Positions 1 through 64,000 of a stretch of DNA of 64,000 nucleotides are shown piece after piece (within the stretch, counting starts at the first letter, position 1; each line of letters begins with the position of its first letter). The stretch is taken from the NCBI GenBank assembly GCA_026874595.1, contig CM049317.1:13258882-13322881 (forward strand), in the 5' to 3' direction. The translations under genes and the position numbers were made by a program. The DNA is from Sipunculus nudus. Taxonomy: Eukaryota; Annelida; Sipuncula; Golfingiida; Sipunculidae. The notes under the pieces are model-generated. The model was not told the origin of the DNA and did not search any database. It worked only from the letters and a program-made list of their open reading frames with translations.

Positions 1-824
1 CGTGTATCAAAAAATTTTTTCTCATAATATATATTTTGTATATTCTTACTCCATTTACAACATTTACAACATTTGAATATTTCGATAAAAATGTCATATG
101 ATCAGGGAAAAGCATGATAATTTCATATTTTTTTTTCTAAATAGGTAAAAGCTCGACATAACAAAGGAAAACTTATCAAGATTGTATTATTTTATCTTTT
201 TGAAAGATGATAATCAAAATAAAAAAAAAAAAATTGATGCGGGGGAGGGGTTAAAATTGACGCGGGCGGTGCCTGAGAACCATACCTTTTATTTCTTTTG
301 GCCTTAAGACTATATGCCACACCGTTCATGCAGTAGTGTACCGGTACACTGTTTTGCCAATAGAGGACAGCACCGTTTTGCTGGACACGAGACAATCTTA
401 AATTAAATGTGCCGAAAAAAAATCAATACAGTAATGAAGTTAGCCTCTTTTGAATTACTTAATTACTAGAGTTTCATATATTTCTTCCTTGAGCGTGTCT
501 TACTTGCACAAAGTGTATTTCATTCTCATACTATGCTGGTCTGGACACAGTAGTTTAAAGCACAAACGATCCCTCCAGTCAATCCCAAACAGGAGTATGG
601 ATACCATGTCTTTGACTGGTCACAGATTAGAAAGTTGGGATGTTATAATATATAGGGTTTGGCACTTTCCTGTCCTATCGTACCCCCCCCCCCCCCCCAT
701 TCCCACCCTATGCCAGCCAATCCATTGTGCGGATTATCACAGACAGGCCTCTAAGGACCATGCATATCCGCTTATCCGTCATTAATCCTTGGTAACACGT
801 AGATAGTTCTGGCTTCGTCCGTCG
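1..824. other. Unassigned AT-rich DNA
   Basis: No gene or recognisable element is seen. A run of 16 C lies at 683-698. The short open frames here have no recognisable motif and sit in low-complexity or AT-rich sequence. Confidence 0.6.
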
Positions 825-833
825 TCATCCCTC

Positions 834-1390
834 TAGCCCTATTGAATCGGACTCAATATTATTAGGCCCTGCCATATATTGAGTCCGATAGCCATACAAT
901 GAGAGTTTCTACAATATAAGCCACCGAAGATGCAACGGTTGCATCTTCTTTGACTGCCTGTTTACTGCAAAACAACAAGACACAGGATTATACCATTTTA
1001 ACACCAATAAGTATGTATTTCATGGTTTCGATAACTAAAATCAAACTTGGATCATCATTTTTAAACATTTACTGACCATTTAACCAGAGGCATGTCAGCG
1101 AGTTTAGTAGGGACAGAGAAGAACAGTCGAACAGGTGCACTTGATGACCTCACTGATGGCCTCGCTGACTCGAGTGATTGACAGCTAAAATGTTGTTACA
1201 TTTTGTTTCAACGGGCCCGGCGCTGAAAAATGACCGCACGCACGGGGTAATAAACACCTGTTGATACTGGTTACAAGGGCATAGGGTGGCGTGTAGTCTG
1301 AGGCTTATATTGTAGAAACTCTCACTGTATGGCTATCGGACTCAATATATGGCAGGGCCTAATAATATTGAGTCCGATTCAATCGGGCTA
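834..1390. mobile_element. Inverted-repeat DNA transposon (non-autonomous, MITE-like), 557 bp
   Basis: Two arms of 89 bp (834-922 and 1302-1390) are inverted copies of each other with about two mismatches. The 9-bp sequence TCATCCCTC stands directly outside both ends (825-833 and 1391-1399), a perfect target-site duplication. The interior of about 380 bp has no coding capacity. Each arm also contains its own inverted pair: ATCGGACTCAATAT at 846-859 and its reverse complement at 876-889 in the left arm, mirrored in the right arm, so each arm can fold into a hairpin. A 9-bp duplication with long terminal repeats is typical of Mutator-like elements, but no transposase is present, so the superfamily is inference. 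Confidence 0.9.
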
Positions 1391-1399
1391 TCATCCCTC

Positions 1400-3405
1400 C
1401 CTATCCGTGGTTACTGGTCGTGCTCCGTCAAACGGTACAATGTGCGACCACGGATGAGACTCTCCATGAACAGATTGGGAAGTTACCGTCATTGGCCGTA
1501 ACGACACCACGAGGATCCGTGAAAATCAGTACTTCCTTGAATGATATACTCAGACCTCCCCCAGTCCAGAGACTCCGTGCTGTCTCCGCCATCATCGGTA
1601 TGTGGTTCGTGACTGGTCATTTTCCCTGATCTTATCGCCGTGAAACCGTTTCTAAACCATACTAAATATCTCACACACCGTGGGAATCCGCCCCATAGAA
1701 CACGTTTGCTGTACTCAAATCGTTAAAACTTTCGCTTAAAGCATTATTGTAATCGAAAAGTGTGCGTTTCCCACGGATAGTTCGTGATTCCGCAATTCAA
1801 GACCATCCGTCGCCGTCAAGACTCTCATCCGTGACATTGTGACTTACACTTAAAGACGAAGTCTCCTGTAGCTCTGATTACAGCTGGGACAACCAGGTGA
1901 TTTGCGTGTTGAACTATATTTTTATTATTGATTATGGTTAAACGGCCTTTGCGTCCCAGCGCCCTTTTTAGTTCGTTCTGATTGGATAATTAATTTGTAT
2001 TTTGTTATGTATACAGTCATGTGGATTGGTAACGCGTTATTTGTTTTCTTTAAGAAATTTTCTACCCTCGAAAGTATGGAATGATTGGTGGCGGAAAAAA
2101 ATAATACGATGAAATCGTATTTACAATAATTGAAAGTTATAAATCTGTCAGTGTAACTTCATTCTGCTTATTTATTTTTCTTTTAAGAAGGAATATCCTT
2201 TAAAAAAATTTGGTAACGCGAGTGTATACTTTTACTTTAGAGAGCTTTGAAATATAATTCAGGCTTACTTTTAATCCAACAAGGCATATTTAAAACTTCT
2301 AAGTCATTCAAAGTTTAAATAAAAGATCGTAGTGAGAAGCAAAAGCGGAAATAACCGTAAATTACAATAAATGTGTTACAGTGTCCCACATTCCGTCATC
2401 TTAGAATTGCTTTCAATTTGTCTACTGACATTCCTTTATTATACCTTATAAAATATAACATTTCAAAATTAATAAATGATACAAATTGTGTGTCTCCTGG
2501 ATGGGCCATGATGTTACCAGTGAAAATGTAATGCATAAATCCTATGTCTTAAACATGTTGGCACTTGGACAGGGACCAACACGTGAGCCTGTCATCTCAG
2601 CGGAGAGCTATGGACCGATCGTCACAAAATCGTTAAAGATAGGGGCTACAATATTTTTTTTAATTCTTGAAATTTTTACATATTACATGAGCTGTAATGT
2701 CCTTTCAACAGAGATATATGAAAGTCAATGTTTGAAATAGCGCACGGTACGTTGAAGCAGTTTTTTTTTTGCTGAATCCCTAGAATGTATTTCCTTCAGC
2801 GTCCAACAGATGGTGCGAGTGTTGTTAAGAACCAACTTCATGTAGTATATATATAAGTCATTTGCACTGGTTGGCCTTGTATATGAATCCTAATAGCTTC
2901 CAGGTAGATTTTAATTTAAGGAGCACATAGGAAGGTACAGAAGGTAAATTACCAGATGAGTTAATTTTCATGAAACAGTAATCTAAATTGAGTATCTGTG
3001 GTCAAAAAGCTGTTGACTTCACCATAGCGCTTCTCGTAAAATGATTTTATCTTTATTTTCATAACAACGGCGGACCTTATGACTTAACTACTAATTTAGC
3101 TTTTCCCTGATAAGTAAACCTACCAAAAACACTGCATGCTCAGAATCTGACAAACTTATCCTCATAGCCAGAAAATTCTAAACAATTCATATTACTAGGA
3201 AACATCGCATGCTGAATTTACCAACAATACATTCCTTGAAACCACCAGTCACGATTCTTAAAACCTCCATTGTAACGTGTTATTGGTGTAAATAGCTGAG
3301 TACTAGCTAGTGATGATAGTAATATGATATTTTTATAATCATATATCCTGTGATAATACTGACGTGGGTATGATAAGGTAATGTCTCTCTCTGTATGTTT
3401 CCCTC

Positions 3406-3410
<5 letters not shown>
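1400..3410. other. Unassigned DNA
   Basis: No gene, RNA or repeat is recognised. The open frames are short and lack known motifs. Confidence 0.55.

Positions 3411-3462
<52 letters not shown>
3411..3462. repeat. (CT)n microsatellite, about 26 units
   Basis: An uninterrupted CT dinucleotide run is flanked by imperfect CTCTGT-type units from about 3382 to 3478. It creates open frames rich in Leu-Ser or Arg-Glu, which are artefacts. Confidence 0.97.
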
Positions 3463-3466
<4 letters not shown>

Positions 3467-3767
3467 GTTTCTCTCTCTATCACACAAAAAAACACACGCA
3501 TACAGGTTATTCATTATATATTATTCCACGTCAAGTAAGAAAATGATAATGAATCATATAGTTATTATTATTTATTATTTATAGATGTTATTTTAAAGAT
3601 TTAGACATGCATACATTTGTCGATAAACAGGAGTTAACACTTTCCTATAAACAGATACTGTAACTTTAACCCTTTATGATATTTCTGCTGCCCATTGATC
3701 AAATTACATTTGATTTAAATTGTTCATATTGACACTGTGATCAAAAGGATGACTAATGGGAACATTA

Positions 3768-3871
3768 CCACTACCACCACTATCATCATCATCGTCATCA
3801 TCACCACTTCCACCACCACCACCACAATCGTAATCATCCCAAACACCATCATCATCATGACTGCTACCACC

Positions 3872-3904
<33 letters not shown>

Positions 3905-4775
3905 CTCATCATCATCATCATCATCATCACCACCACCACCACCACCATTACCACCACAATTACAACCACCACCATCATCATCATAACCACCACCACCGTT
4001 CTCATCATTATCACCACCACCGTTCTCATCATTATCACCACAACCGTTATCATCATTATCAAAACTAGCACAACTATCATCACCCTCACCACAGCTATCA
4101 TCACCACCAACACAACTTTCATCACCACCAATAACATTATCATTATCATTATCATCATCATCATCATCATCACCACCACCACCAGAACTATGATAACCAA
4201 CACCAAAATCATCGCCATCATCACCACCACCATCATTATCATCATCATCGTCGTCGTCTTCGTCATCATTATCATCACCACCACTACAACTATCATCGTC
4301 ACCACCATCACCACCACCATTATCGTCATCTTCACTACCACCAACACCATCATCATCACCACCACCATCATCATCATCATCATCGTCGTCGTCGTCGTCA
4401 TTATCATCATCACCACCACCATTATCATTATCACCACCAACACAACTATCATCGTCACCACCAACACAACTATCATCACCAGCACCACAACAATCATCAC
4501 CAACGTTATTATCATCATCACCACTACCACCAAAACCATCATCATCACCTCCACCTTAATATCATCACCAGCACCACAACCATCATAATCACCATCACCA
4601 CCACTATAATTATCATCATCATCATCACCACCGTCATCATCATCATCACCACCACCACCAGAACCATCATCATCACCACCATCACCATCATCACCACCAC
4701 CACGACTATAATTGTCAGCATCATCATCACCATAACAACGGCTTCATCATCATCATCACCACCACCAAATTCACC
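3768..4775. repeat. CAT/CAC trinucleotide array, about 1 kb
   Basis: The plus strand is an almost continuous string of CAT and CAC triplets with interspersed CGT, TAT and CAA units and very few G. The array is open in both directions for more than 270 codons (poly Ile/Thr on one strand, poly Met/Val on the other). That is a by-product of the triplet and not a gene. Pure runs such as (CAT) at 3890-3930 alternate with CAC runs, which suggests slippage plus transitions. Confidence 0.95.
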
Positions 4776-4789
4776 ATCATAGTCAGAAG

Positions 4790-5640
4790 TAACTCTCTAC
4801 AAAAAGAAAAAAAGAAAATTTTAAACAGTTTTATTTTAACATTGTTATAACATACTAATAACATAGTCACACTAGCCCAAGCTAGAGTGTGTTAACACTC
4901 GACTGTCGACTTGACGGCATGAAAATAAATGCACCGGACAGTTCTTCGGTGTCCTATGAATTAAGACCACTTTAGTCCATTTCGATGGGGTCTGTTTGTG
5001 CGGATGCACATTTATTAATTTATTTAAACATGTTTATACAGGGTATCCCGTTCAGAAAAGATCGTTTAATCTGCCACAGGGTGTTGTTGGGCAATACAAT
5101 TTATACAATGTTAAGTCCTGTAAAATACGTTGAACAATAACATTATAAGAAAAGTGGCCTAAGACTTAATGATACAACAAGATATGATATTAAACATGAA
5201 AATATATAAATATGACATGCAACGTAACATACACTGCACTCACAAGAATGAGAGAAGTAGGAAATAAAGCACAAAAAAAATGTGATATAGGACACAAGGA
5301 ATAGAATTAAAAATAAACAATGGAGGTTTCAACCAATTCATTGATCATTTTTACCTTTTAAGTCATTCTCTTTCCCTCTTATGACACAATGGGTGTGGGC
5401 GTGCGTGGGTGCACATTGAAACAGGTTTTTTAGTGTCTTATATTAACTACACGCATGAGCATAGGAAGAGAAAGAGAAAGGGAGCCGAAATGAGACTAAG
5501 AAACAAAGAAGTCGAGAGAGATAGAGACAGAAGCTTGATGTCAAGCGTTTTTCAAATTTATTTCAAACAATTAAATGTAATCTGGATATTTGGAAATGAG
5601 GGAGACAGGAACCACTGTATTTGAATTATAGTTGTTAATG
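4790..5640. other. Unassigned DNA with a purine-rich dispersed repeat
   Basis: No gene is seen. About 100 bp at 5455-5560 (GAGAGAGATAGAGAC...GAAGCTT core) resembles 23355-23450, so a dispersed repeat is present in both places. Confidence 0.5.
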
Positions 5641-5971
5641 GGGTACATTTGAAAATATTGTTGTTATTTACGGTAACTCCCGCCTTTGCTTCTCAGCGCC
5701 ATCTTGTATTATTTCATTGTAACACATAACGTATGAGTAAGGCATTAAACTAGATAATTTCTTTGTATGTTCTTATATATTTGAGTGGATTGCCAATGAG
5801 AATACATAAAGTTTCACTGCGTTGGGCTGAAATTTGATTAAAGCTAACATTTAACGGAAAAAGATAGACATCTCAATATTTTAATTCGTTCAGCGTTTTA
5901 ATACTAGAAGGCTCTGAGAAACAAATGCGGGAGTTCCCGTAAATAACAATTATCTTGTTCAAAGGTGACCC
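5641..5971. mobile_element. Inverted-repeat element (MITE-like), about 331 bp
   Basis: The left end (GGGTACATTTGAA... with TTGTTATTTACGG and ACTCCCGC, to about 5695) is repeated inverted at the right end (from about 5911, CTGAGAAACAAATGCGGGAG, to GTGACCC at 5971). Arms are about 55 bp with several mismatches and a small indel. The interior is non-coding. A clean target-site duplication is not visible (AGTTGTTA on the left against AGTTTTAT on the right is only suggestive), so the exact ends are uncertain. Confidence 0.75.
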
Positions 5972-6485
5972 ATAGTTTTATTATTTCATAACCTGAAGTA
6001 TTCTGTCGGGAGAGTTTTTTTTATTTTTGTAGGCATAGATAATAATCATATAACAGCATCGAATCCAGAGGGGTAACAGGGGCTCTGACCCACCCCCCTT
6101 TTACAACCTTGGTTATACGTTTTAATTTTAATTTGCAGACTATACCTTCTTTTACGGACCTGAGTACCTTTTAAAGCTGGTCTCTTTAGTTTTTCTCCTG
6201 GATTGGTCTCCTCACTTTTTTATTATCTTAGATCGACGCCTGTGGAGTACTGAAAAAAGCGTACCAGTCATCAATGAAAACCTGGTCGAGTTATACATAA
6301 GAGAAACCAGTCCACTGCGTCTCTCCTGTAGTGCAAAAAAAAACTGTTCAGGTACTCGAGGCTATGAAATTCTGACAGAAAACTGGAGTCAGATTATAGG
6401 GCTGAATTACTCGTATGAGCACAGGCTCATAAATTTATGGGCATTTGTTAAATTATTTTTGAAGACATTAATTTTGTGTAAAAAT

Positions 6486-6890
6486 CAGGCTCTTATGTAA
6501 AGCCTGGACGTCGCGGGTTCAGATATCAGCTGACGACCGGTGAGATTGTTCACGGTCCAGCCTTACCCTTATAGTGAAAGCTTTGCAGGCTTGATAGGAA
6601 GACTGTGCCCCCAGCCGAGTTTCACTCACATACGGGTATGTCTTTGGTGGGTTAATCGGTGTTATGATCAAGTAATGGGGATGGATTGACCCACCATGAT
6701 CCCGCAGGTGCGGTAGACACTTTGTCTTGTTGACACAAGGATATAAAATGACTGAGAGCGAATGTTACCATCCTGTTAAGCAATCTCAAACCAATATATT
6801 ACCTTGCATATGTATATACTTAGATTAAGAATTAGGAGACTAAGATTGAGTCATCAGTAAAAATGGATAGTGTTACCTCCACCAAAATAT
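6486..6890 (+). mobile_element. tRNA-derived SINE, family 1, copy A (diverged)
   Basis: The body from GGTGAGATTG near 6538, through CTTTGCAGGCTTGAT and TTTCACTCACA, to AATGGGGATG near 6677 is colinear with the SINE copies at 7240 and 54225. The 3' tail GTTACCTCCACCAAAATA near 6870 also matches. The head keeps a B-box-like GGTTCAGAT near 6516, but the A box is not recognisable, so this is the most decayed full-span copy. A further tail fragment of the family may lie at about 6310-6380. Confidence 0.7.
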
Positions 6891-7239
6891 TTTTTTTATA
6901 TTAGACAAATAAATTTGTTTCTGACCAATATGAATGACCTAATATTCCACATTAAAATCTCAGAGCACCATTACATGCCTCCCTTCCCTAAATCTAACAC
7001 AATTGTAGGACTTCTTTATTGTAGAAGAATATGGACCATTCTAGAAAAAGACGCCAAGTTCAATTTTATCTGTTTAACTTATTTTACATTTCGCCTTAAA
7101 AGTGTCGCCATAGTAACGAGTCGTGTTATACATTTCTACTACTCAAGATGAATATTCGCTACCTTCTTCCACCCCACTACCATGTCACAATCTTGTTGAT
7201 TTTTTTTTCCCGCAAAACCAGAAGACAAGGCTTATCATT

Positions 7240-7618
7240 GACCAGCTACTGTGGCTCGGGGGTAGAGAACAGAACAAAAAGCCGGGAGATCGTGAGGTCG
7301 AATCGCAGCCGAAGCAGAGAGATTTTTCACTCTCGACCCCTACCCAGGGTGAGCGCTCTGCAGGCTTAATGAAAACGGCTGTGTTTCACTCCACTCACAA
7401 ACGAGTGCGCCTTTCGGGGGTTCCTCGGTGGTATTCCTCAGCAATTTTTTTTTACCCACGCCCACAATGACAGTAGTCAAAGGGCTCGCTGTTATGAAAA
7501 TGAGCCATAGTGTGTGATAATGCCCTGTCATGTAGTGCGAAACCGGTATGAAATTCTGCAGATGTAAATATCCTTAGTTAAGCGAGCATTAAAAAATGGA
7601 GGCGGTTACCTGCAACAC
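7240..7618 (+). mobile_element. tRNA-derived SINE, family 1, copy B
   Basis: The tRNA-like head has an A-box-like TGGCTCGGGGG (7252-7262) and a B-box-like GGTCGAATCGC (7296-7306), which together form an internal RNA polymerase III promoter. The body (GTGAGCGCTCTGCAGGCTTA, then GAGTGCGCCTTTCGGG) and the tail (GAAACCGGTATGAAATTCTG, then GGCGGTTACCTGC) match the copy at 54225. The element does not code for protein and would depend on a LINE reverse transcriptase. Open frames crossing it are fortuitous. Confidence 0.85.
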
Positions 7619-7758
7619 AAACTATATAGAATGATTTATCATTGAAATCATAAATGAAAATGTTTCTGTTGCAATTGAAAACATGTTTTAAAGGTTAAGC
7701 CAACTGGACTCCCGTCTTTTGTATCGGTTTATGCATTTTGTACGTATTTCATTCATAG

Positions 7759-8200
7759 CAGTGATGCAGTCCAGTCCATACCATCCGAGTCCAAGTACAA
7801 GTCCGAGTCCACCTTCTACTAGTCCGAGTTATCTGGAACCTGAGTCCAATCAAATCCCCGTATCAAAAGAAATTTAGAATGAAAATATGAGACTATATAT
7901 CATTATTAATAAGTGGTTAATGTTAGTTTACGCAAGGGTTTACTTGTTTGTTTAATTACATTTAGCTTCTGATGCAGAGGCAAAAGCTTGGTACATGTAT
8001 ATTATTTGTTGTCCATTAATAGTCTTTTTTTTAATATGTCACACATGAATATAAATGAGTTTATAATGTGACAGAGCTTTCCTTCTTCTGGACTTAACAT
8101 GGACTCGGCCAGATTTTTCGATTCCTGACATCTGAGTCCGAGCAGAGGTCCGAGTACAGACCCTCTAGTCAAAGTCCCGAGTCAAAATCCTTAAAAAAGT
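7759..8200. repeat. Degenerate GAGTCC-type repeat blocks
   Basis: Blocks at 7759-7870 and 8090-8200 are built from variants of GAGTCCAAGTCCGAGTCC. Related sequence recurs at 24810-24945 and weakly at 29018-29040. The two local blocks may be ends of one element, but no clean terminal repeat or target duplication is visible. Confidence 0.5.
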
Positions 8201-11200
8201 GATGTGTGAAAATTTCAAAATCGCGAAAATGAAACGGTCGGGGTTAAGTCATAGTCAATACAGCAGAGCAGTGATACATTTATTGCAATAGTTAAGATTT
8301 CATTCTTGAGATAATAAGATAGAAGAATTGGCAAAAAAACTTTATGTAAAATAAATGCAAAAGTTGTTTCCATAATAGACAAGTCCGGAATGTCCCTTAC
8401 TGTGCATGGTAAAGAAAAACCAAAATAAAACTTTTGAGATATTGTTATGTAGTTTAAAATAAGCCTGTTAAAAAGTAGCTTGCTCTTAGCGGTTGTTTAA
8501 AATCACGTACTTTTTGAAAATTAAACAAAAAATTAAATATTAAAATACCATATGAAAAAAATAAATATTTTAAAATATGTATTCCATCAGAAAGAATGCT
8601 GTACTAGTTTTATAATTATATTTAATTTAAGGATCTAATCTTAAGTTTAAATCACTTATTGGTTGATTTTGAAGTTTAAAGTGATTTAAAGTTTTTTTCC
8701 CCGAGTGCAGCTACCTTAATAAACCACTGTTTTCTCCACATCTTAGTCTTAATTACTGTCAACTCTTGAGTTTATTGTTGGAGAGGAGTTATGAGAGTCA
8801 TTACTTCGACTAGTTAAGTGAACAAATCAAAGTCACATTTACGTTTATGTTTATAAAAATTACAAATTAAGTTCATACAATTAAAAAATGAAATATCTCG
8901 AAATGTCAGCTTCGCATAGAAATTGAGCCGACCAAAATATGCATTGATAATAGAGATTTCATGCATACCCTGTAAAGAATAATGATAGTGCCGAGTTGTA
9001 AAAAAAATGCTTAAAATTGTGCTTCTCCAATGTTCATCACAACTATAAATGCTGAAGAAAACATAACTCTCCTCTAAGGAGGTAAAAAACACCCGCATCT
9101 AAAACCATAAAGAAACCAAAGCAGTGTAAGTTGTTTAAGGGGTCGTAACTAGCACAGCATGCACAGACATATACATATCAAATTCCTCTTCCCACGCAAA
9201 CAGGGTCGCCTAATTCCAGTCTCCCCTTCTTTTTTACGTATTCCTGAGGTTTATTTCTTCGCCTTTATTTGAACATAGATCAGTAATCCGTCAGGCGGGG
9301 GGAAACAAACCCCGCGAGGAATTTCCCAAGTGGTTTGACTTATGAAGTCTAGACTTCATATTAGATTACTGCGCATCCTTTGAATGCGACGGAGCAACCA
9401 GCAGACAAATTTTTTGTCACATGATTGAGAGTGATTATCCAATCAAATGTTGCATAATCATCATAATTTTTTTGCTGTTTCGCTAATGGCTCTTTAACAA
9501 GAAGCCCTTTGATTTCTCTGCTCAGCGCGTGTTTGTTGACGTGCATGTTTGTATTTAAATTAATTGGATTTATAATAACATTCCTCATGTCAATACAAAA
9601 TAAGTTGCCACTTTTTGTTTTGATATAACGTAATGATGAAACAGTGCACAGGGACTCTTTGGCAGCTTGAAAAAAAGATCATTTAAGCTGCACTTTATTG
9701 ATCTTTGTTTAAACAGCCTCAGTTAAATTATTGCTGCTTTATTTGCTTTAATTCTACAATTTTTTCACCCGTTAGGTGGCGTTCGATATGACACCGCAAT
9801 TTGTATTTGTAAAGTCATATTAAATTACTCTCCATGATATGAATTTGGAAGACAGAAGAAACAGTTGAATATATATAAAGCACTAAAAAACCAAAATCTT
9901 TTTGTGTCAAATTAAGCAAAGGAATAACATTTATGATCTTAGCATAAAGACTAACATGAATTATGAATGATATTCAAAGACCACATACCGCCGTCATGGT
10001 TACAACATACCTACTATTCTCTAATCTCGCACAAAATGTTAATGGAAGCTTACCGGGCTTATATCTCGCCCCTTCTTAAAGATTCGCGGAAATCTGTCAA
10101 GTATATAGCTTCATTGTGAGGACCATCTTCATACTAACAGGTCTATGGGTACGCTTTAGCAGATCTTGATTCAGCAAGCCGTTCTGGTGTCTATTTCTTG
10201 AACAATAAACAAGCCTGGAAATGCTCTTGCCGAAATCATAACTCCCTAACAAATCCACCGAACGTAAAGCAAACAACACACTGTTCAACACAATGTCTGA
10301 ACAAAAAAATATGTGCCAGAAACGGCTTATATGGCTATTCTGATTGGTTAGATTCTCGATTCCTTACCGGCAACGCTAAACGTTTGGTCGAAACATCGTC
10401 CGCTTAGAACAAAGGTTTGCGATTAAATTCATTGGTTCAATTGCCTTGTTCACTATTCATAAAATAGACACCAGAGCGGCTCGCTAAATCAATGTCTGTG
10501 AGACTAGCGAGAAATACAATAGTATCAAGGTGGTGCTGACCAACACATGACCAATCAAGCGCACAATAAAAAAAGAAACCTCCACCATGTCAGGGGTCCC
10601 TGTTGAGGTCTTTGGATGCTCCCAAACCAGTTTTTGCATTCATTTATTCTGCTCATACTCCAAGGTTTATTCGTGCACAAATGATTGTACATTTGCCAAT
10701 ATTCCTTGATGACATTCCTGACTCCGGAACAGATACCGGATCCACACCATTCCATTCATTATTGAGTGAGTTACATCGTGAACAAAGTCACACACAAACA
10801 CGAACGGGGATGAACGCATACCCTCCTAGGGGGAATCAACAAAACATCCACGGGTCTGTAAAAAGCCACTGCATGTAAATACTGGTCTATAATTCAAGTG
10901 TTTAAAAAAGCCAGCGAATACAGTAATTAATGTTGTTTAATTCACATCTTTTAAGTACATTGCATGTCCTGTTATTATGACGAGTCAATCCAAAATCAAA
11001 TCCAGCTGGGACATACGCTGGCTCATAAAACCCGGAATAGAAACAAGCAACATATATATAATATAAACACACGGAACAAAAAATTATAGTCGTAGTGAAA
11101 AGTATAATTATTTATTTTGTGGAATCGTTCGCTGCATTTGTTACAAAGGGACAGACATCAGGAGAAACAATGCATTCGTTAAGAAAATTTCAGCGAACAA

Positions 11201-11754
11201 GCAACGTTGGTAAGTGGCATGAAGGCTTGGTAAGCTACAATTATTTCAATTTTAATTGGACAAACAAGCTGCAGCTATCAATAACAACGCTGGCTTCCAG
11301 TAAATATGACTACAGTTAGGAAAGGTGTGTTTTTCTATACAACATGAAAGATTGTACTGATTGTAACAATTTATAGAGTTTTATTTAGTGAAATAAGAAT
11401 AGGACTAATAAGTCCTCGCAAGTTCTACCTTGAACGAGATTCTGATTGACAGCGTTCCTTTATTAGGGTGTCTAGTTTTGCTTGTACTTCCATCGAAAAT
11501 TTACCAAAAAATGCCAAAGGAATTAATAACTGGTCAACTGACTTTTATTTGGTCGACTTGTTATGTTATTCTAAGCCCGGATCTGGAACCGATTATCAAT
11601 AGCATATCGAGATAAAATAACAAAAGAATCTATTATTTTATTGCTGGTGGTAACCAACTCCTTTTTTTTTAATTCTGAATTGTCGTATTATTAACCTAAA
11701 TATGTACATCTGCAGAGTCCCATTTTGGTTTGGATCTACATTTGACAGTCGGTA
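8201..11754. other. Unassigned DNA with small palindromes
   Basis: No gene is recognised. A 12-bp inverted repeat (TTTAAATCACTT at 8646-8657, its complement at 8679-8690) and the 20-bp palindrome at 9341-9360 are the only structures noted. An inverted CCAAT motif (CTGATTGG) near 10339 is too little to call a promoter. Confidence 0.5.
9341..9360. promoter_or_regulatory. 20-bp perfect palindrome beside a kappaB-like site
   Basis: TATGAAGTCTAGACTTCATA is a perfect inverted repeat with no spacer. GGAATTTCCC at 9318-9327 matches the kappaB consensus (GGGRNWYYCC on the other strand). Whether either is functional cannot be told from sequence. Confidence 0.3.
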
Positions 11755-11860
11755 TCATTTGCATCCTGTCATCTTGTTTTATACATTAATATCACCTAGG
11801 CCCGATGTCTACCGCACCTGCGGGTCTTGGGTGTATAATTATAAACATATGTGTCATAAC
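11755..11860 (-). mobile_element. SINE family 1 fragment (minus strand)
   Basis: Read on the minus strand, ACACCCAAGACCCGCAGGTG and the following GCGGTAGACATCGGGCC align with the middle-to-tail part of the family 1 SINEs (compare 54450-54480 and 6700-6722). The tRNA-like head is missing. A run of 16 C at 11868-11883 adjoins it. Confidence 0.45.
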
Positions 11861-12910
11861 AAAGTAGCCCCCCCCCCCCCCCCAAGACGCACTCATTTTT
11901 GAGTGATATATATTGTTGGACCGAACGGGAAAACTATATTCTATTTAATGACCGGGTCAATTTCCTAATATATTTCAATTTTACCCAAGTTAGCATGATA
12001 CCATTGCGATCGTGAGAAATGCAGCTGATAAATAGATATGTCAAATAGATGCACTGTGTGTCTGAAAAACCTTGCTTAACTCTTTCCATGTCAGTATCGG
12101 TGTTTGTTGCAAAACTTCCTATACAATACATATCAAATATAAAAATGTATATATCTGGCACTATAGTTTATATAGATGTAATTAATTCATGTAATCGTTT
12201 CTGGTAGAGTCATCAACGACGTGTATCGGTTGATGTACTGATAAATCGATAGATCTATACAGCGGTAAGGTCATAAAGTAACAACTCAAATTTCCGAATA
12301 TCTTTTTTTTTTTCAGGAGACCCATTTATTATGTAGAGATCAGCTGAGATACCTCTATAGAATTTATATAAATGATCCTTAAAATAAATTTAACAATGAT
12401 TTAGTATTAATATCAATATCATAACCTGTAATATGCATATTTTCTTTTGAAAAGGAAACGTGAGCCAAAACCTAGGCAGGTTATACTATTCTCTGTGTGA
12501 AGGACAGTATCAATTCAAAGGATGAGCACAATTCTACGTAAATGGTTTAAGATATGTAATATATGGATAGAAACATGTTCAAACACTTTTTCTTTATCCT
12601 CGTTTACTGAATAGACCACTGAATGTTATAATAGCGATTTAAGTACTCTGCGCTTCCCCTTCCCTCCGTTCTTTTGTGTTTGGTCTTGAAATGCATAGGC
12701 TATTTTCCTGTCATGAAATTACACATTATTTTATATTTCCAAGAATATGAATCCATGATTCAAACATATTTTCCTGCTTTTTTTTAAACCCCTCCCCCCC
12801 CCCCCCCCTTTCCCCGGCCGGGCTTTGACCATTTATTTTTACTGACGTCGAAAAGACAGTTCCGAGTCACACTGTTCGCGCTGACACTTGAATCCGGTGG
12901 ATTAAATAAA

Positions 12911-13118
12911 CAGGGGCGGATCCAGGATTTAGGAAAATGGGGGGGGGGGGGTCCAACCCAGGAGTACTAAAGAAGACCCTAAAAAAATGTCCTTAGGTCT
13001 GGAAAAGGGGGGATCCAAGCCGCAAAATTTTGTCTGAAGCCCTTAAAAAAACGTTTCTGATGAAAAAAGGGGGATGCGGACCCCCTGGACCCCCCCCCCC
13101 CCTCCGGATCCGCTTCTG
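12911..13118. mobile_element. Small inverted-repeat element with poly-G in its ends, 208 bp
   Basis: The left end CAGGGGCGGATCCAGGA is mirrored by the right end (CAGAAGCGGATCCGGAG on the minus strand). Both arms continue into a G run followed by GTCCA (G13 at 12939-12951, C13 at 13090-13102). AATAAA lies directly outside both ends (12905-12910 and 13119-13124), a possible 6-bp target duplication. CAG...CTG ends recall hAT-type MITEs, but hAT duplications are 8 bp, so the superfamily stays open. Non-coding. Confidence 0.75.
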
Positions 13119-13124
13119 AATAAA

Positions 13125-14290
13125 GCGAAACCCAAGCCCTGCAGTGATCATGGATTGAAAAAAAAATAATGGTAGCAAAATGACAAATGAGTATCCATTT
13201 TATCAATAACAAGGAACGTCAGCACCGTCTCCCTCCTCATCGACCAATGTTCAGTAAGAGAGATCGTTTCCAGGTATTTGTCCTTCAAATATTATAAGAA
13301 TAAATAGAGGCTAAGTCTATGAAGATATTCGTAGATTCTACACCAAGCCCACATCAATGAGATCCAAGATTCCTCCAAGGTTACCTCCAGAACACCCGGC
13401 ACCGAGTGCAAAACGTGTACCATCGACCATACCCACTCCGTGATGAGGGCCTGAACACCCCAGCCACCCGCATGCAGAAAGTTTGACTCTAGACTAGAAC
13501 CTTTGAAATTAAGACAGAGCCATCTTTGATTTCTTTCACAATTCGATTGTGTGGACTCGACTGCGCCTGTGACGTATGGAATAAGTAAAGGTATTTGAAT
13601 TAAAACTATGGTATCTCACACCTAGTTTTATTATAGTATGTATCTAAGACATCAATACTTTGTCATTTCACCCACAGTAATGCATGCTAGATGCCATGTA
13701 TACAATGCCAATTCTATAAAATAACAACTAGCAGAGTTGACCAATTTAAGGACTCAGCATTTATAAACAAAACGGAGAGTGCAGACCCTGGCCATGCCGC
13801 CCTCTTCGGAGTGAAGACTGAACTTCAATATAAATTATTAAAGATGTGAATTTACGATTCTGGATTCGTGTCGTCTTCACGGAGAAACGGGGTGTTATAG
13901 AGACTTTACTTGTAAAAAGCTGAAGGTACCCAGTCATATACTTTTTGAAAAAGATTTTTTTTTACTTCTGGCTTCCTCTGTGTATATATATTAATGATCT
14001 AACGTGAATTTTGTTGTGAAAAGGTTTTATAATGCCTTCTTGAAGAATGTATGAATTTGATTTCATCAATACGTTTGTAAACACAGCAATGCTGCCAACG
14101 GAAAAAAGTGTAACCTAAGATGGTAGGTTGCATATATTTGGAAATAGTAAGGTTACTTCGTGCAAGTCGCCATTTGCAAAGCTCTGGCTTATCTGACTTG
14201 ACTCCAGATGCCCTTGCTGAATTTGTTTTTAATATTATTAATATTAATATTATAAACACATATTATAAACACGTTCATATAAAAAAAAAA
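13125..14290. other. Unassigned DNA with one GC-richer block
   Basis: About 150 bp at 13335-13480 is clearly richer in G and C than its surroundings and is open for some 30 codons in one frame, but no motif is recognised. It could be a repeat remnant. Nothing else is seen. Confidence 0.4.
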
Positions 14291-14400
14291 CAGCCTGTGT
14301 GCTATGATATTCATGTTTTCTGGCCCATTCTTATGACAGCTCCAAGGGATTGCCTTTAGTCTATAAAGGTCAGAAAGGTGATTGGGCCCCTTAAAAGTGT
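14291..14400. repeat. Dispersed repeat R1, copy 1
   Basis: The stretch with TTTTCTGGCC, CTCCAAGGGATT, CTTTAGT, GGTCAGA and GGTGATTGG is repeated in the same order at 44793-44896. Neither copy has visible terminal repeats, so the class of element is unknown. Confidence 0.65.
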
Positions 14401-14449
14401 GTTGTGTTTTAGTTACATATCTGCACACATACATAGATAAAAATAAAAC

Positions 14450-14640
14450 GGTGAAACCTGTGTAATAAGAACACCTGTTAGACTGGCCGACTGGTCTTAA
14501 TTAACGGGTGGTCTTATAAGTGAGGTCAGGGTGGTCTTAACAGACAAGCGGTCCTGTTAGACATCTGATATTTCAGACATGCTCCACTTTGGATACACAC
14601 AGACAGACAGACAGACACGTATATAGACCAAATACAGTGA
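14450..14640. repeat. Dispersed GAAACCTGT repeat
   Basis: GTGAAACCTG followed by TAAGAACACCTGTTAGACTG and several GGTGGTCTTA units looks like a short interspersed repeat. A related piece lies inverted at 38340-38384 between two AT microsatellites. An AGAC tetranucleotide run (14601-14616) sits at its right side. Confidence 0.45.
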
Positions 14641-17200
14641 GGCCTGATTGCAATAGCTTTTCTTAATTATAAATGAAAGTTGATTGTCCTGTGATGAGCG
14701 GCAGCAGATTTGCGTAGATCCAACCTTGCGTTTCTTTGGAATTTATATTGATGTTTCCCGGGTGCATGCGCACTAATATATTCTTTATGAAAAGACGTTA
14801 TTTAAGTTCGTTTCTATGGAGAAAATAGAGACTGATTAAATATCCCCTTAGGCTATTAAGGTGCTAGATTAATGCAGTTTGATTTGGTTAATTTATTTTC
14901 CATAAATAATTAAATACTTTTATTTATACACTTAATTACCACTTTATTCGGAATTCCATGAAGATAGGCATAGATTAAATACGCCCCGAGGACACTGAGG
15001 AGATTTTCTGGAAGTTTGACTCGAAACAGGACAAAACATATTGACTTTGATAACACTAGACTGGCCCAGTCGATGCGGTGGTTAAAATTAATTTCTCCTG
15101 CTAACAAGGCGATTAATCTTGCCCTGGCTATGTAGCAACGCTTAGAACAGGTACTGCCACCTCGCAGGATTACATAACAAATATACATCTCTCTGACCAA
15201 ATATTCAGTGATAAAAGCTGGCACTGAGATAGGTCCATCGGTACATGAAATCAAGATTCATTTTACATATTTATTAGTAAACATAAATATTATGATATAT
15301 AATATAAAGTCTTGGTCTCTATGCAAAATGGTCACATTCTCTATTTTGGTTTCAAAATTTAATCAAAGAAGGTTTTACCAAGAATGTATCATACTATACT
15401 GACACGTATGATTTGCTCTTCCGTAGTTTTTCTTTCTGCAAGGGGTTTTCTTTTCATCCCTGTTGTATCACCATGTTTGATCTCGGTCTGTTATCCCATG
15501 TTTTTGGATCCTTTGGTCTGTGTTTCAGGTTTCCCGGTTTCATCATTGATTCATAAGTTTTTCGACAAAATATGACAAATTAAAGGTTGTTTTTTCTTAT
15601 TCAATTAATAAAATATTTTTTACCTTTTTCACTCAGCATTGCCATTGATTTAGCTATAACTTTCTGTGTATCATATTCTTCACCTCCCTTATGAATAATT
15701 CCGGAGGGAGCAGGATTACAGATGCACCGTGTGCTAGCAGTCGATTCCCCTTTGCAAGAAAATCATATGTTTGTTTCTCTAGCGCATGCGCAGGGATCAT
15801 ATACTTAATGGTATGCTACCATTTTAGTTAGTTCTCGTGAGTATATAAAAAAAAGTTTAACATTCCTCCAGGGCGTAAGGATGGGGGCTTAATGCAATCA
15901 GTTAAATGCATTTTCTATAAATGGTTAAAATATCAATTTTACTTATACACTTTAATTACAGGCCCATTTTCGATTGTAGGCAGATAGGCCTTGATGAATA
16001 TGCCCCCAGGTATTACAGGTAATTTTCATGCAGTTTGACTTGAAAAAAAAAATCTACAGGACTACAAATACTGGTTTTAATTAAACGTGAAGCACTTTCA
16101 TAGAATATTAAGTGGTCAGTCTTTTTAGAGCCATGACATATGAACCATGTATGATACAATCACACGCATACTGAGGCATGGTAGAAATCACTGGCTTCCA
16201 TGATCACACAATTATCCTTTTTTCACATGATATATGTCGATAATGCCGTTCTTGGGCCTGGGACCACTATCCTGGTATTTTTTTAGGGGGGGGGGGGGTT
16301 CTCGGTCTCGAAATAAAATAATCTCGGGATCTATTCTAATCGTAGAAATTACGGTTTTACAAAGAATGCCCCATGTTGTTCATACAAGCTTTTTCCCCCT
16401 CTTTAACAAGAGATTACTTATCTTCACTGCGGTAACAGTATGAGCGGAGGACTAACTGGTATTTAGCGAGAACATTGATTTCTTATTAGTCGAGGGGAGC
16501 AAATGACACTAAATTAAACATATGGAATTGAGGTCTCGATCTCGAATGTCTTGATCTCGGATTGCTTGGTCTCAACTACATCACTGGTACATTTATATCT
16601 TTAACAAACTTTGATCAAATTTTCAACTATCCAAAATGCTTAAAAAAGTTTTCTTTCTCGCTTAACGCATGGTCTATCTTTAAGCTTTTATTACTCTACA
16701 CAGTTTGAGCTACAACGTTCTATTTTTCATATTCACCTCCTAAAATGCCTGTTGTAAATAACCTCGGAAGAACAGGATACAAATGCACGTTGTCCAAGCC
16801 GTCAATCAATCTGCCAGATAAACCTATCAGGAGTCAAGAGGGCGTGGCCTGCGGGTAACGTGACAGTAAATCAACTCCTCTTTATGTACTTATATAGTAT
16901 TTCGTGAGTCGTCTGATAGAATTACACGTCCTGGTCTGGATCTCAACACCTGAAATCAATACTGTTTTGCATCAAGTAAACCCTTCAAGTCGCTCACGTG
17001 GCATTGCACGACATGATTTATCATGTGGCATTCAACCACCATTTTGCGACATTAGAACGATCGGCTGCACTCCCCTGGCCTTGGCGCGCGAATTCATGGG
17101 GGGTTCTCTGGGAATTCCATTATCTTTTATCTGCTTGTGATGTCACTGATAAGAAATTTCCTATCAATTATCATATATTGGTATCCTGGACTTAGCGACC
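14640..17200. repeat. Ancient tandem duplication, unit about 1 kb
   Basis: Ordered matches recur at an offset of about 1.0 kb: 14872-15035 with 15895-16045 (TTATACACTTAATTAC; GATAGGC; GCCC...CAGG; GTTTGACT), 15362-15390 with 16345-16372 (GGTTTTACCAAGAATG), and 15650-15740 with 16703-16790 (AGCTATAAC...CACCTCC...GGATTACAGATGCAC). A third, partial unit may begin near 16700. By eye the copies are about 60-70% identical. No coding region is recognised in either. A G13 run (16286-16298) and GATCTCG-like units (16297-16575) interrupt unit 2. Confidence 0.6.
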
Positions 17201-18020
17201 TGGTATTAAATTAAGTGAACATGTGCCCTGGCTCATCCTGCATTGGGAGGGTGTTTACTTGAGATATCTTTACCATCGCCAATCTAGTTACAGCGAGACT
17301 ATGTCATCACCCATGACATTACGTCCTTTGGTCTGTTTGTCTGCCTGTCTGTATTTGGTTGTTTATCAATGATTTTCCTTTCCCGTGTCATACTGAATTT
17401 AATTTGTATGAATACATGATATATGAATGTTTTCAATGGAATATATCGCAAAGATGTGGATTATTTTATCAACATTTTTGCTGTTTTCCTAGACCATTAC
17501 TGGGTAGCTGAAAATCTTTGATTTTATGGAATATAACGTACATATAAAACAATTTCGACTTTCTGAGGTGGAGGTCTAGTGAACTCTCACTACAAAATTC
17601 GAGATGAGTCTTGAGACTAGAAATTTGTTTAAATTTGGAGTGATTTTGGTAAGGGTGTTGTGATTTTGGTAAGGGTGTTCGTCTGTTGATAGCCAACCCG
17701 TTAGTGGACCTGGCCATTTGAAAACCGGAAATTTCCCCGGTGATCTAGATGTAAAACACAAAGTATTAATGTCGTTATGCTGATGAAAAAAAAAGAATTA
17801 TCCAACCCCCCACCCCCCCCCCCCCCCCACCCCCGTTTATATGCAATGACTTGTTAGCAACACATCAAAACAGCATGCAAGATAAACATGTTAAGAAACT
17901 AATTTATATCATGGCTGTTCAGTGACAGAGCGAAGTTTGCCCCTGGTTCATGTATTCATGATGCAGCTCTCAGCTGCTTGCTCCTCAAGTCTTGGTGAGC
18001 AATTGATCTGTATATATCTG
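17201..18020. other. Unassigned DNA upstream of the retrotransposon
   Basis: A 20-bp unit (TGATTTTGGTAAGGGTGTTG) is tandemly doubled at 17641-17680. A C-rich tract with single A interruptions spans 17806-17834. No gene is seen. Confidence 0.5.
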
Positions 18021-18588
18021 ACGTGTAGAAACACAGCGCTCATGCTAATCTGGAAATTTCTGGGCTGGTCGCGGATGAAAAATTATAAATAGGGGCTGTG
18101 TTTTAGAGCCGGGGAGGGGAGAGAAAGAAATATTCCAGGGGACATGGAAGAGTGTGAGTCAGTTTGTGTACCTTTCCGATAATTGCATCAGTTATAGAAC
18201 TTTTTCGAAAATTTGTAACGGATTTTATAAAGTCTTCAGTTCGCCTTTGGGATCACTACCAGAATTTCACTTTTGAATTACAACAGATTGATTTTTTGAT
18301 TGAATTGGACTATTATTCTCTGAGAAGATTTATGTGAACTGTTCATCTGGATTATACGTTTTTAAGGACTTATTGTCGCTGTGACAGTGGTGGTATCCAG
18401 GTGCTGTACACTTTATTTATTATACTGTGTAGTAGTATTGATTTGCTGTTGCACTGTTGTTATACTGTGTGATTGTATTGATTTAGTGTATTGTAATGTT
18501 AGGATTGTTGTAAGAATCAATAATAATTATTTGTCAACAAAAAACCACTGACTTCTATATTCATTCCCCTATACATTTCACGCTGCCT
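18021..18588 (+). repeat. 5' LTR remnant of the Gmr1-like element
   Basis: It starts at GTAGAAACACAGCGCTC and is highly similar to the 3' LTR at two stretches, but lacks the first ~120 bp (from TGTTAC) and the last ~85 bp (after CACGCTGCC). A TATA box, TATAAATA, lies at 18084-18091, just before GGGGCTGTGTTTTAG, the probable start of the RNA. The polyadenylation hexamer AATAAA found in the other LTRs reads AATCAA here. No primer-binding site is present after the broken end. Confidence 0.85.
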
Positions 18589-18603
18589 TAAAAAAAGTTA
18601 GAA

Positions 18604-19290
18604 ATGCAACATGAGCTAGCATTAAAAGAGAGGGAAGAACATGAAAGGTTAGAAAGAGAAAGATTTGAAAAAGAAATAGAAAGAGAAAGACTAGAAAAAG
18701 AAAAAGAAATTGAGTTTAGACGACTAGAGTTGGAAAGACTTAAACTAGAACATAGTCTATGTGCTGCCCCATCTCACAGTTTTGATGTTACTAAACACAT
18801 TAGACTTGTCCCAGCTCTTCAAGAAAAAGAGATTTGATAAATATTTCTTACACTTTGAGAAGGTTGCTGTAAATACAAAATGGCCTAAGGAAACTTGGAC
18901 TATGCTATTACAAAGTGTATTGACTGGCAAGGCCAGAGAAATTTATACAGACTTTTCAGTAAAAGCCGCTGCTGACTATGGCCAGGTTAAACCGTTAATC
19001 CTAATAGGTTATGACTTAGTTCCTGAAGTTTACCGCCAGAAATTTAGAAATTGGGAAATGCACAAAGAACAGACCTATGTCGAATTTGCTAGGACAAAAG
19101 AGCAGTTGTTTGATCGCTGGTGTTGTTCTAAAATGTAATGAAAGATTATGGCAATTTGCTTTTTTGTTGATATTGCTTTAAGAATTTTAGCGCTGCATTA
19201 GCACAAATGTTAAAACTTTTCTTGAGGTTAAAAAGTCCTGAAACACTTGAAATTGCAGCTCAATTAGCTGATGATAATTCATAAACACAC
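18604..19290 (+). pseudogene. gag (capsid) remnant of the Gmr1-like element
   Basis: The first frame (18604-18837) encodes a highly charged Glu/Arg/Leu coiled-coil leader and then FDVTKHIRLVPALQEKE. A frameshift near 18835 moves the reading to the next frame, which continues DKYFLHFEKVA, then WPKETWTMLLQSVL and QTYVEFARTKEQLFDRW to 19138. This is the capsid-like region of gypsy Gag. Beyond 19139 the frame is broken again, but ETLEIAAQLADD near 19240-19275 continues the family's Gag. Gag would form the particle that packages the element RNA. The start at 18604 is the first ATG after the LTR, but the true upstream leader appears deleted. Confidence 0.85.
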
Positions 19291-19481
19291 AAAATGCCCT
19301 TTACAAGCAAATCAAACCAGTTATTCACAAACAAGAATGTAAATCAGTATGGTCAAAAGAAGTTTAAAGCGCAGTCACCCAGTACTGGTAGTCCTGATAG
19401 TTCAACAAGGTCCATTGTTACACTTCAGTCCACGTCCACTGTGTCCGAGTCCAACAAAGACCAGTCTTTGCAAAGAAAATC

Positions 19482-19523
19482 TGTAATTACTGCAAAAAGG
19501 AAGGTCATCTAATATCTGACTGC
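19482..19523 (+). pseudogene. Nucleocapsid CCHC zinc knuckle
   Basis: The 14 codons read CNYCKKEGHLISDC, a perfect C-X2-C-X4-H-X4-C knuckle, which binds RNA in the Gag nucleocapsid. It is in a different frame from the capsid region (frame 3 against 1 and 2), so it is disconnected from the Gag start. The same frame runs on to 19856 through a Ser/Asp/Lys-rich linker with repeated DSC-EY/F units. Confidence 0.9.
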
Positions 19524-20764
19524 TTGAAACATGCAAATAAACCAAAGGGTAAACCATCTGGTTTTGTTTCAAAATCTATGCATAGCCTAGTACAAGAGCC
19601 GGGCTCTTTTCATGTAAACACGGGGTACAACTCCTTTATTGACTCTTATAAAGAGTTTGATGCTACGGAGGCCAACGTGCCGTCTGACTCCAAAGAAGAA
19701 TCCGTAGCTTGCGGGGTAAAAACCATATTTGATTCCTGCAAGAAATTTAACAAGGCTAGGTCCTTTCAAGACTCCTGCGAGGAGTATCCTGTAATTAAGG
19801 CTAAGTCCTTTTATGACTCTTGCGAGTATTTCAAATTAGGCCAGGTCCTCTTATGACAAACAGAAGTTTGTTTCTGCTGAGGAAAATTCCTCTGTTGACT
19901 CCAATGGAGAGTTTGATTGTAATAAGGATGTAGATTCCTTTAGTGACTCTGAAAAACAGATTATGACTGACACTATCAGTGCCAGTTCTTTGTTTGATGA
20001 AACTGAGGTAGAAGATTCCTCTCCTGACTCCGAAATTGAGTTGTTTGAGCCATTCATACATGAAGGTTTTGGGTCACTTTCAGGTGATTTTTCAGATTCT
20101 TCCCTATTAGAATTCTTAGGGACATTGGTTCAGGCAAAACGCTCATGTTAGCAAACACTTTGCCATTTTCTAATTGGTCTTTTACTGGTGCACATTGCAC
20201 TTGTTAATGGTGTGTTTGGTGTCAGACAAGCACACTTCAGTTCCGCTTCCCAGTTTACATTTAAAGTCAGATTTGATTTCTGGGAATATTACTGTGGGCA
20301 AAAGAACTAATTTACCCTTTAAGGAAATTCAGTTGCTGCTAGGAAATGATGTTGCAGGTGACAAAGTACAGCCTGTACCAATAGTGACAGAAAAGCTGTC
20401 ACTTGATCAGGACACTGATCCTGAAAGTCAGGAAATTCCTGGTTTGTATCCTTTATATGCTGTAACTAGATCTATGGCCAAGAAAAAAAAAACACATGAG
20501 GATAATGGTCAAGAAAATAACACTCTGGGAGTCACTAGTGACTCGTCTAACGACTCGTCCGTACAGATTGCAGCGTTTTCAAGGTCAGAACTTATCGCGG
20601 AACAGCATCAGAACCCTGATATTTCATGTGTGTTTCCCAGGGCGATTTCTAAAGATGGACACAGAACCCAGTTTGTTTCTATGTTAAAAATGGAGTGCTT
20701 ATGCGTAAATGGCGACCACCTGATGTATGCGCTGATGATGAGATGGCCATCAAACATCAAATAG
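19524..20764 (+). pseudogene. Gag-pol linker and aspartic protease remnant
   Basis: After the knuckle come acidic spacers with repeated SFxDSC and DS motifs. The protease starts near 20112 with ILRDIGSGKT: the active-site triplet, normally DTG or DSG, reads DIG (20121-20129), so catalysis should be lost. A stop follows at about 20205. The fold resumes in another frame with NLPFKEIQLLLGNDVAGDKV (about 20310-20370), the C-terminal LLG-ND segment of retroviral-type proteases. The tail LYPLYAVTRSMAKK and SRSELIAEQHQNPDIS leads into integrase. The protease would cleave the polyprotein, but this copy cannot. Confidence 0.8.
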
Positions 20765-21740
20765 TAATGCCCAAAAATTATCGCAATGAAATTCTAAGCA
20801 TGGCAAATGAGGCACCTTTGTCTTGCCATTTAGGTATAAATAAAATTTATCAAAAAGTTAGTACACATTTCTATTGGCCTAACCTCAGGACAGATGTTGT
20901 ACATTATTGTAAATCATGCAACACATGCCAGATGGTAGGCATTGCAAGCCCAATCAGAATCCTCCTAAGGCCCAACTTAGGCCTATTCCTGCTTTCGAGG
21001 AACCGTTTGGAGGATTATTGATTGACTGTGTTGGACCACTGCCCAACACAAAATCTGGACATGAATACTTGCTGACAATTATGTGCGCATCTACCAGGTT
21101 CACTGAGGCAATACCGTTGCGCAAAATTAATGCCTAAAGTATTGTCACGGCTCTGACTAAGTTTTTTTTTACAACTTTTGGATTACCAAAATCCGTCCAG
21201 TCTGACCAAGGGTCTAATTTTATGTCTGGTTTATTCAAGCAAGTTATGTTTGAGCTAGGTATTAAACATTACAGCTATTCGCCCTCGAGCGTTTTCACCA
21301 GACATTAGAAAACATGATTAGGACTTATAGTTATGAGTTTTTCCTTGTTTTCAGTCCCTTTGAACTAGTTTTTTTACACTTATTTCGCGGTTCATTAAAA
21401 CTGCTTAAAGAAAAAAAAACTCTTGTGTGAAAATCCTGATTCTCTTAGTTTATTGCAGTATGTCTCAGACTTTCGCACTAAACTACACAATGCTTGTCAG
21501 ATTGCAAAGTCAAATCTAAAATCTGTACAAAGTAAAATGAAAACAATGTATGACAAGCACACCGAAAGTAGGACGTTTGAGCCTATTGAAACGTTCCTTG
21601 CCTTTCTACCCATCCCTGGCAGACCTCTGCAAGCTAGGTATTTTGGTCCTTACATTGTTGACCACAAAGTCAGTGATTTAAATTACATACTGTTAACACC
21701 AGATAGGCGTAAGAGAAAAAAAACAACTCAGCCATGTTAA
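20690..21740 (+). pseudogene. Integrase remnant (HHCC, DDE, GPY/F)
   Basis: The N-terminal zinc finger is readable: a HLG histidine, HFYWP, then CKSCNTC (about 20820-20930). The catalytic core follows in a shifted frame, with IDCVGP giving the first Asp (near 21024), QSDQGSNF the second (GAC at 21204-21206), and ALERFHQTL the Glu (GAG at 21287-21289). The second Asp and the Glu are about 27 codons apart instead of the usual 35, with a frameshift, so a small deletion is likely. The C-terminal GPY/F module appears as ARYFGPYIV (about 21636-21662). Integrase joins the DNA copy to the genome. Its place upstream of RT is the family hallmark. Confidence 0.88.
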
Positions 21741-21794
21741 CATTTTGAAACCATATTATATTATACCATGTTGACAGAAATCAAGTATAACCGG

Positions 21795-22433
21795 TTGATG
21801 CTAAAATAAGTGCTATTTCTGCATTTCCTAGACCAGAAAACAAAAAAAAAGCAAATAATGCGTTTTCTTGGTATGGTTGGATACTACAGGAAGTTTTGTC
21901 CAAATTTTTCTGCTGTAGCTAAACCTTTGACTAGTTTGTTAAGGAAGAAACAAAAGTTTGTATGGAATGTTCAGTGTGAAAATGCATTTCAGAATTTGAA
22001 AGCAATTCTGAAAAGTTCACCAGTTTTAGTAGCTCAAGACTTTTCTGTACCTTTTAAGTTAGCTGTAGATGCTTGTGATCGCTGCTGGTGCTGTGTTGTT
22101 ACAAGAAGACAGTGATGGCATAGATCATCTAATGTGTTATATTTCAAGAAAGTTTAATGCAAACCAGAAAAAAAACTACTCCACTATTGTAGGAGAATGT
22201 TTGGGGCTTTGATTTTGGCATTGCAACTTTTTGAAGTTTATGTTACTTCATCAGTCAAGCCTATCATTGTCTTCAGTGATCACAATCCCCTCACGTTCGT
22301 GAACAAGTTGAAGTGTAAAAATCAAAGACTGTTGAGATAGAGTTTGTTTTTACAGGATTACAATCTTACAATCAGACACATTAAAGGGAAAGACATTAAT
22401 GTACTTGCTGATCGCTTATCGAGTTGTTTATGA
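21795..22433 (+). pseudogene. RT thumb and RNase H remnant; RT catalytic core deleted
   Basis: Only about 55 bp after the integrase end, the sequence resumes at VDAKISAISAFPRP and then MRFLGMVGYYRKFCPNF, the region C-terminal to the RT palm. The fingers and palm, including the YxDD box, are absent, an internal deletion probably exceeding 1 kb. RNase H follows with KLAVDAC (first Asp), a frameshift, YSTIVGECLGL (Glu) and FSDHNPL (Asp), and ends ADRLSSCL before TGA at 22431-22433. That RNase H closes the polyprotein and no integrase follows it, which confirms the order. The RT frames are broken, so no replication activity is expected. Confidence 0.87.
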
Positions 22434-22540
22434 AATGTTGTTAACCAGATGTTTATGTAATGTTGTGAATAAGATGTTTTTTTTTTTAATATTGTTACAA
22501 TTTAGTGGGTTTTTTTGTAGAAAACTTTCTTTTATCTTAC

Positions 22541-22552
22541 AGGAGGGGGGAG
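22541..22552 (+). promoter_or_regulatory. Polypurine tract of the Gmr1-like element
   Basis: AGGAGGGGGGAG stands immediately before TGTTACAGG, the first bases of the 3' LTR. This is where plus-strand DNA synthesis would be primed in LTR elements. Confidence 0.88.
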
Positions 22553-23305
22553 TGTTACAGGTGTCATTTTTATTGTGTGCAGCAGTGTTGCATGTGTCTG
22601 TGTAGCGCTAGCATTGTCCGTTGCCATGGGAGACGCGCGAGCCGGGCCGGCCCACGCGTAGGGTCGGACCTGCAGAAACACAGCGCTCATGCTAATGTGG
22701 AACTTTCTGGTCTGGTCGCGGTCATCGAGCGCGTGTCTTGTAATGTTCTTTGAACGTGTGTATTGTGTATTGTTGGCTTCTATGGGATGTTCGTGAAATA
22801 GACGTTTCCGATAATTGCAGCAGTTATAGACCTTCTTCGAAAATTTGTAACGGATTTTATATAGTCTTCAGTTTGCCTTTAGGATCACTACCAGAATTTC
22901 ACTTTTGGATTACAACAGATTGATTTTTTTATTGAATTGGACTATTATTCTCTGAGAAGATTTATGTGAACTGTTCATCTGGATTATACGTTTTAAAGGA
23001 CTTGTTGTCGCTGTGACAGTGGTGGTATCCAGGTACTGTACACTTTATTTGTTATACTGTGCAATTGTATTGATTAGCTGTTGTACTGTTGTTATACTGT
23101 GTAATTATATTGATTTAGTGTATTGTAATGGTAGGATTGTTTTAAGAATAAATTATTATCATTTGTTAACAAAAAACACTGACTTCTTTATTCATTCCCT
23201 TAGACATTTCACGCTGCCTAGTGTTACAGAATCTGATTTTTATCTCCATAACAAAATTTATGCTCGTCACGACTACGTCATCTGTTGTAACTAGGTTCCG
23301 TAACG
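22553..23305 (+). repeat. 3' LTR of the Gmr1-like element, about 753 bp
   Basis: It begins TGTTACAGG right after the polypurine tract and ends GGTTCCGTAAC(G), the family's TGTTAC...GTAACA termini with the last base mutated. AATAAA at 23147-23152 is the likely polyadenylation signal. Compared with the other LTRs it lacks the TATA block (TATAAATA and GGGGCTGTGTTTTAG in the 5' LTR). Instead it has about 90 bp of different sequence (near 22725-22805). The distal ~85 bp, starting AGTGTTACAGAATCTGATTT, are shared with the solo LTR but missing from the 5' LTR. Confidence 0.88.
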
Positions 23306-24954
23306 ATATCCCTTTGATTTGTTGCACGTCTAATATAATTTGCGTGCATATGCATATGAAAGAGAAGAAAGAAAGATAGGGCTGAAGGGAGACAAAGTAA
23401 CATAGAAATCGAGAGAGATAGAGACGGAAGCTTAACGTCATATGTTTCTATGAAATCTCTATCGTTTTTACCGGCGTTCCTACAACAAGCAGACGTCTTT
23501 AATCTGGTTATGTTTGCTATCATTATTCAGTAGATGAGAAATATGTAATTTTATTATTCTTAAACCAAGCAAGTTGTAAAATTAAAAAAAAAAACTTTAC
23601 ATAGCACGTGTTGTTACCGCAAACAAACAAACACATTCCATCTCCGTGCATTGGAAGGGGAACCGCAAGCTCTCACTGAGCCTCGACTTGGACCCGCCTC
23701 AGTCGGTATAGAGGAGAGCGGGTTGATATTAACACAACGTTTAGCAGGTTATGTTTTGTATGCCGCCGGCGACAGGTCGTCCCGGGCGCTCATCAGTCTA
23801 CAATTTGCTTCCATTAAATGTAACAGCAATGCTGTAAGTAAAGCCATGTAGAACCCCCTCAGGTCGGATTGTCAACAAACACTGTGCAGTATTTGGCCAA
23901 GTTAACTATCGACCTCATTAAGTAGAAAATGAGCACTTCCAGTCCACTGTTCATTTTGGTGTCTTGTGAGTTTTTTTCAGAGGTCCCTGTCGTATTTTTT
24001 CCGCCCCTTGAGAGCACATCCGATTTAAAACTGACTGCTTTCAGGTAAATATCTCTAATAGTTAACCAGGGTTCGATCAACGAAAACTTTAAAAGACACT
24101 ATGGTCAATACCCTCAGGTAACACCTGAACTACCCCGGCCAGCTTGTACATAAAGTATACCACTATGACCTTTCACCAGCTCTAAGTAAGGAATGCACTT
24201 TTTTTCTTTCTATGTCACCTTAACTCCTTTTGTCTGCCTGTCTGTCTGTTTCTCTAAGAATACGTATGTGATACTGTCCATCAAATGAAAACGTTGGTAA
24301 CCATATGATTATTGTGGTTGGCATCATATTATGCGATGCTAATATTTATCTATTTTTCTATCTTGGCCGTATCGCGTGGGTTTCATTTTCGCGATCGCAC
24401 CAAGACCTACAAAATCTAAGTACAGCAGTATCTGTAGTAATTATAAAATAAGAATAAGTCCTATTACACACATTTTATTATGGCCTTTGTCAAATCTATA
24501 TATCCCAGGTGATTAAAGTTATTTAATACAAAGATAAAATTTTTTGACAATAACTAATACGTGTTTGCATGAGCCAGTTTCGATACCATCCACAGATTAG
24601 GTTGCTGATTAACGAACTATGTTTCCAGAAGTGTGATAACTAATCTATTTAACAAATGCAGCTTGTCCTCTTGTTCATATCAGCTAATGTGGCACCTTAT
24701 TCAAAAAGGTTTCATATAACGATTAACGAAAACCCTCGCGAACCAAAAAAAACCCACCGTATTTAAGAAATAAGATTCGGGATTTCGGGTCCCTATGCAA
24801 AGGGTCAGTAATGCAGTGGCGTCTACACCATCCGAGTCCGAATGCAAATGTGAGCCCAGGCTACTCAAGTCCAAATCCCAATCCTTGAGAGTAGAGCCCA
24901 CTTTCCTCAAGTACTATTCATTTGGAACCCGACTCGGAGTCGAATAAAATATTT
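23306..24954. other. Unassigned DNA between the two LTR insertions
   Basis: 23355-23450 resembles 5455-5560 (see there). 24810-24945 is a GAGTCC-type degenerate repeat. No gene is seen. Confidence 0.5.
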
Positions 24955-25406
24955 CCGTTGTTACAGGTGCTCTTTTTATTGTGTGACACGGGCGTAACTC
25001 GAGTTGTGACACCCTCGCCGGGCCGTTTGTTGCATTCTATGTTTAATCTGTACTGGTTGATCTCTCGTTGTCATGCTGGCCTTGGGCTTTCTCGCCTGGT
25101 CGTGAGTCTCGTGTACACCATGGTGTGTCTCTGTGCGTGTTTACCGTGTTTTAGAAGATCTTCTAGACTGTTCGGGAGGTGGAAATTTCTCGGGTTGGGG
25201 TGAAGAGTATATGAAGGGGCTGTGTTTTAGCGCCGGGGGCAGAGAGCAGAGAAGTTTTCCAGCGGACGCAGAAGCGTATGTGAGTTTCTTGGACCTTATC
25301 CTACGTGTGCGGCAATTATAGATTTTCTTCAGAGTTTCTCCTGGATTTTGTGCATTTGGACTTCAGTTAACTTTGTGGATTGTTACAAAAGCTTTACACT
25401 GGACTG

Positions 25407-27464
25407 CAGAGTTGGGTCCAAAAGTAATTGTAATTGAAGTAATTGTAATTACAATTACTTTTTCAAGTAATTGTATTTGTAATCGATTACATTTTGAAAT
25501 TCTGAAAAGTAATTGTACTTGTAATCGATTACTTTTGAAAAGTAATTGTTTGAACAATAACTTTCAATTACTTTCAAGTTCCGTTGTTATTCTCAGGAAT
25601 AATACCTTCAAATTGTCCATGTTATTGAGGCATAACTCTCTGCCAACCTGTGGTGTTGAACAGCTCACTTTGAGTTCAATTGGTTGTTGGTGTGACTTAG
25701 AATTTTGAAGAGCTATTCTTACTGCTCTTACTGCTATGCAGTGAAGAATTTTTAACCTGCTAATCTGAATGATCAAACATGGATAAAGACACCCGCTCTG
25801 CGGTGTGGGACCACTTCACCAAACAACTAGCTTCTGGTCAGTCGTCTCTCAAGACCAAGTGCTAGCACTATCACAAACCCTCCCGTTTCTCGAAGTCTGC
25901 AACATCTTACTTGCTCAAACACCAGGAGGTAAACTTTCACAATTTATGTCTTTCATATTCACTGAGGGGTAGCTTGTTATTTCGAAGAGAAATATATCAA
26001 CGTTTTTACCGCCTTTGTATTGATCAGTTTTCTGAAATGCACAAATGCTGTATACTTTCAAAATAACAAATGCAGTGGCATGGACTATAGGCACTGTATA
26101 TTTAATTGAATTATTGAATTGAACTGTTAGCATAAGGTATTATATAATTCTAATTTATTATGAATTGTATATATCACGGATGGGGTAAAATGTGAAGGTA
26201 ATATACAATTACAGCATTCAAAGTAATGGTATTGCTAAAGATACCAAAAAAATGTTTAAAGTTTCTTGGTACACAAAGCTCATATAACTATAGAACTATT
26301 ACTTTACATGCCCTGCTAGATGGCCAGATGATGCAGGTCTGATTTGTTATAGGCCTGTTATCACCTGGTCTACAACTGACTGTCAGAACACAAGTTTACC
26401 AGCTGTTAGACACTAGGAAACTAGTGCATGGTGCTAATTAATTTACTGAATAGATCAGTTCACATACAGTGATTACCAACTGTCTTGCCTGTGATCACTC
26501 AGTTAGTCTTAATTAGTGATTGCCCAGTGCACAGGGGTGCTCATCAAGCTTTACTCATTAGGTCATTAAGCAGATGAGCAAATATTGCTTAACAGGCTTT
26601 GTTCTATTCCAGTGATCGCCTATATGATGTACCAATTGTTAAGGCAAGTTATTATACAAATGATAACCAGTGGTGCAAATTGTATGAGAGTACTGGAACG
26701 CAGGTATCAGCCCAAGCTACCTTGTCAACTCTATTTGGCTCTTGATGACTAAAACATCCATACATATAGGGATAGATAGAGATAGTATATTATTATTTTG
26801 ACACAGACATCATATATTACAAATCATATATTTACAGAAAAGTTGTAAATTCAGATGACCATTCAATCGTTTGATAATTAATAATGAATTTTAATAACTT
26901 GCACCAATATTTGACAGATAGTATTGTAATGTAACATTTTTGTAATAATTAAGTAAATTAAAAATGTCTCATTACAAATTATTTTGTTATCAAGTTAAGT
27001 AATATAGTAATAAATGTCACTTAAAAGTAATAGATGAGAAACTGTGGCAATAGTAAATTAGTAATAGCAATAGCAATATAATAACAGTGAAACTAACAGT
27101 AATATTTATATAACATATTGAACGAAACCCAACCCTGATGAGTATGTTCATATTTTTTTTCAGACTAAACATCGAGGAGTCGGCATGAGCAGAGAACTGT
27201 CTACACAAAACAAATATGTAACACTGATTAATGATTTTGGAAAGACTCATGTATAGAGTGAATTCACTACTGTGTGATACATTTTTTTATCAGATTTTTA
27301 TATGTGTTTATTGAAAATAAACAATGTACTACAAAGTTGTTTGTTGTCACGATCACAATGAAAATACCCTGAAAGCACAAAAGTAATTGTAATTGTAAAC
27401 GATTATTTTTAAAAGAAGTTGTATCTGTAATCGATTATTTTAAAAGTATTTGGACCCAACCCTG
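25407..27464 (+). mobile_element. hAT-superfamily DNA transposon, non-autonomous, 2,058 bp
   Basis: Ends are CAGAGTTGGGTCCAAA and, inverted, CAGGGTTGGGTCCAAA. The 8-bp sequence CTGGACTG is duplicated on both sides (25399-25406 and 27465-27472), the hAT hallmark. Both subterminal zones are crowded with GTAATTG units and the palindrome GTAATCGATTAC (25479-25490, 25521-25532, imperfect at 27427-27438), likely transposase-binding repeats. A BED-finger exon remnant starts at 25779. The dimerisation and catalytic domains of hAT transposase are not found, so the copy cannot move on its own. Confidence 0.93.
25779..25931 (+). pseudogene. BED zinc-finger exon of a hAT transposase (broken)
   Basis: From ATG at 25779 the frame reads MDKDTRSAVWDHFTK, then LKTKC, a stop, HYHKPSRFSKSATSYLLKHQE. 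That is the BED-finger layout (aromatic W-x-x-F, a Cys pair, then S-x-S/TS-x-L and a final H). One codon after the first Cys is TAG and the second Cys has become Tyr, so metal binding is lost. The fragment ends at GAG|GTAAAC, a good 5' splice site, and a pyrimidine-rich tract with TTTCAG near 27155-27164 could be the acceptor. Amino-terminal BED fingers bind the transposon ends in animal hAT transposases. Confidence 0.75.
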
Positions 27465-27949
27465 CTGGACTGTCATTCTCCGAGAGTATACATTTAAGGA
27501 ACTTATCGTTGTGATGGTGTTGGTCCAGGTACTGTGCACATTATTTTCTGTGTGATTGTATTGGTTTGTTGTTATACCGCTGTTTTACTGTATAATTGTA
27601 TTGATTTAGTGTATTGTAATGTTAGGGTTGTATTAAGAATAAATTATAGTTATTTGTTAACAAAAAAAAATACTGACTTCTTTATTCATTCCCCTAGACA
27701 TTTCACGCTGCCAAGTGTTATAGAATCTGATTTTTTTTATCTCCATTACAAAATTTGTGTTCATCACGCATACGTGATCTGTTTATATTAGGTTCCGTAA
27801 CACCGTATTTTAGTGGTTAGAAGAAATTTGAACTGGAAATTTGAGAATATCACGTGCATTATTTATAAGTGTACACATGCTGTTTAATTGAATTTTTATT
27901 TACTTTAGCTAAGTTAAATCTAGATGTCATAACCCGGTATTGATACTTT

Positions 27950-28060
27950 AGGGCAATCTCTTCGGAAGTTCTAATATGGGTCAAACCGGGGACCTTTAGG
28001 TCTGAACTCCAAAGCCTTAACCACTTGGCTACGGTCAGCTCCGGCCTGTTTGGTTGATCG
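27950..28060 (-). mobile_element. tRNA-like sequence, probable SINE head (minus strand)
   Basis: On the minus strand TAGCCAAGTGG (28021-28031) fits the pol III A box, and GGTTTGACCC (27978-27987) is a near B box about 33 nt downstream. GTGGTTAAGG recalls Leu/Ser tRNAs, but the acceptor and T stems do not pair well. A degenerate tRNA-derived SINE or tRNA pseudogene is the best reading. It differs from SINE families 1 and 2. Confidence 0.5.
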
Positions 28061-30049
28061 TCTGTCTGTAAACAAAACACCTAAAACGCCTGGAAAGGAC
28101 TACCAAAAGATTTTGTTAAGAGATAGATCTCGGCGACAAGCAGAGCGGATAACATTTCGGACGTTCCGGGATTATCATCTGTCTGTTTCTTGAAAGTTGT
28201 AGAAAAAGACTACTGGTGCTAACATCCCATCGAAACTACTGTTTATTATCAAGCACATCTAGGTATCCAAGGTGAGATAGTTACTGGGCCGGGGTGACAA
28301 AGGTATATGTAAAATAAAATGACAAGCAGCGAGAGCTGCTTCCTTGCCACGCAGTCCTAAAAACAGAATGACATACTTGGATATCTTGAGGATATTTTCA
28401 AATGCCATAATATGCCTCGTGCAAAGCCAATTACCTAAGCATGGCTAATTTGGTCGGTTACCTGTCCAAGATTCGGGTCGCACTTCTCGATGCCTTTTAA
28501 TTTGCTCATTATCTAAACCTGTAACCCGAAGGGAAAGCACTACCCTACAGGTTAAACTGGTTACAATGGCAATTGAACCATAGCTCACAATTCCCTACAC
28601 CAGATGAGTACTTCAGCTTTTGAATCAAGGAGCTACATTTTTACTAAACAAAGCCTCAAGAATTCCACAAATTTGCGAGGTGAGCAACATTTTTAGATTT
28701 TGTGTCCTTTTTCTTGAAGTCTGATATAAAAACATCTGTATGTGTATGTATGTGCTTTACTACGAAATAAAACTGCCATTTTGGTCTGCTGAATATCGTT
28801 ATATGTACCTTTACCTAACAGCGAAACACAAATTACAGTTTGTTTCAACAAAAATTGTCTTAGCATGTTTTAACTCCCTTTCCATTCATGCAAACTTGAA
28901 CCTTTTTAATGTTAATTTTCTTTGCGTTTTCATAGTATCCATGTAGTTCTTAAATATTTTGTGAAAGTATTCCCTCATTTTTCATATGTATAACTTTATC
29001 TAATTTTTATCTTATCGAGTCCAAGTCCGGACTTAAGTCCTATATCACTGGAATCCATACATGGATCAGTATTATTTTGGTTTTAGGTAATCGCAACGTT
29101 TGTCTTATTTGTATCTGAAGTATATAAGCCTCAGTAAAAATTATCAAGAAAAATCAGAGGATGGCTAATAGTGTTGGGTTAGCTTAACCCTGGGCCAGCC
29201 ATACACGAGTACGTCACTGGTTTCTCCTGGGAGACCGCCTTTGCGTGTTCTTAACAGCTTGTAACCTATAACCGTCTTAATTTTAATTGTGATGTAACCA
29301 CCAATGTCCCCGATAAGGCTGCGGCAAGGGAGATTCCAGAAAGCTTCATTTTTTGGAAAAATCTCCCGATTTATTTCAAGACTTTGGGATAGGTAGAAAA
29401 TTGCAACTATCTGATATGAGCCTAAAACTCCCATTGCACAGGCTCAGTTATCAGGCACTCTTACCACATAAAAATCAATATGAGATAATAATCATCACTT
29501 TTCAAATTGCAAAGAATATAATACGTTTAAACACGTTCGACTATAAATATGAGGACCGACGAGTAATCTAGGATACCTGTTGTGTCTTCAATCTAGGCTA
29601 ATTTTTGGTAAGAAAGAATCAATGATGAAAAAATACACTTGAAACAAGTCGTGTTACATATCGTTGCAATTGAAAGCATAAAATTCCAATTTATATTAGG
29701 GCCTGGTCATGTAGATGGCGCAGGGCATTGTGTGATTATGATCCATAAAGATAAGACGACCTTAATTTAATGGTTACTCCTAGGCTGGGAAAGTTCCAGG
29801 TGTGACAGAGGCTAATGAGAGCAAACCTGTGTGACAAACATATTTTTTTCGAAATGTGCCTGGAAACGCTCGGAATTATAGCAGCTGAATTTCATATACA
29901 TAGTACAGTACCCTACCCTTCTTTAAACATTCTTAATTCGAGAAACCCTGCGTCGCTGAGTTTGAAAGTTTAACCACGCTGCCAGAGTGTGGACCCGTTG
30001 GTTTATTTGTTCCAACTCCCTTATTTTATCTTCTGTAAATCTTGGAACC
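28061..30049. other. Unassigned DNA
   Basis: A 15-nt inverted repeat (GGGTTA-GCT-TAACCC) lies near 29174-29190. An open frame of about 90 codons on the minus strand (29165-29434) shows no known motif. Nothing else is recognised. Confidence 0.5.
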
Positions 30050-30420
30050 AATTAACTCAGAGTCGTATGGCCTCGGGGGCCATTTATAGCCTAAAACGGC
30101 TGTAGGTATGTAAGGTGAGGAGGCGTGACGCTCAAGAGGGTATAAGACCCCAGAAAATTTATGTGTGTATGGTCTTTATCTATCGTAGAAGGCATACTCT
30201 AGTCTAATCGTTCTTGGTCTCCAACCTGCACGCAGCCGACATTGATCACACGTTGCCCGGTTACGCTTCCAAGCACGTGCCAAAGCGGCTTGATGAATAT
30301 TCATGAGCCACAGTGGCGCAGCTGTCACAAGTGACGCTGATTGGCCAGACGTCTGACAACCACTTGTTGGCTGAAACTGAGCTCACTTCACCCAAAGTGG
30401 CAAGACACTAACTGTACTCT
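30050..30420. promoter_or_regulatory. Candidate regulatory region (E-box, palindrome, CCAAT)
   Basis: The stretch is more GC-rich than its neighbours and packs several textbook motifs: GCACGTGC (30273-30280, perfect E-box palindrome), ATGAATATTCAT (30293-30304, perfect 12-bp palindrome of POU/homeodomain type), CAGCTG near 30320 and an inverted CCAAT (CTGATTGG, 30337-30344). No TATA box, leader or exon is identified nearby, so an enhancer or a TATA-less promoter are both possible. This is inference from motif density only. Confidence 0.3.
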
Positions 30421-31672
30421 TGTGGTAAAATATAAGCAGTAAAGCTTAATTACTGTTAAGCAAACCAGTGTGAAATATATACATATAACCTGCCATTTTA
30501 ATTAAAACATATTCATAATACATATAAATGAATATTCATGTAAACGACATGCAATTTTTTATTTGACTGAGTTGCGGTTGAATCATAGGAGTGTTAAGTA
30601 TATTATTAACAAATATGGCGGTAACAGAAAAAAATGTTTGATTTTTATACTTTACGACACAAGTCTTAAAGATATGCAGTGCGAATCACTGTGGCAGTGA
30701 CGGACTTTGTAGACCAAAACACAAATTTGAAACAATGCCTCCTACAAAATAAAGTTCAAGAAGTTCTAGAAGATATATAGCCTATTTTACTATACCCCTA
30801 TCTAACATTTTTGTTCTTTCCACTACTCTGTCCATTATTTTGTATTCTTCTTCCACAGGCATCTCAAATGATAGTTCTGAGGGCAGAAATAAATTTCTTA
30901 ATGAACAGGGAGGAACACTTTTTTTCTTTTTTTTTTTTTGATCTCTCATAATTATGCAAAATACGTTTTTTTCTCTTTTCATAATTGACATTCTTGGAAC
31001 TAATATATATTTTATTTACACAAAAAAAAACATTCTGTAGTTGTAGTCTTTACTTTTGGCAGAAAAGTATACTTAACCTTTTTTTTCATTTTCTTGCAAA
31101 AGGCTGAAAATATGTTAGAATGCAACGAATACTTTTGTGACCCAACCTTTCGATGTAATACCAGCTGTATTCACAACGAGGCAAGGAGATTAAATTTCGT
31201 CTAAATGGAACGTCTAAATGCCATAAAATAGGGATTTTGCAACTTTCTATAAACATTTTTAAACGGTTAACTTGGGTCTAGACTCGGACAGCTGAGTAAT
31301 ATTTTGTTCCATTATTCAAGAGTATCTGTTGCTCACATCAAAATATATGACGGCAATAAGGGTCACTTGTCTCCCCAGGGCTTCTATCAAGCAAATTCTT
31401 TGCTTGATACGAACCTTTACAAGTCAAAGCCGTTTGACATGAATCTTCCATGTCTGAAGACACATTGACGGTTCGTCTGTCGATGGAACAGATTTTTTCC
31501 TGACGAAACCCTGCCATTTCTGAAATTTCATGACCAATCTGCACTTGGTAATACCAATGGCAGTCTTAAAGATTATTTTTAAGAGGAGGCATTATGTTTT
31601 TATCGGCTTTGTTCTGTTTTTGTCTGTAAGCAAATTTACAATAGAAATGTAATGAATTTAGATTGAACCCGG
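30421..31672. other. Unassigned AT-rich DNA
   Basis: Several poly-A and poly-T runs are present (for example 30920-30940 and 31021-31031). No gene is seen. Confidence 0.5.
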
Positions 31673-31870
31673 ACAGTTGAGTGCTAACTTTACACGCTTG
31701 GCTCTATCCGCTGGAGAACCTAGTTCGATTCTCGTCGCGGCTATAAAAGTTAATTGCAATTTCCCTTGCAAGGGCGGTGGTTTTCTCTGGGTTCTCCTGT
31801 TTTCCCTATACCAACAGACAAGCGAACGCCGCCTTCTGAGCCATGGTGAGTGATGCGCAAGCCATGTAAT
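31673..31870 (+). mobile_element. tRNA-derived SINE, family 2, copy A
   Basis: The head ends with a B-box-like AGTTCGATTCT (31722-31732). The body GGCGGTGGTTTTCTCTGGGT, then TCTCCTGTTTTCC, GCGAACGCC and GCCATGTAA is colinear with the copy at 60661. The A box is decayed. Non-coding and dependent on a LINE for movement. Confidence 0.8.
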
Positions 31871-34800
31871 TTGAATAAATTTTAGATATCTTAAATTAAA
31901 GTAATGGTGAAACCCAAGGAAGGGTTGATTAAATATTGGAGGTAATCTTGATCACCGTAATATGTTTTCAAAGTATTTTTACCATTGCCAGATATAGCAC
32001 TCTACGTATCCCCATCAAAAGTGAGACAGTCGTGACTAATATAAGGGAAAATCTCAAGAGAAAACGTCGAGCGCGGTGAAAGTGCCCACGCTAGCATGCA
32101 CGGGTATGACCTAATTTACACCTTTATTCAATCAGGTTAATGAATCGTGACAAATATTTCTTTTGGCTGGCAATTATGTAATCCTATCCGAAAGTTAAAT
32201 AAGGAGCCTAGTACATGTAGTATTTCGCATTTGATGGAGAAAACTCTCTATGCAAACGTTCTGCTTGCAAAGAGTATCCCTCAACATCACCAAAGTTTTT
32301 GAATATGCCTCACATTTCGATTACAAAGATCAGTGTGAGTCTAAAAATGTTTCTCTGAAAAAAACACCAACATTTGTGTATTTGTTTTTGGTGTCTTATC
32401 CGAAACAGGTGAGCGTATATAAGACATTAGCAAAGAAAAATCAATAGCAAGGTGGAAGAATTTATTCCCCCGGGCAGACATTAAGCAGGAAATAGATTAG
32501 CAGTAGTATCTGAGGAAGCTTGTGGAATTCAATTGTTTAAGACAAACTGATTCTATAAAATTCGGGTCATTTTTGTATTAGGTATAACATTGAGATTTAA
32601 GACGAGGTAAGAAACATTCTACTCTGGGGATAGTGCACGTTGGCAGAGAGATGGGGTCAGAAGTAAAAGTAAAATTCCAATCCATCGACAAAAATAGCCA
32701 GATGAATTTGGTATAATTCCCCTTTGTGTCATTAACAATGCACCTTGTTCGGCGACCGGCTGGCCCTTGGGGTAACCTTAACACCGCATCAAAGTTGTCA
32801 CGAAGAGCCATAGCTTAGAGTACCGGGCGTTTATATTGATACCAAACGATCACTCCGATGGCGGAATAATGTGTACCGTAAGTACTTGTGAGAACCGTAC
32901 AGATGCGAAAGTGGGTTTCATGTTTACTCTCCGAGTCAGTTAGATGCCCCGACCTGACACCGCGGATCATGGACCTGATTTCTACTGGCGATAATACAAA
33001 GTGAATTAAACCCCCTGCTGAGATAAACTAAGCCACCATTCATATACCTGTCGAGCTTAAGGTGTAATACTGCTATGAAAATCTTACGGATCTCCAGTTT
33101 CCGTATTTTTAGATATAATACTGTCCAGATAGGAAATATGCAAACTCCCGGTTTTAATTATTAATTAGAAGTACACAGACACAACCTGCCTTAACCGAAA
33201 AACAAACAATTCTTCTACTTAACCAACTCTGACGGACCTGTTTTTGGTTAAATCTAATTGCTTTCTCTGTTAAAGTTTAGATTTATTATTCATGGGGTCT
33301 CTATCTGATTATATCAGGGTTTAGACAAGAAGTGTAGGACAAAGTATAAACACGAAGAGTCTGTATATAATATCACATGTAATGGGCATTAACAGGGTTT
33401 ATGTCAAGCCAGGGGAAGGTCTGTAAGGGCCATTGAAACCCAATAGGAAATCTGGTTTTAACAGGTGCAGCAAAAGACCCATGGTTGTGCTTAAACTAAA
33501 ACATTCAGCTCACTTTTTAATGCATTAGATGTATGCCAATAAGCCTTTCCTGGCAGACATAGCTTTATTGCATAATTTCCTCGATAGGTTACCTGTCCAT
33601 TTACTTTTTTATTACTTTCTCCTTTCCATATTTCCTGTATTTCTTCACGCGAAACCAATATTTTCTACATTCCTTTGTCCTTTCTTTCGATTATATCCCA
33701 TATGCATTGCATTTCTTATGGATATAATACGGGCCTTTGGTGACACTATCTATAGAATTAAGTTTGAGGGAACCATGCGGTTAGAGTGTATCTTATTCTT
33801 GAATTTGAGATATTTTTGATATTCTTAATATTTCACGGAGGCATTAATAACCAGATACCATACCAATCGTGAAAAGAAAACTTTCTTAATGCTGTAGATA
33901 TTCTTATTCAAATTCTAACATTTGCTTAAGAGTATGAAATCTGATTTCTGGTGCTAGAGACCTTTATATTACTTTCGGGAATTTCCGAGGTTGTAACTAA
34001 CGTGAACTACAGAACTACATAGCCGGTGGCTAGAAGTAGAACCTGCTACATTAAATAATTTGGCATCCATAAAGAAATGTCATTAAGCCTGTTTTCTTGA
34101 TATTAGTTTGCTGATATCTTTATATAAAAAAATGATCAGCATTACTCTAAATATTTTGACCGGCAGCCGTGTTCTATATTTAGAAATTGATGCAATTACG
34201 TTCCTGCACGCAATGAGAACATCCCACGCCTATGAGGGCGTGACACTGTAAACAAATCCGGTGCCGCTTAAAAATTGTATAGAATTAGGGTTGTTAGTAG
34301 AGAGAGTTGTTTACGTTTCGTTAAGGATATCCGGTAATGTTTTCTGTTATTTTCTGTGCGTGTTTACCGTGGGTGTTGGTTGTGGGTGCGTTTGTGTGCA
34401 GTGTAATGTAACACATGCATAATCAAATCTCTTAGGGTCACGGCGGTCAGTAAGTTGCCGCGTTTCATGTTTAAACTGTCTGTGGTATTAACTTAGGTCC
34501 GATAACGCACGGACGAGACGTGTTGAGTTTACCACAAATCCCTCTAGTCTTTTAGAGTATAATTATCTGATTTCCATCACTCCGACCCTAGTAAAATAAC
34601 TTGTTTGTAAAGAGGCTTTGCCGCATTTGAACAATCATTTCCATGTTATGTTTTCTGAGCTGTGTTCTTTATAATTTAAAGGATAACAATGTGAGACAAA
34701 AGGAATGGTATGACTTGTTTGTTCAAAACGTCGTCTTTAGCACCTTATGTAGAAATTAGTACCTCCTCCGAGGACCAAGTATAAGATTTAAAAAGCAAGT

Positions 34801-36035
34801 ATATTATTTTTATGATATTATGGTATTTTTAGATTGATACCTATACTCACAATGAGAAAACTAAATGTAATTAAAGATGAAATTGCAGAAACGGACGGCA
34901 GATGCTGTTTTTAATATCGCCTACTTAATGTAAACATATAGGATTCTTGTTGGACTATTAGTCTTTTAGTTCCGTCCGCCACCTTGTTAAAATATCACAT
35001 ACGTCTGTATACACATTTACATCATTCATACACCTCCGTGTCTGTGCAAATAGTCTTGAATTTAAAGCTTAGGTCGTGCTTTAACTTATCAGCGTCTAGG
35101 TCATATTGGGGATAAAGTCATGAAAATATCGATTGTGCTTATATTTCAAGAAATTCAACCACCGCTAGGATCACAATAACCCTATTCTGTTTACCCAAAA
35201 TAGAACAATATCATTGAGATTTCAGTTGCACAAGTGAAGGAAGTACAACTATCAGAGCATCTGTATAACTCTCGGAGGTCCCAGCGCCTCGGGTATCGAG
35301 TAATACAGACGGGCAAGCTAATGGAGCTTGGTACCATCTCACCGGCTGGGCGGAAACATATTATGAAGATTTTATATATGATTAGTGTCCAGTGCACAGC
35401 TGGCGTGACCCTTATTAAATACATCATGCCCTGGGTGGACAGTGGTCAGCCCGGTCAACGTCCAGCACATTTTGGTCTTTATATAGTAATGATCCCCTAA
35501 GTTATGAGAGAGCCCTGAACCCCTTGGTCTTATAGAGACAAAACTAGACGTATTGGGAGCCATTTTGGTAAGGGGACATATTTGAGGATTTGCACAACAT
35601 TTTACACAGTCAGAAACCTAAGTGCAAATTTCTAGTAAAAAGTAGTTTTATCAATCAATAATACATAATTTTTATTAACTCAATCCAATAAATAGACAAT
35701 AGAGCTTCAAGGGTCGTGTGTAAATATATAATATATATATGAGAACATAATAGACATGCTTACAAATCACTGGACACTGTGTTTCGTTATGGTCACATAT
35801 ATTTCAAATATTTTCCTATGAAAAAATTGTTTCCTATATTTCCCATATTAACCGGAAATTAAACTAGTCGACACTATGTTCCTTGTTTATACTGCACAAG
35901 TCTGTTTTTGATATAACTGTTATAACTGAATACTTGTAGTTATACAAAAAAAATCGTTTAATTGAAAACAAGCAGATCTTGTATATAACAGTACAGGTGT
36001 GTTGTAGTCATATAGGTAAAGCCATCTAAATCAAT
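31871..36035. other. Unassigned DNA
   Basis: No gene, RNA or transposon is recognised. Several local stretches (near 32730-32960 and 34200-34330) have higher GC and CpG but carry no identifiable promoter or exon. Confidence 0.45.
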
Positions 36036-36541
36036 ACTCCTCCCTCTCTCTACTTGTTGCCTATACAGCAAAGAGTAAAATTTAAGATACTTGTTCTTGT
36101 GTTTAAAGCCATGAACAACATGGCTCCCATGTCTCTTCATGATCTTCTCAGTAACCATGTTTCAGTCAATGAGGTTGCGTTAAAATTTATCATATGTGCC
36201 TTTACAAAATCGTCATCGATACAGAACAGGGCATTCAGCTTTGCTGGTCCTAGACTCTGGAACAGTCTCCCCAACACAGTACTGTTCTAACTTATAAGAA
36301 TTTAAAAGCAAATTAAAAACTCTCCTTTTTGCTTAGTTCTTCTACTCTGGTCATTGGCACCTTGTGGAACTTGGCCTTTTTTAACCATCTTTGTTCTTAT
36401 CCATAGTCTATTAATTGTCTGATTTATTTTTTACTGTTCATACTTAGTCATCATCTATCATCTTTTATATGTATCAGCATTTTAGAGCATTCATAGCAAG
36501 GATTTTACGCTTTATAAAAAATTAATATTATTATTATAACT
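36036..36541 (+). mobile_element. 3' end of a non-LTR retrotransposon (LINE)
   Basis: The frame ending at 36290 contains LPIQQRVKFKILVLVFKAMN and later RAFSFAGPRLWNSLP, the signature of the C-terminal tail of many animal LINE reverse transcriptases (CR1/L2/Rex-like group). After the stop there is a short 3' UTR ending in CGCTTTATAAAAAATTAATATTATT, a usual LINE tail. Everything upstream, including the RT core and endonuclease, is missing, as expected from 5' truncation during target-primed insertion. The clade assignment is approximate. Confidence 0.85.
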
Positions 36542-37609
36542 ATTAAATACACCTTCACATGTTGCTTGAAGAATAGATGGTCATGTGACTTCACAGTGTC
36601 AACCACGATCATGTAGTGAAAAGTCCTATATTTTTTTCGAGATTTTTTTTCTGTAAATTCCTATAAACTATAATATTTTGGTCTCAGGACCTCCTACAAA
36701 CTTCCTATATTTCTTCAGGAGAGTAATGTAATGTGTTTTACTCGTGAATAGAGGTATAGAAAAACCCAACACATAACTCAAATAGCTGAGAGCCTCGGGT
36801 TTACTCGTCTGCTTCCGAAAAAGGAATACATTTTAGTTGTATGTTTGACAGAGGTTATTTTTGATTGACTAACAGTCATCAGTTTTCATCAATATTCATT
36901 TGTTAATATTTTGTTGTTCTTTTCCATGCTTCAGCTTAGGGCCGTTTCTACTCCAAACAAAACTATTTTATTTTGGAATTGTGATGATCGGGACAACTTG
37001 TCCCAACAGCCAAACTTTGAAATAAATGTGTTACATTTCTAGGAGACACCTTGTAACATTTCACATGCGCATGTTTACAAAATATTATATATTCCGCGAA
37101 GTCCTTCCCACAAAAACACTCATGTTTTTGTAATTTGACCTGAAACAAATCTTATCCAATGTTTTTGCACGGACTGCATTACCTGTTCACTAAATTTATA
37201 CCTACGCCCCGAGGGCATTGCAGAATTCAGAATCCCGAGGGGATTGAAGAAATTCTATACCTGCAACCCCCATCAACCGGAGCCGTACTTCACACTGTAC
37301 AGAAGAGTTTCCGAAATTACCGTAGGAGGTCGTGTTGATATTTATATTATAACTTTCCTAATTGTAACCATCAATCAATATTCGTTCAAATGACCCGACA
37401 TAATATAGCATATACAAACAGCTCTGTCACGTCATGCCGCGTCACGGAAACTACACGTGACCGATTATTTTAATAATTAAGGACGTTATTTGACATATTT
37501 GATCTATCGCCTTTGATAACGAATCCCCTTCTTCTTAATTTCGTGATAGTAACTATTTGTCAGATTTTGTCTGCATTTATACATAATCACTCTAACCTTC
37601 TTCCTACAT
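36542..37609. other. Unassigned DNA
   Basis: No gene or repeat is recognised. A CpG-bearing stretch near 37425-37470 (CACGTCATGCCGCGTCACGG) is the only notable feature. Confidence 0.45.
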
Positions 37610-38110
37610 TATTTTCATGATCATATCACCTACATCACAACCATCATCAACATCATGAGTTGTACAGTCAACATCCCATTACTTTAATCACCAACAACAT
37701 CATCTTCTTCATTATTATCATCATCATCACCGTAATCTTCATGACTCCCTTCAGCATTATAAACTTTTTTGCTATCTGTGACCTTTCAATCACATTACAA
37801 TAGTAAGCATCATTAGCAAAATAAAGAGCACCCCACCACCACCACCGCCATTATCATTGTTATTTTATCATCGTTATGACCCTCTTCATCATTATAATCA
37901 TTATTGATATATTAAATCAAATCATTATCGTTTGCTCAAAATCCACCATCAGCACCATCATCTTTATCGTCATCATTATCATCATTTTCATCAACACCAT
38001 CACCTTTATCATCATCCTGACCATCATTATTATCATCACTATAATATTGACCATGGTCGTCCTCACTAATCACCACCATCATCACCGTTATCATCATTAT
38101 CATGAGCATC
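37610..38110. repeat. Degenerate ATC/CAT-rich array
   Basis: ATC, CAT and CAC triplets dominate the stretch, with more interruptions than the array at 3768. An open frame rich in Ile/Thr/His on the plus strand and in Asp on the minus strand follows from the triplets and is not a gene. Confidence 0.85.
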
Positions 38111-38169
38111 CTACGACATCTTCTCTTTGCAAACCCACTCAAACGATAATTCTCGCTTTCATAATATGT

Positions 38170-38172
<3 letters not shown>

Positions 38173-38238
<66 letters not shown>
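38173..38238. repeat. (AT)n microsatellite, about 33 units
   Basis: An uninterrupted AT run. Confidence 0.97.
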
Positions 38239-38241
<3 letters not shown>

Positions 38242-38382
38242 AGATAGTAAAAGTTTTATAATAAGATTACCTATGGTACCTATGGGTCTTAATTTACAGG
38301 CAGCTCAGTTATTACTAATGTAATAGCTTTCGTTGCTCAAGGTGTTCTTAATATAGACAGGTGGTCTTTCAGACAGGTTTCC

Positions 38383-38384
<2 letters not shown>

Positions 38385-38436
<52 letters not shown>
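38385..38436. repeat. (TA)n microsatellite, about 26 units, followed by GA-rich repeat
   Basis: An uninterrupted TA run followed by GAGAGATAGAGA-type sequence to about 38530. The 146 bp between the two AT runs hold an inverted piece of the GAAACCTGT repeat (38340-38384). Confidence 0.95.
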
Positions 38437-38439
<3 letters not shown>

Positions 38440-38530
38440 AGAGAGATAGAGAATAATAGAAAGAGAGAGAGAAAAGGGGAGTGTGAGACAGACAGACAAA
38501 GAGAGATAAATGGAGAGAGACAGACAGAAA

Positions 38531-41500
38531 GAAACTTAATGACAATCGGCGGCCTTCAGACTTTACGTGGATGTGTGTAGGCTTGGCATGACTTTCTTGA
38601 TATCCCTAAAGTTCCAAACACCTCACTTCTTCATCCGTCTGTTAATACAAGAACCCTCCCCGGGATGACAGGCCACTTGATCGTTTACCTCTCGTCACGT
38701 TAACGAATACAGATGTCTCTGTGTGAAAACATGATGAAGAAAAGGCCTGGTTATTATTGAATCAGAAAATCAGGCATCATCAACAATCTTGATAGGATAA
38801 TGGTCTGTTGTTTCTAAAGTGCATGCAAATAACTGCCCACAATGCATCGCGGGGAATATCTTCGAATTTCCCCCGTGGCAACTCCTTGACCCGAGAGAAG
38901 TTTTGTTTTCTGCCAACTACTCCCTGGTAACCATGGCAACCTAGAAGAAGAGGAACTGAGACAGGAAGGAGCAATGTTTCAGAAAATAAATTACCCCAGA
39001 TTTTATAATGAAATGGAAATAAGGATAATAAAAATAATTATTCACTGAATTTATCACACAAAAATTGTTAATTATGTCAGTGTTGCATATATTTAAGCTG
39101 AAGAGGGAAAGGACCCAAGAGGGGACGAAAGATGAAGAAAAGGAATAAATGACCTCAATAAAAGAACAAATCAGTGAATGAATGAAAGTAAACATTACAT
39201 AAGTACTTAATGTTAATACACCGTATTTTAAGAATATGTATATCTTTAAGTATTTAATTTTTCAAATAAAACATGATGCATGTGAAAATATTTCAAAGGT
39301 TCAGCCAAAGTGTGCAAATTTTGCGCGAAAACACTTAATTTGTATTAAAATCTTAAGATCAACAGTAAATTTTTATTTATGAATAGCTTGTCTAATGGAG
39401 GATAGTCTGTAAATTCCAAATGTTTTCTTAGCTAAATTGAACCAGTGCAGTTTTACCATACTTAGACCTTAAAGGCAAATGTTGACAGTAGGCACCTTAA
39501 ACACAAAACAATAACACCTTTGCCAAACTAAACCTAAATTAAATGTCTCTGTTTCCGAACACCCATTCTATCAATGACAGCTTTAGAACGTAACGATTAG
39601 GTATAATTGAATTGAAATAGTTAATTTAATTATTTAAATTATCAATTTAATCAAAGATCAGGCTGCTTCCACGATTACCGTAAGTACTAAGTTGAAACAC
39701 GTCTGCTTAAAAACAGCTTTTGGTGTTTTTGCGGTAAAGTCGTGTATCTCCCGCAGGTGTCAAGCAAAATGCTTTTTCGTTGAAAAAACAGAATGTGTTG
39801 AATGAGGATCTGTTGCTGAGCTGCGAAGATATTAAAGTGTGATCAAGCGGGATCTGTAGCGCATGTATGGCGTTTCTAGCGTGTTAAATAACACCTCCGA
39901 ACACTTGTGGTATGATTTATTAACACATAAAGAAAAACTTGTCGCCTGAGAAAAAAACTGTCCAGCCCCGGTCAGCTTCTGCTTCTAATTAATAACAGGC
40001 AGCTTAACTGAATAAATGACCAGTGCAGGGGACCTGGATCGCTTAATTAGGGCAGTTATACTTTTTCTTACCATCACAAATGCATGTAGTTCTATGATAA
40101 TTAGTATAAGTTTCTTTTGTAGTCGTAGTTAATGTGGTGACGGGCGAGAACATACAACCTTGTGGTTTGGCTCGCCTGTTTTGTCACACACTTTTTTGTT
40201 TTCAGTAAAAGAGAATTTTCATGCATATTAAATATCAACTATGAGCTCTGAAGAAAATCTAATAAATTCTTTTAAGCATAAGACACATTTTTTTGTGGCA
40301 TTTGGTTGATCCTTTAGTTCTATATATTATAATGTTTTGTGTTTGCTACAGAGAGTCTAGACTCTCTGCACTGTCTATGTAATATATATAATTACATATA
40401 ATACCTGAAAAATGCATTGGCACAACGGGAGAAAGTATAGAAATTTCGGATAAAAGGCACCCAGGGAGAGAATACTACACGCCTTGACAGGTTCTCTAAA
40501 GAAACACAGCAAATACTTTGATGAAAGCCGACAAATATGTGTGCCAGGATTCCGTAACCTGATGGTTGCATCACGGGGCAGCTCTGCCTGCCAGAACAAA
40601 GACGGTCAACACTGTGTATTTATCCCGCTCGAAAATTTATTCATAAAATATACAAAGATTCTACCTATCTTTTGGTAAATCAAGAAGGAATAACATTTAT
40701 AAAGTTCAAGTAAATAAACATAAGCTACAACGGTTTTGAGGGGGTGATTTGAAATCATAGGGGTTATCTGAAATCGATAACAAGTTACCTTCCTGGATAT
40801 CTTTAAATCGATTTAAATAATCGGAAATCTGAATATCACAATTGATATGATAAAAGAAACATACCGATGGAAACAATAATCCAACATTAGACACAAACAA
40901 TTAATAAAATTGATTTGTTGTTGTTGTTGTAAATGGTCGTTGGGGTGATATTTAAGAGTTTTTTTTTCTATCTGTATAATGTATTAAACTGACGTATGTA
41001 AAAAATGACTGAGATAGCGAAAATCTCGGGCAGTGTAGAGAAATCCAGACGTTATTCATTATATATCTCACGTCAGGTTTATTTCCGAATGTAATGGGGA
41101 TATCATTACCTTGAAATTTACATATACCGAAAAAGACCGCCATGGTTTCGTAATTTGATTTCATCATACAATTCTGCAGTTTAATTTTTATGATCTGCCA
41201 ATGTTAGTCAACAGCAAGTGTTCTTTCCTTTTCATTATTATCATATTTTCTTTTTGGTTACAATATGACTCCGTACCATTTGACCTAAATCAATAATGAA
41301 ATCTGCATCAAACACTTTCAATACATTGGCAAAGTCTAAAGTATGGTGCTCCATAATTGTAAGTACGTACTGTGGCAGTAGCAGAAAAGTCTGGATTTGC
41401 ATAGCCGGTTAACAGTGCGGATCGCCCCAGGGAACTATTAACCTTTTTTTCAGCCAGTATCTACGCTTCCGGGGAACTACTTTTTATGCGCCATAATATG

Positions 41501-44500
41501 TTCTAAAACTGGGATTTTTGTCAGTAAACCAGTTCCGCGGAAGCATACGGCATAGTCACGAGGATATCCTGCCGCTGTATTTTTTTCCTAGTTTCAACAC
41601 TTGTACCCTCAGGGGGCATAACACAAATGCAATAAGACCAACCATTATTTCGGTTTTTATTCTAATACATTTGTCGTTTATACCCTAATTTCCTTCCAGT
41701 TTGATCTAGAAAAAAAGGTATATCAGCGTGTCAGGGAGAAAAAAACCTTGAATTAATAAGATAAGGTTTCTTGGATTTGAATCTAAGATTTTGGTAAACA
41801 ATGAACACTTTTTTAATGTATAAGTTAAGGAATCAGTGTTAGGAAATGTATAGCAATTATAAGAGTAAAGGTTAGGATTCTAGTTTATTTATAAAGTTTA
41901 TTTATTTTTATATTTAGTTATTGGAATATTTGTTGTAGTAATTTTTTATAATTAGTGGATATTCGTCAAAATAGAAATCTTTAATTTACCATTTTTAACC
42001 CATATAAAAATGAACATTTAGTTCTAAGAAACAAAGAATTTTCCCTTAAATTTCCAAATGAATATTTGTACCGTTATATAAGTCATATTTCCGAGAGAAA
42101 AATCAGAACTATTGATCTTCCTCATAAACTGAACTCCCTTTCACCATATCCCCTTCTAGTTTACCCAGAATTAAAAAAAACACAAATTTTAAAAAGTATA
42201 CGAGAGTTTGTTCAGACAAGTGTGACGGAAATTAAATTTTGGCAGCTGGTCTGTATGCAAAACGGCAGCATTAGCCTCCAGTCTGTAGGAAGAGTTCAAT
42301 AAAAAGCTGCATTATAATATTTTAAGGTTCATCCTTATATTCCTCGTTATGTTATCTCATCTCCGTTTGTCCAAAGTGCTCCGTAATGAAATATGTGGTC
42401 GTAAACTAAACACCCGGACTAATGCCAATCGTGATCTAATGTCAATAGAGACGCTCATAAAATAGCGTGGCCGTTTAACGAAGTTGAAACGTCTTCGCGT
42501 TTCAGTGGTATTAATCAATTTACATTTTATGTGAAAGGCGGCCGTTGATGCTTGTTTTTAATTTTTAAAAATCATAATAGAGCGCAAACCTCCGCCAATG
42601 CAAAACAAACTTTCCGTATCCGCCCCTTCATATCGATCCGTAACAAATTTGATCGCGGACTTTGCTGGCCCGTGTTCCTTTCCTCTCCGCAGTTTTTTTT
42701 TGTAAAAACCTGACAAGCAAATCTACAGACACAAGTTTAAACTTAACCTCCTTGGCGAAGATAAGAAGAGTTCTATGGGACTAATATGAAATTTACTATT
42801 TGAGTGTTGATGCCGCGTGTGATTGAGACTCCTGGATATCATTTTTGTCTCCGCTAGAAGGGTATCGTTCACCCCCTTAGCGTGTCTGTGTGTGTGTTGT
42901 GTGAGTGATGGTCTATGTGAGTGTTCGTCCACATCATAACTCCCGCAGTCACGATCGGGATCTCATGAAATGTTCATGGCATTTCGGGAAGGGCCAATAA
43001 AGAATCGATCAGAGTTTGGTGTGGATCTCCCACATGGTCCGGATCCAATAACTTCATCAAGGAATATTCACAAATATAAAGTCACTTATGCAGGAGTGAA
43101 ACTGGTAATATGGGCCGATTAAGTGAATGCCAGAGGCTTGTATTCATTAGAATGCCGACTTTTAGTTGTAAAACATAATAGTTTTATAAAATAAGGATAA
43201 ATTTATAATGTGTCGTTGCATAAAAAACTTCTCTTTTGAAATATTCTCGTTTTAAATCAGAAACTTCTTGTCGAAAGTCAAGGATTTTAAAAAGAAAAAT
43301 TTTATCATGGAATATTGCATGGCATTATATTTGGTAATTCGTGTTTCACAACAAATCCCGGAAGTATTAAAAAAAATATTCAAATGATCTCTGGATTGTT
43401 GGACATCTAAATAAGTGATCTTATATGATTGTGCTTGTGAGTAATCTTCGAACTACAAAAAAAACAGTATAAAGCAATTTATTACAGAAAATAGTCCTTA
43501 CAGCGAAACCAGTGGCACTATCGGCGATATCTGGCAATTAGAGCCCGGGTCGAAAAACGGATGAAAATAAAAAAAAAAAGATACATCATATTGAGTCATA
43601 AACATGGTGTCTTACTAAAAGAGTGAACGTTTTTGTTTAATATGTCAATTTAGGAAGGGAGGAAGGCAAATGTAAAATTAAATAACCTTCTAGCGCCTGA
43701 TATGGATACTTCGGTTGTATGCTCCCAAAGGCGCCGAGAAAAGCTACAAGAATGAACAGGCCCGAAACACAAGGAAGGCAAAGTAAAGTCAGATGAGACT
43801 GCTTTCGTCGGAATTATCAGACTATAAACCCCCACCTCTATCTTTTTACCTTGTAACTTTAACAGATAAGGAACAGGATAAAGAGAGATCACATTTAGAC
43901 AGACTTATGGTTTTAAAGCTAAGAACATGTCTTACCTACAATCTTGTCAGGTCAGGTCCGCAGTTACACTTTACGATAAGCCGAAGAACACAGAAGATGG
44001 CCATTAATGCGCGTGCATGCTATTTGTGAAGGTAAATATTTTACCCTTATTTTGCCCTGGCTCATTGATAACCGATTGATAACCAATTCGTCGGCAACAT
44101 TTTCCACAATATTAAAAAAAATACCACGATCATTAGGTTAACAATTTGTTTTATTACAAGCCAGCGTGCCGTCGCTTTGCATTGAGTAACGACCTAAAAT
44201 TGGCCTAAATTACGGTCCATGTTAGCAACGACCTATCGATTAGGCTAGATAAAATGGATAGTTTTTCAGCTTGGGTTGAGTACAAGTGCAGTGACGGACT
44301 TTCAGATGTTTCTGTTAAGTACCTGTGCAATTAAACTGGCAATGTTGGAATTTCTCGCTCTCTCATATTATCAGCCAAAGGGTCATTTTTTACTGCTTGC
44401 CTTTGTTAAACGTACCTCAGTAACGTAATAAATGAAGTCAGTAAACAGCACCAGAAAATTCTCTGGGACGATAAATCCAAGAAAGTTATCACCAAAAAAT

Positions 44501-44792
44501 AATGTTTCATGTTACAACCACGCACAAAAGTTTCTTAACCCACATTATAGTGTAGTCGCTCGCGTGGCAAAGTCCCAGGAATTAAATGCCAAAATTGAGA
44601 TAGCATTTGTGTTTTCACTACATTTACGTGTAAGCTGATAAAAAAAGTTAGGTAACAAGTCTTATCAACCCCCTGACCCCCAAAAAATTCAAGATGGCCG
44701 CCATCATAATAATCCGCCTCTGTATTGATTTGATATTGTAACTATCGTATCAAAATGAATAATATTGGATCGATTTATAAGATTTTGAATGT
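38531..44792. other. Unassigned DNA with one GC-rich hairpin
   Basis: GCTTCCGGGGAACT (41465-41478) pairs with AGTTCCGCGGAAGC (41531-41544) with one mismatch, enclosing 52 nt. The run AAGATGGCCGCCAT (44691-44704) resembles a YY1 site but is frequent in animal repeats. No gene is recognised in the whole stretch. Confidence 0.45.
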
Positions 44793-44896
44793 GCACTGGT
44801 AATACCAGGTTTTCTGGCCTATTTTGTATAATATCTCCAAGGGATTATCTTTAGTTTATAACGGTCAGATAGGTGATTGGTCCCCTTTAAAACATG
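44793..44896. repeat. Dispersed repeat R1, copy 2
   Basis: Colinear with 14291-14400 over about 90 bp: TTTTCTGGCC, CTCCAAGGGATT, CTTTAGTTTATAACGGTCAG, AGGTGATTGG, CCCCTT. Confidence 0.65.
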
Positions 44897-45403
44897 AAAT
44901 TATTGAACGCGTTACATATTTCACATATTGCTGATTCTCTGCTGATTTATTGCTTAGTATTAATCGTCAACAGTATGAATGCGAAACAATCATTTTGAAA
45001 TCAATTTGTGGAGTAAGTAAAAAAAAGATTAAACCAGTCTTGTTGATCCTGATACAGGAAAAGTCTATGGCATGTTCCAGACGCCTGGTACACTTCGAGG
45101 AGCTTCAGTAGAAACTTTGTCTGAATATATTTTAATTTAACCTGAAAATGGGCGGAAATAGGTCAGATATTATTGTTATTGTTACAAAAATTTTGAAAGA
45201 GTAAAACAGAAAAATATGCTTCCCTGACAAAAGAAAGCGGCCATCAAAAGGAGACAGCACATCTGCACGTGCACAGGGTCATACTGGTGCGGTCCGTAAA
45301 AATGTAAATGTACATGTAAATGGCATCTGGCGAATAAAAATACATGTACCTTTAAGAACCCCGTAGTTTAATGTCGGATAATCGGGACCAAGCACCTCAA
45401 GAT

Positions 45404-45640
45404 TTAGATTTCTACCAATCCTCCTGTTCTACAAGGTACTTGGAATAGTTTAATATGGCATGAATATTTCTGTATCAAGACCACCAACAAGGTTTTTAGA
45501 ATCTTGGAATCTTCCATATAACCACACAAAATGATTCTAAATATTTGTTTTGCTGTAATATGGTAGGCACCTAGACCATGTTGTACTTCCATGAGATGTT
45601 CAGCAATATATAGAAGAGATCAAGAGCATCAATTTCATAA
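45404..45640 (-). pseudogene. Possible coding remnant, unknown product
   Basis: On the minus strand YEIDALDLFYILLN (from about 45640) and, after a one-base frame change, AEHLMEVQHGLGAYHITAKQ and IILCGYMEDSKILKTLLVV read like ordinary globular protein, ending at 45404. The composition is much more protein-like than other open frames in the window. No family is recognised. It could be a retropseudogene, an exon fragment or chance. Confidence 0.3.
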
Positions 45641-45753
45641 GGTCTATTTCCTAATCACCATATCACATAACATATGACAGTGTAGTACCCAAGATATTTT
45701 AGTTGACTTTGACCTTGCGTACCCTCTGTCAGCTTCCGACAATTCCTGGTAAG

Positions 45754-46088
45754 TTGCAATTAACAGAACACATAAAAAAAGTATAAATCGATCTAATTAT
45801 ATAATATCATTAAGTTTTATGCGACAGTTACACTATTTTATCATTATCTCTATGTTAAGATTGCTATGGCCAACCTTTTGGATTCCCTGGGGTTTCAGAG
45901 CTCATAAAAACTCTCTTTTAGTTGCAATCAACAGAACACATTCAAAAACGTATAAATCGATCTAATAGCATTAAGTTTTAAGCAACAATTACAATATAAT
46001 AGCATTATCTCTATTATCAACCTATGTTAAGACTGCAGTTCTGGCCATCTTGGATTCCTTGGGGTCACAGGGTTCATAAAAATTATAA
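45754..46088. repeat. Tandem duplication, 168-bp unit, two copies
   Basis: Units 45754-45921 and 45922-46088 share, in order, TTGCAATTAACAGAACACAT, TATAAATCGATCTAAT, CATTAAGTTTTA, CATTATCTCTAT, TATGTTAAGA, TGGATTCC, TGGGGT and TTCATAAAAA (GCTCATAAAAA in unit 1). Identity is around 80% by eye. Confidence 0.85.
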
Positions 46089-47583
46089 CCTGCATTCATT
46101 CATCAGTTTAAGTGCAAATAAATTGAAAGCAAACACTATCTCATTATCTTTGTTACCTAACATTTTTCATTAGTTCATATCCTGTTTATGCTAAATCAGT
46201 CATTTTCGCAATTTGGACATCAAATTCCTACGGAAATACATCCCCGTCTACACTATTATGAGCCAGTTAGAACTTATGAAATTTATCAAAGTAGGATGAT
46301 TTTTTTTCTTCCTATTGAGAAAATCATGTCTTAGATTTTTTTTTTCCTTTTAGAAGACATATGTGTGGTTTAGGTGAATAAGATATGGTTCCCGTCTCAT
46401 GATTAGCTTATTATAACAAGAGAGAGGTCAATGACCTAGATTCCATTGTGAAATGAGAATGAAGTTAACCGTATTATAAAACGCATCAGATATCAGCATT
46501 TGGCCTTTTGCAATACATATACGAGTCAATGGTGTGTGCTTGTAGGTTTCTTGAATTCTACTTTCTTTATACGTGGCCTATATGAATAATAAAAAAAACT
46601 CCTAGTGTGTTGTTCTGACATCAAAGTCAACCACTGTGGCTTTCATGAACTTCAGCCATTTGCTCCGGCGGTGTATCTTGAGATGTCTAGGCAGGGCGCC
46701 CTGCAGTATTTAAGCCCAATTACCTTTTCAGTAAATTGCGTCCGAGCCACAGGCGAGATATATATGGAATATACCTTTGCCTGCTGTCATTTGGCTAATC
46801 ATAAATTGTTTTATGTTTGAGTATCATACTTATTGGCTGTCTATAAATTTTTCAATCATATAAATGGTAATATTGTTGTTGATAGATAAATAAGATGATA
46901 ATTATTTAATTATAATAATTATTATTATGATAAAACTCCCGACCGTGAGTGCTAAAGGAACATGATACGGTTTATGAAAGCAACCTTTAATTACTAAATT
47001 TTCTAAGTATCTTTTGCAGGCGCTATATAAAAAATTATATTACTTGAAGATTATCCATAATTATCAATAAGTCACGACTTTAAATCTCAAAAACTCGAGA
47101 ATATTGATACGACCTCAAGGATATTTATTGAGTTCTGATTTATCCTGTACTAAAATTTATTTTAGGAATTGGTCATTTTTGTTCGCCTAATATAAGAACT
47201 CCCTTTATCCTAATTCTTTATTCTAATTTTAAACACTGCTATGCATTAGCCTTGGGTATTAATGTAACCATATAATCACATGGTTTTAACTTCGCATAGA
47301 ACTTCTAGTTCGGAACCTAATTTTAGGACACGATGGGCTGTTAGAAATGGGATATAATAGACTGTTTTCTGAAATAAATGAAACACTAGATGTTTTGAAT
47401 CGCCCAATGATCAAAACACAAGGAAGCCTCCTTCCATTTTTTTGCTCATAATTGAGTAATTTGACGTTATATAATAAAATGGGGACAAGCTGTCCAAATA
47501 TTACAACCTCTTTGAATACTGGCCTTTTCGTTTCTGAAAGTGAAATTAACACATACAAGACAAAACAACCCGGAAATATTATT
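46089..47583. other. Unassigned DNA
   Basis: GGCGCTATATAAAAAATTAT near 47020-47040 resembles a LINE 3' tail, but no RT sequence precedes it. Nothing else is recognised. Confidence 0.4.
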
Positions 47584-47654
47584 GGCCCGACCGGGGGTCG
47601 ACCCCGGGAGCTTTGGTTTACGAGACCGACGCTCTACTACTTGGCCATCGAACC
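47584..47654 (-). tRNA. tRNA-Thr(CGU)-like sequence, probably a pseudogene or SINE head
   Basis: On the minus strand the acceptor arms GGTTCGA and TCGGGCC pair over 7 bp (two G-U). The T stem CCGGG/CCCGG is perfect around a GTCGACC loop. The anticodon loop CTCGTAA gives CGU with a 4/5 stem. The D stem pairs at only two positions, and the T loop has G where T54 is expected. The length is 71 nt. A TTTT run lies about 22 nt downstream on the minus strand. Decay of the D arm and T loop argues against a working gene. Confidence 0.45.
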
Positions 47655-48849
47655 AGTTACTGGGGACGCATACCGAATATCTGCCATTTTTAACGTTTAT
47701 ATACAATTTTGGTTTGTATCTTCTATATAAACTTTCAACTTCTATCAATATCAAACTCAAGATCAAGTGAGATTTGTGCATTGGCGACAAATTCAAGTCC
47801 TGATACATTTTAAGTTTGATTTGGGATGATCTTCCTGAAGGCAGTAAAAGCTCGCAGACATTTGATATTCAAATCTCGTCTGATTAAATGACGTCATTCA
47901 AAACAATTAATGCTTTCAAAGGGAGAAAAACTAGATTTCATAGCTGAATTGAAGACGCCCTATTGTATGTCAGCCTTGTTTTTATTTAAAATATATATAT
48001 ATATGTTTTATACCCTCCAATAAAACAGAAACGACAGAACTTTGCATTTAAATGCTTTGAGCATATCCTGATTTTTAAAAGAAACAAAAGTTACAAACAT
48101 AAGTATTAGTCTAAGTGGTCAATCAAGGTTACTACTAGCTAAAAAAAGTTTTTCCTCCAGATTCTGGAAATATGTTTATTATAGTATCCAATTTTGATAG
48201 GAGTGAAAATGTTTGTAGTTTAAAGGGAGTGTTTCTTTGTCTCGAATATGAACTCTTTTTAACAGGAATTGATCAGGAAAAAAATGTCCAATCCAAAAAA
48301 TATCATGCGGAGGAGAGAAAAATAGCATAACATTACGTTCCGTTTTCGTCACTTGAGGCTGCATTAAAAGAAAAAATAAGGACAGTTTTCAGACTGATTT
48401 AACCTTTACATTTTTACCATATGTTTTGCCTGTTTAATCGAGTCTCCTTAATCATATAAACACCATGCATGCCCTCAATAACAAGAGAGTCCGAATTTTT
48501 CTTGCTTAATAAAACTTTTTTCTTCAAGAGAAAAAAAAAACAAACAGATTACTTAACCATTGTGACTGGGAATGATGCACGCACGAGACATGTTATGGGT
48601 CAAATAGAAATCCAGTTTTTAAAGCGTTAATTAATAAGAGCCTTACCAAGTACTTTTAACTTTGACAATATTTGTGCTTCCTTATCATTGGTTCCATAAC
48701 GGGACAGGTTGTTATAAGTTGTTTCATAAAACCTTAAGAAAGTGAGCCCGGTCCATAAGAGCAGGCATTTAGTTCTGCCGCCTTCGAAATATCTATCCGT
48801 GGGCAGACCTTCCTGAATTTTGGGGGCGCAATTGGTCATAATGAGAAGA
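47655..48849. other. Unassigned DNA
   Basis: No gene, RNA or repeat is recognised. Confidence 0.45.
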
Positions 48850-49310
48850 GATTTGCTTCATCTCCCACGAAACGTCCTGTGTGCAAATGTTACAAAATGT
48901 TCCCCCATGGCTGTTGCGGGAACACCGCCTTCAATGGCTACAAATTAGACGAGCGGCCCGGGGCAGGGATGCAGCCTACTGGCCAGTTGCCGGCTCTATG
49001 TAAATATTGTGCCTCGCGTGCGGCCCGATATAGCGGGGCGGTGTGGCGCTAGTCTCATCTGGCATCAATCAAATCTTTATTGGATCAAACATAGCCAACT
49101 AATAAGACTGGTATAAAACCACCCTACCTTATTGTCATCTTCGGGCTCGGATGTAACTACATGCAGGGACGCAACATTTTCTGAATTACGGGCCACTTTG
49201 CTGTAATTACGGTATTTGTAAACGTAAGCAATCCATTAATTGGGTCGTCACAAGGCTCTCGTTTAGAGCGACACCGGCCTATAAAAGCTTTGATATCTCT
49301 CAGCTCCGCA
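48850..49310 (+). promoter_or_regulatory. Candidate TATA promoter and upstream control region
   Basis: TATAAAAG at 49280-49287 is a consensus TATA box, embedded in a region clearly richer in G and C than the surrounding DNA (from about 48850). 37 bp upstream of it, CCATTAATTGG (49233-49243) is close to a CArG or homeodomain site. TTGTAAACG near 49217 and TATGTAAATATTG near 48998 resemble forkhead sites. A second TATA-like GTATAAAACC lies at 49111-49120. The link to transcription is inferred from the spacing to the leader and splice site that follow. Confidence 0.55.
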
Positions 49311-49366
49311 AGAACTTCTCCACTTGTGGTTCCGACAGCAAGTCCCTCAACTTCGGCAAGACTAAG
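49311..49366 (+). other. Candidate non-coding first exon (5' leader)
   Basis: About 30 bp after the TATA box begins a leader without any ATG. It ends at ACTAAG|GTAGGT, a near-consensus 5' splice site with the cut after 49366. A short untranslated exon 1 followed by a long intron is common in animal muscle and cytoskeletal genes, but the identity of the gene cannot be told because no coding exon is recognised downstream in the window. The start at 49311 is estimated from TATA spacing. Confidence 0.45.
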
Positions 49367-52300
49367 GTAGGTCCGGGTTTCTTACTAAACTACAGACTTC
49401 TCTGCATGCGGACATTGGCGGTTTTTGCTCTCTTTCTTTCAACTGCTTCAACTGATACATAAAACCAAATTAAATTGAGGGATTATCTAACCCGATAATT
49501 AACAGTTCGTTATTCTATTTTATTTAATATCTTTGCGGTTTTGCACAGAATTATGATTTCAGAATTGGTACTTTTTACTTGAGTTATCTAAAGGTTTATA
49601 TTGTGTTCTTTTATTTGATATCATCGGCTAGACTTTGCTCGACATTTATTTCAGGTTCTACCAATAGTTTCCTGTAACGACTAATGGGTAATTTCGGCTA
49701 TAAAAGGGATGAAACATATACAATTGAAGGAACAGCTGGTGCCTCACCTGCTTGCATAATCAGATTTTGATAACTGCGATACTCTTCTTTTGTAACACGT
49801 ACTTCTTTATTCATACTATTATATTTATAAGTTTAAATTATTTATAAAGGGAAAATGTATAAAACACGTTACCCGAATATACTAGGAAAAACAATGTGTT
49901 AGTTGGATGCATACGCTAAAAATAAGCTCAAAGTCAATGTAATTTTGGAAAACGCTATCTGTCACATGAAAGGATATGACACCAATATGATTTTCGAAAA
50001 GTCAATTCCGTCCGATTGCATATTTCCCGTATAAAAATGATACAGGGGTTAAATACAGCTTGAATTTTTTCCATGTACTGAAAGATGTTATGTGCTTGCT
50101 TTAGAATGTTGTTCTTTAGTAGACCGATAGTTTTGCAATGCTATAAACAGACTTGTGCAGAAGAAGAGAGGTAGATTTATTTTACGTCATATTTCCCATT
50201 TATATAAGCTTTACTCATGACAATCTTTGTATTTATTTATTTCTTTTCCACAGAAAACTACCTTCATTGTATTCGTTCAATAAATCATAAGTGTATCAGA
50301 CATAGGAAATTACCTTCTTTATACGAGAACCGTCCTAAGAATGACAATATTAATCTGACATGAGCAAAATCGACTAAAACAGAATACCTCCAAGATCTTT
50401 AACCCAGTCGTTGAAGAATTTTGTTAGGGCGAATATAGCACCTGTTGATATTCGAGAAACGTTAAGAACTGTTTTTATTTCACGATGGTAGTCAAATTTA
50501 CCGAATACCGTCGCGGGGCAGTTTTGTATTGTCACAAATGATAGCACTGTCTTTATTTTATGTTTATATCGTAAAATGAAATACCAATATAAACAAATCT
50601 AATCTGTTGGTTTGGTTTAATACTTATTTAACAGTTAGCAATATACTGTTAGTAATTGGTACTATCTTTCAGTTAGAAAAAGTAAACCCATATAATCCAA
50701 GGGGATATGTTATTGAATAACCCAGTGAACGACTGAGTACCGGGTTGGTATAACAAATAAGTCAAAGAAGTTAAATTGGCAAAGTTTTAATAAACCCGCG
50801 TTCTTTTGGTTGTAATTTATAAAAAGGAGTAAGAACCTCAAACTTCAGACCTCATTATTATGTTCCCCTCAAATGGTAAAATGCTAAATTTCCATTGCAT
50901 TTCATAATGTCATTGATGAATATCCGAGTGATCACCGAATCTTTAATTATATTTCGAAATCTTTTTTTTCAAAGTTTCAAAAAAGTGCATTTCATGATAT
51001 AGCTTATAATATATTATATAATAAAACTTATAATATAAATATATATGTAATAATATGTTTTTATACATCATATTGTACTTGTTTGGAAGAAATTTAAAGC
51101 ATAAGAGGCACTTTTTTTCTGTTTTTCTCGTAACTGAACGAACATTTTTCACCTCCACCCCCATGCTAAGGGACCTCCTTTGCAATCATTTTTCTTTTCC
51201 TTAGTATTCTTGATTTATACTACACCTCCGAAGGGGAAAATATAATTATACAATAACAAAATCATTCCATAAAGGTGCTTATATCGTTCATATTTTTATA
51301 CCACCTGCTTTTTTGACAGGTGGTTAAAATTTTCGGTTAAATATCTTTCTCAGATATCTATAGGGCAGTTTATCAAACAAAAATCCCTTTTTTAGCATTG
51401 CTCAGATAATTTCTAAAACATATAGGAACCAGAAATCCTAATTTCCGTTGCATGAATTGACATATGTACTGGCATGGACACTCGTTGTTTTATTAAGGGT
51501 TTCACTCGAATAAAACGACCAAACCACCCACAAGATAAACTGTTACATGGAGTCCCTTCAGCTCTAGAAATTGGCCCTTCGTCCACTATTTACATTCACT
51601 TCATGGATTTCCATAAATGACGGAAAAAACTAGTCCGTTAAGTGGTTTCTGTGTTTTCTGAGCCTGATATTTAATATACGCGTAGGAGATCTATTTCTTT
51701 CATCGGTTGATTGATCGCAAACTTAAACAAGGACCTGAAGAAAATAGTGCATGGTTAAAAAAAAGTATTTTCTACCTAATAACTTTTGTCATCAATTAAC
51801 TTTCTTACGGTAATGTATGAATTTGTCAGTTATCAACAGGAAAAACGATTCTGACTTGAGAGCTACCCTGGACGAGGTCAGTTACTTAAAAAGTGTCGTC
51901 ATTTGCTGTGTACTTATTTAAAATATTCTGCTAGGTTTATTTAGATATTTAGTAAGTTAAGTATCGGCGAAGCGTTATACCTGTGCACTCAAGGGGAAGT
52001 AGGATGTCCCTTTCTTGTCATTACCGCAGAAATTGACGAAAGATTATGTCATGCCATGCTGGCAGCAAACATCCTAAGCGGAGAATCCGTCATGATCCGG
52101 GCTAAAAAGATGTATCTTTTCTTTGATTCTAAATTATGGCTTCTAAAATGACAGCGGTTAAATGAATAGGTTGATTGATTCGTTTAGATCGGGTTATTTG
52201 TGCCGCTGGTTATAATGCGTTTCAAATATCATTTTTGCATTGTTTAACATTTAATAAAGGCCAATTCGCGAAGATATGATCGTATTAATAATGAAAAGAA

Positions 52301-52523
52301 ATATATTGTCATAGTCAACTTTTTCAGATTAAGTTACGTTGCCCTTATTACTTAAAATTCCTTTTAATGCATCAATGGGCGTGTCATTATATTTCTTAGG
52401 TGATAACGTTCACATAATTTTATGTATATTAAATCATTCTCATCCGAGAGAAGATTTGGCTCAGGTGCTAAGGTGTTTCAGTTCTATATATTGCTCGATA
52501 CATGTGGCTAATGAAGACGATGA

Positions 52524-52526
<3 letters not shown>

Positions 52527-52568
<42 letters not shown>
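52527..52568. repeat. (CT)n microsatellite, about 21 units
   Basis: An uninterrupted CT run. The open frame crossing it is an artefact. Confidence 0.97.
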
Positions 52569-52572
<4 letters not shown>

Positions 52573-53696
52573 GTGTTAATCACCTTTTTAATCCTAATAA
52601 CTGACCGACTGGAAATGTATTCAGCATAGAGATGACCGTCCGGATAATGGCATGATTAAGATATTTGTTGCAAAATAAGGATCGCCTTATGTATTATTAT
52701 TTTTGTACAGGATTTCACTAAACATTCATGAAAATTACGGAATGATCTCTGTATCCATACGCTATGGGTCTACCGGTATGTTATATTAAGACACAAATAA
52801 ATTATAAAATCATATAAAGAGAGTACTTTATATTTTGAAATATAACTGCATTTTGAAATGTTGTTGGTTCAAGGCAAAACACTGTTTAACATTCAGTGCC
52901 GTGGGGCCATTTACTGACATATATTTAGCACTATCTAAAACAGAAGACAGTATCACTGGTTGTAGCAAAATAAAATTTATAATAATGTTATTATTATTTT
53001 CTGTTAAATAAAGTGCAAATCAGTAATATTAAATATAGTGAAAAAAATACAATAATACAAGAATAATCATAAACAAATATTTCTTTTATAATTTCATCCT
53101 TACCATTACTTACAAAGTATTGATGATAATAATAAAATTATGTTAATAATGATTAAATGAGTACAATATCTGATTTTAGATATCGCAACTTTCAAAAGCT
53201 TTAGGAGTCTGTAGCTGTAATACTGTTACAGCAAAGAGATCTCTTATCATTCAGATGAAGTTCTGATTAACCAGTCTCAGAGGAAACTGTGACTGGAGCT
53301 ATCACAGCATGATGTATTATTGGCGGGCCTAATCTGTCCCCAGGCCCTGTCGGTCTCCTCGGCCGTCGGGCCTCACCCGTTATATTAAGTAAAAGTTAAT
53401 ATGTAGTGCCGACTGTCCGGTGTAGCGATTGTAGATTGCCCTCGGTTACTTGACGTCGGATCTTTCTGGTTACCGGGGATACAGGACGAAACTCATTGCA
53501 GATTTTCACGGGGTGACTCCTTTATTCCTATTCCTACGATATCAGGTTACCTCTCAAAGAAGTTGGTTCTCTGTGTTTATTTGTTTACCATTCTAAGTTC
53601 TTTCTTTTGTATTAAAAAAAATATGTTGATTTTTTGTATGTGTTTGTGTTTAAAAGTGTCGTGCTCCTTGATGATGTGTGTCAGTCGATATCAACA

Positions 53697-53700
<4 letters not shown>

Positions 53701-53738
<38 letters not shown>
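53701..53738. repeat. (AT)n microsatellite, about 19 units
   Basis: An uninterrupted AT run. Confidence 0.97.
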
Positions 53739-53741
<3 letters not shown>

Positions 53742-54224
53742 CAATATAGTAAACCCTTTGGGATTGTTCTATTTTCAGATATTGCTTCTATAGGCTTAAA
53801 TATGTTTCAATTACCTCTACGTGAGTACAACATATTCACAGCTGAGATCATAAAAAGTTAACATTTAGCAAAATGAACCAGAGGGCAATCCGAAAAATGT
53901 ATAGTCGAAATGATATCGGGTCCAGGCAATGCGAACACCCCAAGAACATACAATTACTGCCGTTAAGGCCAAAGGAACCCCGGAGGGGTATTTAATCTAG
54001 AAGTCCTCTGGTACAATCCCGGAGCGTACATATGCATGTAGACATTTCTAAACGTGCGAAGAGGGTTTAATTTTTTAGTTTTTCTTGTCATATTTTTATT
54101 TCCCTCAGAAGGTTGTACTCCTTTTTTATGCCCGTGTTGGTAAATCGACCGTTTACACAGCTGATTAAAAATAATAATTATTATAATAATTATAATTATA
54201 TCATTTTCCGATTAACATAGAGAA

Positions 54225-54608
54225 ACCGGCTTCTGTGGCTCAGGAGTAGAGCACAGATCTCTAGTCCGGCAGAAAGTGAGTTCGAATCTCAGCCGAGGCG
54301 GTGAGATTTTGCATGGTCGGCAACCACCCAGGGTTAGCACTCTGCAAACTTAATCGTGAAACTGCGCACAATAGTCATGTTTCACTCTAAAACGAGTGCG
54401 CCTTTCGGGATTACCTCGGTTTTATGACAAAGCAATGGGGATGACACACACCCAGAACCCAAAGGAGTGGTACACCGAGCCTGGTGCCACCAAGATAACC
54501 GGATATAAGCCCCTGTCACGTGGTCCGAAACCGGAATGGAATTCTGCAGTTGAACATAGAAAATGTCAAGCAAGCATTTGAAATAAAACCGGCTACCTCC
54601 ACCAACAA
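54225..54608 (+). mobile_element. tRNA-derived SINE, family 1, copy C (best preserved)
   Basis: The head carries an A-box-like TGGCTCAGGAG (54236-54246) and a clear B box within GAGTTCGAATCTC (54278-54290). Then come GGTGAGATTTTGC, CAGGGTTAGCACTCTGC, AACGAGTGCGCCTTTCGGG, AATGGGGATGAC, GTGGTCCGAAACCGG and the tail GGCTACCTCCACCAAC. It is about 384 bp, colinear with the copy at 7240. The first ~70 bp are tRNA-like. The rest is a family-specific body. No target duplication is evident. Confidence 0.88.
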
Positions 54609-56857
54609 AATTACAAAAAAACACACAATTCAATTTTATTTGGATATTTGTAAGTCTAATTCCTTTGTCATTAACCACTGGCCATGGGGGAAAAGTTGAG
54701 ATATTGAAAGTTTTATATACCTACGAGAATATACATATTGATGTTCCTAGTGGTTTATTAAAATTCAGTAACATATCCGGGATAAAACAAAATGTTTTAA
54801 ATAATCTTTTAAGGTAATTAGTGTTTTGATTTATGTTAGCACTAAACTGTTGTCGGGCACGTTCGCTTTAGACCTATATGACAATCTAGGAAAAATATTT
54901 ACTAATTCCAGAATAAGAATTTGCAATATAAACTTAAAATTGCTACATTATTCTTATATATAATATTATTACATTATTAATAATATTATATAAGTTTTAC
55001 TTATTAGAATAATAAGTATAATTAGTATTGCATATCAATATATTCTTATGGCTGGGAAGTTATCACCTAGTTGTCAGTGTTAAGTTCTCGGAAGGTTTTC
55101 ATTTTAGCCTGGGAATCTATTTTATTGTTCTACTTCCTAATTTTCAGTAAAGCAGAAATCAAATAGCAATAAATTTCATTGTCTAGGATAAAGATATTAT
55201 GTCCAAATATACCACTTCCCAAAGTTGGTTGGTACAGATGAATATTGATCATGTTGTAATATACAAGTGACTTTTACATTTGAATTAGGAACGATTTGGC
55301 ATCAAATATAAATATATAAAAAGTGTTCTCTAATGTTCGCCTCAGTCTCATCCTTTGTACGCATGAAAATCTCCTTCCACTCTTTGAAGCAGACCTTTTT
55401 ATATTTGGAATTTCGTAGTTTGCAACCTTTAGCCTGAGTCAAAAAACATATAAATTTCCAATGGAGGTTAATTAAGCGCTCAAGCCGGCTCACATTTCAT
55501 CATAGCTGTATTCAGTCAGCAGACGACAAAACATAGCTGCTACCGTAAAGAAACTAACCCAGTTACCGTAAGGTATAAACAAAAATACTCGCTGGGTACA
55601 AAAAGTCATTCAATTGAATTACTTGTTCCAGGGGGGCTGCTGCTCTGTGCAGACAGTCGTAAAGAATAAAAAAAATACGTACTCACAGTCACCTCTGCAA
55701 GCTGACGTGCAATGACCTAAGCTGGTTAAGCGACTCCACGTGACAAGATATATAAACGTTTCCTACTTGAGGTTAAACGTGACGAAACTCTGACTTGACA
55801 CATTTCCAGGGAATCAACGAATAATTATACTGGCTACGCAGACATTTTTTTTTTTATTTCTAGGAAGTTCTTTTTCTTTGGCTGCCAAATAGAGCTGCCG
55901 TTAAGAGACCATTAAAAATAAAGTGCTCTTTACTATAGACACGCGAGCTCGCATACATTTCTCGTCTCAAAGTTGTAAGCTTGTTATCTGGACTAGACCA
56001 ATTGAGCGTGTTGTCATTTTCTAAATTTAGAGATCACCTGTTACCTATATGCGACATAACTAAATTTTGAGCATCTTATAGTGTGTATAACAAAGCATTT
56101 AATCTTAATCCTGATCTTATTTAATGTTTATAATTTCCTTTATCTCAGTTACAACTGGACTTCTTGGGTTTCATAGTGTTCTAGTATCCTAAGTTTCCTT
56201 TAAAACGTTGAATGAAATGCTGCAAAAGAGCTAAAAAAACATATTATTTTATAAATCGATTCGTTGCAACAGGTCCTTGTGACTTCGGTGGTGTGGATTT
56301 CCAAAATCAGGAATCCGAAGGCCCAGTTGACCCTTGGCGTAGTTCTTTTTAGTTGGAGCCATCGTGAAATTTCCCGAGTTATGTCGAATCTTCCTGATTT
56401 AGGGAAAATATGACAAACACCGCCGTTGGACACATTTGGCATCTTTCCTGAAACTTTAAGAAAGAGTACCGGCATTTCGGAAGCGAACATAGTACATGTG
56501 CAGTTTAGTGCCACCGTCAATCAAAAAATAGATCTACAAATGTTACCTTCCATAATTTTGTTTGACTTTATTTGTATATTATATTTTTTATAACCGTTCT
56601 ATTCATCTTTGTCATCCAGATAAACAGGAAATTATTCAGAATACCGCATAACCAACCTTGTTCTAGATAAATTTACCTTTCGAGACGCTCCTGCCGGATT
56701 CCAGAGCGTCCAAAGCGTCATGGATGTTTATGCAAAATGAAATTTTTTTATAATTTACTTCAATATCTTATTATTATAGTGATTAGATATTATGTATTTA
56801 ATTAAACTTTGCCAAAAAGTGATTTGTTAAGTATATTCTGATAATTAATACAACTAC

Positions 56858-56896
<39 letters not shown>

Positions 56897-57480
56897 TATA
56901 ATAATAATAATAACATTATAATTATGAGTAGTAGTAGTAGAGGTAATAGTATTAGTATTAGTATTTTCATCATCATCAACAACCTTCTTTTTCGTGTAAA
57001 CCGTAGTATATATACCATTTATGTGAACTTTTTTTTATTATGAGTAGTATCCTTTAATCTAAAATATTCCTGACGACATTCCTTGAAAGTCAAAGATGTT
57101 GTCTTGCATAGATATTGGCCAACGAGCAAATTAGGAGTGAATGCTCAATATGTCTACGTCAGCAAACCCACTTCCGGCCTATCAGTTATCATAACCGGAA
57201 GGGGTAAATGACACCGGCTTGGTACGCAGTTAATGACAATTCGTTGAGTACATGTCTAATGCAAGCCGGCCACCTACTTAATGAAGCAATCGACGCCGGT
57301 CCAGTCCTCAGGGAATCTATCGCTGCCAAGTAGGCAACGCATGCTAAACTGCATGTCAGGTTTTATATTGACGAGATTCTATATGTAGTTGATAAGGAGA
57401 CTCGCTCTTATCATTTTAGGAAATTATAGACTTGTAAATAAAGTCAGGTGAGAAAAAGATTGACGACGGAAATCAGCATG
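54609..57480. other. Unassigned AT-rich DNA
   Basis: No gene is recognised. Long AT stretches near 54950-55020 and the AAT array below are the only features. Confidence 0.45.
56858..56915. repeat. (AAT)n microsatellite
   Basis: A nearly uninterrupted AAT run, followed by AGT and ATT triplet runs to about 56965. Confidence 0.93.
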
Positions 57481-57481
57481 C

Positions 57482-57685
57482 CACGTGACCAAATTAAAAT
57501 ACACGGGACCTGATTTGCAATATCACGTGACAAGGTTAACAAAAATGGAATTGGAATTTTAGTCTTTACCCAGAAGATGAATGTATCATGTGACTAGACA
57601 TGTAAAAATCACGTGGTGTTATAAAAACACTTGATAATTGATAATGAGGCTTCCAACATACTGTTACTAAAGGTTACGGCACGTG
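57482..57685. promoter_or_regulatory. Cluster of CACGTG E-boxes
   Basis: CACGTG occurs at 57482-57487, 57524-57529, 57610-57615 and 57680-57685, and CATGTG at 57587-57592. Four of the five read C(A/G)TG followed by AC, i.e. CACGTGAC or CATGTGAC, the flank preferred by MiT/TFE and USF bHLH-zip proteins. Spacing between the first three is 42 and 63 bp, close to whole DNA turns. This density is far above chance in AT-rich DNA. The controlled gene is unknown. Confidence 0.45.
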
Positions 57686-58424
57686 ACCGGTTTAAATACC
57701 AATCTGTATAAACTACGTGATGATTTGATATTCTGCAACTTACTGTTGTTGCCTTTTTGTTCGCGAGGGTTTCAAATTCGCGATTTTTGCGAAAGGAGTA
57801 TCATCGCGAAAATAAAAACCTTCGTGAATAATCGTGCAATCATGGATGGCACGTCGAAAGAAAAATGACTGATATTTTTTTATAAAAAATAAGATTTTGC
57901 ATGTTCAAAGGATTTATATTATAAATGATTTCAGATTTTTTTTTTAAATTTACCAGTCATAAATGAACAATTATTTCACCTCTTTCGATGTTAAATTGTC
58001 CAAATATTAAGCTTTTGTGTAGGTTTTTATATGGCGCGACCGGCAAAATGAAACCTTCGCGAAAATTTGATCTGAGAAGATCGCCAAATTATAACCCTGA
58101 AAATATGAAGCCAACCACACTATATGGCATAATAGTTAATTTCCTGGCTCAATAACGAGAGAAAAAAATGCATAGCATTGCTATCAGCATTTGTGAATAA
58201 TTAATCGTGTTGTCTTTTTCATATCGTTTGCTTGCATTCTGATACATTTTTCTCAATGTTTTGTTTCCTTATACCAATGCCATCTACGTATTTTCTCTGT
58301 ATACATATACATATTAAGCAAACACTAGAGGTTTCTAGGAAAAATATAATATTATTGGTATGTCTTGTTGTAATTCTATTATAACCTTTATCATTTGCCC
58401 AGAAAACGTGGGCCATATGTTGAA
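57686..58424. other. Unassigned DNA with TTCGCGAAAA-type repeat sequence
   Basis: Units such as TTCGCGAGGGTTTCAAATTC, ATCGCGAAAATAAAAACC and CCTTCGCGAAAATTTG (57758-57830 and 58040-58075) look like a dispersed element with inverted CGCGAA motifs. Similar words occur near 24375 and 24735. No boundary could be set. Confidence 0.4.
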
Positions 58425-58428
58425 CTAG

Positions 58429-58585
58429 TGTTACCAAGACAAACTGCTCAGGGGAAAACATTGGGCCGATCCCGGATTCGAACCCTTGTTGGTGGCGTAC
58501 AAGTCCGGCGTGCCAACCGCTTTGCTAGAAAAGCAAGCTTCACTAGCGAGACAGTTCGGTCCGCTTTTTATGTCACCCCGTAACA
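58429..58585 (-). repeat. 3' LTR of the TRIM (minus-strand reading) with tRNA-like module
   Basis: The minus strand carries TAGCAAAGCGG (58517-58527), a perfect A box, and GGTTCGAATCC (58474-58484), a perfect B box, about 32 nt apart as in tRNA genes. The anticodon and T stems do not pair well, so the module is a promoter-like tRNA relic and not a tRNA gene. Confidence 0.8.
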
Positions 58586-58596
58586 CACCCCCTCTC
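58586..58596 (-). promoter_or_regulatory. Polypurine tract of the TRIM
   Basis: On the minus strand GAGAGGGGGTG abuts the TGTTAC of the 3' LTR. It resembles the tract AGGAGGGGGGAG in front of the gypsy 3' LTR at 22541. Confidence 0.7.
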
Positions 58597-58683
58597 AAGA
58601 GCGTTCTGCTATCAGAACAAAACTAATTATCCCAGGAGTCACACTTTGGTGAGCTTATTCCCTGGACCACAAAGTTTACAGTC

Positions 58684-58701
58684 TTCCCGGACAAGCCCCC
58701 T
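58684..58701 (-). promoter_or_regulatory. Primer-binding site, tRNA-Pro type
   Basis: On the minus strand AGGGGGCTTGTCCGGGAA stands two bases after the 5' LTR. It differs at 3 of 18 positions from the tRNA-Pro primer-binding sequence known from gammaretroviruses (the first, ninth and last bases). This is where reverse transcription would be primed. Confidence 0.75.
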
Positions 58702-58703
58702 TT

Positions 58704-58859
58704 TTTTACGAAGACAAATTGCTCAAAAGGAAGACATTGGGCCGATCCCGGATTCGAACCCACGTTGGTGGCGCACAAGTCCGGCGTTCCAACCGCTTCT
58801 CTAGCAAAACAAGCTGCCTAGCGAGACAGTTCGGTCCGCTTTTATGTCACCCCGTAACA
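58704..58859 (-). repeat. 5' LTR of the TRIM (minus-strand reading) with tRNA-like module
   Basis: The B box GGTTCGAATCC lies on the minus strand at 58750-58760, a perfect match to the consensus. The A-box position, 58793-58803, reads TAGAGAAGCGG, one base off TRGYNNARNGG. The distal end reads TTTTAC on the plus strand instead of TGTTAC. Confidence 0.8.
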
Positions 58860-58863
58860 CTAG

Positions 58864-60658
58864 AAAGCAGTCAGACATCGCATACATATCCATCCATTAT
58901 TGCTGATAACAGGAAAAAGGTGGTTTTTAATAAAGTTGTCCACATTCAACCTTTAAGAAATTTACACATTAATGTTTCCACTGAATGATGACAATTGCCC
59001 ATTGCAAAATGGTAAAATGTCATTTAAACAAAAATACATAATGAAGATACAAATTTCCTACACAAAATTGTAGACTTTCTTACTTGTTTGAATTTATGAC
59101 CCACCCACAACTTCATCAAAATTCGTTTGAAGTAAATTTGCTAACAAACAAACCAACCAACTTATCAACCAGTGCAAAAACATAACATTTCCTGTAAGAG
59201 GTATAAAAATTTTTCCATTTATGACCGTATATGCTAGCAACAAACACGGTTCCAAAAAGAATATTGGATATGTTTCACTCTGCTGATATATAAATGGACA
59301 ACACTGAAGGGGATAAAGTATACTCAGACATCGTTCAGAGGTGATTTTAATTTGGAACTGTTAGTGTTCCTAAAAGAGTAGGGTACAACTTATTACAGTG
59401 AGGGAAGGGGGGGGGGTCAAAAACTCAAAGGAAATTGAAGCTTATTCAAGTAACGGTGACAAATTTGACATACTGTGCCGCTCCGGACAACAGACGGGTT
59501 TATGTTAACCTACCGTCACAAAGCAACTGTCAGCCATGTAGCAACGCTAATATTTCAAGCGGCGGGTAGCTGTCCCCTGTCCTCCAATGTCACCGCGTTC
59601 TGTGCGCTCGTTTTTCAAGAAAGCTGTCCTTCACAAACATGTTGCAAATCTTCCGAGGCGTCATGTCAGCCCTGAGTAGGTTTTGTTTTAAGTTTATACG
59701 AATGGCTTATATATGGCACAATTCATTCGATTCAGATATGTTACTGTATATTTTGTGTACAGTCTTCGAATATGCTTTCCTTTGTGCAACCTTCAGCAAA
59801 TGAAAACTTGAAGTTCAATTTAATATTATTGTCATTAGGTAGAAAATCTAATTTTATAACTGGCAATATATGGAACGTTGAGCAAGAGTTCAGGAAATGA
59901 CAGAAAGGATGATATTATTCTAAAATGTAAAGTTTATGAAGTTAATGTTAAAATCCAGAACTTCTCATGTGCATTAAAACAACTTCTTCCGAACGATTGG
60001 CTAGACGCGTTCGGGCGTTACTGGGGAGGGGGGTGGCAGTTTCTCTTCGTGTGGTGTGGGAACCTTTATGATTTACGTTTAAAATATAAACTATTGTTGA
60101 AGCAATTCGGGTAGGAAATAAGAGCGAAAATTCTCGTTTCAGAAACAAGTTATATGAACATTTCTTTCGCAATACAAAATAATTTCTTATGTTTGTCCTT
60201 AAAACTTGCACTAATTATTAAATTTGTGCAATTAATGATTGACTTCGACCATGCTGTGGAAACAGGTGAAACATATCACATTATCAGCCATTTTGGTAGT
60301 TTAGTTATTTCTGATAGATTACAATTCATTGATGTTTGGGGAATATAACAACGCCAAGCCATACTTTTGTCATTAACTACCAATTTTTTTATGGATTGAA
60401 ATGAGATATTTTTTTAATGCAATTCTTTTAATTGTCAAACTGTGGGGAGGATATGATATGGTATGTACCTCTGTTTGAAAATGTTATTGGGAATATGTAA
60501 ACATTTTAACATATAACAAATATGTTGACATTTTATTATTAATATCATGATATTTAGACAAAATTTAATTGGAATTGACACAAGTTTCATCATTGGATGG
60601 AGACGTATATACTGAAAACGAAATGCCAACCAATGACTCGGGGGGGGGGGGGGGGGGG
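58864..60658. other. Unassigned DNA
   Basis: Runs of G10 (59407-59416) and G19 (60640-60658) are present. A GC-richer patch lies near 59990-60060 with an inverted CCAAT (GATTGG near 59995). No gene is seen. Confidence 0.45.
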
Positions 60659-60660
60659 CC

Positions 60661-60873
60661 TAGCCAGTCGAGCGATAAAACGCTCGGCTCTCTCCGCTGG
60701 CGACCCGGGTTCAATCCCCGGCGTGGCTATGAGACGGAGATGTAATTGCCCGTCCAAGGCCGGTGGTTTTCTCCGGGTTCTCCGGTTTCCTCCACCCCTA
60801 CAGACTACCGAACGCCATCATCCGAACCATTGAGAGTGCCTTGATTAGTAATAACAATCCATGTAAAAAAAAA
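60661..60873 (+). mobile_element. tRNA-derived SINE, family 2, copy B
   Basis: The first 69 bp (60661-60729) are tRNA-like: TAGCCA pairs with TGGCTA as an acceptor stem, and CCGGG/CCCGG closes a 7-nt TTCAATC T loop. GGTTCAATCCC (60708-60718) is the B box. The body GCCGGTGGTTTTCTCCGGGT, TCTCCGGTTTCCTCC, CGAACGCCATCATCCGAACC and the tail CCATGTAAAAAAAAA match the copy at 31673. It sits directly after the G19 run. Confidence 0.88.
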
Positions 60874-61280
60874 TAAGTTTATAAGTATAAGAAGTCTTAT
60901 GCCGGTGTACTTTACAATATAAAATAAAATCTGAAATTTTTACGCTTAAGTTTTTGGATATTTTTTTTTGGGGGGGGGGGGAAATATAAAAACGTTTTTG
61001 TTTCGAAAGCTTAAGTCTAGTTCTCTAATTGTATTTATGCTGAAAATAAACAAGACAATTTTAATTAATTGCAGAATGTTATTATACATAAGACACTTTG
61101 AAGCAAAACATATTTTATTTGTTTATTTAGATAATTATTTAGTAATTTGTTTATTTTATTATTTATAATAAAGTTCTGGATGCGATTCTAAATAAAATAT
61201 CATTAAAACAAACATATAGATGTACATGCGGCAAAAGATAAAGGAAAAGGACGGGTTCAGAAATAAACACAAACACACAC

Positions 61281-61338
<58 letters not shown>

Positions 61339-63365
61339 CGTTTTGAAATTAAACGGGGACTTAACCCTGAATTTTACGTTTATATGTCCTAGACGTTCCA
61401 TCGCCACTTTCTTTTTAACCAAACACTCATTTTCCGTAGCCACAGTCCAACATGTACTGTAAAGACTGCTGAACGGTACTAAAAATTACTAATACAACAC
61501 CTTATAATAACCGTACTTTTTCAGTCATGAAAGGGCTGTAAAATCACATGGTAAGGAAACCCTTATACCAGAATATAACAATATTATTACAAGAGGATCC
61601 GTAATCGGTATGTGCACAGTAATGTAGATCCGACAAATTAAGAAAATTAATTGCGTCATCAATTCGGTCACTAATTGGTCCGCTTCTGCAAACAAGGGCT
61701 ACCCTTTCAGAAAAAAAAAACACCTTACCTTGAAATATTTTTTTCAGTTCCTGGTTAATCTTTGATCTTATTTTAGCGGAAGGTTATAAGACTTTAAAGT
61801 GGGGCTGAAACCGGATAAGATATCAATACGCGAGGCAAGTACAAAGACCGCGCACAGAGGAACGGAAGCATAGCTCAAGTGTCCCGCAGAGAATACCTTT
61901 AGATGTTCCTATTGGAGTATAATCTAAAGACCTTATCACATGATCAATAAATAAAATCTTTGTCATCTTACTGTAATCCCGCAATCATAAAATATTTCTT
62001 ACTCTCGTCTGTAAGACAAACATGGTCCCGTAATGACGGGGTGTCTGAAACGACCGCTTTGCGGCAAGTCGTGATTGGACCGTAAGTATCCGTATTAAAT
62101 CGTTCCAGGGATGTACTGATCCCAAAAAGATCCCTTCCGGATGCTCTCTTTGGCGAAGCTGTTATGACGTCACAAAGCTTGCATTCACTTTGCTCTGTCT
62201 TCACAGTAACATACTGTTTTGTCGTTACAGCAAGATTATTGTGTCTAGGGATAACGCTAAAGAAAGTCACAGGTTCTGATATAAAATAACAATTATATGT
62301 GATATTTTGTTAAGTTTATATGTACATGGCCTGTAATGTAGTCACAAATTGCTCCGGATGAGGAAACACTGTAAACAGAGCGCATGCGCAATTAGTTATG
62401 TTCCTATAACCGTTTATTCTTACACCAAAAATATCTTTCTATGCGATTAAGTGGATCGTCCTTCACAAAACAAACCCAATTAGCAGACTCATACTTAATT
62501 AAACACATAACCAGATATGTTTGTACCTATAATAGCTTTAACCATTTGGGGTTATTCAGTGTTCTCTGTCTTTTGTTATCTAAGCTTGCGGAGTAGGCTA
62601 AAGAAAGATGACGTCATGTGAAACGACATCTTGAAATACCAACTGTTTATAATGATAAAGATTATCAGGGCCATTTCGGGGCCGTTCTCCCTTATTACAA
62701 CACAACCAGTTATATAACTTGCATTAAACCAACTTATTATTCTATTCCATCATTGCGTTCACAATTTCCTTTAAATAACAGCTCAGTGCAAGGTTTTGTA
62801 GATATTTTGAGGTTCTACTATCCGTTCTGCCAGGCAAAAACAATTCATATTTATTCATCCGGGGTGGAATGTATATTGTACACAGCAGGCTTCAGTTTTT
62901 ATAATTCATTGGCCACCTTATTTCTCACAAGAATCTGCTTTATAACTCTAAAGTGTATGCTGATTCATTCAAAAATTATGTAAAATTACAATTCATTCAT
63001 GTAACTATGCAGATAAACGTAAACTTCTTTAAATTGCACATGAAGTATTGTTGGTAACAAACAAATAAAATGACAATATGTTTTATTTAAACACTTCAGA
63101 CGTATCACTACTTTATTTGTAATACAAAACCTACCGCCTGACCTAACAAAATGCATTGAATTGTTTATACTGTGAGTAATAATGTGTATATTCAGAGTCT
63201 CTAAAAGTGGTTACAAGTAGATAGAAAATGGTGAATAAAAATTGAAAATGAACGAAATTAATTAGGCTTTTTTGTATATCTATCATATTTATATGTGAAC
63301 ACTACTGTTTATTTAAATAATTGTCCATTTTTTAAATTATCTGATATACAAAAATTTCTTTCGAT
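60874..63365. other. Unassigned AT-rich DNA
   Basis: A run of G12 lies at 60970-60981. GCGCATGCGC at 62380-62389 matches the NRF1 site. An open frame of 121 codons (62618-62983) has no recognisable motif and AT-driven composition. Confidence 0.45.
61281..61334. repeat. (AT)n-(AG)n compound microsatellite
   Basis: AT units at 61281-61298 run straight into AG units at 61299-61334. Confidence 0.96.
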
Positions 63366-63797
63366 TTAATGGGCTAGTTCCGACGTGTGTGAGGTTTTCT
63401 GCTTACTCATGCAAGATTTTCGGAGCAAACATAGCGTAATTCTACCAGAAAATGACCTTTGGACATTTTTTATTATATTTTCCGATATCCAGAAAATTTG
63501 TGCATGGTCGGGGCACCAATCTTGCAACTTTGTCAGACACTGACTTTTAGAGTGCCCTGATTGTATTTGTTTGACTTGCTGCGACGTACTGGTGCCAGCA
63601 CCATAACCAGCACCACAACCCTGCTGCCAAACACAGAGACCATAACGTATGGCAGTGATAGAGCATAACAATCGTCGCCATAACAAATCCTCTCGTCGGC
63701 TCCACAAGATTCCACATGGTTGAACACATTGCCGCTTATTGAAATCATTGCAATTGTGTATAGCGTAATATGCTAGATGAATTAATGAGAAAAGCAT
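63366..63797 (-). other. Open frame of 143 codons, unknown, doubtful
   Basis: It is the longest open frame in the window outside simple repeats. It starts MLFSLIHLAYYAIHNC and is Cys-rich (about ten Cys) with a GCGAGYGAG stretch. No signal peptide, domain or family is recognised. The other two minus frames are also open for 60-71 codons over 63533-63748, which argues that base composition keeps stops away. It may be an exon or chance. Confidence 0.15.
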
Positions 63798-64000
63798 GAA
63801 TTAAAGGAAACAGAGCATTAAAGGTTCTGATTTCTCACTAGAAGTGGGTTTTGTTAAACAAAACGTGTTTTAGTCCAGGGGCACCCCGGGATTAGGGAAT
63901 CATAAGGTTATATTGATGGACTAAGACATCTTTAATGTCCTAGTATATGTTTTCTACAAACTTTCGTTCTTATAAAATAATAAATCACAATCAAAATCTT
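63798..64000. other. Unassigned DNA to window end
   Basis: Nothing is recognised. Confidence 0.5.

Follow-up and report, generated by a model that had tools for sequence, protein, structure and literature searches.

A Helenus-type miniature LTR retrotransposon of Sipunculus nudus with tRNA-type promoter boxes, and the Gypsy family that probably mobilises it

The window analysed here, a stretch of 64,000 nucleotides from Sipunculus nudus, carries a short LTR retroelement on the minus strand at 58425-58863, target-site duplications (TSDs) included, with 431 bp between the TSDs. Read along the minus strand, the left TSD CTAG (58860..58863) is followed by a 5' LTR of 156 bp (58704..58859), a non-coding interior of 118 bp (58586..58703), a 3' LTR of 157 bp (58429..58585) and the right TSD CTAG (58425..58428), and no open reading frame of at least 100 aa overlaps the element. 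The interior contains a primer-binding site (PBS) of tRNA-Pro type, judged against the host tRNA-Pro gene, with the core GGGGGCTTGTCCGGGA at 58685..58700, and closes with the polypurine tract (PPT) GAGAGGGGGTG at 58586..58596, which adjoins the 3' LTR. The two LTRs are 89.2% identical, and their divergence is 9.7% in the family comparison. The first-pass annotation had described a terminal-repeat retrotransposon in miniature (TRIM) with exactly these parts on this strand, and every one of them was recovered; its LTR termini TGTTAC...GTAACA hold for the 3' LTR only, the 5' LTR running from TGTTAC to GTAAAA.

Each LTR also holds a box A and a box B on the same strand at tRNA spacing, as had been proposed. 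The 3' LTR bears box A TAGCAAAGCGG (58517..58527) and box B GGTTCGAATCC (58474..58484), the 5' LTR bears box A TAGAGAAGCGG (58793..58803) and an identical box B GGTTCGAATCC (58750..58760), and the distance from box A to box B is 43 bp start to start in both. A site that we label TATA-like lies further upstream, CATAAAAAGCGG (58561..58572) starting 45 bp before box A in the 3' LTR and CATAAAAGCGG (58836..58846) starting 43 bp before box A in the 5' LTR. Scored against consensus box patterns, with 20,000 dinucleotide shuffles per LTR as control, the 3' LTR pair has no mismatch (none of 20,000 shuffles as good) and the 5' LTR pair has one mismatch, in box A (2 of 20,000 as good). Box pairs with at most one mismatch were absent from the rest of the 64-kb window.

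The host genome of 1,426,538,692 bases in 153 contigs was searched with the whole element and with one LTR. The 4030, 3257 and 2834 places returned by the element, LTR and join searches (the last described below) are first-look candidates rather than copies, and since only the 40 best candidates were scored per DNA query, neither the number of copies nor the shares of the different forms are representative. From these best candidates 72 loci were read, leaving 68 distinct ones after four re-fetches were dropped: 46 with the LTR-interior-LTR structure, 8 single LTRs, 10 with at least two interiors and 4 partial. TSDs were scored in the 55 loci that both begin and end with a near-complete LTR. 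Exact 4-bp duplications flank 36 of the 55, compared with 3.2 expected from flanks paired across different loci, the corresponding figures being 1 against 1.1 for 3 bp, 0 against 0.1 for 5 bp and 6 against 1.0 for 6 bp. AT-rich sites are common and 11 of the 36 duplications read ATAT; the remainder are varied in sequence, which indicates independent insertions and bears out the expectation of further copies with duplications of their own. In the array L020, a single ACCT duplication lies outside four LTRs. The LTR-LTR divergence of 43 full copies ranges from 1.9 to 15.4% with a median of 8.5%. Two pairs of loci were retained in all counts, namely L061 and L064, which share flanks, and L052 and L053, scored as single LTRs 9.4 kb apart with alike flanks, which may not be true solo LTRs since PPT-like sequence precedes both. 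An exact 23-nt LTR pattern had no occurrence in the viral contig collection or the genome contig collection, and a phage search gave no match. Two primer-site versions, ending CCGGGAT and CCAACGT, coexist in the interiors of L008, L018, L028 and others, and the CCAACGT version matches tRNA-Pro in its first part only.

TRIMs with tRNA-like LTRs have been described from fungi, animals and plants under the name Helenus (Kojima 2024, PMC10886601), with reports from six animal phyla and 51 families in bivalves (PMC10886601). The sipunculan element resembles them in its TRIM structure, the box A and box B of its LTRs, its PBS and PPT, its 4-bp TSDs, its solo LTRs and its tandem arrays, the latter reported there for LTR-11_DR (PMC10886601). 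Its 431 bp, with LTRs of 157/156 bp and an interior of 118 bp, fall inside the published range of 311-1263 bp, and animal Helenus elements are described with 4-bp TSDs and, in bivalves, with tRNA-Pro among the primer sites (PMC10886601). Since the testable structural features agree, the window element is placed in Helenus, a kind already known, the assignment being made by published description and structural features. The likening to Cassandra in the first-pass annotation therefore stands as regards the anatomy of a TRIM with tRNA boxes, and the notion of an unusual animal counterpart falls, as Kojima 2024 had already named such elements (PMC10886601). Plant Cassandra shares the TRIM structure, LTRs that each hold a pol III promoter of small-RNA type, and tandem arrays, but its promoter is of 5S type and that of the window element of tRNA type. 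Membership in Cassandra itself is ruled out, no 5S match being found by Rfam at E<=10 in 58400-58900. Another animal TRIM, biv-TRIM of bivalves, likewise occurs as tandem arrays of repeat and interior and as terminal repeats standing alone, but differs in its terminal repeats of 202-218 bp and interior of 77-80 bp, and the excerpted description gives it no unambiguous PBS and does not mention pol III boxes (PMC6934838, in part).

Unlike the tRNA-like LTRs described for Helenus, the LTRs of this family are not recognised as tRNA by Rfam or ARAGORN. The covariance search of the LTR that the first-pass annotation had suggested came back empty: the Rfam tRNA model has no match in the element stretch at E<=10, and within 58400-58900 the only Rfam match at that threshold is Trp_leader (E=7), taken as chance. 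None of the 20 sources with copies matched the tRNA model at gathering score, and ARAGORN called no tRNA in the window copy or in 128 family LTRs. The "tRNA" label of the LTRs rests solely on the boxes and their spacing; the promoter is thus of tRNA type in having boxes and spacing beyond chance, and not in any resemblance that the tRNA models detect. Nor are the boxes conserved above the LTR background within the family, a check that the first-pass annotation had likewise proposed: the mean column conservation over 128 LTRs is.935 for box A and.932 for box B versus.928 elsewhere, ranks of 76 and 79 among 147 LTR windows. Box conservation was accordingly rejected as proof of selection, and it says little either way within one amplified family, where boxes are inherited from recent ancestors. 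Both boxes were located in both LTRs of 40 of 43 copies when up to 4 and 3 substitutions were allowed.

Two structural observations adjoin this subject. A hairpin at family LTR positions 36-64, which reaches from just upstream into box A, has a median energy of -12.1 kcal/mol over 128 LTRs compared with -4.5 for random 29-nt LTR windows, and -9.5 and -4.8 kcal/mol in the window copy's own LTRs. Elsewhere in the window, 47583-47654 on the minus strand matches the Rfam tRNA model at 39.7 bits with no ARAGORN call and may be a tRNA gene, a relic or a SINE head.

The boxes suggest LTR-internal transcription by pol III, for which the Helenus paper reports no experiment (PMC10886601). Runs of four or more T (T4) were surveyed in the 43 copies, three of which were skipped for lack of a located box. 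Behind box B, 36 of 40 5' LTRs and 32 of 40 3' LTRs carry such a run, in most cases at a distance of 15 nt, the point at which a tRNA gene would terminate, and it should cut many pol III transcripts short. Between boxes A and B, none of the 40 5' LTRs has a T4 run and two of the 40 3' LTRs do, and in four of 40 copies the whole stretch that begins at the 5' box A and reaches the 3' LTR lacks one. A genomic RNA made by pol III would have to extend past the T4 of the 5' LTR and may stop at that of the 3' LTR; the run behind box B could thus be a leaky terminator, possibly passed over in the first repeat and effective in the second.

The same TRIM might instead be transcribed by pol II from the TATA-like site, with the boxes as a passive relic of a captured SINE or tRNA. 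In both LTRs that site precedes box A by 43-45 bp, which would suit such an arrangement, although the site would serve either polymerase, and the T4 run behind box B, box conservation no higher than the LTR background and the silence of the tRNA models all fit it as well. Against it, the polyadenylation-type motifs AATAAA and ATTAAA, present in both Gypsy LTRs checked, are absent from the 157-bp 3' LTR of the window copy, the one Helenus copy covered by this check; the presence of both boxes in both LTRs of nearly all copies and the published statement that conservation between Helenus families lies in the boxes (PMC10886601) are further points against a relic. Pol II transcription of this kind appears unlikely to us. 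The breakpoints of L119 and L147 would place an RNA start at LTR position 45; this was rejected as only a hint, because 5'-truncated LTRs begin across the whole repeat (23 rows, five starting between 37 and 48 and three of these from L119).

The mobiliser of animal Helenus has been presumed to be Gypsy on the grounds of PBS similarity and TSD length (PMC10886601). The window holds a broken copy of a putative partner family of this kind at 18051..23305 on the plus strand, with a partial 5' LTR that ends at 18588 before any PBS, remnants of integrase and RNase H, a PPT, and a 3' LTR that spans 22553 to about 23305. A second copy, L097, aligns with the window in 11 blocks, nine of them within 18.05-23.3 kb at 75-87% identity and the other two being further LTR pieces (24961-25406 and 27487-27802). 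Pfam domains appear in L097 as rve (1764-2123) followed by RVT_1 (2708-3370), and in the window copy as H2C2 (20653-21021) followed by RT_RNaseH_2 (21810-22115). The partner family is therefore a Gypsy with integrase upstream of reverse transcriptase, an order also reported for Gmr1 Gypsy elements (PMC8220671), and the likeness to Gmr1 is one of domain order alone. Primer site, polypurine tract and LTR termini are common to the Gypsy family and Helenus, the Gypsy PPT and LTR start GAGGAGGGGGAG|TGTTAC resembling the Helenus GAGAGGGGGTG|TGTTAC.

A primer-site pattern occurs at 698 places in the genome and a reversed control at none. Forty of the 698 sites were classified on 801-bp and 601-bp stretches, comprising 20 stretches on contig C1, drawn from the 24 sites at the head of the list, and the 20 at the head of the list for C2; the C1 sites left out were 5621660 (a copy of L079's locus), 12763304 and the site of L013, and site 7857040 falls in the same stretch as its neighbour. 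A Gypsy LTR with Gypsy interior was found at 14 sites, a Helenus LTR with Helenus interior at 9, a Helenus LTR followed by neither interior at 7 (four of which continue into antisense LTR or antisense tRNA-Pro) and a Helenus LTR with Gypsy interior at 2. Six sites had neither element on both sides, one had none before a Helenus interior, and one, L091, scored as Gypsy-Helenus over 33 bp, is more likely a truncated Helenus.

The tRNA that probably primes both elements can be read from the genome. ARAGORN identified a host tRNA-Pro(AGG) gene in L255, and the PBS of the window copy matches the complement of its 3' end including CCA at 15 of 18 positions, that of copies such as L002 at 18 of 18 (CCA complement added). 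A pattern made of the CCA complement and 14 further tRNA bases outside the 18-nt primer site, with at most two mismatches, hit 13 genome sites and no control site, one of the 13 being the tRNA-Pro gene of L255. Seven of the remaining 12 were read: two lie after a Helenus LTR end (L112/L252 and L115, the latter matching antisense tRNA-Pro at 58 of 63 bases), two after a Gypsy LTR end (L253 and L257), and three are ambiguous (L254, L256 and L098). As antisense tRNA-Pro copies stand directly after both Helenus and Gypsy LTRs, they support tRNA-Pro as the actual primer for Helenus and for its Gypsy partner. In L087 and L094, the Helenus LTR and PBS run straight into an antisense Helenus LTR, with the junction at CCGGGATTYGAACCC, which is similar in the tRNA-Pro T arm and in the LTR's own tRNA-like part.

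Helenus LTRs joined to Gypsy interiors were sought with a query from L081 that starts in a Helenus LTR, crosses the PBS and ends in Gypsy gag. With the best 40 candidates scored, 38 of the 41 rows listed span the join, L081 included, and a 36-nt join pattern has 29 sites at up to three mismatches (reversed control, 0). The 22 aligned joined loci have their joins at the LTR/PBS boundary with differing spacers. L081 and L097 combine a Helenus 5' LTR with a Gypsy 3' LTR about 5 kb on, the two outer flanks being AT tracts. This is the layout to be expected if Helenus plus-strand DNA was passed at the PBS to Gypsy minus-strand DNA by second-strand transfer. In ten windows lying 4.15-5.75 kb downstream of other joins, neither LTR was present. 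Nine joined loci were read closer in; seven were resolved, in six layouts, and for L142 and L146 no far end was located. The joined copies with their 3' side read are mostly short or broken composites, not full Gypsy elements. Both outer ends were read in seven composites. The 4-bp flanks agree in four of them (CTCT in L119, TGTT in L145 and ATAT, within AT tracts, in L143 and L144) and disagree in three (L140, L147 and L148).

A tree of about 300 bp of the Gypsy part, with 22 joined and 14 pure copies and L095 left out, required 9 switches of label, compared with a mean of 11.4 and a minimum of 8 for shuffled labels, 96 of 1000 shuffles being at or below 9. On this short tree the joined copies appear not to form one clade, the switches lying only slightly below the shuffled mean.

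Two features of single composites are recorded beside these. In L119, about 546 bp of unassigned sequence (2620-3166) separate LTR positions 39 and 40, with a small inversion beside them. L141, L142, L144 and L145 have gag joined to positions 281-294 of the Gypsy LTR, little downstream of that LTR's TATA-like site and possibly at the Gypsy RNA start.

LTR elements fused by template switching are described for Triticeae (PMC1950507), and the joins reported here suggest strand transfer between co-packaged Helenus and Gypsy RNAs. They might alternatively have arisen by DNA recombination after insertion at the shared 16-bp PBS, or by nested insertions, in which case they would not identify the partner. 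Both elements are numerous with the PBS common to them, the composite structures are varied, and the three composites whose 4-bp flanks do not match would be at home in such a history. The concentration of the 22 aligned joins at the LTR/PBS boundary with differing spacers argues against it, as do the four composites whose outer flanks match as for a one-piece integration, two of them (CTCT and TGTT) outside AT tracts, and the tRNA-primer copies beside both LTR types, which place reverse transcription at this very site. We regard recombination after insertion as an improbable source of the joins in general; it could account for part of them, or a few composites could have been amplified.

Strand transfer is the reading we favour, if by a narrow measure: Helenus and the Gypsy family would often share particles, and transfer at the common tRNA-Pro site would repeatedly have put the tRNA-type LTR on the partner's interior. 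The same reading would have gag-carrying composites with a leading Helenus LTR move as units, with the CTCT flanks of L119 and the TGTT flanks of L145 as the traces. If true, this is direct fossil evidence for the element that mobilises a pol III-type TRIM, a partner indicated here by recombinants and not only, as in the Helenus paper (PMC10886601), by PBS similarity and TSD length. For Cassandra, the autonomous partner is called unknown in a passage of PMC7215508.

The explanation as a whole, a high-copy Helenus-type TRIM with a tRNA-type box A/B promoter in its LTR that moves by way of Gypsy machinery, is in our judgement very probable. The RNA would start in the 5' LTR about 10-20 nt upstream of box A and, as the recombinants suggest, would be packaged in virus-like particles of the integrase-before-RT Gypsy. 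Host tRNA-Pro probably primes reverse transcription at the PBS, as supported by the copies that run into antisense tRNA-Pro, and the PPT, to judge from the anatomy, would prime the second strand. Gypsy integrase would then insert the DNA and leave the 4-bp duplications seen at the copies, while a second-strand transfer between co-packaged templates would place a Helenus LTR on a Gypsy interior. The question addressed is how gene-free pol III-type elements find LTR machinery. By pointing to the mobilising partner, the recombinants and primer copies give the finding more weight than a routine annotation, and joins at the primer site, together with genomic copies of the primer tRNA, offer a sequence-level way in which a partner can be named and co-packaging tested.

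A tandem or dimeric SINE, of two tRNA-derived units and a spacer moved by a LINE, is scarcely credible and was ruled out: the unit size and boxes do resemble a SINE head and tandem arrays do occur, but the LTR-interior-LTR order, the fixed TGTTAC...GTAACA termini, the PBS and PPT, the lack of any tail seen and the 4-bp TSDs, which bound LTR-INT-LTR elements, single LTRs and arrays on the outside, all speak against it.

A minor observation concerns the assembly. A COX1 search of the genome returned 11 rows, nine long ones on small contigs, C60-C89, and one weak on C5. The COX1-type gene of L170, one of the nine long ones, has nearest bacterial or archaeal relatives at most 58% identical and looks bacterial by its sequence, for which reason the assembly probably includes bacterial sequence, from a symbiont or a contaminant; C123 holds what we take, by recognition, to be a bacterial cbb3-type gene.
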